Below, one piece after another: positions 1-64,000 of a stretch of DNA of 64,000 nt. A program made the translations under genes and the position numbers. How positions within the stretch are numbered: position 1 is the stretch's first letter; each line of letters starts with the position of its first letter. The DNA comes from Liolophura sinensis (taxonomy: Eukaryota > Mollusca > Polyplacophora > Chitonida > Chitonidae): the NCBI RefSeq assembly GCF_032854445.1, contig NC_088307.1, forward strand, positions 5,840,017 through 5,904,016. Reading direction: 5' to 3'. Below the pieces are notes generated by a model. It had not been told where the DNA came from. It ran no database searches and saw nothing but the letters and a program-made list of their open reading frames with translations.

Positions 1-564
1 TGATTTAGATGCATTCTTTATATTTGTCTGATAATTCTAACTGCACGTTCTGAGGGATATGAAGGGGAGCAAGATGTGAAACATATGCGTTACCCCGTAC
101 GATGTTGCAATATGACAGGTATGGGAATATAAGAGAATAATATAAAACAATCATTGTTTTTTTTTATTCAGACAAGATTTAATATCTTTGATGACGCCAA
201 GCTTTCCAGCTATTTTCTTAGACAATTCATTTAGTAAGCTAAACTGTGAGATTTCCAGTGTAGCTTACTATTACAATAAACACATTGAAAGCTATAGTTG
301 TCAACTTTGTCAACATTAACGCCATTAATCTTATAAATGTTAGGTCTTAATAATTGATTTATACATAGTTTCTAAACTTTTACAATCTAATTTGTATTTT
401 AGAACATAAAATATTGCTGTTTTTGTAGCGGGTGTAGTTATAATACTTGTTGGCATTCTAAGAGCGATCATTAGAAACGACAACACCCAAATGCTGATGT
501 GAAGCCAGGATATTTACTGGGGTAGATCTAAAGTCAGCAGAATATTAGAAGATTTCAGCTTCTA
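1..564. other. AT-rich stretch, nothing recognised
   Basis: No open frame of note, no clear repeat and no RNA gene was recognised. It lies left of a decayed LINE fragment and may be intergenic or intronic. Confidence 0.4.
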
Positions 565-925
565 AGTAGAGCTTTTTTCTTATCAGGGTTGAAATCGACA
601 AGCAACCTCTTCGACCATTCTTCAGTAAGACGTAAATCATTTTCAAGATTTATCTGAGTGTAACAGTATCGGCTACCATCATATGTGTTGCATAACTGAT
701 TGAATATCACGTAAAGACATTCATGTTATTGATAACACCACTAGCCAGGTCATTAATATACAGTAAAAATAACAGGGGCCGATGACTGAAGCCTGTGGCA
801 CACCACCATGTAACTCACGCAACTCGGATTGTCGGACAGAAAGTGTTCAAACCAATCAAACAGATTATCACTTATTCCAAAGGACCGTAACTTTGACAAT
901 AAGCTACAGAGAGTTTTTTTTATTT
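565..925 (-). mobile_element. LINE reverse-transcriptase fragment
   Basis: Read on the minus strand this stretch gives a non-LTR reverse transcriptase core in more than one frame. Visible pieces are a palm lead-in KLRSFGISDNLFDWFEHFLS, the block GVPQASVIGP (canonical GVPQGSVLGP), then YINDLA, and a thumb-side piece like LENDLRLTEEWSKR. At least one frameshift lies just after the GVPQ block. The YADD-like box is not cleanly preserved. No endonuclease is seen nearby, so this is a 5'-truncated, dead jockey/CR1-like copy. The family level is inferred from motif style only. Confidence 0.65.
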
Positions 926-1204
926 AACAATCGTCTTGTCAGTATCCATGGGAACGACATATATGTACATAATGTATAAAAAAAACCGTACAAATAAATA
1001 AATAAGTCTCAAAACTGGACGCTCTTTTAATTATAGATAATAGCATGACGGGTGTTATTAAATTTGAGCTTTGCAACAACTGTAGGTGGATTCTTAAAAA
1101 CTGCAAAACTAGACGCTCAAATCCACGCGCCGCTCAAACACATAGGACATCTCCACTTGGGATTTCTTTACTCTCTATATTACAATTCCTCACAAAACTT
1201 CAGT
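926..1204. other. short gap without recognised content
   Basis: No gene or repeat was recognised between the LINE fragment and the Penelope-like fragment. Confidence 0.35.
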
Positions 1205-1390
1205 TGATATATATCCATCACTAATTGTATCGGTGTTTAATAAAACTGGTCACCGCTACATTAACGTCAAAGACAACAAGCCTTTTTCAGTTTCACTCCA
1301 TACAAGGGTTGCCATTCACAGGATATTTCATTATTCATCGAGTTACTTGAATTTCTCATTAAAAACATCTATGTGCGAAATATATATTTT
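1205..1390 (+). mobile_element. Penelope-like RT fragment
   Basis: The translation contains VFNKTGHRYINVKDNKPFSV followed by a stretch that aligns with HSWDVTLFIELLEFLINNIY of the better copy at 38.9-39.8 kb. It is the middle of the same reverse transcriptase, truncated at both ends and frameshifted. It directly precedes an expanded array of dispersed repeat B. Confidence 0.6.
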
Positions 1391-1434
1391 CTTGAGCATA
1401 CTTTCAAGCTTTGATATCAGGAGGACGGTGAGTA

Positions 1435-1665
1435 CGTGTGACCATTTGTCAGCTATCACAAGGTCATTACTGTTCTGGTTTTACACTGTATGCTGTACGT
1501 CTATCACACTGTCGTCGCTACTCTGGTTTTACTCTCTATGCTGTACGTCTATCACACTGTCGCCGCAGCTCTGGTTTTACTCTGTATGCTGTACATCTAT
1601 CACACTGTAGTCGCTGCTCTGGTTTTACTCTATATGCTGTGCGTCTTTAATTACATTGCTTTGAG
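1435..1665 (+). repeat. Tandem array made from one end of dispersed repeat B
   Basis: About four to five units of roughly 48-52 bp, each containing CACTGTCGTCGCTGCTCTGG-like sequence, then TTTTACTCTATGCTGTACGTCTATCA. The same motif occurs once per copy in the dispersed repeat called B here, so the array is an amplified end of one B copy. Apparent open frames across it only reflect the repeat. Confidence 0.7.
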
Positions 1666-1734
1666 TAATTCTGGACCAGTGATGTTTAATAAATTGCAGT
1701 TAACATCACTACATACTTTTTTACCTTGCTCGTG

Positions 1735-1905
1735 AAATGTGTACTCATGGAGTATACTAGTGTAATGCATACTCGTGAAGTCTAGTGGTGTAACGTGTAC
1801 ACGTAAAGTATACTTTTGGTTTTCCCTGTGGAGAAAATTCGCTTGAAGAATGCTAGTGTAATGTGTACTCGTGGAGTATACCTTTGTTTTCCCATCGTGT
1901 GTGTG
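1735..1905. repeat. Degenerate minisatellite (GTGTACTCGTGGAGTATACTAGTGTAAT type)
   Basis: Imperfect units of about 28-30 bp built on GTACTCGTGGAGTATACTAG. The same unit resumes at 2240-2500, so the SINE between them appears to have inserted into the array. Confidence 0.55.
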
Positions 1906-2235
1906 AGTGAGTGCTTGAGGTTTAAGGTCGTTCTTACCAATTTTTCAGCCAAATGACGACGAAGGAATACTTAGAGTGCATGTAATGTGCCTCCTTGTTG
2001 CAGGACAGATTTCCACCGCTCTTTTATCTAGTGCTGCTTCACTGAGACGACTTACCGAGCCAAAATACTGATAGGGGTCAACCAGTCGTTTCACTATCCT
2101 CTTAATGCTGAACTCCAAGCGAGGAAGTAAAAATTTCCTTTTTTAAGGTCTTAGGTGTGACCCGACCCTGGATTGACCCTAGATCTGCCCTCGCCCGAAG
2201 CCGACACTCTATCAAGTGTGCTATCTGGACAGGCA
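1905..2235 (-). mobile_element. SINE family 2 copy
   Basis: Read on the minus strand it runs from a tRNA-like head with a GGGTCAATCC-type B box, through GGAAGT...CGCTTGG-type and TCAGTATTTTGGCTCGG-type blocks, to the tail CATTTGGCTGAAAAATTGG with a TGAGTGAGTG-type simple end. The same structure is at 19.8, 22.1, 27.6 and 45.7 kb. It sits inside the flanking minisatellite. Confidence 0.6.
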
Positions 2236-2239
2236 AAAA

Positions 2240-2500
2240 AATCGCGTGAAGAATGCTAGTGTAATGCGTACTCGGGAGGTATACTACTGTAATGCGTACA
2301 CGGGAGGTATACTAGTGTAATAGTGCGCGGGAGGTATACTTTTGTAATGCGTACGCGGGAGATATAATGGTGTAATGCATACATGGGAGGTATAATGGTG
2401 TAATGCGTACGCGGGAGGTATACTGGTGTAATGCATATGCGGAAAGTATACTAGTGTAAAGTGTAAACGTGGAGTATACTAGTGTGTTGTGACCAATCAG
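2240..2500. repeat. Minisatellite, ~29-bp unit
   Basis: About eight units of the form TGTAATGCGTACACGGGAGGTATACTAG with small changes, tandem and in one orientation. Confidence 0.75.
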
Positions 2501-3082
2501 CGTCGCCGGGAAAGTCATGTATGTATGGGGAAAACGGCCATCATCTGGCCAACGAGACGCTCTCCTGCATGTTCGCGTGACCTTGAATATATCATGTGAC
2601 ATTGTTTTGCTGCTGGATTCTTAAAACCGAGCAACACACGTGCAGGTAGCTAATAATCCTGATCAGCAGACATCCATACTGCTCACAGCGCATGTGACAC
2701 TTTCTACGCTCGCTTTACATGTAAGCTGTTTGGCGGGACACCAGGATGTGAAATTTCTGTTTTCAATATTGTCCTGTGTGTACTTGGCTTTAGCAACAAG
2801 TTTACAAATTTCAAAATAATTCAACATTTTTTGTAGACAAAACACAAATTTTAGTTCTAAAACAATTTTTCCAGCGAAACGAAAGACAAGAGGTGTTTGA
2901 TGGCCATTGGACAACATGAGGACAAAAAATTGTCCTCATTGCTAACAGAATGTACGTCAACCCATCTGCAGAAAAAATATATTGCACATATGGTTTCTGT
3001 TTCAAAGTGGATGGATGTGTGTTGGATTGTTAAAAAGGAGATTAATATAAAGACGGTCATAAATGTATATGCAAGACTTCAG
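2501..3082. other. No recognised gene or repeat
   Basis: Short overlapping open frames on both strands look like chance in AT-rich DNA. Nothing was recognised. Confidence 0.35.
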
Positions 3083-3215
3083 CACAGAGCCTAAAACCAA
3101 AGCAGCGACGACAGTGTCATAATTTGCAAATGGCCACTGGTGTAACTGGTGAAACACGGCCTCTTTTTCGGTTTACCTCAGTTAACAGTTTCATTCTAAC
3201 TTCATGTTACTTACT
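3083..3215 (-). repeat. Dispersed repeat B copy
   Basis: It carries the minus-strand form of the B core: AAAACCAAAGCAGCGACGAC, then CAAATGGCCACTGGTGTAAC, then GTGAAACACGGCC and TTTACCTCAGTTA. Full B copies are about 210 bp. The class is unknown. Confidence 0.6.
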
Positions 3216-3637
3216 TAGATATCAGCAATTTAGACGTCTCTCTTTCACCAATATGGCTTTCATTGATCCTTGAATGTAAATACTGAAAATCTACCCAATA
3301 CTAGACATGGGTAACTGTCAGTATTTATGTTATTATTAAGGTAAATGACCATTGAGCATTATTAGGTAAACGAATACATTGTAGTGATGTTAACAGCGTT
3401 CACTAAACGTAAATGGTGTAGAATTACTCGTAGCGCAGTGTTGTCATGAATAAACATTGCAAAAGAATTTGTCCTACATTTTCTTTGAAGTGTATTTGCA
3501 TATCCTTGCGCACGATGACAATAAAACTATGTATGACTTTAAGTACTCTGGGTGTAAAGGAATTGAGGGATACTTTTACTTTAGCTATTAAATTAGGCAC
3601 AGTAAGCTAATTTGTGTCAGTCTGACATCGATCTTTT

Positions 3638-6600
3638 TTATGTCCAGTCCAAAATTGAGCCATCCTGAGGAGTTGATTGGTCTAAAACGTGACATATCCG
3701 ATCCCTGTTCACTCGGACCCAATCCTCAAACTGCCGCAGACCAGAGTTAATTTCCTTGGTAGAGTTGACGTTGTATCTTTGGTCCACTCTGCAGAAGAAG
3801 TCAAACATAACGGCGAAGTCTCGGCACCATGGTAAGCCCAGGTACTGGTACTCGTTGATAGTGATCTGAAACGAAGTGAAACAGCGTTAAAATTATGGCA
3901 GTGCCAAACTTTAAGGAGAGTTCTAGATAACAAGATTAAAAAACGTTACTTAAAAACTTTATATATTAAGAAGGACAAAGGTAAAAGGTTCGAATTTTTG
4001 ACACAAGATAGAGCTGATCAAAATTTTTGAATGGTGACTGATATTATGCGGTCACAACTGATATCGAGGCATACACTATGCAAAGTTCAAAAAGATTTTT
4101 CAGTATTTTGGACTCTATATAGGCTAGGGGGCGTTTAAGTTGCTACTATTTATGCATTTGTATGAATAGTCAGAGCACAACTCCGATTAAGTAAAAACTG
4201 ACAAGAGCTCGTACTTTACCGGTTACGTATGACCATTTCCTGCATGGCAGAATTTACGACAAGAGGGATGGTTTCAATTTTCACATTGTAAATTATCGTT
4301 ACTTGGACAGCAATGTAGCGAATGGTTCTGCATATGGTGTGCACAAATTTTGCCTTGTAGCAGTTGTTAGATCCGATGTGTTTTGTGACGATTTCAATCA
4401 ACATGACATTTTATTACTGCCCAAACTAGTGTGTCAAGGTTATTCCATAAAATGTCTTCACTCCAAATTTCTTAAGTTTTCCAATGGGTTACTTTCTCTT
4501 GAAAGTAAATATGGACGGAGCGTTCAGAATCTCTGGCGCCTTGCTTCGTGATTGTGTCTAAATCTACTTAGGTTGAATAGGCTGGCCACGTTAGATACAC
4601 GAACAGTTGCAATGGAAGCGCAACTGAAATACACATTTTGTTATCCACAACTTATATTCTAGCGTGGAACTCGATTTGAATACTGATTTCACTCAGTTTC
4701 CAACATAATCGAAAACTGTTGACTGCTTCTCTTTGTATCATTCCATCCTATTTTCGTACTTTATAAACTTCTTTAGTTCTTTGATGGTTTGTGTTATATG
4801 TCGTTTTTGGCAATTGGCCTTGCAATTATAGACCTGGAATGTCGTTATTGGTTGACGGCTGGTATACTAATGTCTCTTTAGACGTATAGAATCGCACTGT
4901 CGTCGCTACTCTGGCTGTACTCTCGTAAGTACGTCTTTAATTATATTGAGAGGGCTTCAAATGTCGTTTTCTTCTGATATGCAAGTGATTTGTACGTAGA
5001 AGCTGTGTCTGAAAGGAAATATTTTTGTATTTTTTAAATATTTTTAAACTTCTATACTAGAGGTCTCCATTAAGTCAAGTGTTCCTTGGTTTTAAACAAA
5101 CAACAGGATGCCATCCATGGTAATGTCATACAAAAGAGTGAAATGAAAATCTCTCTTTTTTACACCTGTGTTTTGCATATAACCGTTTATAAAACAGTTT
5201 ATACACCTTCGCTTCTCATACAGATTTGTTGTGTTATGCCATATGTGTTGCAAAAATTCCTCTGAATATTTGTTCGAGGTCCGCAGATTGGTTTAATTCG
5301 GTCATGAGGTTAGTGCGTGTACAGTCACGATTGCAGATCTCTGCAGAAATTTTGGTCAATCGGGATTTAGCTTTTACTCTGCTGCACTGTCAAAGAAAAT
5401 GGCAGTTCATGTTACAGGTATGTGATGGGCCGAATACAGTAACTGTTGTGGTTTTATTTTCTTTTGATCAACCATGGAGTAAAAATCGTGTTCACAGAGT
5501 TGTTAGAGAGTTTTACAGAGGAAACAATACTTTGTATCTAACAGGCGCGATCGGGAATGAGGAGCTAAGGCTGTAGTAACTATTAAGGAATGCTGTTGAC
5601 GTCAAAATTGTTTCCTTAATACAAAACTATCAATCTGTTTTGATTTCCAGGACATTTCCTGTTGCAAAAAATTGAACTGTTAGAATAAAACTCTAACTGA
5701 GGTAAACTGCATGACAAGAGGCTGTATTTCACCGGTTACATGTGACCCATTTGAAACAATCACAGTTGCTTCTCTGGTTTTACTCTCTAGCTTGTAGTCT
5801 TTTACATTGCTTGGATTTTCATCAACACTCACGATACGGACAAATACTGTTTTGCTACAAGTACTGTAATGCAACAAATGAGAATTTCAGTGGTTTTCCC
5901 TGGTATAATTTTAAAGAGCATTAAAGGCGACGTAATAAATTACCTGCTTGTCCTTAAACTTTCTCGGTGCTAGTTGTCGAGTCAAAATGTCTGCGATCTC
6001 CTTGATGGTCAGTTTATCCCCGGCAAGACTCAGTGTCTTGTTTAGATATTGAGTCTTGTTGTTGAAAACATGGCGGACAACTTCTCCTACGTCATCCACA
6101 CTGATGATATCCCACACGTGCGTTCCCATGGGAACAGCTGTAATAAAAACCTAGCTGTGGTGAGGTTTGGAAAGATCTTATGAAACATGCAGTGGAAATG
6201 ACATTTGCGAGAAAAACATTGTCATATATTTGAAGCGATATGAGCCATGGATCAGACCAGCAAAGGCAGCAAGGAGGACTGTTATCTTGTTTACAGACGT
6301 ACAGAATCGCTAAATTGATAAACTAGGGCACATTCTCGTTCATGTCTATGGTACAACATTACAGACTTAGACAAAAGCCAAATGTTCAGCCCTGGTCGAA
6401 TTTGTATGTGTATTTTTGTCTGATTTTGACTTAAACTATGTTTTGGCCCATCTAAAGTGTTTGTTGTTGCAGAGATTCGCATAAAATGCACGAAACATGC
6501 TAAAATGTGTGGCTGACGAGCGTTATGATGCTTTAACCTGGGATGAAGACAGACGTTCAAGGAACCTAACACTGCGTTAACTGTTACACGAGCGTTGTTG

Positions 6601-7223
6601 CTCGGTATTTGTCACAAAGGCGATTTTGTGTGGCTGACGTAATTACATGGATAAGCTGAAAGCGATGGCAGCTGCTGCTCTGTGAACGACGTGTCGAATT
6701 ATATTACTATACCTATTTCGTAGTCGGACGGCCCGGTCTTGTATGGCTTGAAGACATCCAGGAAATGTTCATAGTAACACGGTATAATTAGCCCGGTAAC
6801 AGGGAGACAGATTTCACGCATGTACTCTTCCACCATTGCTTTAGCCACCATATTGCGCGCCACGATGCCGAGCGCGCGCTCTGTGTTCAGCTGCGTGCTC
6901 ACTACCACGTGACTCACTTTGTGGAGGGCGCATGCGTCGGCGATGTTCTTGCCTTCCCGGATTTCCTTCTCCGTCGCGTCTGGCCGGCTTACCTCCGTCC
7001 TTGTAAGAACAAAACAGCCATACGACCCACAGACAGCTTGTTGAACGGCGTCTTTGTCGCCTAAATCACATCGTGTGATTTCCACTCTTCCTATTGCCAA
7101 GGCGTTTCTGTTGTTGTTACTGAGCACTGCTCGCACAGAGAATTTTCCATCATTGACCAATCTGTGAACTACGGACTGGCCCTGTCGCCCGTCAGCCCCG
7201 AATACAGTAATCAACATGGACAT
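3638..7223 (-). CDS. NMRAL1: NmrA-like family protein, NMRAL1 type; three coding exons
   Basis: Exons by splice sites on the minus strand: 7223-6713 (begins ATGTCCATG, ends ATAG|GTATAG), 6137-5944 (TTACAG|CTGTTCCC to AAGCAG|GTAATT) and 3865-3638 (TTTCAG|ATCACT to a TAA stop). Lengths 511+194+228 give 310 aa in phase, close to the roughly 300 aa of animal NMRAL1. The N-terminus has the Rossmann dinucleotide-binding motif FGADGRQG. Further in lie the NmrA-like segments SHVVVSTQLNTE and GLIIPCYYEHFLD, the exon junction EIA|VPMGTHVWD, SVDDVGEVV, and a C-terminal region with DFAVMFDFF. The family binds NADP(H) and acts as a cytosolic redox sensor related to atypical short-chain dehydrogenases. A TTG lies in frame just upstream, but the ATG at 7223 follows an acceptor-like TTTCAG at about 7235, implying a 5' UTR exon further right. 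The introns hold retroelement debris. The gene looks intact. Confidence 0.9.
4140..4945 (+). mobile_element. Penelope-like 3' end nested inside a repeat B copy (in NMRAL1 intron 2)
   Basis: Repeat B starts near 4140 and breaks off after TACGTATGACCATTTCC (about 4236). A 5'-truncated Penelope-like element follows, with the RT C-terminus YDKRDGFNFHIVNYRYLDSN and KLVCQGYSIKCLHSKFLKFS, and then its non-coding tail to about 4880. B then resumes with CACTGTCGTCGCTACTCTGG to about 4945. The layout fits insertion of a 5'-truncated retroelement into an older B copy. It is antisense to the host gene. Confidence 0.65.
5200..5640 (+). other. Unrecognised open stretch in NMRAL1 intron 2
   Basis: A 116-codon open frame at 5226-5576 has coding-like composition (e.g. 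SADWFNSVMRLVRVQSRLQI) but matches no family I recognise. There is no clear splice or promoter support. It may be a captured fragment of an unknown mobile element or a chance frame. Confidence 0.2.
5680..5805 (+). repeat. Dispersed repeat B copy (partial)
   Basis: Contains GTTAGAATAAAACTCTAACTG, AGGCTGTATTTCACCGGTTA and TCTCTGGTTTTACTCTCTAG in the usual order. The start of the element is missing. Confidence 0.6.
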
Positions 7224-7399
7224 CCTCAAGAAGCCCTGAAATCACACACAAGATGTTGAACTCATTTATGGTAAACTCATAAATAAATTTAATTAAATAG
7301 ATGAAATGCGGATTTTTGCCAATTTCAAAAGTTTTACATTTATTTATTTACTATTGGTTTTTTGTGTTGTGTATTCAGGAATAGTTCACTTATACACTT

Positions 7400-7515
7400 A
7401 TTTCACTCGCATAGCCCGAGGGAAACCCACAACTAGTCGCAGGTTGTTGGCAGACCTTCCCACGTACGACAGGAGAGGAAGTCTGCATGAGCTGGACTTT
7501 GAACTCACAGTGACC
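7400..7515 (-). mobile_element. SINE family 1 fragment
   Basis: Plus-strand reading GCCCGAGGGAAACCCACAAC, then GCAGGTTGTTGGCAGACCTT, then GAGGAAGTCTGCATGAGCTG is the reverse complement of the central domain of SINE family 1. The tRNA head and 3' tail are missing. Confidence 0.7.
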
Positions 7516-7789
7516 GCCTTGCAAAAATATTGTATTCAAGTGGCACTGAAACTATCATATTTGAAGAGCAGATACATTCTGGTTACTTATTCAGAAAAAC
7601 AGATTCTGACCTAACATTTTTAATTGTCATTTTTGATGGTAAAATCTTATCCGCCACGGATGACACAAGCGCTAGTAAGCCTGCCAGTGTGTTTTTAGCG
7701 GCTGTAGTGTTGATAGATGTTGGATTAGATGGCAATGTTGGATAGATGAACAGTGACAACCAAAGCGCAACTGAGATACATATCTTCAT

Positions 7790-8009
7790 TGCCGACAACT
7801 TATAAACCGGCATGTTACACGTTTTGGATACTGATTTCATTCATTCGTCTTTAGCATTCTCTGCGTCTTTCCAAAACTGCTGACTGCTTCTCTTTTCCTG
7901 GATGTCATAATTTTTTACTTTCTTGGTTTTTTGTTTATGTTGAACGGTTTTTTTTTGGAATTGGCTTTGTGATTATTGAACTGCGTGAAACGTACCTTTT
8001 CGTTGAAGG

Positions 8010-8010
<1 letters not shown>
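7790..8010 (+). mobile_element. Penelope-like tail fragment
   Basis: It carries the family's non-coding 3' segment: CCAAAACTGCTGACTGCTTC, then TTTACTTTCTTGG, and AATTGGCTTTGTGATTATTG. The RT part is absent. It ends where a TA/CA microsatellite begins. Confidence 0.55.
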
Positions 8011-8071
<61 letters not shown>

Positions 8072-8090
8072 TCACACACACACACACACA
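8011..8090. repeat. (TA)n(CA)n microsatellite
   Basis: Uninterrupted TA repeats to about 8068, followed by CA repeats. Peptide runs of IYIYIY in this region are translation artefacts. Confidence 0.97.
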
Positions 8091-8445
8091 ATGGTGTCGT
8101 CGATATCCAAGTACATAACGGATTCTTGGCTAGCTTCGTGTAATCAATGACATCAGCGGGAGTGGGGGTGGTGAGGATTGCATTAGGCCTATTCGTCTTC
8201 GCGTTGGTCTTGTACATCGGCAGGCGACCCACCAAAGATATGGGTAAATAACTGTTGTGGGTAAATAACTGCTGCCAGTAAAGGCAGAGTCAGTGTTATT
8301 GGGGAGAGATAAAGGCATACAGTGTTAACCACTGCATGGAACATGATACCTTAAGTATAATGGTGCATTTTCACTCTGCCCAGTTAACCTTTTCCTGCAG
8401 ATAGTTATTAACTTGAAAGCGGTATTACTATGCAATACCCCATTA

Positions 8446-8717
8446 GGGGCCTCCGTGGCTCAGTTGGTTAGCGCGCTAGCGCAGCGTAATGACCCAGGAG
8501 TCTCTCACCAATGCGGTCCCTGTGAGTTCAAATCCAGCTCATGCTGGCTTCCTCTTCGGCCGTATGTGAGAAGGTCTGTCAGCAACCTGCGGATGGTCGT
8601 GGGTTTCCCCCGGGCTCTGCCCGGTTTCCGCCCACCATAATGCTGGCCGCCGTCGTATAAATGAAATATTCTTGAGTACGGCGTAAAACACCAATCAAAA
8701 AAAAAAAAAAAAAAAAT
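8446..8717 (+). mobile_element. SINE family 1, complete copy with target-site duplication
   Basis: It starts with a tRNA-like head (A box TGGCTCAGTTGG, B box GTTCAAATCCA), continues through the conserved central domain (GGTCTGTCAGCAACCTGCGG, GGGTTTCCCCCGGGCTCTGC) and the tail TTGAGTACGGCGTAAAACAC, and ends in a pure A run. The 10 bp TACCCCATTA flank it exactly (8436-8445 and 8719-8728), so this is a recent retroposition. The central domain resembles the deeply conserved Nin-DC type of animal SINEs; that name is from memory and was not aligned. Confidence 0.92.
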
Positions 8718-8728
8718 TACCCCATTAA

Positions 8729-10390
8729 GTATAGCACCAAAAGCATAAGATAACACATATCCCGTCATCTCAGGTTCGATCCTCTCATACAACTTACATG
8801 CCAATGTGCATGTAAACGTATACACCTTTTTGCAAGATCGTTGCCGGTTTTGGGCAGGAATGAAAGAACGAAGCGTTACATAACTTGGACCCGAAATCTC
8901 GTTCTTCAGGTCTTCCAAATGTATATACATATGTAATACACTGGCAAATTTAGCTTGAAATGGTTAAAGTATGCTGAAACATCTCACTGAGCACAGGCAT
9001 GTTTATTCAAAGAAGACAAATCCCCTCCCGTGAGTTAATCGCCCTAATCAACACGAAAGCACGACTGTGGTGTACGTGTATAGGGTGTTTACAATTCGAT
9101 TTTGATTTTCATCTTTCAGTGAAAGGAAAGATAAGAAAATGGAGAATCAAAATGTGAAATAAAAAAATGGCCCAATTTCACTTGAGGGTTTTAGTATCCT
9201 TACAAGCTGAAATATATGGGCCCAACACAGGTATAGAGGTACTTCGCCTCATTTGGGAATACACAAAAAGCAAAGGCAACTGGAAAAGGTAAAGCGGTAC
9301 TGTACAAGACAATATGAAACAAACGTTGGAAAATGTTCATATACGTTATATGCTGCGATAACAGTGTATATTTCTCGTGTTTGATAAAGCTGGATCAATA
9401 ATCTAGATGGTTCGATGTGCATAGATTGTCACATATTCCTGATCTTGAGTGAATGAGCATGGCTTAACACCATATCGACAGTATTTCAGCCATATCGTGG
9501 TGAACCAATTCTTTAAGTGAATTAGTCTGTTGCATTCAAGGTGATAGCCCTCATTCCATATCAGGTGTAAAGTTTGTTGTACGTCTTCAGGTACACGAAA
9601 CCTTATATGTACATAAATTTCCGGCATGGTCAGGTACATACACTGCTCCATGTACGAACGCTAACATTACACCGCACGACCCGGCAAACAGCAGACCACT
9701 GGGGGGCGCCAGAACATAAATAAAGACTTATCGGCGACCGGCTTAGGTTTGTGTTTGCGATTTGTATGTATGTACAGATCGCACGAAGAACCCTTCAAGA
9801 TGGATTAGGTACACTTTATTAACGTGACTGTGTTGCTGTGAGGGTAGATGACTAACAAAACCTGTAATTGTAAGTCGTTTCATAAAACGCTCATAGGTTA
9901 TCCTTTCTTACTGATCTAATTGATCAGTTATTACATAATAGTGACAAATATCAGATATTAATTAGCACTTACAGTCTGTCCAGTATTATTAGTCCACGTA
10001 AAATCACCAGGAATTGATTTTGGTGATGAAATACTGACCACCTGCTATGTAAAGGGATAATCAGAAGATTGTCCGTTTGTACGGGTTTATTTGCTCAGCC
10101 AATTTACACTCATCGGTGATAGACGCCGGCATGTATCGTCTCGAAGAATTGCAACTAGAGTTCTATACTCTGACTTCATCTTCTTTGTATCATGAACGGT
10201 TATACTCCCGGATGTGTACATCTTACAAGACTATATGTAGTTTCTGCTCTAGATGTGTGTACCACAATTTTTGTCCACTATCTTTGCTGTAAAAAATACA
10301 GACGTCCAACTTTGTTGCTTATTTAATTATCATATTAGCGTTTTTACCGTAGTAAAGAATATTCCCGTCATATAATGGCGATCAGACCTA
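8729..10390. other. Long stretch with little recognised
   Basis: No gene was recognised. The only repeat-like piece is 9440-9525, which has GCATGGCTTAACACCATATC then TATTTCAGCCATATCGTGG. This is the tail of a third SINE-like family seen again at 18885-18970. Small open frames here look like chance. Confidence 0.4.
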
Positions 10391-10400
10391 TGCAGTGGTG

Positions 10401-10423
10401 GACGAGCCACCTCATATCATCAA
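10401..10423 (+). repeat. 23-bp direct repeat, left copy
   Basis: GACGAGCCACCTCATATCAT plus CAA, exactly repeated at 11440-11462. The two copies bracket the Crypton-type recombinase fragment and the palindrome. Confidence 0.85.
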
Positions 10424-10470
10424 TTATTATACACCTAAGTGTCCAGCGCCTACTGTATTATGCAGTAAAT

Positions 10471-10507
10471 ACAACTGTCCAATATTTTTAATACATTGGA
10501 CAGTTGT
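10471..10507. repeat. 13-bp inverted repeat hairpin
   Basis: ACAACTGTCCAAT and its exact reverse complement ATTGGACAGTTGT are separated by 11 bases, just ahead of the recombinase fragment. Its role is unknown. Confidence 0.8.
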
Positions 10508-11110
10508 AACTGTGACGTCACAGGCACGGACTACTTTTCGTTTGTCAACAAGCAGACGACACAAGCACGGCTGCCGATCAATCAGATTCTGACACTTTTG
10601 ATCTCACCGACGCTGAAATTTGTATGTCCAGAAAAATCTGTGTCTCCGGACAGTCCGTTCTACCTCACACCAATTCCCGAATGTCGCTTCAAACCTGATG
10701 CAGCTGTGTGGTATTACTCCACTCCAATGGGAGAGCATCGTTTGGGAGAGCTAATGAAGAGGGCAGCCGAGGCTGTTGGACTGAAAGGCCGGAAAACTAA
10801 TCACTCGGTCCGAAAAACAACCGTCCAAACCCACATAAAATTATGCAGGTCACCGGACACAAATCCCTTGCTAGCATCCAGGAGTATGATTCTAAATTAG
10901 ATCACGTAGAGCAGAAGCATATGTTGAGTTCAAGTGCACATAAACGAAGTTTTCACGACTCCGATGCCATCAACTTCCGCACAGAATCCCAAGGATAATC
11001 AGCTAACTTTGTCAGCAAACTCTACTTCTCTTTCGTCCTCATCCTGCAAAGATTACACTAGTCTGTTCGGTGGCGCAGTTTTCAATAACTGCACTTTTAA
11101 TTTGCACTGA
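10496..11110 (+). pseudogene. Crypton-type tyrosine recombinase, C-terminal part, frameshifted
   Basis: The first frame gives DSPFYLTPIPE, PMGEHRLGELMKRAAEAVGL and TNHSVRKT. The last supplies the His-x-x-Arg box typical of tyrosine recombinases. After a frameshift near 10840 the sequence continues as MQVTGHKSLASIQEYDSKLD, with the GHK motif and a candidate nucleophilic Tyr. It ends near 11110 with SLFGGAVFNNCTFNLH and a stop. This arrangement matches the Crypton-derived recombinase family found in animals as DNA transposons and as host genes of the KIAA1958/QRICH1 type. The N-terminal half is missing and the frame is broken, so this is a dead fragment. The assignment is from motifs only. Confidence 0.7.
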
Positions 11111-11347
11111 AACGTCGGCATTTCTTTTCTCTACTCTTCTGTTTGTATAATACCGCTTCGGCCAGGTGCGCCTGATCCAGTTTTCTGTCAGCCAATGAAA
11201 GTACTCCATTCAGTATTCCATATTCATCCGCAACCGCCTATCCGCTATTGTTACGCGATATGAAATAATTAGCACGGTTTTACCCAGTTTGTTCAGCGTT
11301 CGAGTTTATTTACTTGCGTTTTTGACAAGTGAGTGTATAATAAATAA

Positions 11348-11427
11348 GTTATTGGATTGTATGGTCCTGCATGGACGAGTCCTGGGCGCCCAGGACTCGT
11401 CCATACAGGACCATACAATCCAATAAC
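11348..11427. repeat. 80-bp zero-loop palindrome
   Basis: Two 40-bp arms meet at 11387/11388 (CCTGGGC|GCCCAGG) with one mismatched pair (11370/11405) and no spacer. It could extrude as a cruciform. It may be a transposon-made foldback, or an artefact of library or assembly folding. Confidence 0.95.
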
Positions 11428-11439
11428 CTATAAGTACCT

Positions 11440-11462
11440 GACGAGCCACCTCATATCATCAA
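11440..11462 (+). repeat. 23-bp direct repeat, right copy
   Basis: Exact copy of the 23 bp at 10401-10423. It starts 12 bases after the palindrome. Confidence 0.85.
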
Positions 11463-11684
11463 GTACCTTAAAAATCTCCTGACATAATGCCGCTTCCGAA
11501 CCAACCTGTGCTGGAATAGAGCACGCGGCCTTATACACAAACCTAGCGATCTCCAACAGAGCCCATCAGGTCACGCAGCCAGCAATTAATGCTTTTGAAC
11601 TTTGTTATTATCATAAATAAACAGGGGGGAAATTCTTTCGAAATTGGTTGTTGAGACACCGGGTATGACATCTCGTTTGGACAG

Positions 11685-11945
11685 TTATGGTTTACTGACA
11701 CCGGAGATGGCACCAGGATTTCACTGTTACAGTGTACTGACACTGGACATGGCATCACGATTTCACTGGTACATTGTACTGACACCAGACATGGCACCAC
11801 GATTTCACTGTTACAGTGTACTGACACCGGATATGGCACCACGATTTCACTGGTACATTGTACTGACACCGGACATGGCACCACGATTTCACCGTTACAG
11901 TGTACTGACACCGGACATGGCACCAGGATTTCACTGCTGACACCG
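11685..11945. repeat. 42-bp minisatellite
   Basis: About six units of CTGACACCGGACATGGCACC plus ACGATTTCACTGTTACAGTGTA, with alternating variants GGTACATTG and TTACAGTG. The unit length is a multiple of three, so long frames stay open on both strands without coding meaning. Confidence 0.92.
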
Positions 11946-12689
11946 GACCAACCACGCAATCGACAAGATGCACATAACATAAAGCGAATACGTATTACAA
12001 GTAACTTGTCTAACGTTGGTGATAAGATATTGCATATCATTTTACTTACAATGTTACCTTCTGATCCCACGTCCACAGCGATCTGTTCTATAGCCAAGAC
12101 AAAAATACTAATTTGTCCAAAATGCAATTTCCAAACACGTTTCGTCAAAGTTCAATCGAACTGATGAATATTGTGAATTATGATCGTGAAATAAAAATAT
12201 AAGTATGCTGTCCCCAGTGTAGAGTTCTGGATGCATGAGCCGGCATTGCCTTCCAAATACACGCTTCCTACTGCATAGCTATATTACCTACTGCATTAGC
12301 CTACTTACACGACCGTCTTCATTTATTGTACTTCTATTCGCTCACTGTTTAGGTTAGCAACGCGACCAAAATACATAGTTTTACGGGTGAGTTGTTCGAT
12401 CAGCTCTAACCTGACATCTCAGATTGTTATAAGATATCGCAGGCGAGTTCATATTCGAACAGGTTGATTGTATTCTGTCAATAGCGCAGTGCTTTATAAA
12501 CTCCCTTTAGGCTTTTTAACAGGGCGCTGGGGCACCTTGATTTGTCCTTGTCGTTAGCCGAACTGGCAGGTCGTGTACATAGTATGACGTTGTGATAACT
12601 GACATTCGTGTTGGTGGTATATGTTGTTTGTGCACACTGATTTCCCCTTTCCTCTATATGTCTTAAACAGACATTCGTTAACCAGCCGT
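11946..12689. other. Mostly unrecognised; possible small minus-strand exon near 12050-12090
   Basis: On the minus strand GGCTATAG|AACAGATCGCTG leads to GGTAACATT|GTAAGTAAAA. This would make a short exon encoding EQIAVDVGSEGNI, with canonical acceptor and donor. The neighbouring minus-strand exon candidate at 13846-13967 could belong to the same unknown host gene. This is weak evidence. Confidence 0.25.
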
Positions 12690-13555
12690 CAAGCAATATG
12701 GACGTTCCCGGTCAATAATCGCTAGGCCAATTCCAGAAACGATGTTTAACACAAACTACCAAATATAATTAAGGATATAATACAGGATAGAGAGAAAAAC
12801 CAGAGCAACGACGATAGTGTGATAGTTGGGAAATGGTCACATGTAACTGGTGAAATACGGCCCCTTGTCAGATTACCTCAGTTGTTTTTTTGTCTAACTG
12901 TTCATGTAACTCCATAAATAGAAATAAGTTACACGTCCACCACGGCTTGAGTAGAATTAGGTAAAAAAATGCAGTGATGTGAACTAAGAAAGTATATAAA
13001 GTAAGAAATCAGGAAGGTGTTATGCAAAGAGAAATAGTCAAGAGTTTTCACTGATGTTGGACAGGCGCCAGGTATATTCTCGGCGACTGAGTGAGATCAG
13101 TATTAAATCGTGTACCATGCTAGAATATCACATGACGATAATAAAATATATATCTCAGTTCGCTTTGATTGCAACTGTTCATATGTCCAACGTGCCGAAT
13201 AAATTCAACCCAAGTGGGTTCAGTCAGACTCATGAAGCAGAGTGACCGAGATTCTGGACGCTCTGACCATATTTACTTGCAAAAGAATTATACTCATTGT
13301 AAAACTTAAGAAACGTGGAGTGTAGGCTTTTTGATGGAATAACCTTGACCTACTAGATTTTTGCAGTAATAAGTCGTGACGTTGATTGAAATCTTCACAC
13401 AGGATCTAACGAATACTATAAGGTGAGACGTGTAGACGCCATATGCAGGACTCTTCGGTATATTGAAGAAAATCTACGCCAGTGATTCCACTTTGTCCAC
13501 TCCAACGAATGTCGGCGATCGAGACGACTGAGTGGACCATTCTAACAGCATGAAA
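12690..13555 (-). mobile_element. Penelope-like element, RT C-terminus plus tail, split by a repeat B insertion
   Basis: On the minus strand the RT C-terminal region (about 13550-13280) carries the CGTCACGACTTATTACTGCA block that matches the copies at 4.3, 39.6 and 41.5 kb. The non-coding tail follows to about 12690. A repeat B copy occupies about 12765-12978, breaking the tail. This is the reverse nesting to the 4.1-4.9 kb case. Confidence 0.65.
12765..12978 (-). repeat. Dispersed repeat B, near-complete copy
   Basis: About 210 bp, from GATAGAGAGAAAAACCAGAG through AACGACGATAGTGTGATAG, CATGTAACTGGTGAAATACG and TTACCTCAGTTG to TAGGTAAAAAAATGCAGTGA. Interruption of a known element on both sides defines its length. 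No terminal inverted repeat, A tail or tRNA head is obvious, so the class is open (SINE-like or MITE-like). Confidence 0.65.
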
Positions 13556-13669
13556 TGTTAATTACCACCTCGCCAACCACCTCCACCTCCTCTCCCCCGA
13601 GAATGAGTGTATTTGAAAGATCAGCCTCGGACTCTAGCTAGTCTTGGATCCAGAGACGGCGCCAGCCCC

Positions 13670-13692
13670 TCCCCCCCCCCCCCCCCCCCCAC
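13670..13692. repeat. Poly-C tract
   Basis: About 20 consecutive C bases; a likely source of sequencing length error. Confidence 0.95.
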
Positions 13693-13845
13693 CTCCACCA
13701 GACCCCTAACCCATCCACCCAAATACAACCCTCATTAAAGACACGACAAAAGACTCCCCCATGCAGTGAGACAAAAATGAACAAATCATTTTCTTTCGCA
13801 GCCAGTTGATTTATGTCTTGGAGACCTTTTGATGTCGATCCATAC

Positions 13846-13967
13846 CTCAGAGCAAATGTATAGTTGACAGCTGCATCGAACGATGCACAAGTCAAACTCC
13901 ATGTTACGGATTCCACTTTGTTCAGCCTTCCATTCAATTCATGACCTTTAAATCCATGTTGGGCAAA
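13846..13967 (-). CDS. Candidate internal exon of an unknown host gene
   Basis: The minus strand reads ATTCATTTCAG|TTTGCCCAAC at the start and GCTCTGAG|GTATGGATCG at the end, enclosing an open 122-bp exon. Its translation includes GFKGHELNGRLNKVESVTWS and CASFDAAVNYTFALR, which looks protein-like, but I do not recognise the family. A second candidate lies upstream at about 14361-14435 (QNLRINQEADTVGTGPSAPV...|GTAAGTTG). The two would be exons of one minus-strand gene. A degenerate relative of the second exon appears near 40690-40740, in the duplicated block. No promoter, start or stop is identified. Confidence 0.35.
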
Positions 13968-15789
13968 CTGAAATGAATATTGAACACAATATATATCAAT
14001 ATAATTAGCACGTGCAATCGGTATTTTATGCATAAGGTGTTAACAAGAAGCATAAATTCTACAGCGAATGGAATTCAGGGATAACTAAGGATCGATAGAG
14101 ATTAACAAGTCATGATTTGTCAGGGGTAAAATATTCGTTAGTCCACCATTTATCCTTTCCTTGTCGTCTGTAATTTTCATCGTATGATATGTTGCGGAGA
14201 GATGGGCAACGTCGAACAGACAACAAATATCGATCACGTGACAGGAGTGGACACTTTCACTGGTCAGCCTCTGACTTTATCCAGAGCTCTACCTTCGACT
14301 AGCCCTCCCCCACCCCCACCCCCGCGCGATAACAAACAGTGAATATTTTTCAACTTACTTTCTCTGCTTTCACGGGCGCAGAGGGACCAGTACCTACAGT
14401 ATCTGCCTCTTGGTTGATTCGGAGATTTTGGTTCATCCACCAATCCAACAAACCGGCTTTACAGGTTGTAGAAAAGTCCGTTTATTTTGGGTAAGTCCTT
14501 ATTTTCATTTGGGTATTGTACATATATTTGCATATAACAATCACATCTTTACTATGGCTGTGACATCCGGCGAACTGGTATATGTCGACTTCCATTGAGA
14601 CCCACGCTCATTAAAAGCCAACGTGTACGCTGAACGCCAAGCGATGCAGCAGAAAGTACCATTTTTACTGTGTTGGTATGACCCAACCCGGGTTTGATCC
14701 TGGGCTCTCCCGACTTTGAGGTGGGCGCTCAGATCATTAGATCATCGAAGCGCTCAGTAAATGACCCGTGCTAAAAGATCGGGGGTCATGGTAAAATAAA
14801 TATATTCATTTGATTAGTGCTTAACATTTCCAGTGATACTGTAACGGCCAGAATTTTAGATGGAACATAGCGGATAGAGTGTCTAGGGTATACCCCCTAC
14901 CTTTGGTAGATTGATGGCGCAATTCCCCATATGTGACCTACGTATGTAACTAATTTCCAAAAAGTTGCTTTGAATCCGTCTTAATTTTCATACGCCCTCT
15001 CCATTAAGCTTATTATGTTATAACGATTTTGTCCGTCTTTCCGTCCATCCGTATTCTTGTCTATAACTCCAACAGTTATCTGCATTGAGTTTTAATTTTT
15101 GGTGGAATACACACATACACATATGACGATGTGTCGCGACTCACTTTCTGTGTTTGTTACGAACTTATTTACAGCAAATTCACCCTATCTTCATCTACTG
15201 ACGAGTATGTTTTCCTGTTCAACAATATCTCGCATTATTAGAGTCTATAGCACTGGTGTTTGTGGCTTCTGGTGAGGATTATTGTGCACACATACACCGC
15301 GCACATATTAATTCAGTGTAGATTTTAAACCTACACGTATGTACAGATTGGGAATATAATGATGCAGCGACGTCATGAGATTCAGTAAATAATCTGCAGA
15401 CATCTGAATAGTTGCATTCTTGTAGAGTTTTCACGTTGACTCGCCTCAAGAACATACACATGTACCAGTTACGTTGATGTAGTAAATCATGCTGAGATCG
15501 TCCGGCCACGATGGTACCATGATACGCGCATCCTAATCGGATTGTACGCCCATTATACACGCACAATGTAACATAATCCGACCATGGCCCACCATACGCC
15601 TACCGTGGAGCCATGATAGCCGTAGGACATTCCACTATAATGAGGCTGTACTGTATAGTGCCATTATTGCAAGTTGTAATGAATAACTGGTATGGTTGGC
15701 AAAGTTGAGGAAACTTTGAACAGGAATACATCATAGAGAGGTTTGAGTGATTCTAGACCTGTGACGTCTCATAAATTGCAATTAACAGC

Positions 15790-16015
15790 ACTGCATTTTT
15801 TTTTACCTAATTCTGCTTTAGACATGTTGCCAGGGAGCATGTAAATTGCTACTATTTTTGCATTTACATGAACAGTTAGAATAAAACCCTGACGAAGGTA
15901 AATTGACAAGAGGCCGTATTCCACCGGTTACGTGTGACCATTTGCCAGCTTATCACACTATCGTCGCTGCTCTGGTTTTACTCTCAAAGCTGTACCGCTT
16001 TAATTATATTGAAAT
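15790..16015 (+). repeat. Dispersed repeat B, full-length-like copy
   Basis: Runs from GCAATTAACAGCACTGCATT through ACATGAACAGTTAGAATAAA and GAGGCCGTATTCCACCGGTT to CTGCTCTGGTTTTACTCTCA and a TTTAATTATATTG end. This is among the clearest B copies in the window. Confidence 0.65.
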
Positions 16016-16239
16016 CGTCCATGATAGGAGACGCTGTACAATGGGCAACAATGGGCGAGATATGTATACACCTTATGTATGGAATTATAATGTACTGTCC
16101 TCCATAAATGGATGGCTAAAAATATCAAAATTAAAGCCACCTCTCTTATTATACAATGGACGTGAGAGGTACCACTGGCGTTTTTTATAAATTAACGGTG
16201 ATGTATATTTTGTCTAAAGGGGCTTAATGCATGGTACTA

Positions 16240-16390
16240 TAGCGGGTTTGTAAGTAGGCACTTTTTTATGCATTTACACGGACAGTTAGGACAAAACCAT
16301 GACAGATAAACTGACAAGAGGCCGTGCGTCACCCGTTACATGTGACCATTTGCCAGCTATCAAACTGTTCAGTTGTAGTAAAATCCAGGT
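16240..16390 (+). repeat. Dispersed repeat B copy (partial)
   Basis: Contains TTTACACGGACAGTTAGGAC, ACTGACAAGAGGCCGTGCGT and TGTGACCATTTGCCAGCTAT. The distal end diverges. Confidence 0.55.
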
Positions 16391-16539
16391 TTATCTAGGC
16401 ATGTGGAAAATACCCCTTCTCTAGAATCAGTGAACAAAATTTTGTTTTAATATAAAAAATTTACAAGAAGTTAGGATACAATTATGTAATTATTTTCAAT
16501 AATACATAAAAAGAAATCCTTTAGTTGCCTTAAGCATTG

Positions 16540-16540
<1 letters not shown>

Positions 16541-16617
<77 letters not shown>
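16541..16617. repeat. (TA)n microsatellite
   Basis: Nearly pure TA run about 70 bases upstream of the GPCR 1 acceptor. Tyr/Ile peptide runs here are artefacts. Confidence 0.97.
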
Positions 16618-16618
<1 letters not shown>

Positions 16619-16689
16619 GAGTAGATAAGTGTACTGCAAAACCATTATCCAACCATGTTAGATCATCTGCTAATTTTCTCTGTTTCCAG

Positions 16690-17731
16690 GGTGCATAGCG
16701 TGAAGACGAACGAGAGCTTGGACACACCGCGCTCAGAACATTCCGTCCATCCGTTTGTCAAAATGGCAAACCTTACCGGTACTCACAACCTCAGAGATAC
16801 AGACCCTTCTTCTGATGATGCCCCCACCGCTTTAACTTTTGTCAAGGTTACGTATTACACGATTGCCTCAGTCGTAGCCATGATTGGCAACGGATTGCTG
16901 ATAACCACAGTTGTCCGACGTTACACACTTCGCAAAGTGTCCTACTTTCTTGTGGCTAATTTAGCCTTTAAAGATTTCGCCTTCGCCTTGGTGTCCACGG
17001 TGTTTACCATGCCCAGTGTCTTCAAAGACCGCTGGATGTTTGGACACCATTTGTGTGTCATGTTCGGATTTATCAGCACGTGGTTGGCGTATGTGGAACT
17101 GTTGACCCTGGTTTGCCTTGCCAGTGACCGTTATGTGGCCGTTACAAGGCCATTACGATATCACCAAATTCTGAGCAGGAACAAGTTCCGAGGGGCCGTA
17201 GCCTTTTGCTGGTCATACTCGTTCCTCTGGGCCGCCCTGCCGTTAGTGGGGTTTGGAGAATACGTTTACTACGACAATCTGAAAATTTGTCAGCTAAACT
17301 GGTCTCCTGGGCTGATTCGGCAGATTTATGTGTACGGTGTGGGGTCACTTCTCTTTTTCCCTGGGACAGGTATGATCATTTACTGTTACATCAACGTCTA
17401 CAGAAGAGCTAAGAGCATCATTGATGTTCCCGTGTTTACGGTACAAACACAGGCCAACGGGAACAAAAGTAAAAGAACAGGGTCAAGAGGAACAAAAGCG
17501 ACCTTTACAATTGCACTCATCACCGGGATATATTTCTTCTGTTGGTTCCCTTTTGTCGGGGTACGGCTCACTGAAATTTATTACCCCGGGTATAAAGATG
17601 ATATTACCCTGCAGGCGTTAGAGAATTTCACAATCTACTCGTTTACCATCGCGAATTTTATCAACCCCATTATATACGGGATTTACAACAAAGAGTTCCG
17701 GCACGAACTCTTCAAGTTAATCAGAAGATGA
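16690..17731 (+). CDS. Rhodopsin-family (class A) GPCR 1
   Basis: The coding start is taken at the ATG at 16763 (MANLTGTH), giving 322 aa. An in-frame ATG at 16655 lies before a conserved acceptor (GTTTCCAG|GGTGCATAGCG) shared with GPCR 2, so the exon begins at 16690 with a short 5' UTR. Seven membrane segments are visible. Class A marks are GNGLL in TM1, LAFKD in TM2, Cys before TM3, DRYVAV after TM3, CWSYSFLW in TM4, Cys in loop 2 (KICQLNW), FFPGTG in TM5, FFCWFPF in TM6, and NPIIY in TM7 followed by an NKEFRHELF helix 8. The N-terminus has an NLT glycosylation site. The retinal-binding Lys of opsins is absent from TM7 (Thr at that place), so it is not a functional opsin. The ligand is unknown. 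An AATAAA at 18091 could be its polyadenylation signal. A SINE sits just after the stop. Confidence 0.93.
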
Positions 17732-17764
17732 ATTTGGGATCCACCAACAGGAGACCGTCATATT

Positions 17765-17990
17765 ACTCAGGAGTTGGTTAACATGCTAGCGCAGCGTAAT
17801 GACCCAGGAGCCTCTCGCCAATGCGATCGCTGTGAGTTTAAGTCCAGTCCATGCTGGCTTCCTCTCCGGCCGTACGTGGGAAGGTCTGTCAGCAACCTGC
17901 AGATGGCTGCCCGGTTTCCTCCCACCATTATACTGGTTGCCGTCGTATAAGTGAAATATTCTTGAGTACGGCGTAAAACACCAATCACCC
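17765..17990 (+). mobile_element. SINE family 1 copy, 5'-truncated, in the GPCR 1 3' flank
   Basis: Starts inside the tRNA head (GAGTTGGTTAACATGCTAGC), keeps the central domain with a short deletion, and ends in TTGAGTACGGCGTAAAACAC. If the AATAAA at 18091 is used, the SINE is part of the GPCR 3' UTR. Confidence 0.88.
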
Positions 17991-18689
17991 AAGACACCGT
18001 TTCACTTCTAATTTTGTTATTTAAATTTAGTGAAAAACTATATAAGTACCTGCACATTGGAAGTATGTGTTAAAGGAACTGTGCGGAAAAAATAAAGGTT
18101 TCAGTGTTTGGACATCTTACGTTCTATTCTTCAGTAAAAACGAATCTCAGACAGTGTTTGCTAGCAAATAGTCGACTTGGAGGGTACGGATTGGACTGCA
18201 TATGTAAGAGGAGTGTAATCCAGGACAGACCGACTCAACCAACTGTCATTGGTTTCTACTGGACTTTATTAGTAATCACACACAATGTAGATATTACCTT
18301 GTGACCAGACATTCACAGATACCACATTGTGACATTGCAGTAAATGTACACACCAATACAGGAAACAGTATACACTTGTTGTTCATGTGAATGAATATTA
18401 CTTCAAATTTCACGTGCCATTATAAGCATGTTATGAATATGTCTCCAAAATTACATGTATTATTATAAGCCTATATTATGTCATAGTGACCCTGTTAACA
18501 ATATCCAGGTTGCAGGGCTCCCCAAGAGAACCATCCATATGAAGTAACTATGGCAACATATGAACTGAGAGTAAAGCAATAAACTGGATGTAAACCATGG
18601 ATATTGTGCATGTTATGCGTAAAAGCTAACTAACCACGACTAACAATCTTATCTCAGAATGTATGCAGCATCTATGCGTCGAAAAAGAC
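17991..18689. other. GPCR 1 downstream flank, otherwise unrecognised
   Basis: Includes the AATAAA at 18091-18096. No other feature is recognised. Confidence 0.4.
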
Positions 18690-18870
18690 ATTCGTATACC
18701 CGCCGTCAACCAGTAAGGACGTTCCAGGTAAATAATGGCAAGGTCAATTCCCAAAACGACGTATAACACAAACCACCAAGAACTAAGGATGTATATAAAG
18801 TACGAAAATAGGACGGAATCGAGCAAAGAGAAGCAGTCAACAGTTTTCAGTTATTTTGGAAAGACACATT
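18690..18870 (-). mobile_element. Penelope-like tail fragment
   Basis: Minus-strand copy of the tail: CAGTAAGGACGTTCCAGGTA, AACACAAACCACCAAGAACT and AAGAGAAGCAGTCAACAGTT on the plus strand. Confidence 0.6.
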
Positions 18871-18884
18871 GTATGTTCTAGGCG

Positions 18885-19190
18885 AATGAATGAATGAATG
18901 AATGATTATGGCTTAATGCCACGTCGGCAATATTCCAGCCACATCGTGGCGAGAACAAATGTCAGAAAATGCTTTACAAAAGGCTCATAACACCAAAATG
19001 AAACATAAATAGACGAACACGTTTAAAAATGGTTAAAACGAACCAAACCTGAGTTAAAACTCGAAAACCACAATATACGTATAACAATGTAGAAAATCGT
19101 ATGCATATATGATTTATTTATTTATTTGACTGATGTTTTACGCCGTACTCAAGAATATTTCACTCATACAACGGTCAAAAATATTACCCC
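18885..19190. mobile_element. SINE tail fragments (family 3 plus end, family 1 minus end)
   Basis: 18885-18970 holds GAATGATTATGGCTTAATGC followed by GGCAATATTCCAGCCACATC, a mollusc-type SINE tail. 19110-19190 holds TTATTTATTTGACTGATGTT then TACGCCGTACTCAAGAATAT, the reverse of the family 1 3' end. Confidence 0.6.
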
Positions 19191-19324
19191 TCTATTGCGA
19201 AGGCGGGTAAATATCTTTGACAGCCTTTGCTTTGTATGGATTGTTTAAAGCCAGCAAATCAACATTATACCGTTTAATTAATGAGAAGGATCGGGCTTGG
19301 TGAGGATGACTCCTTAATAGTTTC

Positions 19325-19465
19325 GGCATATGCTCGTATTCATACGGTCAACCAGAGGGGGTGTCGGGGTACAATTTGTACCCAGCGGATTACCTATACA
19401 CTGTTGATTTATGGTTTACCCGAATTTCACATAGATGTTATTAACATCTCGTGCATTACGTCACC
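19325..19465 (-). mobile_element. Penelope-like RT fragment
   Basis: The minus strand gives NNIYVKFG then QQCIGNPLGTNCTP, the RT block equal to QQCICIPVGTNCAPLLADLY of the best copy. It is short and broken. Confidence 0.6.
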
Positions 19466-19784
19466 TGATTTGAGATGATGATGTCGCTTTCGCCTTAAAC
19501 AACTTCACGCGATGGCAAACGCACCGAACTGTTGAGCAGTGCGCTATTTACAGCCTTTCGTGGGTATTACTATCATCTCCGTCCGTGCTCAAGCCGAACC
19601 ATAGCAATTTAAATATATTTACACACTTACCACTTGATTTTGTAAAACAGCATTCAGAAGGGTATACAACAATAGTTATCGTGGGTTCGTCAATGTTCTC
19701 GACGTTGGATGTCCCAAGGCATAAGCTGATATACAAGGCTTTTACCTTACCCAATCCTCGTTCGAGTTAAGACTTCAAAAGGGA

Positions 19785-20035
19785 CTGTTGCAGCTTCCTC
19801 GCTTGGCGTTCAGCATGAAGGCAATGCAATTACTGGTTGACCAGTATCAGTATAGCTGCTCGGGCGGGGTGACTTACTTGCCTTCGTAAGGCGTCTTAGT
19901 AAAGCAGCGCTAAATCGGTGGAAATCCGTCCTGCAGCAAGGGGGCAAATTAATGCATTCTAAGGATTCCTTGGTCGTCATATAACTAAATTGTTAAGTAC
20001 GACGTTAAACCCCAAGCACTCACTTACTCATTCCT
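19785..20035 (+). mobile_element. SINE family 2 copy
   Basis: CTTCCTCGCTTGGCGTTCAG, ATGCAATTACTGGTTGACCA, ATCAGTATAGCTGCTCGGGC and the tail GTTAAGTACGACGTTAAACC with a CACTCACTTACTCA end. The tRNA head is missing. Confidence 0.75.
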
Positions 20036-20039
20036 TTCA

Positions 20040-20310
20040 TGCTGTCTTTCGTGGGAGCCGCCATGTTGAATAACTTAATATTCATTAGCTAATACGTGAG
20101 TAAGTAGTTCATTTTTATTTTGGATGTTTTTGAATTATTCAGATACAGCTAGGTGCTTGATTTTTGTACAATTTGTAGAGATTTATGTTTAAGGAATCTG
20201 AAATACTGTATTTGATACTCTTCTGTCGATAATTATCCCCAAATCTGTGGCGTAATCACGAGCCTTGTCGCGATACCGTAGGATCACGTAGAAAGGCGCG
20301 TGACCTCGCA
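20040..20310. other. No recognised content
   Basis: Nothing recognised. Confidence 0.3.
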
Positions 20311-20700
20311 TGGCTGAAATATGTCCTTTGGCTGTTTAAATGCTACTGTTGAGGTAAATTAAAAGAAATCTGATTTCACGGCCGACGTGTGGACCATTTG
20401 CCAACTATCACATGTCGTCGTAGTTCTGGTTCTACTCTCAACGCTATAAGTCTTTTATATATTACTGTTTAGGTAAACTGAAAGAGACCGGATTTCACTG
20501 GTTACGCGTGACCATTTGCCAAGTATCGCAATGTCATCGCAGTTCTGGTTTTGTTGTCTATGCTGTCAGTCTGTTGTATGTATGATGTGGCACATCTGAG
20601 ATAAACTGAAAAGTGTCTCGATTTCACCAGTGGCGTATGACCAGTTGCTAACTATGACACTGGTTAACGTTTCACTCTCCATGCTTGTGTTGTTCTTGCC
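20310..20700 (+). repeat. Three tandem partial copies of repeat B
   Basis: Units of about 120 bp each carry GAGGTAAA(C/T)T(G/A)AAAG, a GATTTCAC(C/T)GG-type block, TGACCATTTGCCAA and (T)TTCTGGTT. The three copies are diverged, so the tandem expansion is not very recent. Confidence 0.6.
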
Positions 20701-20761
20701 AGTTTGGTTGAAGATTACATGTAACCACAAGTCCACAGAGTGACTGTTCAGTGAATTTGTA

Positions 20762-20890
20762 GCCGGTGTGGATTCTGTGAGTCATGTAGACGGTTTGGAT
20801 TCTGTGAGTCATGTAGACGGTTTGGATTGTATGGGTCGTGCAGACGTTTTGGATTCTATGGGTCGTGCAGACATTTTGGATTCTACATGA
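20762..20890. repeat. ~28-bp minisatellite
   Basis: About four to five units of GGATTCTGTGAGTCATGTAG plus ACGGTTT, drifting to TCTATGGGTCGTGCAGAC. Confidence 0.85.
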
Positions 20891-21129
20891 AAAGCCAATT
20901 CCAGAGGACGCGAGGACAGTTTTGGAACTCATCAGCCATCACTACTAAAGCAATTAGGCAGAGGACATCCCGATACTGTGCTTTCATGAGTGCAATACAC
21001 CTGGTCAACTTGATAGCCTCAGCCAGCTTCTCAAGACATTCAACCGTACTTCATTCTAACATTTCAATTCGTTGCTCAAGATGGAGTTATTCTCACTAAT
21101 GAAACAAAAATGTACAAAAACTAGATTAA

Positions 21130-21325
21130 ACGAATCTATGCGTCGAAACGGACATTCTTATACCAGCCGTCAACCAATAAGGACGTTCCAGATCAATAAT
21201 TGCAAGGCCAATTCCCCAAAACGACTTATAACACAAACCACCAAAGAACTAAGAAAGTATGTAAAGTATGAAAATAGGACGAAATCATGCAAAGAGAAGC
21301 AGTCAAGAAAAACGAGTGCTACATC
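21130..21325 (-). mobile_element. Penelope-like tail fragment
   Basis: CGTCAACCAATAAGGACGTT, ACACAAACCACCAAAGAACT and GCAAAGAGAAGCAGTCAAG match the other tail copies in minus orientation. Confidence 0.6.
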
Positions 21326-22141
21326 ATCAGAATTCGCCAAAATGACTCTCAGCTGGTAACCTGAAAGACTAGAGCTTCCGGGGCCCCAGATCCTCACCTT
21401 TGTCGTGGAATTGTACGTCAATTTACTCACTCAGTATACATTATAAATCGTAACGGCTAAAACACATAAAGAATTAATACAACAATATGTAGCTTATCCC
21501 ACCTTCCTATCAAAGTTTTGGTTACCGTATAGTTGTTTTAAACGCGTCCCCGGCCATCGAGTATTCAAGAAATGTTCTAAAAACATTTAAAACATTAATT
21601 ATACAGCTCTTATTAACAATTTAAGTAGCAAATAATCGTCAGTACCTACCCACTCATTTGGTGACGCCATTTGGCCAGGTTATAGCTATCTAGAATGACG
21701 TCACAAAACATAGCTCTCCCGTACCATGGGTATTAAGGAATGTGACGATAAGAAAATACAAACAAAAAACGCCAAATACCCAACCAAAGAGTATCAGCTC
21801 TGTTCCGTCCTCAAAGGGCCGACGTTTCTTTTAGTTTGGCGCTCGGTCAGGGCGATGTTCGTGGACACAAGCATCGTGTTTTAACAACGGTCCTGCTCGT
21901 CCTCGTCCTGCGTTGGTGTAAGCATTTGGCCTAGCTGGATGTATCGACATCAGGGAATTTATCGAGCATAGCAGGGCCTTCTGATTGATAACAGACCCTT
22001 TCGTTCATACTTTGAGAAAATATTTACGTAATAAATATGACTTTGCTGAGGAAAAATAATTTCACAATATTTTTCTTCAAGCAAATTGCAAATTAATTGC
22101 ATCGATATTTGTCTATCCACTATAAGAAACCACACCGACAA

Positions 22142-22460
22142 TCGAGTGAGTGAGTGCTTGAGGTTTAACATCGTACTTAACAATTTTTCAGTCATGTGGC
22201 GACGAAGGAATTCTTAGAGTGCATGTAATGTGCCTTCACCGCTCTTTTATCTAGTGCTGCTTCACCTACTTAAGGCAAGTAAACCGTTCCGCCTGAGCCA
22301 TCATACTGACACGGATCAAGCAGTCGTCTCATTGTCCTCTTCATGCTGAACGCCAAGCCAGGAAGTTACAACTTTCTCTTTTAAGGTATTAGGTGTGACT
22401 CGACTCAGGATTGACCCTGGATATACCGCTCCCGAAGCGGACGCTCTACCACCAACAATC
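22142..22460 (-). mobile_element. SINE family 2 copy (duplication unit 1)
   Basis: Minus orientation with the tRNA-like head (TGGTAGAGCGTCCGCTTCGG on the minus strand) and tail AAATTGTTAAGTACGATGTT. The partner copy is at 27552-27870. Confidence 0.75.
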
Positions 22461-23164
22461 TAATAGGTTTTTTGACGTGACAGCCAATTATCACGTGACG
22501 CCTTCAGCGCTTGTGATTGGCCAAGTTCATAAGGGATTCTATAACATGGCTACTCAGAGTGACATGTCCGTCAGTGCCATATCCCCAATGCTGAACTTCA
22601 TCTTTTCGGCTTTCAAACCTTTATAGAGTTTTTTTTACATATTTTTATGTGATAACCGTGTCCTATATCATTGTTTCTATGTATAGTGGCAGACTTCCTG
22701 TTCACTTTAACACCGCCTCATTCCAAATAATATACGACACCTTCTGGACCCTTCGACTGTTGTACTAGGATTGTGAACCCTCTCGAGAGGATCCACGGCA
22801 ACGTCCATGAGTCAATGGGGGTAGCAGAGACATAGGTCCAGCACAAGGCGGAAACATCGTCTACATCTATTACATGAATCTAGGCGTCAGACAGGCACAC
22901 AGATACAAAATTGTTGGTGTTCCAGTCATTAGAATAATTCACGCCAAAACAAGACTATAGCATGGGTGAGAACACAAAAAAACAGCTGATAGACAAACAT
23001 ACGTGTATAACAGGTAGCCTAAAACATGCCCAGACTACAGGTTATCCAAAGTAGCAAAACAGTAAAAGGGCTCCAAGCCAAAAAAACGGGCAACATAGAA
23101 ACATGTAGGGGATGGTTCAGGCCATACAAGGCAGCAAAGCACAACACAAGGCTAATAACATTAC

Positions 23165-23385
23165 GAGGCGCACAGCATAGAGAGTAAAACCAGAGCACCG
23201 ACGGCAGTGTGGGCGCACGTAACCTGTGAAATACGGCCTCTTTTCAATTCGCCTGAGTCAGGGTTTTGTTCTAACTGTTCATGTAAATACATAAATAGTA
23301 TCGCCACCTTGCACCATTTAAACGCACACCTTGCACCCTGGTTTAAGCAGAAGTAGGTAAAGAAAATGCAGTGATGTCGAATTCA
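23165..23385 (-). repeat. Dispersed repeat B (duplication unit 1)
   Basis: Contains GCATAGAGAGTAAAACCAGA, CGACGGCAGTGTGG and TGAAATACGGCCTC, ending in GTAAAGAAAATGCAGTGATG. The partner is at 28585-28795. Confidence 0.65.
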
Positions 23386-24259
23386 ATTTATTACCGCCGT
23401 GTTCACAATATAAACCCCAATGCATAAACATTCATTATTATGCAATTAAAAGGAAACGTTACACGGATGACATTCTGAAGAAAACACATGCAGGATAAAA
23501 CCAAAACCTATGGCAACAAAGAATGTAATTTCCAACAGCTTGAGACACTTCTTAGATATTTCTCACCGGTTTCAGTACAGCTTCTATATAAGATCTGCGT
23601 ACCCTTGCACAAGTAAGATAAATAAAAAATTAAGCTATTTTAGATGCATAACTAGCGCATTTAAACAGAAAATGCTAAATAGTTTCTTCGACAAGACAAC
23701 TTTCACAAAGATTTGAATCACGTAATTCGAATCGGTATAGATAAGAATTTAGTGGGGTATACTCAGTCTTCATTCTGTGAAACATAACTTCAGCTCTACG
23801 TGACGGGAACGTAAAATCTAGGCGTCAAAACATACATTCGCATACCAAAATTGACGATCAAGATCAGTACTATAAAAGCGAGTGAAGAGTCGTACCCCAG
23901 CATTGTTGGTATAAGTTGGTATCATTTACCAAGAGTTATGTTATTTGGCTTTATTTTCCCACCTATAGTGTACTGAAAATGGACATGAAACTACATTTTT
24001 CAAGTTTACAATGTGCCGACACGGTGTTGACCATGCAGTATTCGCACTATCAACAAAACGCGAGACGTCAACAAGTACATGTACAAGTGATATTTCTAAT
24101 GTGTACTTATTTATTTATTGATTTCATTTGATTGGAGTTTTTCGCTATACAAACCGGGCAAAGCTTCGTGTAAACCCACGATCATCCGCAGATTACTGAT
24201 AGATCTAATTTCTAATAACGGTAGCAAGATCCTACATATAATTTCCAATGCCGTCTGAT

Positions 24260-24835
24260 ATATATAGCGTTAATACCAGTCTTTCTTGATGAACATTGCA
24301 CACTTGAAATGATATATAGCTTTAATACGTCTTTCCTGATAAACCTTGCATACCCTTGAAATGATATATAGCGTTAATACCAGTCTTTCCTGATGAACAT
24401 TGCACACCCTTGAAATGATATATAGCGTTAATACCAGTCTTTCCTGATGAACATTGTGTTAATACCAGTCTTTCCTGATGAACACTGCATACCCTTGAAA
24501 TGATATATAGCGTTAATACCAGTCTTCCCTGATGAACATTGCATACCCTTGAAATGATATTTCCTGATGAACATTGCACACTTCTTGAAATGATATATAG
24601 CGTTAATACCAGTTTTTCCTGAATGAACATTGCACACCCTTGAAATGATATATAGCGTTAATACCAGTCTTATCCTGATGAACATTGCACACCCTTGAAT
24701 GATATATAGCGTTAATACCAGTCTTTCCTGATGAACACTGCACACCCCTTGAAATGAATATATAGCGTTAATACCAGTCTTTCCTGATGAACATTGCACA
24801 CCTTTGAAATGATATATAGCATTAATACCACATGT
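24260..24835. repeat. Minisatellite, ~54-bp unit, short allele-like form
   Basis: Units of GCGTTAATACCAGTCTTTCC + TGATGAACATTGCACACCCT + TGAAATGATATATA, about ten to eleven copies with occasional half-units. The homologous array at 29680-31275 is almost three times as long. Confidence 0.93.
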
Positions 24836-25474
24836 ATAAACCTGATGGGATAGCCTACTTACAGAGTTAATATTTATTGTACTACTATTCTCCTGTTGTA
24901 AAGGCGAGTTCTTCGATCAACTATACGAACCATGTTTGTGTTATTTCTACAAACTATATGTGTGCACTGATTTTCCTTACTATTTTATGTATTTAGTTTG
25001 TCAACGCCACCCTCCAAAACATACCTGACTGACTTTTTGTGTGGTATGATACAGCACACCTATATATGCATCCAGCCGTTTTTGCTGGAAGTGAAGTTAC
25101 AGTATTTTGTCACCCCTTAAACTGGGGTTTAAAGTAAAAACCCAGATCAAAATGTTTTAGTTTCACCCAAATCAGAAAAAATTTTGGTTTATTTCAACTC
25201 GATGCAAAATAATACGTGTAAAGCGAAATTTATCAACAATCTATAATGGCCCCTCAATTTGGAGGCAAATCTTAGAATAGATTCAAGAATTTCACATATG
25301 TATGCTGAACGTAGATTAGGCGTGAGTGCCAGTGGTTTACTGAGAAAGTTCCCTGCTCTAGTTAAGCAGTAGCTTTTCCTAACATGTGGAGAGCTGTGTA
25401 CGGCAATATCAAATATCCAACCCGGGGCGGGCCATACCATTTCAAAATGGTATTTGTTGCTGCCTCGATTGGCA

Positions 25475-25690
25475 CTCAGCAAGTGTGGTGTTAGAGCAAG
25501 GGAATAGTTGGCCCAGTGTCGTTATAATGCGACAGGGTGTGTTGTCGTGTCTGGTGTCTTCGGCATGATACTTCAGTGTCGGCAACACTTGGCGGGAAGG
25601 ACTCGCCCTTCCACAGAAAAAGTATTCACACACACCGAATGACATAAAAGGGTTATGTACGACGTAAAGACCCAAGCCGATACACTAACA
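25475..25690 (+). mobile_element. SINE family 2 variant (duplication unit 1)
   Basis: Contains CTGCCTCGATTGGCACTCAG, GTGTTAGAGCAAGGGAATAG, CATGATACTTCAGTGTCGG and the tail GGTTATGTACGACGTAAAGA. The central part differs from the 19.8 kb copy, so this may be a subfamily. Confidence 0.65.
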
Positions 25691-25807
25691 AGTATTTTTA
25701 TATACTGTACACATATCTGGCTTTATTTGTTACGTCAGGCCGCTTAGCTCACTGTCAAAGGACGCTTTACCGCTACACTCTTAAAATCTATAGTGTTCCA
25801 TTACAGT

Positions 25808-26000
25808 AAAGATTTATTTATTTATTTATTAGATTGGTGTTTTACGCCGTACTCAAGAATATTTCACTTATACGACGGCGGCCAGCATTATGGTGGGTGG
25901 AAACCGGGCAGAGCCCGGGGGAAACCCACGACCATCCGCAGGTTGCTGACAGACCTTCTCACGTACGGCCGGAGAGGAAGCCAACATGAGCTGGACTTCT
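25808..26000 (-). mobile_element. SINE family 1 tail half (duplication unit 1)
   Basis: Plus strand reads TTATTAGATTGGTGTTTTAC, CCGTACTCAAGAATATTTCA, GGCAGAGCCCGGGGGAAACC and GGAAGCCAACATGAGCTGGA. The head is missing, as expected of a 5'-truncated retroposon. Confidence 0.88.
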
Positions 26001-26572
26001 CAGTAAAGATGACGAGGAGTGACTGCACTCTTATTAAGTGTTCGTATTGTAACAGTCGCCAAAAGGTGTTAACATTCAAACTTCATTAAAAGTTGGTTGA
26101 AATCAATTTCTTAAACCAATACTTAAAAAAAATAAGGAGTTGGAATATGAATAGTTTTGAAATATTAATACCTAATAAAACCTGGTTAGATACATGTAAC
26201 TCCTGCAAGTACATTCACTCCTCGTGATCCTTAGTGTTAAAGGTATCACTTCAGTTTAAGAGAGTAGAATTAACATCATACTGCGCGTTTATGCCAGTCA
26301 TTATATTGACATGTGCAGCTTTATTTCTCTCATTTTAGTTTTTCTTCTAGTAATTTGTGATCAGGATTACTCAGTCTGAAATAAAGAATTTATTATTAGA
26401 CTTTGGTGGCTATTTTAACTGATGAGATTTTACGCACGCTATCTAACGGCCGTCATCTAAGAATTTTCAAGCACTTATAATAAATATGCACAAGTAGATT
26501 TCTTTTTTTTTCATGAAGTCACAAAATTCACAAAAACAGAAATAAAATTGGTTTGTGCATATTCTAGAAAGA

Positions 26573-26842
26573 GGGGACCTCTGAGGCTCAGTCGGTTAGC
26601 GCGCTAGCGCAGCGTAATGACCAGGAGTGTCTCACCAATGCGGTCGCTGTGAGTTCAAGTCCAGCTCATACTGGCCTCCTCTCCGGCCGTACGTGCGAAG
26701 GTCTGTCAGCAAAACCTGTGGATGGTCATGGGTTTTCCCCGGGCTCTGCCCGGTTCCCCCCCACCGTAATGCTGGCCCCGTCGTATAAGTGAAATACTTT
26801 TGAGCACGGCGTAAAATATCAATCAAATAAATAAATAAATAT
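26573..26842 (+). mobile_element. SINE family 1, full copy with target-site duplication (unit 1)
   Basis: Full tRNA head through tail. The 15 bp ATATTCTAGAAAGAG flank it on both sides (just before 26574 and from about 26837). The same insertion with the same flanks is in unit 2, so the SINE landed before the tandem duplication. Confidence 0.9.
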
Positions 26843-26931
26843 TCTAGAAAGAGAGAAATCCAAATTCTATAATATAAAATAGTGCGTGAATTTCAACGGA
26901 TAAGCTGCCGTTACGACGGAAGATTCAAATA

Positions 26932-29900
26932 GTTACCGTATAGTTTGTTTTAAACGCATCCCCGGCCATCGAGTATTCAAGAAATGTTCTAAAAACATTT
27001 AAAACATTATACAGCTCTTATTAACAATTTAAATAGCAAATAATCGTCAGTACCTAGCCACTCATTTGGTGACGCCATTAGGCCAGGTTATAGCTATCTA
27101 GAATGACGTCACAAAACATAGCTCTCCCGTACCATGGGTATTAAGGAATGTGACGATAAGAAAATACAAACAAAAAACGCCAAATACCCAACCAAAGAGT
27201 ATCAGCTCTGTTCCGTCCTCGAAGGGCCTGGACGTTTCTTTTAGTTTGGCGCTCGGTCAGGGCGATGTTCGTGGACACAAACGTCGTGTTTTAACAACGG
27301 TCCTGCTCGTCCTCGTCCTGCGTTGGTGTAAGCATTTGGCCTAGCTGGATGTACCGACATCAGGGGAATTTATCGAGCATAGCAGGGCCTTCTGACTGAT
27401 AACAGACCCTTTCGTTCATACTTTGAGAAAATATTTTACGTAATAAATATGACTTTGCTGAGGAAAAATAATTTTACAATATGTTTCTTCAAGCAAATTG
27501 CAAATTAATTGTATCGATATTTGTCTATCCACTATAAGAAAACCACACCGACAATCGAGTGAGTGAGTGCTTGAGGTTAAACATCGTACTTAACAATTTT
27601 TCAGTCATGTGACGACGAAGGAATTCTTAGAGTGCATGTAATGTGCCTTCACCGCTCTTTTATCTAGTGCTGCTTCACCTACTTAAGGCAAGTAAACCGT
27701 TCCGCCTGAGCCATTATACTGACACGGATCAAGCAGTCGTTGCACTGTCCTCTCATGCTGAACGCCAAGCCAGGAAGTTACAACTTTCTTTTTTAAGGTA
27801 TTAGGTGTGACTCGACCAGGATTGACCCTGGATATACCGCCTCCCGAAGCGGACGCTCTACCACCAACAATCTAATAGGTTTTTTGACGTGACAGCCGAT
27901 TATCACGTGACGCCTTCAGCGCTTGTGATTGGCCAGGTTCATAAGGGATTCTATAACATGGCTACTCAGAGTGACATGTCCGTCAGTGCCATATCCCAAT
28001 GCTGAACTTCATCTTTTCGGCTTTCAAACCTTTATAGAGTTTTTTTTTACATATTTTTATGTGATAACCGTGTCCTATATTATTTTTTCTATGTATAGTG
28101 GCAGACTTCCTGTTCACTTTAACCACCGCCTCATTCCAAATAATATACGACACTTTCTGGACCCTTCGACTGTTGTACTAGGATTGTGAACCCTCTCGAG
28201 AGGATCCACGGCAACGTCCATGAGCCAATGGGGGTAGTAGAGACATAGGTCCAGCACAAGGCGGAAACATCGTCTACATCTATTACATGAATCTAGGCGT
28301 CAGACAGGCACACAGATACAAAATTGTTGGTGTTCCAGTCATTTGAAAAATTCACGCCAAAAACAAGACAATAGCATGGGTGAGAACACAAAAAACAGCT
28401 GATAGACAAACATACGTGTATAACAGGTAGCCTAAAACATGCCCAGACTACAGGTTATCCAAAGTAGCAAAACAGTAAAAAGGGCTCCCAGCCAAAAAAA
28501 CGGGCAACATAGAAACATGTAGGGGATGGTTCAGGCCATACAAGCAGCAAAGCACAACACAAGGCTAATAACATTACGAGGCGCACAGCATAGAGAGTAA
28601 AACCAGAGCACCGACGGCAGTGTGGTTGACACGTAACCTGTGAAATACGGCCTCTTTTCAATTCGCCTGAGTCAGGGTTTTGTTCTAACTGTTCATGTAA
28701 ATACATAAATAGTATCACCACCTTGCACCATTTAAAACGCCACCTTGCACCCTGGTTTAAGCAGAAGTAGGTAAAGAAAATGCAGTGATGTCGAATTCAA
28801 TTTATTACCGCCGTGTTCACAATATAAACCCCAATGCATAAACATTCAGTATTATGCAAATTAAAAGGAAACGTTACACGGTGACATTCTGAAGAAAACA
28901 CATGCAGGATAAAACCAAAACCTATGGCAACAAAGAATGTAATTTCCAACAGCTTGAGACACTTCTTAGATATTTCTCACCGGTTTCAGTACAGCTTCTA
29001 TACAAGATCTGTGCACCCCTGCACAAGTAAGATCAATAAAAAATTAAGCTATTTTAGATGTTATAACTAGCGCATTTAAACAGAAAATGCTAAACAGTTT
29101 CTTCGACAAGACAACTTTCACAAAGATTTGAATCACGTAATTCGGAATCGGTATAGATAAGAATTTAAGTGGGGTATACTCAGTCTTCATTCTATGAAAC
29201 ATAACTTCAGCTCTACGTGACGGAATGTAAAATCTAGGCGTCAAAACATACATTCGCATACCAAAATTGACGATCAAGATCAGTACTATAAAAGCGAGTG
29301 AAGAGTCGTACCCCAGCATTGTTGGTATAAGTTGGTATCATTTTACCAAGAGTTATGTTATTTGGCTTTATTTTTCCCACCTATACTGTACTGAAAATGG
29401 ACATGAAACTACATTTTCAAGTTTACAATGTGGCCGACACGGTGTTGACCATGCAGTATTCGCACTATCAACAAAACGCGAGACGTCCAACAAGTACATG
29501 TACAAGTTATATTTCTAATGTGTACTTATTTATTTATTTATTTCATTTGATTGGAGTTTTTCGCTATACAAACCGGGCAAAGCTTCGTGTAAACCCACGA
29601 TCATCCGCAGATTACTGATAGATCTAACATTTCTAATAACGGTAGTAAGATCCTACATATAATTTCCAATGCCGTCTGATATACTTAGCGTTAATACCAG
29701 TCTTTCTTGATGAACATTGCACACTTGAAATGATATATAGCTTTAATACGTCTTTCCTGATAAACCTTGCATACCCTTGAAATGATATATAGCGTTAATA
29801 CCAGTCTTTCCTGATGAACATTGCACACCCTTGAAATGATATATAGCGTTAATACCAGTCTTTCCTGATGAACATTGTGTTAATACCAGTCTTTCCTGAT

Positions 29901-32900
29901 GAACATTGCACACTCTTGAAATGATTTATAGCGTTAATACCAGTCTTCCCTGATGAACATTGCACACCCTTGAAATGATATATAGCGTTAATACCAGTCT
30001 TTCCTGATGAACATTGCGTTAATACCAGTGTTTCCTGATGAACATTGCATACCCTTAATACCAGTCTTTCCTGATGAACATTGCGTTAATACCAGTCTTT
30101 CCTGATGAACATTGCACACCCTTGAAATGATTTATAGCGTTAATACCAGTCTTTCCTGATGAACATTGTGTTAATACCAGTCTTTCCTGATGAACATTGC
30201 ACACTCTTGAAATGATTTATAGCGTTAATACCAGTCTTTCCTGATGAACATTGCACACCCTTGAAATGATATATAGCGTTAATACCAGTCTTTCCTGATG
30301 AACATTGCGTTAATACCAGTCTTTCCTGATGAACATTGCATACCCTTAATACCAGTCTTTCCTGATGAACATTGCGTTAATTCCAGTCTTTCATGATGAA
30401 CATTGCATACCCTTGAAATGATATATAGCGTTAATACGTCTTTCCTGATAAACCTTGCATACCCTTGAAATGATATATAGCGTTAATACCAGTCTTTCCT
30501 GATGAACATTGCACACCTTGAAATGATATGTAGCGTTAATACCAGTCTTTCCTGATGAACATTGCGTTAATACCAGTCCTTCCTGATGAACACTGCATAC
30601 CCTTGAAATGATATATAGCGTTAATACCAGTCTTTCCTGATGAACATTGCTTACCCTTGAAATGATATATAGTGTTAATACCAGTCTTTCCTGATGAACA
30701 TTGCGTTAATACCAGTCTTTCCTGATGAACATTGCACACTTGAAATGATATATAGCTTTAATACGTCTTTCCTGATAAACCTTGCATACCCTTGAAATGA
30801 TATATAGCGTTAATACCAGTCTTTCCTGATGAACATTGCACACCCTTGAAATGATATATAGCGTTAATACCAGTCTTTCCTGATGAACATTGTGTTAATA
30901 CCAGTCTTTCCTGATGAACATTGCACACTCTTGAAATGATTTATAGCGTTAATACCAGTCTTTCCTGATGAACATTGCACACCCTTGAAATGATATATAG
31001 CGTTAATACCAGTCTTTCCTGATGAACATTGCGTTAATACCAGTCTTTGCTGATGAACATTGCATACCCTTAATACCAGTCTTTCCTGATGAACATTGCG
31101 TTAATACCAGTCTTTCCTGATGAACATTGCATACCCTTGAAATGAAATATATAGCGTTAATACCAGTCCTTCCTGATGAACACTGCATACCCTTGAAATG
31201 ATATATAGCGTTAATACCAGTCTTTCCTGATGAACATTGCACACCTTTGAAATGATATATAGCATTAATACCACATGTATAAACCTGATGGGATAGCCTA
31301 CTTACAGAGTTAATATTTATTGTACTACTATTCTCCTGTTGTAAAGGCGAGTTCTTCGATCAACTATACGAACCATGTTTGTGTTATTTCTACAAACTAT
31401 ATGTGTGCACTGATTTTTCTTACTATTTTATGTATTAAGTTTGTCAACGCCACCCCCCAAAACATACCTGACTGACTTTTGTGTGGTATGATATAGCACA
31501 CCTGTATATGCATCCAGCCGTTTTTGCTGGAAGTGAAGTTATAGTATTTTGTCACCCCTTAAACTGGGGTTTAAAGTAAGTAACACAGATCAAAATGTTT
31601 TTAATTTCACCCAAATCAGACAAAATTTTGGTTTATTTCAACTCGATGCAAAATAATAGTGTAAAGCGAAATTTATCAACATTTTTTCGGAGGCAAATCT
31701 TAGAATAGATTCAAGCATTTCACATATGTAAGCTGAACGTAGATTAGGCGTGAGTGCCAGTGGTTTAATGAGAAAGTTCCCTGCTCTAGTTAAGAAGTAG
31801 CTTTTCCTAACATGTGGAGAGCTGTATACGGCAATATCAAATATCCAACCCGGGGCTGGCCATACCATTTCAAAATGGTATTTGTTGCTGCCTCGATTGG
31901 CACTCAGCAGTGTGGTGTTAGAGCAAGGGAATAGCTGGCCCAGTGTCGTTACAATGCGACAGGGTGTGTTGTCGTGTCTGGTGTTTTCGGCATGATACTT
32001 CAGTGTCGGCAACACTTTGGCGGCAAGGACTCGCCCTTCCACAGACAAAGTATTCACACACACCGAATGACATAAAAGGGTTATGTACGACGTAAAGACC
32101 CAAGCTGATACACTAACAAAGTATTTTTATATACTGTACACATATCTGGCTTTATTTGTTACGTCAGGCCGCTTAGCTCACTGTCAAAGGACGCTTTACC
32201 GCTACACTTTTAAATCTATAGTGTTCCATTTAACACAGTAAAGATTTATTTATTTATTTATTAGATTGGTGTTTTACGCCGTACTCAAGAATATTTCACT
32301 TATACGACGGCGGCCAGCATTATGGTGGGTGGAAACCCACGACCATCCGCAGGTTGCGACAGACCTTCTCACGTACGGCCGGAGAGGAAGCCAACATGAG
32401 CTGGACTTCACAGTAAAGATGACAAGGAGTGACTGCACTCTTATTAACTGTTCTTATTGTAACACTCGCCAAAGTGTTAACATTCAAACTTCATTAAAAG
32501 TTGGTTGAATCAATTTCTTAAACCAATACTTAAAAAAAAATAAGGAGTTGGAATATGAATAGTTTTGAAATATTAATACCTAATAAAACCTGGTTAGATA
32601 CATGTAACTCCTGCAAGTACATTCACTCCTCGTGATCCTTAGTGTTAAAGGTATCACTTCAGTTTAAGAGAGTAGAATTAACATCATACTGCGCGTTTAT
32701 GCCAGTCAATTATATTGACATGTGCAGCTTTATTTCTCTCATTTTAGTTTTTCTTCTAGTAATTTGTGATCAGGATTACTCAGTCTGAAATAAAGAATTT
32801 ATTATTAGACTTTGGTGGCTATTTTAACTGATGAGATTTTACGCACGCTATCTAACGGTAAGAATTTTCAAGCACTTATAATAAAAATGCACAAGTAGAT

Positions 32901-33318
32901 TTCTATGTCACAAATTCACAAAAGCAGAAATAAAATTTGTTGTGCATATTCTAGAAAGAGGGGGCCTCTGGGGCTGAGTCGTTTAGCGCGCTAGCGCAGC
33001 GTAATGACCCAGGAGTCTCCCACCAATGCGGTCGCTGTGAGTTCAAGTACAGCTCATGCTGGCCTCCTCTCCGGCCGTACGTGCGAAGGTCTGTCAGCAA
33101 AACCTGTGGATGGTCGTGGGTTTCCCCCGGGCTCTGCCCGGTTTCCTCCCACCGTAATGCTGGCCGCCGTCGTATAAGTGAAATATTTTTGAGCACGGCG
33201 TAAAACACCAATCAAATAAATAAATAAATATTCTAGAAAGAGAGAAATCCAAATTCTATAATATAAAATAGTGCGTGAATTTCAACGGATAAGCTGCCGT
33301 TACGACTGAAGATTCAAA
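26932..33318. repeat. Tandem duplication, unit 2 (~6.4 kb)
   Basis: Starts directly at the end of unit 1 with GTTACCGTATAGTTTGTTTT and ends TTACGACTGAAGATTCAAAT at about 33318. The length difference from unit 1 (about 1 kb) is accounted for by the longer minisatellite. Contents mirror unit 1: SINE 2 (27552-27870), repeat B (28585-28795), decayed SINE 1 tail (29525-29630), minisatellite (29680-31275), SINE 2 (31905-32115), SINE 1 tail half (32245-32420, with a small internal deletion) and full SINE 1 (32960-33226). Confidence 0.92.
29680..31275. repeat. Minisatellite, ~54-bp unit, expanded form
   Basis: Full units (GCGTTAATACCAGTCTTTCC + TGATGAACATTGCACACCCT + TGAAATGATATATA) alternate with ~32-bp half-units lacking the TGAAATGATATATA part, giving a higher-order pattern of several hundred bases that itself repeats (compare 29690-30060 with 30725-31080). 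Many copies contain the strings ATTGCGTTAATACCAG or ATTGTGTTAATACCAG, which mark the half-unit junction. Confidence 0.93.
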
Positions 33319-34787
33319 TTTTGAATTATGACGAATATGATAACACCCTTCATAAATTATGTCCCTATAATTATGGAGAAGCAAGAACATGTTTGGCACC
33401 TTTAATTGTTTATAGTCAGTTTCTGTCATTTCCAACTTTGATAATTACAAGCTATAGTATAGGATACGCGGCTGACATCAAAGCATGGCGATATCAACTG
33501 TCTGATTCATCGTTACTAATGAGGTATACCATTGTTACATCTGTGGCTCGATAGCCGATTATTGGCAAAATTAACATCGTACTCTGGAGAATATTTCCAG
33601 GAGGGGGGAGGGGGGGGGGAAGAAAACGTGATTGTCAAGATTTAATCACCGACCTTTTGATCAGGTATATAACTGATGGCCTTTGCCACATGTAGCGCTC
33701 ACATTTTCACCTGCACAATGAAAGCATGCAATATATATGTGATATTGGTGGAGAGCATGTCATTTCTGACAAACTTCATCACATAAATCGCTACACGAGC
33801 GCTGAGTGCCTCCAAGGCCCCTAGAACTGCTAGTGGAGGCGACTAAATTGAATAAAATACTTCATGTATCCTAGCACTTTGTTCTTTTAGGTTAACAGCC
33901 ATATAAAGTAGCTCCTTTTGTTGTGTAACAGTGAGGCGTGCATCATCCCTGTTTGGGCTTGGAAAACGCCAAACACCCCAAAACACTCCTAGCAAATAAA
34001 AGAATGTGTGGATCTATTGTAGACCCAAAACATATCCGATACATGTATTTATTATTATTAGGTGGCCAAGCAATCCATGCTCGGACACATATCGAAAATT
34101 TTCGGATTTTTCTTTTTTTTCTTTCCGTTTTTTGAAAGGTTTAAGAGGTGTAAAAGGAAAAGTTTTTATTGGATTTTGTTGAAATTTGGTGATTTTAGAA
34201 ACAAGGTTACGCGGCAAATTTTGTCTATTTTGGTTAACCATGGTCACGTGACATGGCAGCCATCTTGGATTTTGGTTTTGAGAATTGAAAAACTCTCCCT
34301 CTTATTTGTTTCACGTTATGCTCAAGAATACTTTCACGATATAGTGATAAATGTCAGGTGATTCTCGACTGCCTAATCGGGTACAGGGCAATACTTCTCA
34401 TGTTTCTTTAAGAGTCATACAACAGTTTGAAACTGGATACCGAATAATTTAAGATTTCTGTAATCAATTTTGTATCCCTAATGTATTCAAGCATGTATAA
34501 TCCACGACTCTATCTTTAACCATATTTATATGGCCAGCCCTCTTTGGACCACAGTCTGGTAAGTTATCGAGGAAATCGACTGTAGCTCATGGACATTGTA
34601 GTCGTGAGTTCGAACCCAGCAACCGATATGTCGTCTACGACTTTAAGTCAGGAGGTTTACCCGGAACCCTAACCGTGAGGTGCGACAGCTCTTATTTTAC
34701 TCATTGTGCTGTAGTCTTTTTAATTATGCACATTTCACATTTGCCTATTTTTTAACGTTGTGACGATGCTGTCGCACATAATTCGTA
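33319..34787. other. No gene recognised; poly-G tract at 33604-33619
   Basis: Contains GGAGGGGGGAGGGGGGGGGG near 33600 and a tRNA-like GTGAGTTCGAACCCAGCAAC at about 34606, too decayed to call as a gene and more likely a SINE head. Otherwise nothing recognised. Confidence 0.4.
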
Positions 34788-34950
34788 TTGCACGTCGGTT
34801 TTAGTGACGTTCATATTGCACGTGGCTATTAGCAACGTTCATACTGCACGCCGGCATTAGCGACGTTCATATTGCACGTCGGTATTAGTGACGTTCATAT
34901 TGCACGTCGGCATTAGCAAAGTTCATATTGCACGTCGGCATTAGCAACGT
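34788..34950. repeat. 28-bp minisatellite
   Basis: About six units of GCACGTCGGTATTAGTGACG plus TTCATATT, tandem, with few changes. Confidence 0.9.
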
Positions 34951-35109
34951 GACGTTACATCATTCATTCTCTCCCGGTACAGAAAAAAATAATACTACGA
35001 GTCTTGGTATCTTACATTTTTGTGTCAAATTTTCATTTTCGGTGACTAAATTTTACTACCTAGTGAGCGTCCCTGACAGTATTCTATTGTGTTCTCGAGT
35101 CCGCGCATC

Positions 35110-37640
35110 TACTTTTGTTGGAGGTCATGGAAAGCATGTACCGTGACTCTGACTCGTCGCTCTGTGCCGATCCCTACGTCATCAGTTACATAACTGTGTG
35201 TGTTCCCTTCTCAATGGCGTCCTTATGCTTTTGCAGCTTTGACATGACACTGTATGCAGATTTCTCAAGTCAAATCCTATTGAATATCGTCTCCCATGTT
35301 TCGTCTGTTTTATTGATATCTATGCGACCTACGGAAGACAGTCATTACGAAATATCACACTGGAATAAAATTGCCTATCGTCAGAGTAGTCATTTCACGC
35401 AAACCCAGTTTACCTCAACGTTTAATGACAGCAAAGGCCTATTCTCTGCCTCTCACTTCAATATACGTAGCATTAGAAAAGACTTTGACGAACTGTTGGA
35501 TTCCTGCAGAATCTTAATTTTAACTTCACTGTGTTTGGGTTCACGGAAAGTTGGCTAACAGAATCAAATGAATCCCTGTATGAAATCTCCGGTTATACAA
35601 TGTTCTCAGAGTCACGTCAAAATAAGAAAGAATGTTGAACGTTAGCAATACCGTTTCGCCGTGTATCATACAACACGACCTCTGTGACAAAGCTTTTCGC
35701 GATGAATATGAGTCATCGCGAGGCCCTTGGAATTTTTGAAGAAAAGTTTGAAAAAGTTTATGATGAAGTTTTCCCTGAGCAGACTGTCGCCGCTGCCCGT
35801 CAATGAATACGCAAACCATGGATAATGCCTTCTCTCCTTACGTCAGTTAACGAAAGAAACTGTACCGCGAGCAACTTTGGTTTCCCTCCCCAAACGCGCG
35901 AAATAAATACAGGAAATACAGAAAAAATCTGGATACTATGATTAAATGCTTTCGCAAAACATTTCAAAAATAAATTTGTACCGTCCAATAATGACATAAA
36001 GGACAATTGGAAAGCTCTCACCTAAATACTTGGCAGAGGTAAATCGCACGCGCTTCCAAAAATTTTTACTATAAATAGTCGTGATGTGTCTAACAGAGAA
36101 GACATAGCCGACCGTTTCAATAATTATTTTTCTGCCATAGTATATAACCTTGAATCAAAAATACCGCATGCTACATGCGACTTTTCTCAATACCTTGGCG
36201 AGCCATTCTCAAATACGCTAAATTTCTGTCCCGTCTCACATGCAACCATTTCTTCGACAATTGAATTATTAAAATCGTCTGCATCAGGAATTGACGGTAT
36301 CAGTATGTCTGATCTCAGACTAGTTTCCGAGTATATTTCCACCTCGTTAACTCACATCATTAACATATCTTTCGAAAGTGGTCACGTCCCGGACTCATTA
36401 ATGATTGCTAAAATTACACCCATTCATAAGTCAGGAGAACCCAACCTACTCGAAAATTATCGTATCTGTTATATTACATCTGTCCTCCCAGCCATAAGTA
36501 AAATATTTGAAAAACACTATAGCAATCAATATTACAAATTATCTCGAAGAAATTAATGTCATATTGCCTAATCAAAATGGTTTTCGTGAACATTATTCCA
36601 CCATGCATGCACCATGTTCTTTACACGATTTCCTTCTATCTGCTAGAGAAAAGAATGAAACCAGTCTTGTTACTTTTTAAAACTAATCTAAAGCATTTGA
36701 TACCGTGGATCACAAGCTACCCCTGACTAAACTTAAACATTACGGCTTTCAAGCCAAACCACTCCTATGGCTGTCAAGTTATTTAGCTGGCCGAACTCAG
36801 CGTCTCTAATATGAAACCATAGTTTCCTCTTTTGCCCAAGTTGACTGTGGAGTCCCATAGGGATCCATCCTATTTCGCCCATCTTATTTCTTTGCTATTT
36901 ATTTATTTATTTATTTGATTGGTGTTTTACGCCGTACTCAAGAATATTTCACTTATACGACGGTGGCCAGCATTATGGTGGGAGGAGACCGGGCAGAGCC
37001 CGGGGGAAACCCATGACCATCCACAGGTTGCTGTCAGACTTCCCACTTACGGTCGGAGAGGAAGCAAGCATGAGCTGGACTTGAACTCACAGCGACCGCA
37101 TTGATGATGATGGTCCTGGGTCATTAAGCTGCGCTAGCGTGCTAACCAACTGAGCCACGGAGGCTTCTATTTCTTTACTATATCAACGACATAACTAATG
37201 TCACCACTGTACCGAAATATGTATTATTCGCCGATGACACAAGTGTGTGTATCTCATCCAGAAATATAAACGAAGCAGTCACTACCATGTCTGCTGAACT
37301 CGAAAAGATTCGTGACTGGATGAATTCAGTCAGGCTATCGTCAAACATTAACAAAACCAAATGTGTTGTCATCGGACCAGTATCCTGTTTCTGAATTTAA
37401 ATTTTTGGGTATAATGTTTAAGTGCAAACTTTCCTGGACATCCCATATCAATTAAATATGCAAAAAAAAAAAGTATTTCGCAACATTGGCATAATTAATC
37501 ATCTTAAACACTTTACAAACAAACCAACTCTATAAATACTTTATAACTCCTTAATTTCCCCTTTTCTGAAGTATGCTTGTGTTTTGTGGGATTATACTAA
37601 CACTTAGCCCTCTCATCTCAGACCCTTGAGTCTGTTACAA
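35110..37640 (+). mobile_element. LINE (endonuclease + RT), decayed, with a SINE inserted
   Basis: The plus strand shows the end of an ORF leader. The endonuclease start is SASHFNIRSIRKDFDELL, then GFTESWLTESNE, and after a linker the RT follows from about 36086. RT marks are IDGISMSDLR, GHVPDSLMIAKITPIHKSGE, SKAFDTVDH, CGVP with the GVPQGS block damaged, and VLFADDTSVCIS with the catalytic pair intact, then FKFLGIMFKCKLSWTSHI in the C-terminal part. Several stops and frameshifts occur, and parts of the endonuclease are missing, so the copy is dead. A SINE 1 copy on the minus strand at 36896-37165 splits the RT between the GVPQ block and the FADD block. It is most like the jockey/CR1-type LINEs. 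Confidence 0.8.
36896..37168 (-). mobile_element. SINE family 1, full-length, inserted in the LINE
   Basis: Minus-strand full copy ending in CTCAGTTGGTTAGCACGCTA at the head side. The host LINE sequence TATTTCTTTGCTAT / TATTTCTTTACTAT flanks it, consistent with a target-site duplication of about 14 bp with one difference. Confidence 0.88.
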
Positions 37641-38700
37641 AAACGCGCAGTGCGTTCAGTAACCCTATCTAATCGACTCGAGCACACAGACCCTCTCTCC
37701 AGATCCCTGAATATTTTACCGGGAAAATTCTCTATCCTTCAGTTTTCTTTATTAATCGCTTTCTTCGCGCCTCGTGGGTTATCACTTCCACCTGTGCAAT
37801 GTCCTCTATTTATTATTTATATAAAGATGAACTGTCAAGATTTCTTTCACTGACAAACGTGATATCTCACTGGCTAGAATTAGATATTACTTTTGTTATT
37901 ACACACCCCGACGCCGTGACGTCACAAAGAAACATTTTGTTTCATGACGCTCCAATTCGAATTTAGCAGAATAACGTCATAATTCACGTTCCGTCAACTT
38001 TAACATTTCTTAACAACCACGCAAGGAGACACGATGTCATGCAAGACGTCATGTGCCACGTCACGCTATATACATGTCTGTGAAGGCCTATAGCTAAAAA
38101 CAATGCTTAAGCTTGTTCAAATGCACAAAATCACGATATTTCAAAATATAAATAATACACAGATATCAAAATCCTCTATATATTGCCGGGATTAACTATT
38201 TTCCATGGTTTGACCTTCGACCAACCACAAGTTCATTAAAGTTTGATGCCGATCCACACCCAGAATTTTAAAATTTTTTTTGTAACTGCCTTATACAACC
38301 AGAAACGGTGCCAGATACCACCCAGTCATTCCAAAGTCAAGGCAACCGAATGGAAGAACATGTCTATTGTGGTGCAACAATTTTTTTTCTTTTCGCACCA
38401 AGTTGAATTATGTCCTCGAAATCGCCCAATGATCTTCGTAAGTCCGCCTTCGACTTAAAGCAACGCGTAATCGACGACTGCCCCTATCGATGTACATTGT
38501 TCAGCCTCATTTCAAGCTATAATCTTTAATACATGGGAACAATATTGTGTTTAATAAATCATTCATTTATACAATGTAGCACACGCAACTTGACATTGTT
38601 TTAATGTTATTGTAAGCTAAATGTGGTGACAAGCATTTTGAGTATTTCTAGATCAATGGCGCCTAATAAAATGTAATTAACATTTTTAAAACTAAATCTG
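37641..38700. other. No recognised gene
   Basis: The left part is probably the remaining 3' end of the LINE (to about 37860). The rest shows nothing recognised. Confidence 0.35.
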
Positions 38701-38707
38701 CTTAAGC

Positions 38708-38750
38708 AGTGGTGGTGGTGGTGTGTGTGTGTGTGGGGGGGGGGGGGGGC
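38708..38750. repeat. (GGT)n(GT)n(G)n simple tract
   Basis: GTGGTGGTGGTGTGTGTGTG followed by about 18 G bases. Confidence 0.95.
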
Positions 38751-38757
38751 GTTGTAA

Positions 38758-38905
38758 TGTGCGGCCATTTATGCATTTACATGAACAGTTAGAATAAAAC
38801 CCTAATTGAGGTAAACTGACAAGAGGCCGTATTTTACCGGCTATCATTGACCAGCTACCACACTGTCGTCGCTGCTCTGGTTTTACTCTTTGTCGTGTGC
38901 GTTTT
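38758..38905 (+). repeat. Dispersed repeat B abutting the Penelope-like element
   Basis: Contains ACATGAACAGTTAGAATAAA, GACAAGAGGCCGTATTTTAC and GTCGTCGCTGCTCTGGTTTT. It runs straight into the retroelement, so the retroelement was probably 5'-truncated on insertion here or B is part of a joint unit. Confidence 0.65.
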
Positions 38906-39757
38906 AACAAACTATTTAACAAACAAAAAACCTTTCTTAAAGAAACGCGCATAAATATACCTACCCGTCACACAGAAATATCGTCGTTAATTGTCTCGGT
39001 ATTTACTAAAACAGATCACCGTTACATTAACGTCAGAAGCAATAAGGCTTTCTTTAGTTCTACTCTTTATAAAGGTTACCACTCATGGGATGTTACATTA
39101 TTCATTGAATTACTTGAATTTCTCATTAATAACATCTATGTGAAATTCGGAGATACCATTTACCAACAGTGCATATGTATTCCAGTGGGTACCAATTGTG
39201 CGCCTCTTTTGGCAGACCTATACCTGTTTTCACATGAATACGACTATATGCAGAAATTACTTAAAAGTAATATCTTTAAAGCTCGATCCTTTTCATTTAC
39301 CAAGCGGTATATTAATGATCTACTGGCGTTAAATAATCCCCATGTTGCTGTAGCGTTAAAGGAAATCTATCCGCCTTCATTGGATATGAAGGAGACAACA
39401 GATAGTCCTGATGGTACATCTTATTTGGATCTATATCTGTACAAAGACGAACAAGGTCTCCTTTCACGCCGCCTTTACGACAAAAGGGATAATTTCAATT
39501 TTGATATTGTAAATTATCCATATTTAGATAGCAATATACCAAAGGGTTCTGCATATGGCGAATACATATCTCGCCTTGTAGCATTTGTCAGATCTTGCGT
39601 TAATTGTGATGACTTTAATCTGCGTCACAGGTTGCTAGTTCAAAAACTAGTTTGTCAAGGATACTCCATCAAACGCCTTCATTCTAAAATTCTTAAATTT
39701 TACAATGAGTATAACACTCTCGTTGGCAGGTATGGACAGAGCGTTCAGAATCTCTAG
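38897..39757 (+). CDS. Penelope-like element reverse transcriptase (best copy, N-truncated)
   Basis: A 286-codon frame encodes the core and C-terminus of a retroelement RT. Motifs in order: HRYINVRSNKAFFSSTLYKG, HSWDVTLFIELLEFLINNIY, the palm block CIPVGTNCAPLLADLYLFSH, the catalytic block RYINDLLALNNP (related families have Y-x-DD; here the first Asp is Asn), and then YLDLYLYKDEQG, LYDKRDNFNFDIVNYPYLDS, SAYGEYISRLVAFVRSC and LVCQGYSIKRLHSKILKFYN. I place it with Penelope-like elements because of the GTNCAPLLADL and YDKRD/NFP-type blocks. No GIY-YIG endonuclease is seen after the RT, only the non-coding tail. It lacks the RT N-terminus and the Asn at the catalytic Asp makes activity unlikely. 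Confidence 0.65.
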   Translation: MRFNKLFNKQKTFLKETRINIPTRHTEISSLIVSVFTKTDHRYINVRSNKAFFSSTLYKGYHSWDVTLFIELLEFLINNIYVKFGDTIYQQCICIPVGTNCAPLLADLYLFSHEYDYMQKLLKSNIFKARSFSFTKRYINDLLALNNPHVAVALKEIYPPSLDMKETTDSPDGTSYLDLYLYKDEQGLLSRRLYDKRDNFNFDIVNYPYLDSNIPKGSAYGEYISRLVAFVRSCVNCDDFNLRHRLLVQKLVCQGYSIKRLHSKILKFYNEYNTLVGRYGQSVQNL

Positions 39758-40400
39758 CGATCTGCATTGTGATCAACCACATAGACGGCGCTGTTTTCCC
39801 TATGTACATATCTATCACGTACATGGTATTTAACAACATAGATGGCGCAGGTTCCCCAGTGTAACCGTCTATCTTGTATGTCATGTGTAACATTATAGAT
39901 GGCGCCTCTTGTAGCATGAGATCTTTACATATTAACGGGAAAGATGTAATCGTCCGTTACTTTTGAATCACAATCTGATCGGTTAGGGTTTGTAACGCTC
40001 ATCATTTTCAAACTGTATCTAATACCGCTTAACCTAGGGACCGTAAAGATCAACATCAACATGATGCCTTTATGAACAGTCGCAATTAAAGCGCGACTGA
40101 AATACTTGTTTAATTGTTATTTGACATGGAACTCATTCACGGACTACGAATTTGAACTTTGATATGGAATTCATGCCTGGAATATTCATTGTCTGCCTGG
40201 CATCATTGAAAACTGATGACCGCTTCTCTCTTATGTGTCACCGGCTTTATTTCGTATTTGTATAATTTCTTACATACCTTTGTCTTTGGGAGTTAGTGTT
40301 AAACGTTGTTTTAGAAATGGATCTTGCGATTATCGACTTGGAACGCCCTTTACGGACTACGAATGATATGTGAATGTCGGACTTGACGCTTATATACAGT
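39758..40400 (+). mobile_element. Penelope-like 3' tail with degenerate short repeats
   Basis: 39770-39910 holds three to four degenerate ~58-bp repeats with TAGATGGCGC and a TATGTACAT/TATCT spacing. From about 40070 the family's common tail follows (AACAGTCGCAATTAAAGCGC, TTGATATGGAATTCATGCCT, GCGATTATCGACTTGGAACG), ending near 40390. Tail-only copies occur at 7.8, 18.7, 21.1, 44.1 and 44.7 kb. Confidence 0.6.
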
Positions 40401-40929
40401 TATGTTTAATTACATTTACACCTAGAGCAGATTAATGAGAACCACGCGTTCTGCTATAATCAACGAGCCATCAGGTGGGGTGGTGTGTCAGGTACGAGAC
40501 CTTCGTTAGTCCACCATCTATCCTGTCTTTGTTCTCATGGGGTTTCATGGTATGACGTGGAGAGACGAGTAACGCCGAACATATGACCAAGAAGTGACAG
40601 GAGTGGACGGTTTGAGTCGTCAGGGGTCGCACGCTACAGTCTCCAGGTCCTTCACACAATACTTGTGCTTCATTTGACTGAATATATCATTTCATTGAGG
40701 TCCCAAGTGCAGAGAAACCAATACCTTCTGGTATCTTCCACTTGGTAGATGCGCATGTTTTAGTTCTCCAGCAATCCTGCCACCCCGCTTTCCAGTTTGG
40801 TTAAACATCCATACATTACGGTAAGTACTTTCAATTCGATTTTCAGTTCGGCACAGTACGTGTTTATACACAGAACAATCACATTTAACTTTGACATCCG
40901 GTGAACTCCTACTGAGACCCACGTTCAGA

Positions 40930-42160
40930 AACTGTAATACGTCGAAATACACATTCGTATCTCTGACGTCTACCAAAATGGATGCTCTAAATAAATAATC
41001 GCAAGGCCGGTTCCCAAAATGACATTTAACACAAACCACCAAAGAACTAAGAAAGTATATAAAGTACGAAAAGAGGACGGAATCACGCAAAGAGAAGCAG
41101 TCAACAGTTTTCAATGATGGTCGCAAGACGTAAGGAATGTTCTTGCGTACGAGTGAAATCAGTATTCAAATCGTGTACAGTGTTAATATATAACATATAT
41201 ATATACTAGCATTGTACACGATTTGAATACGATGAAAAAATATGAATCTCAGTTGCGTCTTGATTGCAACTGTTCATATATCAAACGCGGAGATCTAATT
41301 CGACACGATGAAGATACCTCCCTTAGCCCATGATAAAGCCTACTAAACCTCATCGTCACGATTCATATGATTCTGCACGCTCTATCCATATTTTTCATAC
41401 AAAGACAATTATACTCAATGTACAAAAAGAAGGCGTTTCATGGAATAACCTTGACACACCAGCTTTTGCAGCAATAACTCGTGACGTTGATTGAAATCGT
41501 CACATACCACACATGATCTAACAAATGCGACAAGGTGAGATATGTACACACCATAAGCAGGATTCTTCGGTTTATTGTTGTCCAAGTAAGGGTAATTTAC
41601 AATATCAAAACTGAAATGATTGTTTAAATCATCAATGTACCGTTTATTGAATGGGCCTGCATGGTGAAGATTACTCTTTAATAGTTCCTGTATATGGTCA
41701 CACGTAAAACGAGAAAAGGTATAGATCCAAAAGGAGATCGCAATTTGTATCCATCGGAATACCTTATACACTGTTTATATGTGGTTTTCCCGAATTTCAC
41801 GTAGATGCCATTACTGACAAATTCAAACATTTAGATGAACACTGAAACATCCCATGAATGGTAACTCTTGTATGTATTGAAACGGAAGAGGGCCTTGTTG
41901 CATTTGACCTTGATGTAGCGGTGACCAGTTTTATTAAACACCGATAGAATTAGTGATGAAATTCTATCAATCAAATCTTTGTGAGGAACAGTAGTACAAA
42001 GCGCAGAGAAATCCCAAGTGTAGAGATGTCCTTATACGGTACATGTATTTGAGCGTCTAATTTGTTAGTGAGACGTTTTGGAGTTTTTAAGAAGTTATTT
42101 AAATTACCCGTGCTAAGACAAATTGATTCAAGATAATGTATTTAAATTTAATGGCACGTG
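40930..42160 (-). mobile_element. Penelope-like element, long decayed copy
   Basis: Minus strand from RT N-terminal side to tail. The DFSALCTTVPHKDLIDRI block lies near 41990, VFNKTGHRYIKVKCNKALFR near 41920, SWDVSVF near 41850, RYIDDL near 41640, YPYLDNN...AYGVYISHLVAFVRSC at 41600-41520, and LVCQGYSMKRL near 41440, followed by the non-coding tail to 40930. It has several frameshifts and an internal deletion between the RYIDD and NYPYLD parts. It covers more of the RT N-terminus than the copy at 38.9 kb. Confidence 0.7.
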
Positions 42161-42169
42161 TTAAAAGAC

Positions 42170-42305
42170 AAGAGAGTGTTTAACGCCATAGTCAATAATT
42201 TTTAGTTATACAATATCGGCCAGAATTTAGGGTAGAGGATATCGGATCGAGTGCATGGGGTAAACCACCGATCTTTGGCAGATGACTGACGCAGTCTCTG
42301 TGATG
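42170..42305 (-). mobile_element. SINE family 1 variant, degenerate
   Basis: GTTTAACGCCATAGTCAATA then TATCGGCCAGAATTTAGGGT and GAGTGCATGGGGTAAACC match the SINE tail plus a different centre. A related stretch lies at 14818-14930. Confidence 0.5.
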
Positions 42306-42639
42306 TAAAGATAAGTACACCATGATAATGGAAATTTTATCTACGGACTATAAATTTGAAATTGGTATTGTATCTAAACGTCAAAACTGACGTTGTCCTG
42401 GAATGGCCATTTTTGTTGACGGCTTGCACACGAATGAGACGATTCGAATACCCGCCGTCTACGGTACCGGACTATCCCGTAATTTAGTTAATTGTTGAAT
42501 CATGCTTATTGAGAGATTTAGTTTAGTCAGTTTTGAACCGAGTCACGCAATTCTTGCGTCCGTAGTTAAAGTGTGATGGTTGAAAAACGGTCACATAATG
42601 GTTTCCTCGAATTCACATAAGGAGAAATTTAAGGAGAAT

Positions 42640-42800
42640 TGTAAACCTGGTACATAAAGGAACTAAATAAGGTATTCTTGCCTTTGACCTTAACCAGCTG
42701 TCAGTTGTCTGTGCGGAAAAGTAGTACAGAGTGTAGAGAAATCCTATACGGAGATGTCCTTATACGGTATATGTATTAGAACCTCCAGTACTTCAGTCTT
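42640..42800 (-). mobile_element. Penelope-like RT N-terminal fragment
   Basis: GTACAGAGTGTAGAGAAATC and CGGAGATGTCCTTATACGGT match 41990-42050 of the longer copy. The preceding 42310-42640 has no clear content. Confidence 0.5.
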
Positions 42801-43018
42801 ACATTTTTAGAGCTTAAAAATCCTTCTACAACCTTTTTATTGTATATAGAGATTATCTTAACAGTGTGTGACCGGCGATGATGTATCAGCTCGAGTTGTT
42901 TGACTGAGGTCGACCTGTCGTATCAGCTGAGATCGAATATATGTACGAGGTGATAAGTGTACAGAACAAAGTATTATCCAACCATGTTACATCTTCTACG
43001 GATTTCGTCCACTTTCAG

Positions 43019-44091
43019 AGTGTACAGCGTGAAGTCGAGCAACATGTTGGCCACACCGTGTTCAGGATATTCAGGCCCACCCTTCTGAAACCAAATGGTG
43101 TCCAATGGCAGTGCTGACGTCAAACGTTACCAATCCTGGCAACTTCACAGATACAGACCCTTCTTCTGATGCTCCACCAACCACTTTAATTTTTGTCAAA
43201 GTTACCTATTACACGATCGCTTCAGTCGTAGCCATCATTGGCAACGGATTGCTGATTTCCACAATTGTCAAATGTAACGCACTTCGCAAAGTGTCCTACT
43301 TCCTTGTGGCTAACTTGGCCTTTAAAGATTTCACCTTCGCCTTGGTGTCCCCTGTATTTGTAACGCCCAGTGTCTTCAAAGACCGCTGGGTGTTTGGACA
43401 TCATCCCTGCATCCTGTTCGGATTGATCAGCACGTGGTTGGCGTATGTGGAACTGTTGACCCTGGTTTGCCTTGCCGGCGACCGTTATGTGGCCGTTACA
43501 AGGCCATTACGATATCACCAAATTCTGAACAGAAACAAGTTCCGAGCGGCCGTAGTCTTCTGCTGGTCATACTCGTTCCTCTGGGCCGCAATGCCGTTAA
43601 TGGGGTTTGGGGAATACGTTTACTACGACAACCTCAAAATTTGTCAGCTAAACTGGTCTCCTGGGCTTACTCCGCTCACCTATACTAAAACTGTAGGAAT
43701 ACTTCTCTTTTTCCCTGGGACAGGTATGATCATTTACTGCTACATCAACATCTACAAAAGAGCTAAGAGCATCAGTGACGTTCCCGTGTTTACGGTACAA
43801 GCACAGGCCAACGGGAACAAAGGTAAAAGAACAGGGTCCAGAGGAACAAAAGCGACCTTTACAATTGCACTCATTACTGGGATATATTTCTTCTGTTGGT
43901 TCCCATTTGTCGGGGTACGGGTCACTCAGGTTTATTATCCCGGGTATAAGGATGATCTCACCTTGCAAACAATAGAGAATTTCACACTCTATTCCTTTAC
44001 CATCGCGAATTTCATCAACCCTATTATTTACGGGATTTACAACAGAGAGTTCAGGTACGAATTCCTTAAATTGATCAAGAGAGGAAGATAG
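43019..44091 (+). CDS. Rhodopsin-family (class A) GPCR 2, paralogue of GPCR 1
   Basis: The start is at the ATG at 43105 (MAVLTSNVTNPG), giving 328 aa; the exon begins after the acceptor CCACTTTCAG|AGTGTACAGC. The ATG 14 bases earlier is out of frame. The protein matches GPCR 1 nearly throughout: GNGLL, LAFKD, DRYVAVTRPLRYH, CWSYSFLWAAMPLMGFGEYV, KICQLNW, LLFFPGTG, FFCWFPFVGV, NPIIYGIYNREF. Differences cluster in the N-terminus, the start of TM2-TM3, the loop before TM5 (LTPLTYTKTVGI versus IRQIYVYGVGS) and the C-tail (KLIKRGR). It has NVT glycosylation sites near the N-terminus. No TM7 lysine, so not an opsin. The ligand is unknown. The pair arose by duplication of the whole block; both are intact, which suggests selection on both. 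Confidence 0.93.
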
Positions 44092-44134
44092 ACGAACTAT
44101 GGGGAGACGGTCAAAGGGATTCCGGCCTAATGTC

Positions 44135-44910
44135 ATACTTTATATAATTTCTTAGTTCTTTGGTGGTTTGTGTTATACATTGTTTTAGAAATTGTACTTG
44201 CGATTATTGACCTGGATCGTTCTCATTGGTTCACGGTTGGTATACGAATATCTGTTTCGATGCATAGATACTGCTTATACGACACAGTTTCAGTTCTAAT
44301 TTTTGTTATTTAGTTTGGTGCAAAACTATACCAGTATCTAGGCATGGAAGTAGGTGCTAGTGAAAGAGCTCTTTGTAAAACCCCTAGCTTTGTTAATGTG
44401 TAAATATTTTACATATGTTCACATGAGTGATGTACCTCAGTAAACCGATTCTGAGCCTGTATTTGCCAACAAATTGTCGACATGGAGGGTAAGAATCGGA
44501 CTGCATAGGGCAGGCCGTCATAACTACGGCCAGATCGGCATAATGGCGTCATATGTCCTTATACCAGTCGCTGTATTTGAATCGACGTAAGCATGTGAGC
44601 GTTTGAACTTACCAATTGTAGAGATGTTGAGCCTAACCCAGACCGCCCTACCATTGTGGAGACAGTCGATCATAGCTAAGACTGGGGGACAACATACACA
44701 GGGACAATATAAACAGATTCTATGCGTCTAAACAGATATTCGTATACCAGCCGACAACCAAAGAAAACAAACCAAAGAAAGTGCGAAGTACGAAGCTAGG
44801 GACGAATCATGGAAAGAAAAGGAGTCAACAGCTTCCAATGATGTTCGAAAGACGAAAGGAACGTTCTTGGTCAATGGATGAAATCAGTATTCTAATCGGT
44901 GTAGCATGTT
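44135..44910. mobile_element. Penelope-like tail pieces around the GPCR 2 3' flank
   Basis: 44135-44265 (plus) has TTAGTTCTTTGGTGGTTTGT and CGATTATTGACCTGGATCGT. 44700-44910 (minus) has GTATACCAGCCGACAACCAA and GGAGTCAACAGCTTCCAATG. Nothing else is recognised between them. Confidence 0.55.
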
Positions 44911-45730
44911 TGTATTGTGTTGTTCGCAAACGATTTTGTCTGAAAATGCGGTGAAAAAAAGACTTAATGCGAGTTCATTGCCTAGGAAATACCGGTAAAA
45001 ACAAAAAACCGACAGCTCATACGAAAACTCATTCTCAACTGTGGAGACAAAATGGACGCTACACAAGCCCGAGAAAATTTACTGCTAAACACATGGGTAT
45101 ATCAAATGACGTCACATGGAGCTAGCGAGCCAGTCTCCAGGAATTGAAGCGGACGAAAAATCAGAATGTTGTACAAGTGCCTGGTTATTGTGAAACCCCA
45201 AGTGGTGAGTCAGCAGGACACTCCGCGGGATATACAACAGGTTACATCCTTTTCCCACGGAAAAATGCCAGTATCGAGTGAGCGTGTCCTAACAAACACC
45301 TCTTCTGACTAGGGCTGGTGCCTTAAGTCAAAGAATCTGCAGCGGTGTCGCTCTCTTTGCTGGAGTATTGATGGGTTATTGTCTAAATTTGGCTGGTTTT
45401 ATGCCGTATGTTTTTTTGTAATTTTTTATTTGTTTATTGAGGATTTCCCACAGCTCTATAGCCACGGGGGGATCGCCTCAACAATAAAATCAACCCATAT
45501 ACATAAAATAACACATTATTATATTATATTATTATTGCTGGGTTTGGATGGTGAATCTATTGGACACGCTTATAAAATTATGTACAGATTTTAAGATCAT
45601 TTGATTATTATTCACGCTTAGTTCAGGTGAACCAAATAAGAGTATAGTACAAAGGTGTTTAGAACAACTACTCAAAAATACAGACGGGTGAACCCCAGGA
45701 GGTATAATTCTAAAGATGCTTTTTACCATG
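44911..45730. other. No gene recognised; holds a 42-bp repeat
   Basis: At about 45266-45307 the sequence GCCAGTATCGAGTGAGCGTG plus TCCTAACAAACACCTCTTCTG recurs at 52619-52660 near the Polinton. The rest is unassigned AT-rich DNA. Confidence 0.4.
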
Positions 45731-45734
45731 TGCT

Positions 45735-46060
45735 TTCTATGAGTGGCCTTGGTCGAGTCACACCTAAGACTTTAAAAGAGGAAGTTGTAACTTCCTCGCT
45801 TGGCGCTCAGCATGAAGGGGATAGTGCAACGACTGGTTGACCCGTATCAGTATAATGGCTCGGGCGGGGCGGCTTACTTGCCTTCGGTAAGTCGTCTCAG
45901 TGATGCAGCACTAAATAAAAGAGCGGTGGAAATCCGTCCTGCAACAAGGAGGCACATTACACGTGCATGCACCCTAATGATTCCTTCGTCGTCATATGAC
46001 TGAAAAATTGTTGAGTACGACGTTAAACCCCAAGCACTCACTCACTCACTCTATGAGTGG
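45735..46060 (+). mobile_element. SINE family 2, best copy
   Basis: From TCGAGTCACACCTAAGACTT (tRNA-derived head end) through AAGTTGTAACTTCCTCGCTT, GACTGGTTGACCCGTATCAG, AATGGCTCGGGCGGGGCGGC and GGAAATCCGTCCTGCAACAA to the tail GTTGAGTACGACGTTAAACC and (CACT)n. It serves as reference for the family here. Confidence 0.8.
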
Positions 46061-46161
46061 CATAGGCAGGGCAGTCAAGGAAATAATGAGATGCATATTC
46101 ACATTTATGTTTACATTTACTACATTACTGATGGTCGATAATGTTATATTTAAAGAGGTCA

Positions 46162-46425
46162 CCGTGAAGAGCGCTCAGTCCCATTCTCATTCTACTGAGC
46201 ACAATGGCCACCGTGAAGAGCGCTCAGTCCCGTTCTCATTCTACAGAGCACAATGGTCACCGTAAAGAGCGCTCAGCCCCATTCTCATTCTACAGAGCAC
46301 AATGGTCACCGTGAAGAGCGCTCAGCCCTGTTCTCATTCTACAGAGCACAATGGTCACAGTGAAGAGCGCTCAGCCCCATTCTCATTCTACAGAGCACAA
46401 TGGTCACCGTGAAGAGCGCTCAGCT
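46162..46425. repeat. 49-bp minisatellite abutting a LINE
   Basis: Five full units and a part: GTGAAGAGCGCTCAGTCCCA + TTCTCATTCTACAGAGCACA + ATGGTCACC. It ends exactly where the minus-strand LINE RT C-terminus begins, so it may derive from the LINE 3' end. Confidence 0.93.
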
Positions 46426-48790
46426 ACAGATCTCAAATAGAAAATCTCCATATTCAACAGAAGACCCTATCAAGCCAAAATATAGTGTGATCATACACTT
46501 TCTAGTAAGTGTTCGCCTGGCCCGACTAATCATACTCAATTTCATATTACTTGTCTTAACTATAGCTCCTACATGCTCATTCCATTTACCATTGTGTTGC
46601 AGAATAATTCCGAGATGTTGATGGGACGGAACGCTCTTCACATCTACGCCATCTAAATACAATCTCGGATGTGAGGGATTATTTTTCAATGATATTAAGA
46701 GATAAACAGTTTTGGTAGCATTAAATGACACAAGCCATTGACTAGCCCAGTTGGATAGACGTTCAGGATCACGATTAAGTTTAGCCTCAGAAGTTGTTGA
46801 ATCTAAAATTTCTTCAGACAAGGATGTGTCACCTGCAAATACTTTAATATTACATTCAGTATTCATACTAATATCATTGGCAAAAATTAAGAAGAGAAGT
46901 GGACCCAATACAGAGCCTTGTGGGACACCAGCATATATTGGATGAGTTTCGGGCTCGTTAAGGCAAACCTTAATTTTTCTGTCACACAAATAATCTTTTA
47001 ACCACGCAAGTAGAGGATCTTCAATACTCAACTGCTCTAACTTAAACAAGAGACCAACATGCCAGACTTCATCAAATGCCTTACTGACATCTAAAAATAG
47101 TAAAGAGGTGTCATTTCCACTGTCAAGACTTTTGTATATGTCATGAACAATTTTTAAAAGCTGGCATACAGTCGAATCCCCACGTTTAAATCCAGAGTTC
47201 TGTGGTATAAGAAGATTATTTGACATACAATACTCACACAGATGTTTATACACGACCTTCTCCAAGACCTTAGAAAGAGAGGGCTGAAGCGACACTGGTC
47301 GATAATTAGAAACGTCATGTCTATCTCCTTTTTTAAATACAGGACAGACTCGAGAGAGCTTCCATGCTGCTGGAAAGACAGCTATCTGTAAGGAATAATT
47401 TAAAAGATTCGTTACGGAAGCTGCAACACAATCAGCAGAATTATTAAGCATGAAGTTGTTTATACCATCAGTAAGTGAGGCTTTCCGTGTATTCAGGGTC
47501 TCAAGGAAATGTTTAATCTTAGTTTCACAGGTCTATACAACTGAGACGTGATACTGTAACATACGTAAAAGGTGGCAAGGCAGGCACTGTGTGGTGAGGG
47601 GCCGGCTGAAACGCATTCTGATGAATTTACAGAATGAAAATGAATTCGCCTTTTCAACGTCAATTGACACATTTTTGCCATTGACAGCAAGAACAGGAAT
47701 AGGCGGTTTTGCTTTCGACCCTAATAGAGATTTCATTATCGATCAGTATGTTTTTGTATCCAGCTGGGGGTTGGAGAGTTTACCTTTTAAATCTGTGGAG
47801 TAACGCAGTATTGCTTGACGTTTAGCATTATTGGCCTCCCTTCTAGATATATAATATCGAAACTTATCCCATCGGACTTAGTCCGTTTGTATTATTTGAA
47901 ACAACGATTCCTCACTCGTATCTTATACCGAGCATCGTTGGTCATCCAAGGCTTGTCACCTGGTCTAATAGTGACTTTCTTATTCGGAACACATTCATTG
48001 CAACATGACAAAAACAAACTGTTCCAGACAAATTATTTGTCATTCACGTGGGAGAAAATATTACCAACGACATCAAATGGCGTAACAGAGAGAAGATTGC
48101 GCAGGCCATACCAATCGGCCATTTAAAGTCCCACACATGTCTTACAAAAGCCTTTGGTTTATCGTTACATAAGATGTTTATAGTGCAATAAATAGTACAG
48201 TAGTCGAGATTAGCCATTGGTGAGGCAAGTCCGTAGTCAATTTTATAACCAATACAATCCGTTATGAATAAGTCCAGTACATAAGCAGCAGCATCAGTAT
48301 ATCGAGTGGATTTATTAATTAGTTGAAAAAGATTTTTCCCAGCTACCATATCATAAAGGCTCATTTTCAATTCGCTCAAATCGTGGTATTTTTCCCGATG
48401 TAGACCCGTTATTAACATGGCATCGGGATTTTCTTTTTACATTGAAGTTAAATTTTTTTCCAGATTACTTAAAAAAAGCTCATGTAAATGAGACGCTTTT
48501 GTTATTCTGTTCCACCATTATCCATAACATCTCACTGCCATTCTCTAAATCCTTACGTCTAGTACTATTAGGAGATTCCTTGCAATACATTTCCACCTCC
48601 TCCGTGTCTGTCTTTTCTTTTAGTACAATACCTATCTAGATTAACAGTATCATCAGGAATATCACCACTAAGCCAGGTTTCTCTCACACATATAACATAA
48701 TTATATTCCTGTGTTAATACAGTGGCATTTCATCTAACTTAAAGTAAAACGACAGCTGATCATCATCTTGGGCCAATAAACTCCGGGCAT
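46420..48790 (-). mobile_element. LINE (endonuclease + RT), longest RT frame, dead
   Basis: Minus strand. The endonuclease N-side is near 48690-48560 (YVICVRETWLSGDIPDDTVN, then KRKDRHGGG) and its C-side near 48420-48100 (LFQLINKSTRY, YVLDLFITDCIG), frameshifted. An RT frame of 343 codons runs at 47451-46420: FPAAWKLSRVCPVFKKGDR, ISNYRPVSLQPSLSK-type block (VSNYRPVSLQPS), FLDVSKAFDEVWH, GVPQGSVLGPLLFLIF, and FAGDTSL where FADDT is expected, so one catalytic Asp is Gly. The RT ends with YFGLIGSSVEYGDF. The clade is jockey/CR1-like by motif style. It differs in sequence from the LINE at 35-37.6 kb. Confidence 0.88.
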
Positions 48791-50165
48791 TAAAATGACA
48801 ACAAGATAAATTGTGCTAATTTGGGGGGCCCGGGTTTCTATGTACATCACCGCACCTCATTAAGATTGCCATATGTATAAATAATGAGTAATGCAGATTG
48901 CATAATATACTCAGAACAGAAAAAAACCAAATATGCCAGTAAGAGATTCAATTCCCATAATAATTAGCACGTCTTCAAATAATGTAAATAATTTTCGAAG
49001 ATGTAGACTGACTTTATAACACATATAATTACGTCATGCCCCAACTGCGACTCTGTACAGGCTAATGTTATCCATGATGTACCGGTAATAACCAGAGAGA
49101 TAGCGAGTGAAAGCACATGCACTAAAACCTTCATGTAAATACCCAGTTCCTCAGACAAACACATAATGAACTTTTTCCAGATTATTAAATGTAACTGTAA
49201 CTGCTGATCCAAAATACCATTATTTCTTGACGAAATTAACCGAAATCATCCAAATGATTGTTCCCTTACAAAACAAAGTAACACAAAAAAAACATAATAC
49301 TATACACAGCATGAGTTAGGTCAATACCTAAAGTATGGCATAACAAAGGGAGGGTTAATTTACTATGAGGATCTAAAATTAAACACAAATAAAACCACAG
49401 ATTAAATTAGACCATCAATTCCTGCAGAGAGGACCTAGAGAGAAGAAAATCATCTTCATCCAAAGTTGATAAAGGAGATAATTATATGAGGTGTGGTATT
49501 TACATTCGGTTTAGATGATCCCGACATGAAGACACATTAAGATGCCTGCATGACACCGGAGCTTTCCACTAACAGAATGATCCATTTTAAAGTTCATTGG
49601 TCAAATTTGGCACGATTATATAATACCACAAATTTACGAACACAAGGGCCCCGGTGAACGGGGAAGTCCGTGCAGTCTCTCCACGTGGATATTGAGCAGT
49701 ACGTACCCAGAACACGTTTTACTGCTTTACAAAGATTACACCTTTGAATGCATGCGCTGGCAGGAAAGAACAGCAGTCACGAAATTCATGCAGCTCAGCG
49801 ATGATTACACAGAACTTAAGCCCGATCGAACCACGGCAAATGATGGTTACTGTTCACTCGCCTATATCATGTAATGTCAGGGAAACGTTAAAATAGACCT
49901 ATACGTGCACGTAGTTTACCGTATCTGAGCAGTCTAAACATAAGCACCTGTTTCCTTTCACTATTTTCAGACATACGGGAAAAGATATTTCCGTTGCGTG
50001 ACCACACACTATGCAGATTGCCATATGTTTGTAACTTTGAGGTCATTTGATTAGCTGAGCATAGTGCTGTTCGCGTATGACCTTTATTCCATCCCGATTG
50101 ATTATGACCTGTAGGTGATCCCAGCTGAATCCAGCAGTGACATTACAGTGACTGCTTTCCAGCAG
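48791..50165. other. No gene recognised
   Basis: A 60-codon frame at 49692-49874 and a 82-codon minus frame at 48964-49212 have no recognised relatives or splice support. No repeats are identified. Confidence 0.35.
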
Positions 50166-50755
50166 GAATATATGCGTTGATTTGTTTATTGATTTGATTG
50201 GTGTTTTAGGGGACGCCAGGTGGCGTCTCTGTAGAAAGTAGCCATGCTCATTGAATAAAATTTACAAGTGCGAACCCACCGATTTTAGATTTAGTTCGGA
50301 AGTAAGACTTATCGTTGATGATAAAAGAGCAGCCAATCTTAAGAGACGTTTGGAAGTTTCTACAGTGTTACTTGGGGGACAGTGTTTGGCTATGTCGAAG
50401 CCGACAGCATTAACCCTTTGTCGCATACTTGGTTAGAGGTACCCTTAAAATACCTATATACCCCGTTTATACATTTATTGATAATTTAAATGTTCTCAAA
50501 CAAATAGATACACAGTGAAAAAAAAAGCTATAATTCACTGGATTTGAACCAGCAAAAGGAAGTTACTGTGTAACTGATCAGATCAAAGTTCGATGAGAAA
50601 CAAAGTCATGTTTTCTGTTTCTTTCATCTTGTCACCTATATTCAGCTCTTTAGAAAATCAGTCTGCGGATGGTTGTGGGTTTCTCCCGGGCAGGGCACGG
50701 CTTCCTCCCATTATTATGCTGTCCGCCGTCAAATACGTAAAATATAAAAAACATG
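50166..50755. mobile_element. Two SINE family 1 fragments
   Basis: 50175-50210 (minus) has TTGTTTATTGATTTGATTGG then TGTTTTAG, only the 3' end. 50655-50752 (plus) has AAAATCAGTCTGCGGATGGT, GGGCAGGGCACGGCTTCCTC and TATTATGCTGTCCGCCGTC, the centre. Both are decayed. Confidence 0.65.
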
Positions 50756-50839
50756 GCAACGTCAACAATAGTCAGTTCTAATTTAGAATTTCATCGAAGT
50801 AAGATGACAATGACGCGATAGTGTCGCCAGAGCCTATCA

Positions 50840-51825
50840 TGGGATGCCATTCATCAAAAGTTTCCGCAACAGTGGAAGAAATAGTCGGTAAGCGACGTGA
50901 GATACATCAGCCACAAGATGGTGGAAACGTGTGAGACGTTGCAAAACGGCGCCGATGCCGGGGACGATGGAAAGTCCGCCAAAGACACAGGTTGTGGACT
51001 TCGAACTATTCCGCGTGTGCAGAACCGAATCTGTGGAATTGCAGATCGTGTCCTCCAGCGAATGTTTGGTCGACAAAATAACTGAACAAGATACCAATAT
51101 TGTTCCCAGACCTGAAGTGATCGATCAACCCGGGAGGTCCACAACCAAAGATGACTTGGTTGTGGAGGACATTGAGGACTTCAGCCGGGTTCAGCTCTGG
51201 CCCTCACCTGCCGGGTCGGAGATGGATTTAAACGTGGAAAGAAACATCGCAGACAACTGAAAGGGCAACACTCTTGATCCAGTCACATCAGATATACCTC
51301 ACACTGATGTCGACCCTAGTAGTGACGGGGAAACATGTCGAGGATAATGACGGGTTGTCCAACCGCTCCTCCGTGTTATCTAAAAGAGATACCTCCCCGT
51401 TGAGTACGGACAGATACCCGAGAGATTGCCCTGAGGCTGCCCTTCCCTTTACCAGTAAGACCGTCTTAAGCGACTTGTCTGTCCCATGTGTGAAGGGATC
51501 CCTTCCAGACGTTTTCAGGCTCCGCAGGAAGAAAGTCCGAAAAGCTTCCCGGTCAGCTCGTGATTTCCGACAAAAAAATAAGTCAAGGGCATTCTCGAGC
51601 AATCGCAGAAGAGCCATTGGCTCTCGAGGGGTTTGGCGGGCTCCCGATTTGGCAGCAGTCCAGGATGTGGCACTCCCTGGTGTTCTTCAGGAAAATCCAA
51701 AACCCGACAAGGTCTGCCTAGAAACGTGGATGAAGCGACGTCTGAAGGAGGAGGAGGAGAAGAAAAAAAGATCGGAAATGATTTTGTATCGAAGAATTGT
51801 GGAGATAATCGTATATTTTTAGTGA
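50840..51825 (+). CDS. Unrecognised coding-like region (two or three exon-like open pieces)
   Basis: It has higher GC content and more regular codon usage than the flanks. A possible first exon at 50844-50889 (MPFIKSFRNSGRNS) ends at a GGTAAGC-type donor. An open piece at 50931-51260 includes SSSECLVDKITEQDTNIVPR and an acidic TTKDDLVVEDIEDFSRV. Another, at 51274-51822 in a different frame, is basic: FRLRRKKVRKASRSARDFRQ, RAFSSNRRRAIGSRGVWRAP, ending in a charged helix MKRRLKEEEEKKKRSEMI. The change of frame means an intron, a break or two genes. No domain is recognised. It could be an accessory gene of the adjacent Polinton or a host gene. Confidence 0.35.
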
Positions 51826-52947
51826 TTCAAATTGGGGAAATTTTGGGGTTACAGGATTACTGGGATTTTGTCAGGCAAGATGCTGATCATATGTATTGAG
51901 TGAATTTCGACAAGCATTGGGAAAGGAAGAAAAATTATCAAAGAACGATTTAATACATTAACTGATTATTATATACAACCGTCATAAGAGAATTTGAACA
52001 ATTATAGCTTTAACACCATCAGTTCTAAGCAGGAAGCCTGCAAACTACTATCTACAAACTAACGGTAAGCCTTGGCCCAGTGAATAGTCGGGGTCATTTA
52101 ATAGACAGAGATATTCTACAGAGTTCAATGTCTGGACAGAATCGCTGGCGTGAACATAAGTGAAACAAGAGCATGTGCACTTCGAGGTTGTGTACACCTG
52201 TAGTACATGTAACACAGAGTAAAGACACAGTCATATTGTATATAGGAGACAGTGTAGAAATGGTACAGAGGGATAAGTATGACACACTGTCACGTACTCT
52301 GTGGTAAACAAACCAGTATCATACAGTATAACGATACTACGGTAGATCGACCGAGTGGTACTAGTGCATTATTGTTGAACTCGACTTGTGAAACGCTGCA
52401 GCATACCACTTTACAATACAGTAGTTGATTATGAACAGCTGCATTTGTAAAGACTTTCGCACATGCGTTTTCGGTACATATACAGAATTATCACATAATA
52501 ATTTCAGAACAATCTTACAAATGGCTTTTTTCCATCAACTCTTACTATGCACATGTAGTATGTGTTAATGTGTACACATTCAAACGTCCTCAGATTTATG
52601 GACAATTATTGTAGTATCGCCAGTATCGAGTGAGCGTGTCCTAATAAACACCTCTTCTGCTATGTATATATGTAATATATGTATATATGTCTAATACTGA
52701 CAAGCCTACCCTGCACCGGCTGCACCGACTGACCTGCCTGCCTACCTCCCAACCACCCTGCATTGAAAATACATAAGTAACACCAATACATTATACATAC
52801 ACACAAGAAAATTTGGTGGGTGTTTTCCACACCGCGGGGTGTATGTGTATAGACTAGCGTGATATAGCGTGTAGTAGACTAGAGTACAGTATAACAGTAT
52901 AACAGTATATGGGATGTAGATATAGATAGATAAATAGAGAAAACAGT
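51826..52947. other. No gene recognised; second copy of the 42-bp repeat
   Basis: 52619-52660 repeats the 42 bp seen at 45266-45307 with about one difference. The rest, rich in TATA/TAGA runs toward 52950, shows nothing recognised. The left end of the Polinton may lie in or just after this stretch, but no terminal repeat could be fixed. Confidence 0.4.
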
Positions 52948-53107
52948 GGTTTGTTTGTTTCAGGCTGGGTATAAATTAGGCAAAGTTTTAAGTAACTCTA
53001 AGTTTTAGGTATGCATGGTTTGTTTGTTTCAGGCTGGGTATAAATTAGGCAAAGTTTTAAGTAACTCTAAGTTTTAATAAGTAACTCTAAGTTTTAGGTA
53101 TGCATTA
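52948..53107. repeat. 69-bp tandem duplication with a nested 22-bp duplication
   Basis: 52948-53016 and 53017-53107 both start GGTTTGTTTGTTTCAGGCTG and continue GGTATAAATTAGGCAAAG. In the second copy the piece AAGTAACTCTAAGTTTTA is doubled. Confidence 0.92.
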
Positions 53108-53169
53108 GGTGGAGTAGAAGGTTAGGAAGACTTTGAGGATTTGGGATAAAAAAAAATATCAGAACAAGT

Positions 53170-53297
53170 ACAATTGTACAATTAAAAAAAAAATGGGAAG
53201 ACTGTGTCTGGTGTGGGGTTTCTTTTCTTTCTTTTTTTAGTGCTTAGATTGAGAAAGTACTCTTTCGGGAAGAGTTGGGTGGCCCTGAAAAGGGCCG
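53170..53297. repeat. Inverted repeat arm (left), ~125 bp, containing the RING gene 3' end signal
   Basis: Near-identical to the reverse complement of 60088-60222. Shared text runs from TTGTACAATTAAAA through GGAAGACTGTGTCTGGTGTG and TAGTGCTTAGATTGAGAAAG to the GGCCCTGAAAAGGGCC stem. The main differences are in homopolymer runs and the processing element. Confidence 0.93.
53262..53296 (-). terminator. Histone-type 3' end signal of the RING gene (stem-loop, ACCCA, U7-type element)
   Basis: The minus strand has GGCCCTTTTCAGGGCC (53296-53281): a 6-bp stem GGCCCU/AGGGCC with a UUUC loop. This is the replication-dependent histone mRNA stem-loop consensus. It is followed directly by ACCCA, then a purine-rich GAAAGAG about 13 nt after the stem, like the histone downstream element that pairs with U7 snRNA. 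It lies about 116 nt after the end of the RING frame. No AATAAA is seen on this strand within the next few hundred bases. Confidence 0.8.
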
Positions 53298-53411
53298 TTG
53301 GAAAAAGTGCTGTTTGTTTTTTTTCTTTTTTTAAAGAGCCATGTTTCTTTTTTCTTTTTTTTTTTTTTCAAACAAATTCACACGAAAACAATTAAAAAAC
53401 GAGACATATAA

Positions 53412-54614
53412 TTAATAAAATAAACGAACAACACGTAAAATATACAAATTACAGAACGGACACCGCTGTGGGTCCAGTCTGCGGGCACAGGTGAGACAGA
53501 TCGCCGCATGCCCGCAGGGTAGGAGGCATGCACCCGACGGTCTCTCATAACAAATCCGACAAGTCGGAAAACCGTCGGGTACCTGTCCCCTACCCGGCGA
53601 GAACGCCACAAGCCCCTCACCTGCGCCCGGTCCAGGTGCGACAGGTGGTGCTGCTGGTGGTGGTGTTGACTCCGGTGGAGTGGTTGTTAACGGTATCCCG
53701 CCAACCGCCGCGGGGATGAGAAACCATTGTAGGGGCGGTTGAGCTCTTAACCGCTCCTCCACATTTCTAACTAGGCTGTTACGTTCCTCACTGGTTAGGT
53801 AATTGTCATTCCCGAGTTCGGCTGTGTGGAGCGGCATGTTGGGGTGAGCTCTAACCACCCCTACTTCCCTAGTCGGGGTAGAAGGCAAAGCCTGGGCTAG
53901 GGGTGATGGTAACCGGTTCTCATCCTCACGGCGGTCACGGCTGGTGTCCCGTGGTTGGGGTGGGACCCGGGCTGTAGGGCGGGTCGAACTCCTCTCCGAA
54001 TCCAGACGTGCTCGGGCCCGACCCCGGCGTGCCGTCAACCACCCAGGTGATCGTGGTGGGGTTGTTGTTGGTACAGGTGATGGGAGTGATGGGGGTGATG
54101 GTGATCTTACCCGACCCGGGTTTGAACTCCCCGCCGAATCCAAATTCAGTTGCCGGGGGAGTTCCCGACCAATACCCCGCCCCACGGGAGCCCTCCGTGT
54201 TGTAAAACGCTCCATGCGTGTTTGGGTGAGGCGGGGTGTCTCCGGCGTGTTGTTGTTGTTGTTGGTGGTGGTTATCTCCTGGAGTCGATTGCCGTAATTC
54301 CCCCGCCCTATCTCCACTTGCCAACCAGCTCTTCTACCCATACACCGTAGGCAGGGGCAGGGACGGAGGTTTCTTCCCTCTCCGTCGGGTGGTGGTGACG
54401 GCGTATTCGGGATGATGAGGATTGGAGAGGCTGGGGGTGATGGTGTCCACGGTTCTTCGTCATCCCGGTTAGAAGAAGAAGAAGACTGGTCTTCATCCCA
54501 TTCATTCCTTCGCTCCTCCCCGACACTCCCAAAAAATTGCGGGCCTGATGATTCATAGCGTAGTGATGTAACGGTAAAACTGAAGTCAAGCAAATGTCGT
54601 AACAGTCTGATCAA
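53412..54614 (-). CDS. Polinton RING-finger protein (IAP-type RING), probable E3 ubiquitin ligase
   Basis: An open frame of about 400 codons. The N-terminal three quarters is low-complexity, rich in Pro, Ser, Arg and Thr (WTPSPPASPILIIPNTPSPP, repeated PTTTPPRSPG-type runs) and probably disordered. The C-terminus is a C3HC4 RING: CRIC, LLPCGH, ICLTC, CPFC, then hydrophobic NLYILRVV. The spacing and the LPCGH...C..C pattern are those of RINGs at the end of IAP proteins, which ubiquitinate apoptosis regulators. No BIR domain is present. The exact start is not fixed. It is divergent from PolB and ends in a histone-type 3' signal. It is an accessory gene; a role in blocking host cell death or defence is inference. 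Confidence 0.8.
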   Translation of the reverse strand: MIRLLRHLLDFSFTVTSLRYESSGPQFFGSVGEERRNEWDEDQSSSSSNRDDEEPWTPSPPASPILIIPNTPSPPPDGEGRNLRPCPCLRCMGRRAGWQVEIGRGNYGNRLQEITTTNNNNNTPETPRLTQTRMERFTTRRAPVGRGIGRELPRQLNLDSAGSSNPGRVRSPSPPSLPSPVPTTTPPRSPGWLTARRGRARARLDSERSSTRPTARVPPQPRDTSRDRREDENRLPSPLAQALPSTPTREVGVVRAHPNMPLHTAELGNDNYLTSEERNSLVRNVEERLRAQPPLQWFLIPAAVGGIPLTTTPPESTPPPAAPPVAPGPGAGEGLVAFSPGRGQVPDGFPTCRICYERPSGACLLPCGHAAICLTCARRLDPQRCPFCNLYILRVVRLFY

Positions 54615-56001
54615 CTCAAACCCGCGGTTATGTTATATATACTAACAACCCTGGCCTGGGCGAAAGCACGACAAAAGGAATTATCAGCCCACTGATTGGA
54701 TGATGAGTGTAAAAAAACGAGCGGGCTTTTATGTTTTTCTCCCGCCCGTTTCATACAGAATCCTCAGCCTGGTAGAGCTGTGCGCGTGACGCTACATTGT
54801 TGTCAGCCGGGTTGTGTTCAGCTCGCCTGCTATGTATACCGACATCGGCTGGTGGTTGTGATTTCTACGTGTATAAGTGTCAATTGAATAAGTGGTCATT
54901 GTAGGCTTAGATGTCTTCTTTCTCCCCGAACCCGCTTTGCTTCTTGAAAGTTAATTGAAGACAGTAAGAGCTATCGCATGTTACATGTTTGTAACAGTAT
55001 ATGAAAAGTATAAAAAAAACTTCTTTACTGGATCATATGCAATAAGACATGCTGCATTTCATTGCTGAAAATTACTATTAAAAAAGGGACTGGGTCAGTG
55101 TGTCAGTGTGTCATGCTAGGGCTGCTATCTACCGGAATGGTTCCTATGTATTATGTATTAAAAAAAATTTTTTTTAGCGGATTGACGCTTCATTTTAATT
55201 AGTAGATTACCGCATAAAGTAGTTGTCTATCGGTCACCTTCAGACGTTGTTGTTGTTTCCAATTAATAAATATTACGTAATATTACGCTTCGTATTCGCT
55301 AGATTTCTTATGGGAATAACAGTAGTTTTAGTTCAATATATTTAAGGATAGTTGTGTCTTTTAATAGTTTGTAACTCCAGTAAAGCTAGATAGAAAGCTT
55401 AAGTAGCTTAGAGGATATTTCCTTATGTATTTCGTAGTAGAAATCCACGAATGCGCGCGATGTCAAATGTATGTAAACAAGGGGGATAACTCCTGATGGA
55501 ATACGCTTAGCAGGGGTGACTACTTTTGTTGGAATAACGGAAATAAGGGGCATAACTCTAAAGGTCAAACGACAATACGTGTCTGGAAAGAGTAATATAT
55601 ATATATAGTCATTTTCTTTATTTTTTGTTCCAAAACTGTATAAGGGTTTTGCAGAGTTAACAATTGTATCAGTATATATATCTATATATATAGATTTATT
55701 TCATTTAGTTCATATTTGTGTAAAGCAAACTCATGTCACAATTCATTTAAACACATTGTATGACTTTATTTCACTTAATTTACAATATCCCATGAAAAAT
55801 TAATTATGATTTGTTGTTATTTAAATCGGGCGCTCATTTACCATCCTTGAGACGATCCCCAATAGTATGGGTCAGTGTGTCAGTGTGTCATGCCAGGGTT
55901 GATATCTATCGGAATGCCTCCTATGTATTATATGTATTATAAAATTTTTTAGCGGAACATATGTACATACGCACATATGTACAATAGTATGTATATAGAG
56001 T
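54615..56001. promoter_or_regulatory. Divergent RING/PolB spacer with a direct repeat
   Basis: A TATA-like TAGTATATATAACATA on the minus strand (about 54630-54645) sits 20-30 bases before the RING frame. Two copies of an ~85-bp direct repeat occur, 55090-55177 and 55867-55953: GGGTCAGTGTGTCAGTGTGT, then TATCTA(C/T)CGGAATG, then CCTATGTATTAT and a TTTTTTAGCGG end. The second is about 50 bp before the PolB start. The spacer also holds TA-rich runs near 55595 and 55675. It probably contains both promoters. Confidence 0.6.
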
Positions 56002-59000
56002 ATGTCTAGGTTTACCTGGGTTATAACGTCTACACCCTTCTATGTTACAGAGACCTGTTTCATCTACCACCACCACCACCACCACCGACGACAACAAACC
56101 CAGCACGAGTCAAGCTCAAGTGAGTTTAGCGGAAGCTACCTCGCTGAAAGAAGAAAAAATGAAAAAACAAAAGAAAAAAGTCCAACGAGCCAGTTCGAGC
56201 CCGACCCGGTACAGCCTCACGAGGCTGTCTTACCGAGCGGTGACAGTGACGTCCTGGAGTTGTACCAGCGGCATTGGCAATCGATCCGAACGCATTTCCA
56301 TCGCCACAAACCAATTCAAGACTGTTATAATTACCGACTGAGTGATCTCGGTGCTATCCCAGCCTATGTAGACGAGATTTACGAAGACCAGCCGACCGCT
56401 TTCACTATCAATTACAGTTTTGGATATATCCTCCGCCACAAAGAGACGGGTCAGGTGCGGTATTATTACCCGAGCACCAACAACACCCGAGTACTCGACG
56501 CACCGTACCGCGTGGCCAGTCGGGCTGACCTGCGAGGATTCCACACCCAGCATCTGCTCACCCAAGACCCGCTTACCTGGGCCCAAAAACAACGCCCCAA
56601 TACGAAATGGACCGTCGACCTCATCACCAACGTGTTGTTTTTCGTCCACAAACTCCCGCATCAGCCTATCGGTAAAGGTGGGGTGACGTTACCCTCTTAC
56701 CTGAAAGGAAACAAGGGGCTACACACGTTGGTGGGTAGAAATAACGGTCCGTACAGGGACTATTTGTGTTTGTTTCGGTGTCTGGCCGTCCATCTAGACC
56801 AGGCCAACCCCAATAACTGCGACGCCCAGGCTGGGGTGTATTACCGCAGGTATCTGGAGGAAATGGAGATGGAGCCGAGGTATTTCCGCGGGGTACCGCT
56901 CAGTGCACTGGACACGGTGGAAAGCCTGTTTCAAGTGAATATTCAAGTCTACCAGCTCATCCCCATGGACAGGTCGTACTCAGCACAACTTATTCACCGC
57001 AGTGCCGAGCGCTATTCTCACCCTACCCTGCGGTTAAACCTGTACCAGCGGCATTTCAGCTATATCAAAGACATGGGACGTTATGCTCGATCTTTCACCT
57101 GCCAGGTGTGCCAGAAGAGTTTCCCGAAACTGTGGGAGTTACGACGGCACGGTCAAACGTGCACCGACGCCATTCGACGAAAGTACCCGGGGGGTGTCTT
57201 CCACAATCAGCCCACCATTTTCGAAACGTTGGCGGACATGGGGATCGAACTCCAGGACGGTGACGACGACATCTTCCCGTACCGAGCGTGTTATGACTTT
57301 GAGGCGTACTTGGCTCCGGTGAACCCGGTGGACGATGCGGCGACTGGATCGACGGAATGGACGGCTCAACACATCCCCATGAGTGTCAGCGTCAACTCTA
57401 ATGTACCGGATTACGACCAGCCCGTGTGTTTCATCTCCACCGGTGACCCCCAGGCACTCGTCGAGGACATGATGGCTTACCTCAACACCGTCAGCGAGAT
57501 CAGTAGCGCCTATCTCCACGAGCGTTATGCTTACATCCTGGACGCCTTAGACGAGCGGATCGATCCCGACGAGAAGAAACCGTCTTACACGCGCCGAGTG
57601 CGAGACAGATTCGTGACCTATATGGACCAACTCCCCGTCCTCGGCTTTAACTCGGGTAACTATGACCTGAACTTAATCAAACAACAGCTTTACCCCCACC
57701 TGGTCCAGAGCGGTGATTTGGAGTATGTGATTAAGCGGAACAATAATCACATGGCCCTCACCACACCGCAGCTGAAATTTCTGGACATTCGGAATTACCT
57801 GGCCCCGAATTACAGTTACGACAAGTGGGTGAAAGCTTACGACTGTCACGTGACCAAAGGGAAATTTTGTTACAGCTACATAGACTCCCTGGCCCGGCTG
57901 GAGGAAACCACACTGCCACCGCAGCATGCTTTCGACAATGATCTCACCCACCAGCCGTGCACGGACGCGGAGTACAAGACCTTACAGACGGTGTGGCGAG
58001 AGCACGGCATGCGGACCGTCAAAGACTTGCTGCGGTGGTATAATAACCTAGACGTCATTCCCTTCATGGAGGCTGCGGAGAAGATGTCGGTGTTCTACCG
58101 AACCATGCATGTGGATGTCTTCAAAGACTGCATCAGCATACCAGGGCTTACCCTCCGCTACTTATTCCATGATTTACGCTCCGTGTTCACCCTCGTCGGT
58201 GAGAAAGACAAAGACATGCACGATTGCCTCAAGAAAAACATCGTGGGTGGGCCGAGCATCATTTTCCACCTCTACCACGAACGAGGCGTAACCCGTATAC
58301 GGGGAGGAAAGCTGTGTCAGCGCATCGTGGGATTCGATGCCAACGCGCTATACCTGTACAGCCTGGTCTCACCTATGCGGGCAGGTCACTGCGTCCGTTG
58401 GCGCCGTCGGGGCGGGGGAGAGAAGTTCGTTCCCTCCGGCACCGCCACCCGTCTGGCTGAAAAATGGCTGGACTGGAAGTCACAGCAGCTGGGGGTATCG
58501 ATCCGTCACCGACTCAATCACACCGAGAAGCGGATCGGTGATCGACAACTCCCCGTAGACGGGTTCGCCTATATCGACGGACAGCCTACTGTGTTTCAAT
58601 TCCACGGGTGTTATTTCCACTATCACGGCTGTCACCTGAATCACCCTCGCCCGGGAAAGGTGTGCTACAACGAGCGGCGGGGATTAAGCCCCCAGGACTT
58701 ACGGCGGGAGGTGGATGCGAACGACGCATACTTTCGCTCCCAGGGCTATCCATTGGTGACGATATGGGAGTGTGAGTTCCACCGCCAACGCGCGACAAAC
58801 CCAGCCCTACGGGACTTCCTACAACAGTACGGTTTACCCCCGTCGCAGCGACAACCCAAGACACAAGCTCAGCTCATGGAGGCTGTCATTCAAGGTCAGT
58901 TGTTTGGATTTGTGGAATGTGACATCCACGTGCCGGACCACCTCAAAGCGGACTTTGCCGATAGCCCACCCATCTTTAAAAACACCGAGGTGAGTCGGGC

Positions 59001-60024
59001 TGATATAGGCCCCACCATGGCAGAGTTCGCGGCTGTGAATGACATGCCCACACCCAGGGGTATGCTGATCGGGAGCATGTTTGGGAAGCAAATTCTGCTA
59101 GCCACACCTCTGCTCCAGTGGTATCTCGGTCGGGGATTGGTCGTCACGCACGTCTACCAAGCGATGGAATACACACCGGAGCGAGCGTTCGAAGCCTTCG
59201 CAGACGCCGTCACCCAAGCTCGACGGGAGGGGGATGTCGACCCCACCAAAGCCCTGATCGGGGAGACGATGAAGCTGTTGGAGAATTCAGGTTATGGAAA
59301 AACCGTCACCAATCAAGACCGACACGTGGATGTCAAAATCTGCGATCTGGCAAAAACATGAAAATTACTGGAGAGTGTTCGGTGTCGAACCGTCGACCCC
59401 ATCGACGAGACCACCTTTGAAGTGACGAGTAGCAAGAAGACCATTCGCTACAATCTCCCCTTGCAAATAGGGTGCATGGTCTACCAGTATGCCAAACTCC
59501 GCATGCTGGAATTTTATTACGATTTCATGGCTCGTTTTTTCGACAAGGCGGATTGGCAGTACTGTGAGATGGACACAGACTCTGCGTACATGGCTTGGTC
59601 CGACCCAGACTGGGAATCCTTCGTCAAACCCGAGCTGCGAGCCGTGTACGAGACCGAGCGGGATGCGTGGTTACCCCGTCGTGACCATTACGACCACGAT
59701 AAGCGCACACCGGGGCTTTTCAAAGTCGAGTGGACCGGTGATGCCATCGTCAGTTTGTGTTCCAAGACTTATTATTGTTACGGCGGGGCATCCAACACCA
59801 AAGACAAACTCTCCTGCAAAGGTGTGAGCGCACGAGGTGTGGACAAGGCCGTGTACCTCTCTGTGTTGCGCAATCACCAAAGCGCGAGTGGTGTGAATCG
59901 GGGGATGCGGATGCGCGGGAATACGATGTACTCGTATACCCAACACAAAGACGCATTCACATACTTTTACGGAAAGCGAAAAGTGCTCCCCGACGGGGTG
60001 AGCACCACCTATTTAGATCTGTAA
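56002..60024 (+). CDS. polB: Polinton protein-primed DNA polymerase B
   Basis: Replicative polymerase of the element, family B, protein-primed subgroup, over 1,300 codons, as usual for Polintons. The N-terminal region holds a His-rich run and a C2H2-like zinc finger (CQVCQKS...RRHGQTC, near 57100). Exonuclease motifs: YDFEAY (Exo I, 57290), NSGNYDLN (Exo II, 57645) and WYNNLDV (Exo III, 58035). Polymerase motifs: GFDANALYLYSL (A, 58330), KLLENSGYGK (B, 59270) and EMDTDSAYM (C, 59567), then a KTYY (KxY-type) box at 59764. Between A and B lies FQFHGCYFHYHGCH, the Cys/His insert common in Polinton and mitochondrial-plasmid polymerases. All catalytic residues expected are visible. About one break is present, so it is called a fossil gene. 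Its 3' flank carries a histone-type 3' end signal 66 nt after the end. Confidence 0.93.
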
Positions 60025-60087
60025 AACGGTGCTATGGATACTCTACACACCCAGCTCCTGTGCTCTTGTGCTCTTGTGATACTTCCC

Positions 60088-60222
60088 ACGGCCCTTTTCA
60101 GGGCCAACCAACTCTTCCCGAGAAGAGTACTTTCTCAATCTAAGCACTAAAAAAAAAAAAAAAAAAAAGAAACCCCACACCAGACACAGTCTTCCCATTG
60201 TTTTTAATTGTACAATTTTTTT
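60088..60222. repeat. Inverted repeat arm (right), containing the PolB 3' end signal
   Basis: Reverse complement of 53170-53297. Because it is internal to the element, between PolB and the capsid cluster, it is not the outer terminal repeat. It looks like a shared 3' UTR cassette. Confidence 0.93.
60090..60129 (+). terminator. Histone-type 3' end signal of PolB (stem-loop, AACCA, U7-type element)
   Basis: GGCCCTTTTCAGGGCC at 60090-60105 is the same 16 bases as downstream of RING. AACCAACT follows (ACCA close to the histone ACCCA), then purine-rich GAGAAGAGTA starting about 14 nt after the stem, in the place of the U7-pairing element. It begins 66 nt after the stop, within the range seen in histone genes. 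A back-up AATAAA lies far downstream at 60504. Confidence 0.8.
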
Positions 60223-60305
60223 CATGTGTTTTATCATTCGCAGTGGTACGTACGTTAAAAAGTTAAAAACGCCTAGCGGGGGGCGGCGGGCCGGCAGCCG
60301 TAATA

Positions 60306-60466
60306 GCCTGACACACTGACCCGACTTGCCGTGCCTGCTACATCGTCATACATTGTTGCCGAGCGGTGCCTTGCCGGTATACCGCAGACGGCCTGGTAAC
60401 AATGTATGACGCAACAATGTATGACGATGTAACAGGCGGTGACTGGGTCAGTGTGTCAGTGTGCTA
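60306..60466. repeat. Large imperfect inverted repeat between PolB and the capsid cluster
   Basis: Outer arms hold CCTGACACACTGACCCG (60307) and its complement GGGTCAGTGTGTCAG (60445). Inner arms are CTACATCGTCATACATTGTT plus GC (60338-60359) and GCAACAATGTATGACGATGT plus A(A) (60411-60431), one mismatch. The spacer is about 50 bp and has an extra GTAACAATGTATGACG. The outer arm motif equals the core of the direct repeats at 55.09 and 55.87 kb, hinting at a shared bound factor. Confidence 0.85.
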
Positions 60467-60560
60467 TAGCTGGCCTGCATGCTGTTGTGGTAGTCCTCAT
60501 CATAATAAAGAAAAAAGTCAAACCACCACGGTATGTGAGTCTCATAGTCTCTTTTTTAAT

Positions 60561-60566
60561 TTTATT
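60561..60566 (-). terminator. AATAAA polyadenylation signal for the capsid-side gene cluster
   Basis: Minus-strand AATAAA about 100 nt after the protease stop, in ordinary position. There is no histone-like stem-loop after this cluster, in contrast with RING and PolB. Confidence 0.7.
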
Positions 60567-60663
60567 CCATACTGTATGGGGTAACAGGTCGAACAGAGAA
60601 AACAAGAACGTGGAATGCATAACACGTCGAACTGGAAAGAAAGAATGTTATTTGATGTATGTT

Positions 60664-61197
60664 TTACAGTCCATGGGTGTGGAAAAAAAACGAGGGATGA
60701 ATCCCAAACTGACGATCCACCCAATCGAACACCCGCAAGTCATTATCGTAGGTCGTGCACGCTGTGTCCAACGTGTGTACAATAGCATCCATGGGACGAC
60801 CTCGAGCTCGCTGGGTTAAGTAATACACACAATATTGACCGCACACGGTCGTGTCCAGACTCTGCAGCCGCCGATCGTTCCACGTCCAGTGGTGTGTTCC
60901 CCGGTTAAGCCAAGCGGTGATATCGGGGTAGAGGGGTGGGAGTCCGTAGGAATCAAAGTATTCGCCCCGGAGATGGGGTGGATTGGACCACTGGTCTATG
61001 AAGACGGCGACCCAATGTCGTCCTGGGCGAAGGCACGTGTCTGTGTTAATGATGCAGGCCCAGGGGGTCCAGGGCATCCTAGAGGCGGGGCGTGAGTTGC
61101 GTGTTGCGTGAGGGGAGTGAGGGGAGATGATCCCGAGGGTAGACCCCACCTCCCACCCCCACCACAGCCCGGGTAAACACGTCTGTTTGTAGCACAC
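60664..61197 (-). CDS. Polinton adenain-like (C5/Ulp1-type) cysteine protease
   Basis: Capsid-maturation protease of the adenovirus/Polinton kind. The catalytic His is in GRHWVAVFID, the acidic residue in EYFDSYG, and the Gln and Cys in CGQYCVYYL. These lie in the usual order and at the usual spacing. It is the last gene of the minus-strand cluster, 42 bases after the major capsid gene. The N-terminal part is not cleanly resolved and the gene probably carries about one break. It would cut precursor capsid proteins in the particle. The call rests on the motifs. Confidence 0.85.
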   Translation of the reverse strand: MCYKQTCLPGLWWGWEVGSTLGIISPHSPHATRNSRPASRMPWTPWACIINTDTCLRPGRHWVAVFIDQWSNPPHLRGEYFDSYGLPPLYPDITAWLNRGTHHWTWNDRRLQSLDTTVCGQYCVYYLTQRARGRPMDAIVHTLDTACTTYDNDLRVFDWVDRQFGIHPSFFFHTHGL

Positions 61198-61239
61198 GTC
61201 GCAATTGTACCGTGTCCATGTTGTTGTTTGTTTGGCTGT

Positions 61240-62478
61240 TCAACTGGCGAAGTCGCAGAGCACGTTTCGGCTTTGGTCTATTTTTATGATATTGCTGAAT
61301 TCAGCGTAGCACACCACGTTAATGGTTTCCGGCAGTGGTTTGGCAAACCGCATCTCCAGGCGCAAATCCCCTTTTTGTACCAGGTTCAGTTGGTGGTCAT
61401 CGTGGAGGCTGGGGGTCGCTTTCCCCGTGTGGGTAAAGAGGTTCATGTACGTGCGGATGAAATTCTCGTTCTCAAAGTCGGGTGTCAGGGGCTTGGTTGG
61501 AATCTGACGACCGCCAACGTACAAGGCGACGAAGTTTGTGTAGTAGTGTCGGAAACGAAACGGGTTTTTAGTGTAGTCCCCGTCAAAAGCCTTGTTGCTC
61601 ACACACCCCACCACTAAACGTGTCGGTAAGCTGCCCAGAAATAGGTTTTGTTCATTGATGAGGGTGTGACCTCTGGGGACAGAGAAATACTTGGTCAGCA
61701 CGCGGCGGATTGGGTACTTGGCAGGAGCTTTGGCCAAGGCTTTCAAATGCCCCAGTTGCACACCGCTGGTGATTTTCACTTTGCGCACAAAGATCAAGAC
61801 CTCCTCCAAGCGAGTCTTGTAGCCGGGAGCGGCTTCATCGGACATCAAAGCAAACGAATTCTTAGCCGGGGTGAGACGGATGCGGACAGTGACGTTGTTA
61901 AGCAGGTGTCGGTGTTGTAGGAACATGTCACAATGCAGGCGACCCAGCATGTCAACCGACCGACTTTCAGCCGTGCACTCCAGCCGATCGACAAACCCAT
62001 CGTTGGTGTCAGTCATCGTGTCAAACTTTCCTGGAGTGTCCGCATACCACAAGGCAGCAGACAGCTGGCTCTTTTTAGCCTCTTTACCGTAAGACAACAA
62101 TGTCTCCAAGTAAGCCCGGTATGGGTACATGTTGGTGGACGGCGTGATGAGTTTATCGTTCAGGGAGACGTCTACCTGTCGCCACATGGATTGTATCCAC
62201 AGGTTAGTCGGAGCCACCTTCTTGTCAGCCGCCACAGCCGTCCCGTCCCCGTTGAGGATTTTTGCTTTCACGTACAGCATGGTGTTGGCCAAGTCCAAGT
62301 AAGTGTCTGCGTCAGCGTTGGTGATGACAAATTCTACAGGTCCCACATCACTCAGGCTGGCGATGGGGCTGTAAGCATCCCAGCGGCCTTCTCGAACGCT
62401 GGTGTCGGTCGGGGGTAAGGTCCACAAATCAAACTCACTGCTGACGGACGGGCAGCACTCGGGGTGGGGAAGAGCCAT
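61240..62478 (-). CDS. Polinton major capsid protein (double jelly-roll, hexon type)
   Basis: A 412-codon open frame from an ATG at 62478. The start is MALPHPECCPSVSSEFDLWT, then PVEFVITNADADTYLDLANT, SMWRQVDVSLNDKLITPSTN, YPYRAYLETLLSYG and VRIRLTPAKNSFALMSD, and the C-terminus has NVVCYAEFSNIIKIDQSRNV. This is the family seen in animal genomes as transposon-derived F54H12.2-like proteins and recognised as the Polinton/adintovirus major capsid protein with two jelly-rolls. Length is slightly short of many relatives. It lies 31 bases after the core-like gene and 42 before the protease, same strand. The frame is open throughout. Confidence 0.85.
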   Translation of the reverse strand: MALPHPECCPSVSSEFDLWTLPPTDTSVREGRWDAYSPIASLSDVGPVEFVITNADADTYLDLANTMLYVKAKILNGDGTAVAADKKVAPTNLWIQSMWRQVDVSLNDKLITPSTNMYPYRAYLETLLSYGKEAKKSQLSAALWYADTPGKFDTMTDTNDGFVDRLECTAESRSVDMLGRLHCDMFLQHRHLLNNVTVRIRLTPAKNSFALMSDEAAPGYKTRLEEVLIFVRKVKITSGVQLGHLKALAKAPAKYPIRRVLTKYFSVPRGHTLINEQNLFLGSLPTRLVVGCVSNKAFDGDYTKNPFRFRHYYTNFVALYVGGRQIPTKPLTPDFENENFIRTYMNLFTHTGKATPSLHDDHQLNLVQKGDLRLEMRFAKPLPETINVVCYAEFSNIIKIDQSRNVLCDFAS

Positions 62479-62509
62479 GGCTTGTGTATGTGCGCGTGCG
62501 CGTGTGTGT

Positions 62510-62974
62510 TTAGCTGAAAATATCCGGTGGATTCAGGGCATTCGATGTGGCTCGAGCTTTAATGTGTCTTCTTCTGGGCTTGACGGCACGTCTTTTAAGT
62601 CCCACGTGTCTGTGACGTGTGGGCGTGACGCGCGGTGTCTTCCGTTTTATAGGCTCACCCAGTAACCGCTGTCGGGCGTAGCGACTAGCTTTGACCAGCA
62701 GCTGTTTTCCAGTCGCCAAACCGCGTCGTTTCAAAGCCTGTTGTGGTGACACGCCCCCACTCAGCACGTCCCCCACGACTTGCAGTCCGGTTCGTAACGC
62801 CGTTTTGCCCAGTGCTTTCACAGCCGGTGAGGTTAACAAGGGTTGTGAGAGGAGTTTGCTGAGACCGCCCAGCAAACCGTGACCGCGCTGGACAGCCACA
62901 CCCCGAAACACAGGTAAGCCACCTCCGCCGGCTTGTTTGGTGTAATAGTCGATGTAAGCCTGCTGTGATGCCAT
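62510..62974 (-). CDS. Polinton small basic core-like/minor virion protein
   Basis: 154 aa, strongly basic at the C-terminus (KRKTPRVTPTRHRHVGLKRR, KPRRRHIKAR), with a Gly-rich N-terminus (AGGGGLPVFRGVAV) and a hydrophobic/amphipathic middle (GLLGGLSKLL, ALGKTALRTGLQVVGDVLSG). It resembles adenovirus core or pVI/pX-type proteins in size and charge. Strings such as LLGGL resemble adenain cut sites (L-x-G-G-x), inference only. The start ATG overlaps the stop of the upstream gene as TAATG, so the two are probably cotranscribed. Confidence 0.7.
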   Translation of the reverse strand: MASQQAYIDYYTKQAGGGGLPVFRGVAVQRGHGLLGGLSKLLSQPLLTSPAVKALGKTALRTGLQVVGDVLSGGVSPQQALKRRGLATGKQLLVKASRYARQRLLGEPIKRKTPRVTPTRHRHVGLKRRAVKPRRRHIKARATSNALNPPDIFS

Positions 62975-63747
62975 TATTGCAAGGGTAAAGCACGCCGCTG
63001 TCGAAAGTGAAGTGTCACCACCACTTTACCGCGTTCAAATACGACGGATTGACCCGTGTCGTCCCTAATATCAATGTCCACCGTCGAGAAATGTTTGGAC
63101 TGCACGGGGATGTATTCCACGTGTTGGAAAGTCTTGGAGACGTGCTCCCCATACTGCCCTTCCGTGGTAACCGTCCGCAACAGCGGGGCCAACGTGTCCC
63201 CCACCACACGCGGTTCGATAATGTCTGTGTACACGTACAGCGTGGGTGTGCTGATCGTTAAATCCTCGGCACCGACATACATGAGGTCCGCCGGTCCCAT
63301 GAGCCATCCGTACGGTAAATTCATGAGTTGCATTAGCCGTGGGCTGAAACCAAGCCCCAGTGGTTTCTCAAACCGCACGCTGTATTTCCGCTGCATATCG
63401 TCGAACTCAAACGTTAAGTCCCCGGCGTGCTCCTGGAGATCGCGGATCTCTGTCTCGCTTAACAATTTGGTCAACCCCCAGGCCAGGTCTTCGGGTGTCG
63501 GGTAGTAGCCGGCTGGTAATACGAGCTTATGCGTACCGTGGTGAGAGTCCTTTGGGGAGTCTATGGTATACCACACTTCACCTGTCCGCACGTTAAACCA
63601 GGTCCGGGGATACTGTATTTCGACCAGCCCACATTCCCAGTCACCTGTCAAATGGATGGGGCGGGGTAATTGGGTGGTGAAACGCGTCAAGGTATTGTTG
63701 GGGAAGTAGTCCAGCGAGCTGTTACTGGGTAGCGTCACGTAAAACAT
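62974..63747 (-). CDS. Polinton penton-like/minor capsid protein
   Basis: 257 aa, first gene of the minus-strand cluster. N-terminus MFYVTLPSNSSLDYFPNNTL then DWECGLVEIQYPRTWFNVRT; middle LMQLMNLPYGWLMGPADLMY; C-terminus VHV-like SKHFSTVDIDIRDDTGQSVV. The FYVTLPSNSS...LVEIQYP signature is shared by a group of animal Polinton proteins placed next to the major capsid gene. Penton assignment follows position and family, not structure. It overlaps the next gene by one base. Confidence 0.65.
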   Translation of the reverse strand: MFYVTLPSNSSLDYFPNNTLTRFTTQLPRPIHLTGDWECGLVEIQYPRTWFNVRTGEVWYTIDSPKDSHHGTHKLVLPAGYYPTPEDLAWGLTKLLSETEIRDLQEHAGDLTFEFDDMQRKYSVRFEKPLGLGFSPRLMQLMNLPYGWLMGPADLMYVGAEDLTISTPTLYVYTDIIEPRVVGDTLAPLLRTVTTEGQYGEHVSKTFQHVEYIPVQSKHFSTVDIDIRDDTGQSVVFERGKVVVTLHFRQRRALPLQ

Positions 63748-64000
63748 GGTGTGGGTGAGATGATCTCCCTCAGGTGGACTGATCGTTTTGTCCTCTGGCG
63801 CCTGTATTTAATTAATAGGGACTCCACCTGAGCGGGCGTATGATAGATGAAGCGGGCCGGAGTTCAGGTCGCTGGCCTCGTCGCGTCTTCTTGGGTCGCT
63901 TTGGTGTGGTGTGTGTGGTGTGTGTGGAACTAGTGGCGGTAGTGGAGGGCCTGATTTTTTAAAAATTTTTTCTGGTCGGGGTTCTGGCGATCGGGGGATT
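63748..64000. promoter_or_regulatory. Upstream region of the capsid cluster, to the window edge
   Basis: Holds a TATA-like TATTAATTAAATACAG on the minus strand (about 63804-63819), some 60 bases before the penton-like start, and GTGTGGTGTGT repeats near 63905. The element continues beyond the edge. Confidence 0.45.

Follow-up and report, generated by a model that had tools for sequence, protein, structure and literature searches.

The chiton Liolophura sinensis carries a decaying copy of a Polinton/adinto-type mobile element, and sequence comparisons support a histone-type 3'-end signal, composed of a stem-loop, a cleavage flank and an HDE-like core, on the correct strand and in the correct place behind two of its genes. 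This hairpin signal otherwise terminates animal histone mRNAs. The two genes are divergently oriented and presumably early, and encode a RING-finger protein and a B-family DNA polymerase (PolB). In the analyzed stretch of 64,000 nucleotides (the window), these genes and the elements behind them are located as follows:

53412..54341, minus strand: RING-finger open reading frame of 309 aa, whose open frame continues upstream (zf-C3HC4_3, 4.2e-11)
53281..53296, minus strand: histone-type stem-loop on the RING side, with a 6-bp stem and a TTTC loop
53260..53266, minus strand: HDE-like GAAAGAG, containing AAAGAG, 14 nt past the RING-side stem
53259..53275, minus strand: second hairpin of 6 bp and -4.7 kcal/mol, which would lie over the HDE-like core
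56002..59361, plus strand: PolB open reading frame (DNA_pol_B_2, PF03175, 1.2e-06), terminated by an in-frame stop
59476..60024, plus strand: C-terminal remainder of PolB past this stop in the same frame, with no Pfam match alone
60090..60105, plus strand: stem-loop of identical sequence on the PolB side (exact 16-nt match)
60120..60127, plus strand: HDE-like GAGAAGAG, 14 nt past the PolB-side stem
60111..60128, plus strand: second hairpin of 7 bp on the PolB side, which would cover the HDE-like core (-8.0 kcal/mol)

The 16-mer GGCCCTTTTCAGGGCC occurs twice in the window, both times exactly with up to two mismatches permitted, against a mean of 0.03 in shuffled sequences (n = 100). The original prediction of one identical 16-mer following RING on the minus strand and PolB on the plus strand was thus borne out, as were its distances of ~116 and 66 nt between stop and stem, which were measured as 115 nt for RING and 65 nt from the end of the PolB frame (60024). 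The 3' flank of the stem is ACCCA at the RING site and AACCA at the PolB site; the purine stretch, GAAAGAG and GAGAAGAG, respectively, begins 14 nt past the stem, in agreement with the earlier reading of 13-14 nt. AAAGAG, which is named as the core of purines in the HDE of mouse H2a (PMC7026596), lies at offset 15 of the RING copy; the PolB copy has GAAGAG at offset 16.

Both sites were recovered with the Rfam model of the histone 3' end:

53255..53301, minus strand: RF00032 (Histone3) match at the RING site, 39.0 bits against a gathering score of 34, E 6.6e-08
60085..60131, plus strand: RF00032 (Histone3) match at the PolB site, 32.3 bits, below the gathering score of 34, E 2.1e-05

The layout of a metazoan histone 3' end, as originally claimed, is supported by Rfam and by the controls described below; the PolB site scores just under gathering. 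The window contains three perfect GG-stems with pyrimidine loops, and only the two behind RING and PolB combine an ACC-type flank with a purine core; AAAGAG 8-20 nt downstream is found for 0.59% of window positions. The control set comprised 76 IMG/VR stretches (65 + 11) with the exact histone 16-mer, which represent fewer than 76 independent stretches because many of them are near-identical relatives. None of the 76 passed the ACC-type flank test, two (L029 and L052) have the purine run, and no Histone3 match at gathering score was obtained among the 18 of them scanned with Rfam. Pairing of the chiton sites to human U7 appears weak: 36 and 68 per 1000 shuffles do as well as the two sites, with human U7 as a stand-in for that of the chiton. 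The likeness to the metazoan histone mRNA 3' end (RF00032; SLBP/U7 route) comprises the 6-bp stem, the U-rich loop, the ACC-type flank, the purine core ~14 nt past the stem and a stop codon shortly upstream; the chiton element differs in that the genes encode a DNA polymerase and a RING protein, the host of the signal is a mobile element, and a second hairpin would lie over the purine core.

The two sites belong to a single duplicated block:

53172..53303, minus strand: left copy of this 3'-end block, delimited by alignment
60083..60217, plus strand: right copy, inverted, 91% identical to the left copy

The copies, of ~135 nt, share 125 of 137 alignment columns with 7 gaps and are in inverted orientation. 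The original prediction had considered chance very unlikely given two independent copies; strand and position are right in both, and for a single event chance can be excluded, but independence is ruled out by the duplication, so that the chance argument is good for one event and not for two. The block starts 7 nt 5' of the stem, crosses the cleavage site and the HDE-like core and ends at the palindrome AATTGTACAATT. Homology between the copies continues 109 nt beyond the stem, and hence past the cleavage site, which points to DNA rather than mature histone mRNA as the source and rules out a retrocopy of such an mRNA. Insertion of the element into a host histone cluster was also rejected, as tblastn found no histone coding sequence in the window (best E 0.51). 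The copies are no less alike outside the signal than within it, and thus the block comparison gives no sign of constraint on the signal. This distribution of identity, together with the copied DNA beyond the stem, would suit a functionless capture, in which DNA-level recombination brought in a fragment of a chiton histone 3' end and the fragment was duplicated later, together with the element; PLVs (Polinton-like viruses) are described as having taken up rRNA genes from their hosts, which in the authors' view are likely not functional (PMC12220804). However, both copies are sense-oriented and lie a short way past two different gene ends, the block begins near the start of the functional unit, and no histone coding remnant was found beside the copies; we regard such a capture as unlikely. 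The inverted layout, the two adjacent hairpins in each copy and the palindrome at the far end of the block could instead reflect convergent DNA- or RNA-level hairpins with another role, for example in replication or packaging, in recombination between the two inverted copies, or simply in blocking transcription, and the same 16-mer is present in IMG/VR contigs, often with terminator-like T-rich flanks. This explanation is quite improbable in our assessment, since convergence leaves unexplained why loop, flanks and purine core jointly fit the animal histone signal.

With slightly better than even confidence, the sequence data suggest that the Polinton gained a host-type histone 3'-end module and carries it behind both divergent genes. 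The chiton element would have carried one such module, comprising the SLBP stem-loop, the cleavage flank, the U7-pairing purine core and ~90 nt of further downstream DNA, which would have been placed first behind one of the two genes and then copied in inverted orientation behind the other. If the element were intact, SLBP and the U7 snRNP would bind the pre-mRNAs of RING and PolB, which would be cut ~5 nt past the stem with no poly(A) added, and consequently both transcripts would be most abundant in S phase. Behind the structural genes, which are encoded on the strand opposite to PolB, lies an AATAAA:

60561..60566, minus strand: AATAAA behind the protease gene, which may serve the structural genes as a poly(A) signal
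60664..61077, minus strand: adenain-like protease, 44% identical to the protease of the related contig L001 and itself without a Pfam match
61240..62478, minus strand: major capsid protein, by homology, 46% identical to that of L001, with 24 residues aligned in L001 missing
62510..62974, minus strand: small basic virion-type protein, 46% identical to that of L001 across 89 positions
62974..63747, minus strand: penton-like minor capsid protein, 40% identical to its L001 counterpart

The window ends at position 64000, and the right end of the element falls outside it. As judged by sequence, the features expected of a Polinton or adintovirus are present: a viral/organellar-type B DNA polymerase of the protein-primed kind, and a capsid protein, a penton-like protein and an adenain-type protease at 40-46% identity to L001. 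Relatives of PolB numbered 1436 at E values up to 0.001, of which 120 were among the matches listed. Relatives of the RING protein (P0247-P0249) and of the capsid protein (P0126 and P0127) are candidate members of sister elements. Pfam gave no match for the C-terminal piece of PolB, the ORF at 51307-51822 or the protease frame in its longer form. A structural model of the capsid protein was computed (mean pLDDT 78.6); the protein had no match among phage records, and its profile had none among PDB sequences.

Searching genome contigs with the PolB alignment yielded one relative among 57 pattern matches, L001, a contig from the MAG of a bacterial symbiont of Escarpia laminata, with a PolB ~40% identical to that of the chiton element. 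L001 is likewise of the Polinton/adintovirus type and shares PolB and the penton-like, small basic, capsid and protease genes, with the order of the last four matching; it also contains both an rve integrase and a packaging ATPase, and its protease matches Peptidase_C5, but under the cutoff of that family. It differs in that the shared genes are all on one strand and in lacking a Histone3 match. Conservation of the stem-loop in related elements, the check put forward originally, thus failed to emerge in this one distant Polinton, the single related DNA locus obtained. Among viral contigs, no relatives were confirmed by PolB, the PolB alignment, the capsid protein or the capsid alignment, and DNA patterns with animal-type flanks gave no match.

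The RING frame is open, without an intron, through to its stop. An NCBI protein (P0246) is 100% identical to RING over 319 aa, and the NCBI model appears to carry introns on both sides; its last intron, inferred from mapping to run from ~53621 to 53131, would excise the RING finger and the stem-loop. Splicing and histone-type processing are described as mutually exclusive (PMC3661734). In favour of the histone-type reading, on the minus strand from 52501 to the RING stop AATAAA is absent and ATTAAA occurs once. Behind PolB, one candidate signal was identified:

60504..60509, plus strand: AATAAA, a possible alternative poly(A) signal of PolB, 399 nt past the stem-loop

The NCBI splice model and this AATAAA appear to count against exclusive use of the histone route. 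They would be in line with dual 3' ends, i.e., transcripts mainly spliced and/or polyadenylated downstream, with the stem-loop used only in cycling cells. Analogous use is reported for H2A.X, which is processed both ways (PMC7807067), and for some human H2A and H2B genes, including spliced poly(A)+ RNAs from HIST1H2BD and HIST1H2AC (PMC3661734). However, the NCBI model may be ab initio or based on poly(A)-selected RNA, which would miss histone-type ends and is the kind of RNA used for the genome of Liolophura as published (PMC11068029); dual ends seem rather unlikely to us.

A scan of PLVs and virophages counts six histone 3'UTR stem-loops in 8300 genomes (PMC12220804), which qualifies the initial statement that no description was known; no other description of histone-type ends in such elements was found in open-licence PMC papers, among the matches listed. 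Those cases are alike in being Rfam histone stem-loops within PLV or virophage genomes, but the main text gives counts without position, gene, host or function, whereas the chiton case concerns two named genes of an animal element.

We tentatively propose, at somewhat less than even odds, that some animal Polintons end the mRNAs of their replication genes via the SLBP/U7 histone route, producing non-polyadenylated messages limited to S phase. If true, these would be non-histone animal mRNAs of the histone type, from a virus-like element whose polymerase is timed to coincide with DNA synthesis in the host, and a mobile-element polymerase gene would be a second kind of gene under a histone 3'-end signal. 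Transcripts of such elements would escape poly(A)-selected RNA-seq, and the arrangement would suggest how a mobile element could confine its polymerase to S phase.

The RING-finger gene (53412..54341, minus strand) and the PolB gene (56002-59361 and 59476-60024, plus strand) of the element are each followed by an exact copy of the 16-mer GGCCCTTTTCAGGGCC, as the original prediction had it:

53281-53296, minus strand, stem-loop 16-mer behind the RING gene

60090-60105, plus strand, stem-loop 16-mer behind the PolB gene

No further copy with up to two mismatches was found in the window, and the mean chance expectation is 0.03 (100 dinucleotide shuffles of the window). The predicted flanks, ACCCA at the RING site and AACCA at the PolB site, and the purine stretches GAAAGAG (RING) and GAGAAGAG (PolB) are all present; the distances come to 115 nt past the RING stop and 65 nt past the PolB frame end, and both purine stretches start 14 nt past the stem. 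The RING site matches the Rfam family Histone3 (RF00032) with 39.0 bits against a gathering score of 34 (E 6.6e-08), whereas the PolB site remains slightly under that score with 32.3 bits (E 2.1e-05; the tool computes its E-values over both strands and multiplies them by the number of families).

The window contains three perfect GG-stems that enclose a pyrimidine loop, of which only those at the RING and PolB sites have an ACC-type flank. As a control, we considered 76 IMG/VR stretches (65 + 11) with either of two exact histone 16-mers, many of them near-identical relatives and one (L003) ending 9 nt past the stem. An ACC-type flank was found in none of the 76 and a purine run in the range of the histone downstream element (HDE) in two (L029 and L052), and Histone3 matched none of the 18 scanned at Rfam gathering scores. 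Thus, the bare 16-mer occurs in phage-type contigs, and the information sits in the flanks. In one IMG/VR contig, two copies of the 16-mer share their near flanks and face opposite ways (L004 5523-5538 and L026 13592-13607), a repeated hairpin without histone-type flanks. The hexamer AAAGAG, described as the purine core in the HDE of mouse H2a (PMC7026596), follows 0.59% of window positions at a distance of 8-20 nt; the RING copy carries it, and the PolB copy has GAAGAG in its place. The duplex with human U7 reaches -8.9 kcal/mol at both sites, and 36 and 68 of 1000 shuffles equal it, so the evidence from U7 pairing is weak. In addition, the spacer 3' of each stem pairs with the purine core (-4.7 kcal/mol at RING, -8.0 kcal/mol at PolB), forming a hairpin outside the Histone3 model that could hinder U7.

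The two sites had been regarded as independent copies, which is not borne out, since both lie within one duplicated block (53172-53303, minus strand, and 60083-60217, plus strand) that is 91% identical in transcript sense (125/137 columns, 7 gap columns, six of which fall in runs of A or T) and extends from 7 nt ahead of the stem to AATTGTACAATT, 109 nt past it. The sites are, judging by this alignment, products of a single duplication, so the argument against chance counts once. Identity outside the signal is as high as inside, so selection on the signal cannot be read from the two copies. Immediately left of the RING block are 61-bp tandem repeats with 69-bp spacing and a shorter related third unit (52947-53105). 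A foldback, MITE-like stretch (60295-60472, inverted repeats I4 and I7) separates the PolB stem-loop from the convergent protease gene, and related GGGTCAGTGTGTCAGTGTG repeats lie near 55091, 55868, and 60441.

Of the 7993 candidates scored with PolB, 1436 were relatives at E <=0.001; those with a name among the 120 listed belong to echinoderms, amphioxus, a sea anemone, a coral, and a gastropod. Counterparts of the protease, capsid, small basic, and penton-like proteins are encoded by L001, a contig assigned to the MAG of a bacterial endosymbiont from the tubeworm Escarpia laminata, which also encodes an rve/chromo integrase and an Adeno_IVa2-like ATPase. Together, the PolB relatives and these gene matches identify the element as Polinton/adinto-type. 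L001 (1-11769) carries a Polinton core gene set and is probably contaminating host DNA in the MAG. The RING search found four proteins, all from the chiton Liolophura sinensis (among 7993 candidates scored, those sharing most words); P0246, the NCBI model of the window's gene, is identical to its RING protein over 319 residues, which makes L. sinensis the very probable source of the window, and the other three (P0247-P0249), like the capsid relatives P0126 and P0127, sit on contigs that differ in length from that of P0246, so the element has sister copies. The window copy is, by its sequence, decaying: its PolB frame is interrupted, its capsid protein lacks 24 residues found in L001 and P0126/P0127, and the start residues of the RING paralogues are located in a different frame. 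A reverse transcriptase ORF (46420-47451, minus strand; RVT_1, 4.6e-28) marks a retroelement to the left of the Polinton.

The RING gene (leftward) and the PolB gene (rightward) start out in opposite directions from a common intergenic region, with the block following each. Histone genes can form divergent pairs, and the layout is reminiscent of these. Possible poly(A) signals are also present: AATAAA lies at 60504 (plus strand), 399 nt beyond the PolB stem, and at 60566-60561 (minus strand) after the structural genes, which run leftward, toward PolB. On the RING strand, no AATAAA was found from the RING stop to 52501, only ATTAAA at 53078-53073. Splicing speaks against use of the signal at the RING site: P0246 aligns with 54578-53622, after which come its last residues, VFLTFYST (codons near 53130). 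In the NCBI model, an intron apparently runs from CAG/GTGAG within the coding sequence across the RING finger (53130-53621, minus strand), and this last intron would excise RING finger and stem-loop alike. P0247 departs from the frame at that point too, P0248 ends one residue further on, and P0249 runs on into the RING finger and departs near its end. An isoform without the RING finger may exist, as suggested by the P0246 model and the shared departure point of P0247. Stem-loop processing and splicing have been described as mutually exclusive, and spliced poly(A)+ RNA is made as well from human HIST1H2BD and HIST1H2AC (PMC3661734). The RNA for the published Liolophura genome, first named L. 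japonica and later corrected (PMC12441733), was poly(A)-selected (PMC11068029), so missing histone-type ends there would mean little. Conservation in related elements was not seen in L001, the sole relative compared and a distant one (PolB just ~40% identical, genes all on one strand), where Histone3 had no match up to E 5.

Such stem-loops had been thought undescribed in Polintons and adintoviruses. Six histone 3'UTR stem-loops were counted when 8300 PLV/virophage genomes were scanned with Rfam, and the main text of that paper gives the count alone (PMC12220804); no other description linking Mavericks, Polintons, adintoviruses, transposons, or viruses with the histone stem-loop was found among the literature matches listed. 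Behind two chiton Polinton genes sits a histone-type 3'-end module, which got there by one acquisition and one duplication. We consider it most likely, at slightly better than an even chance, that the module would work there as it does behind histone genes.
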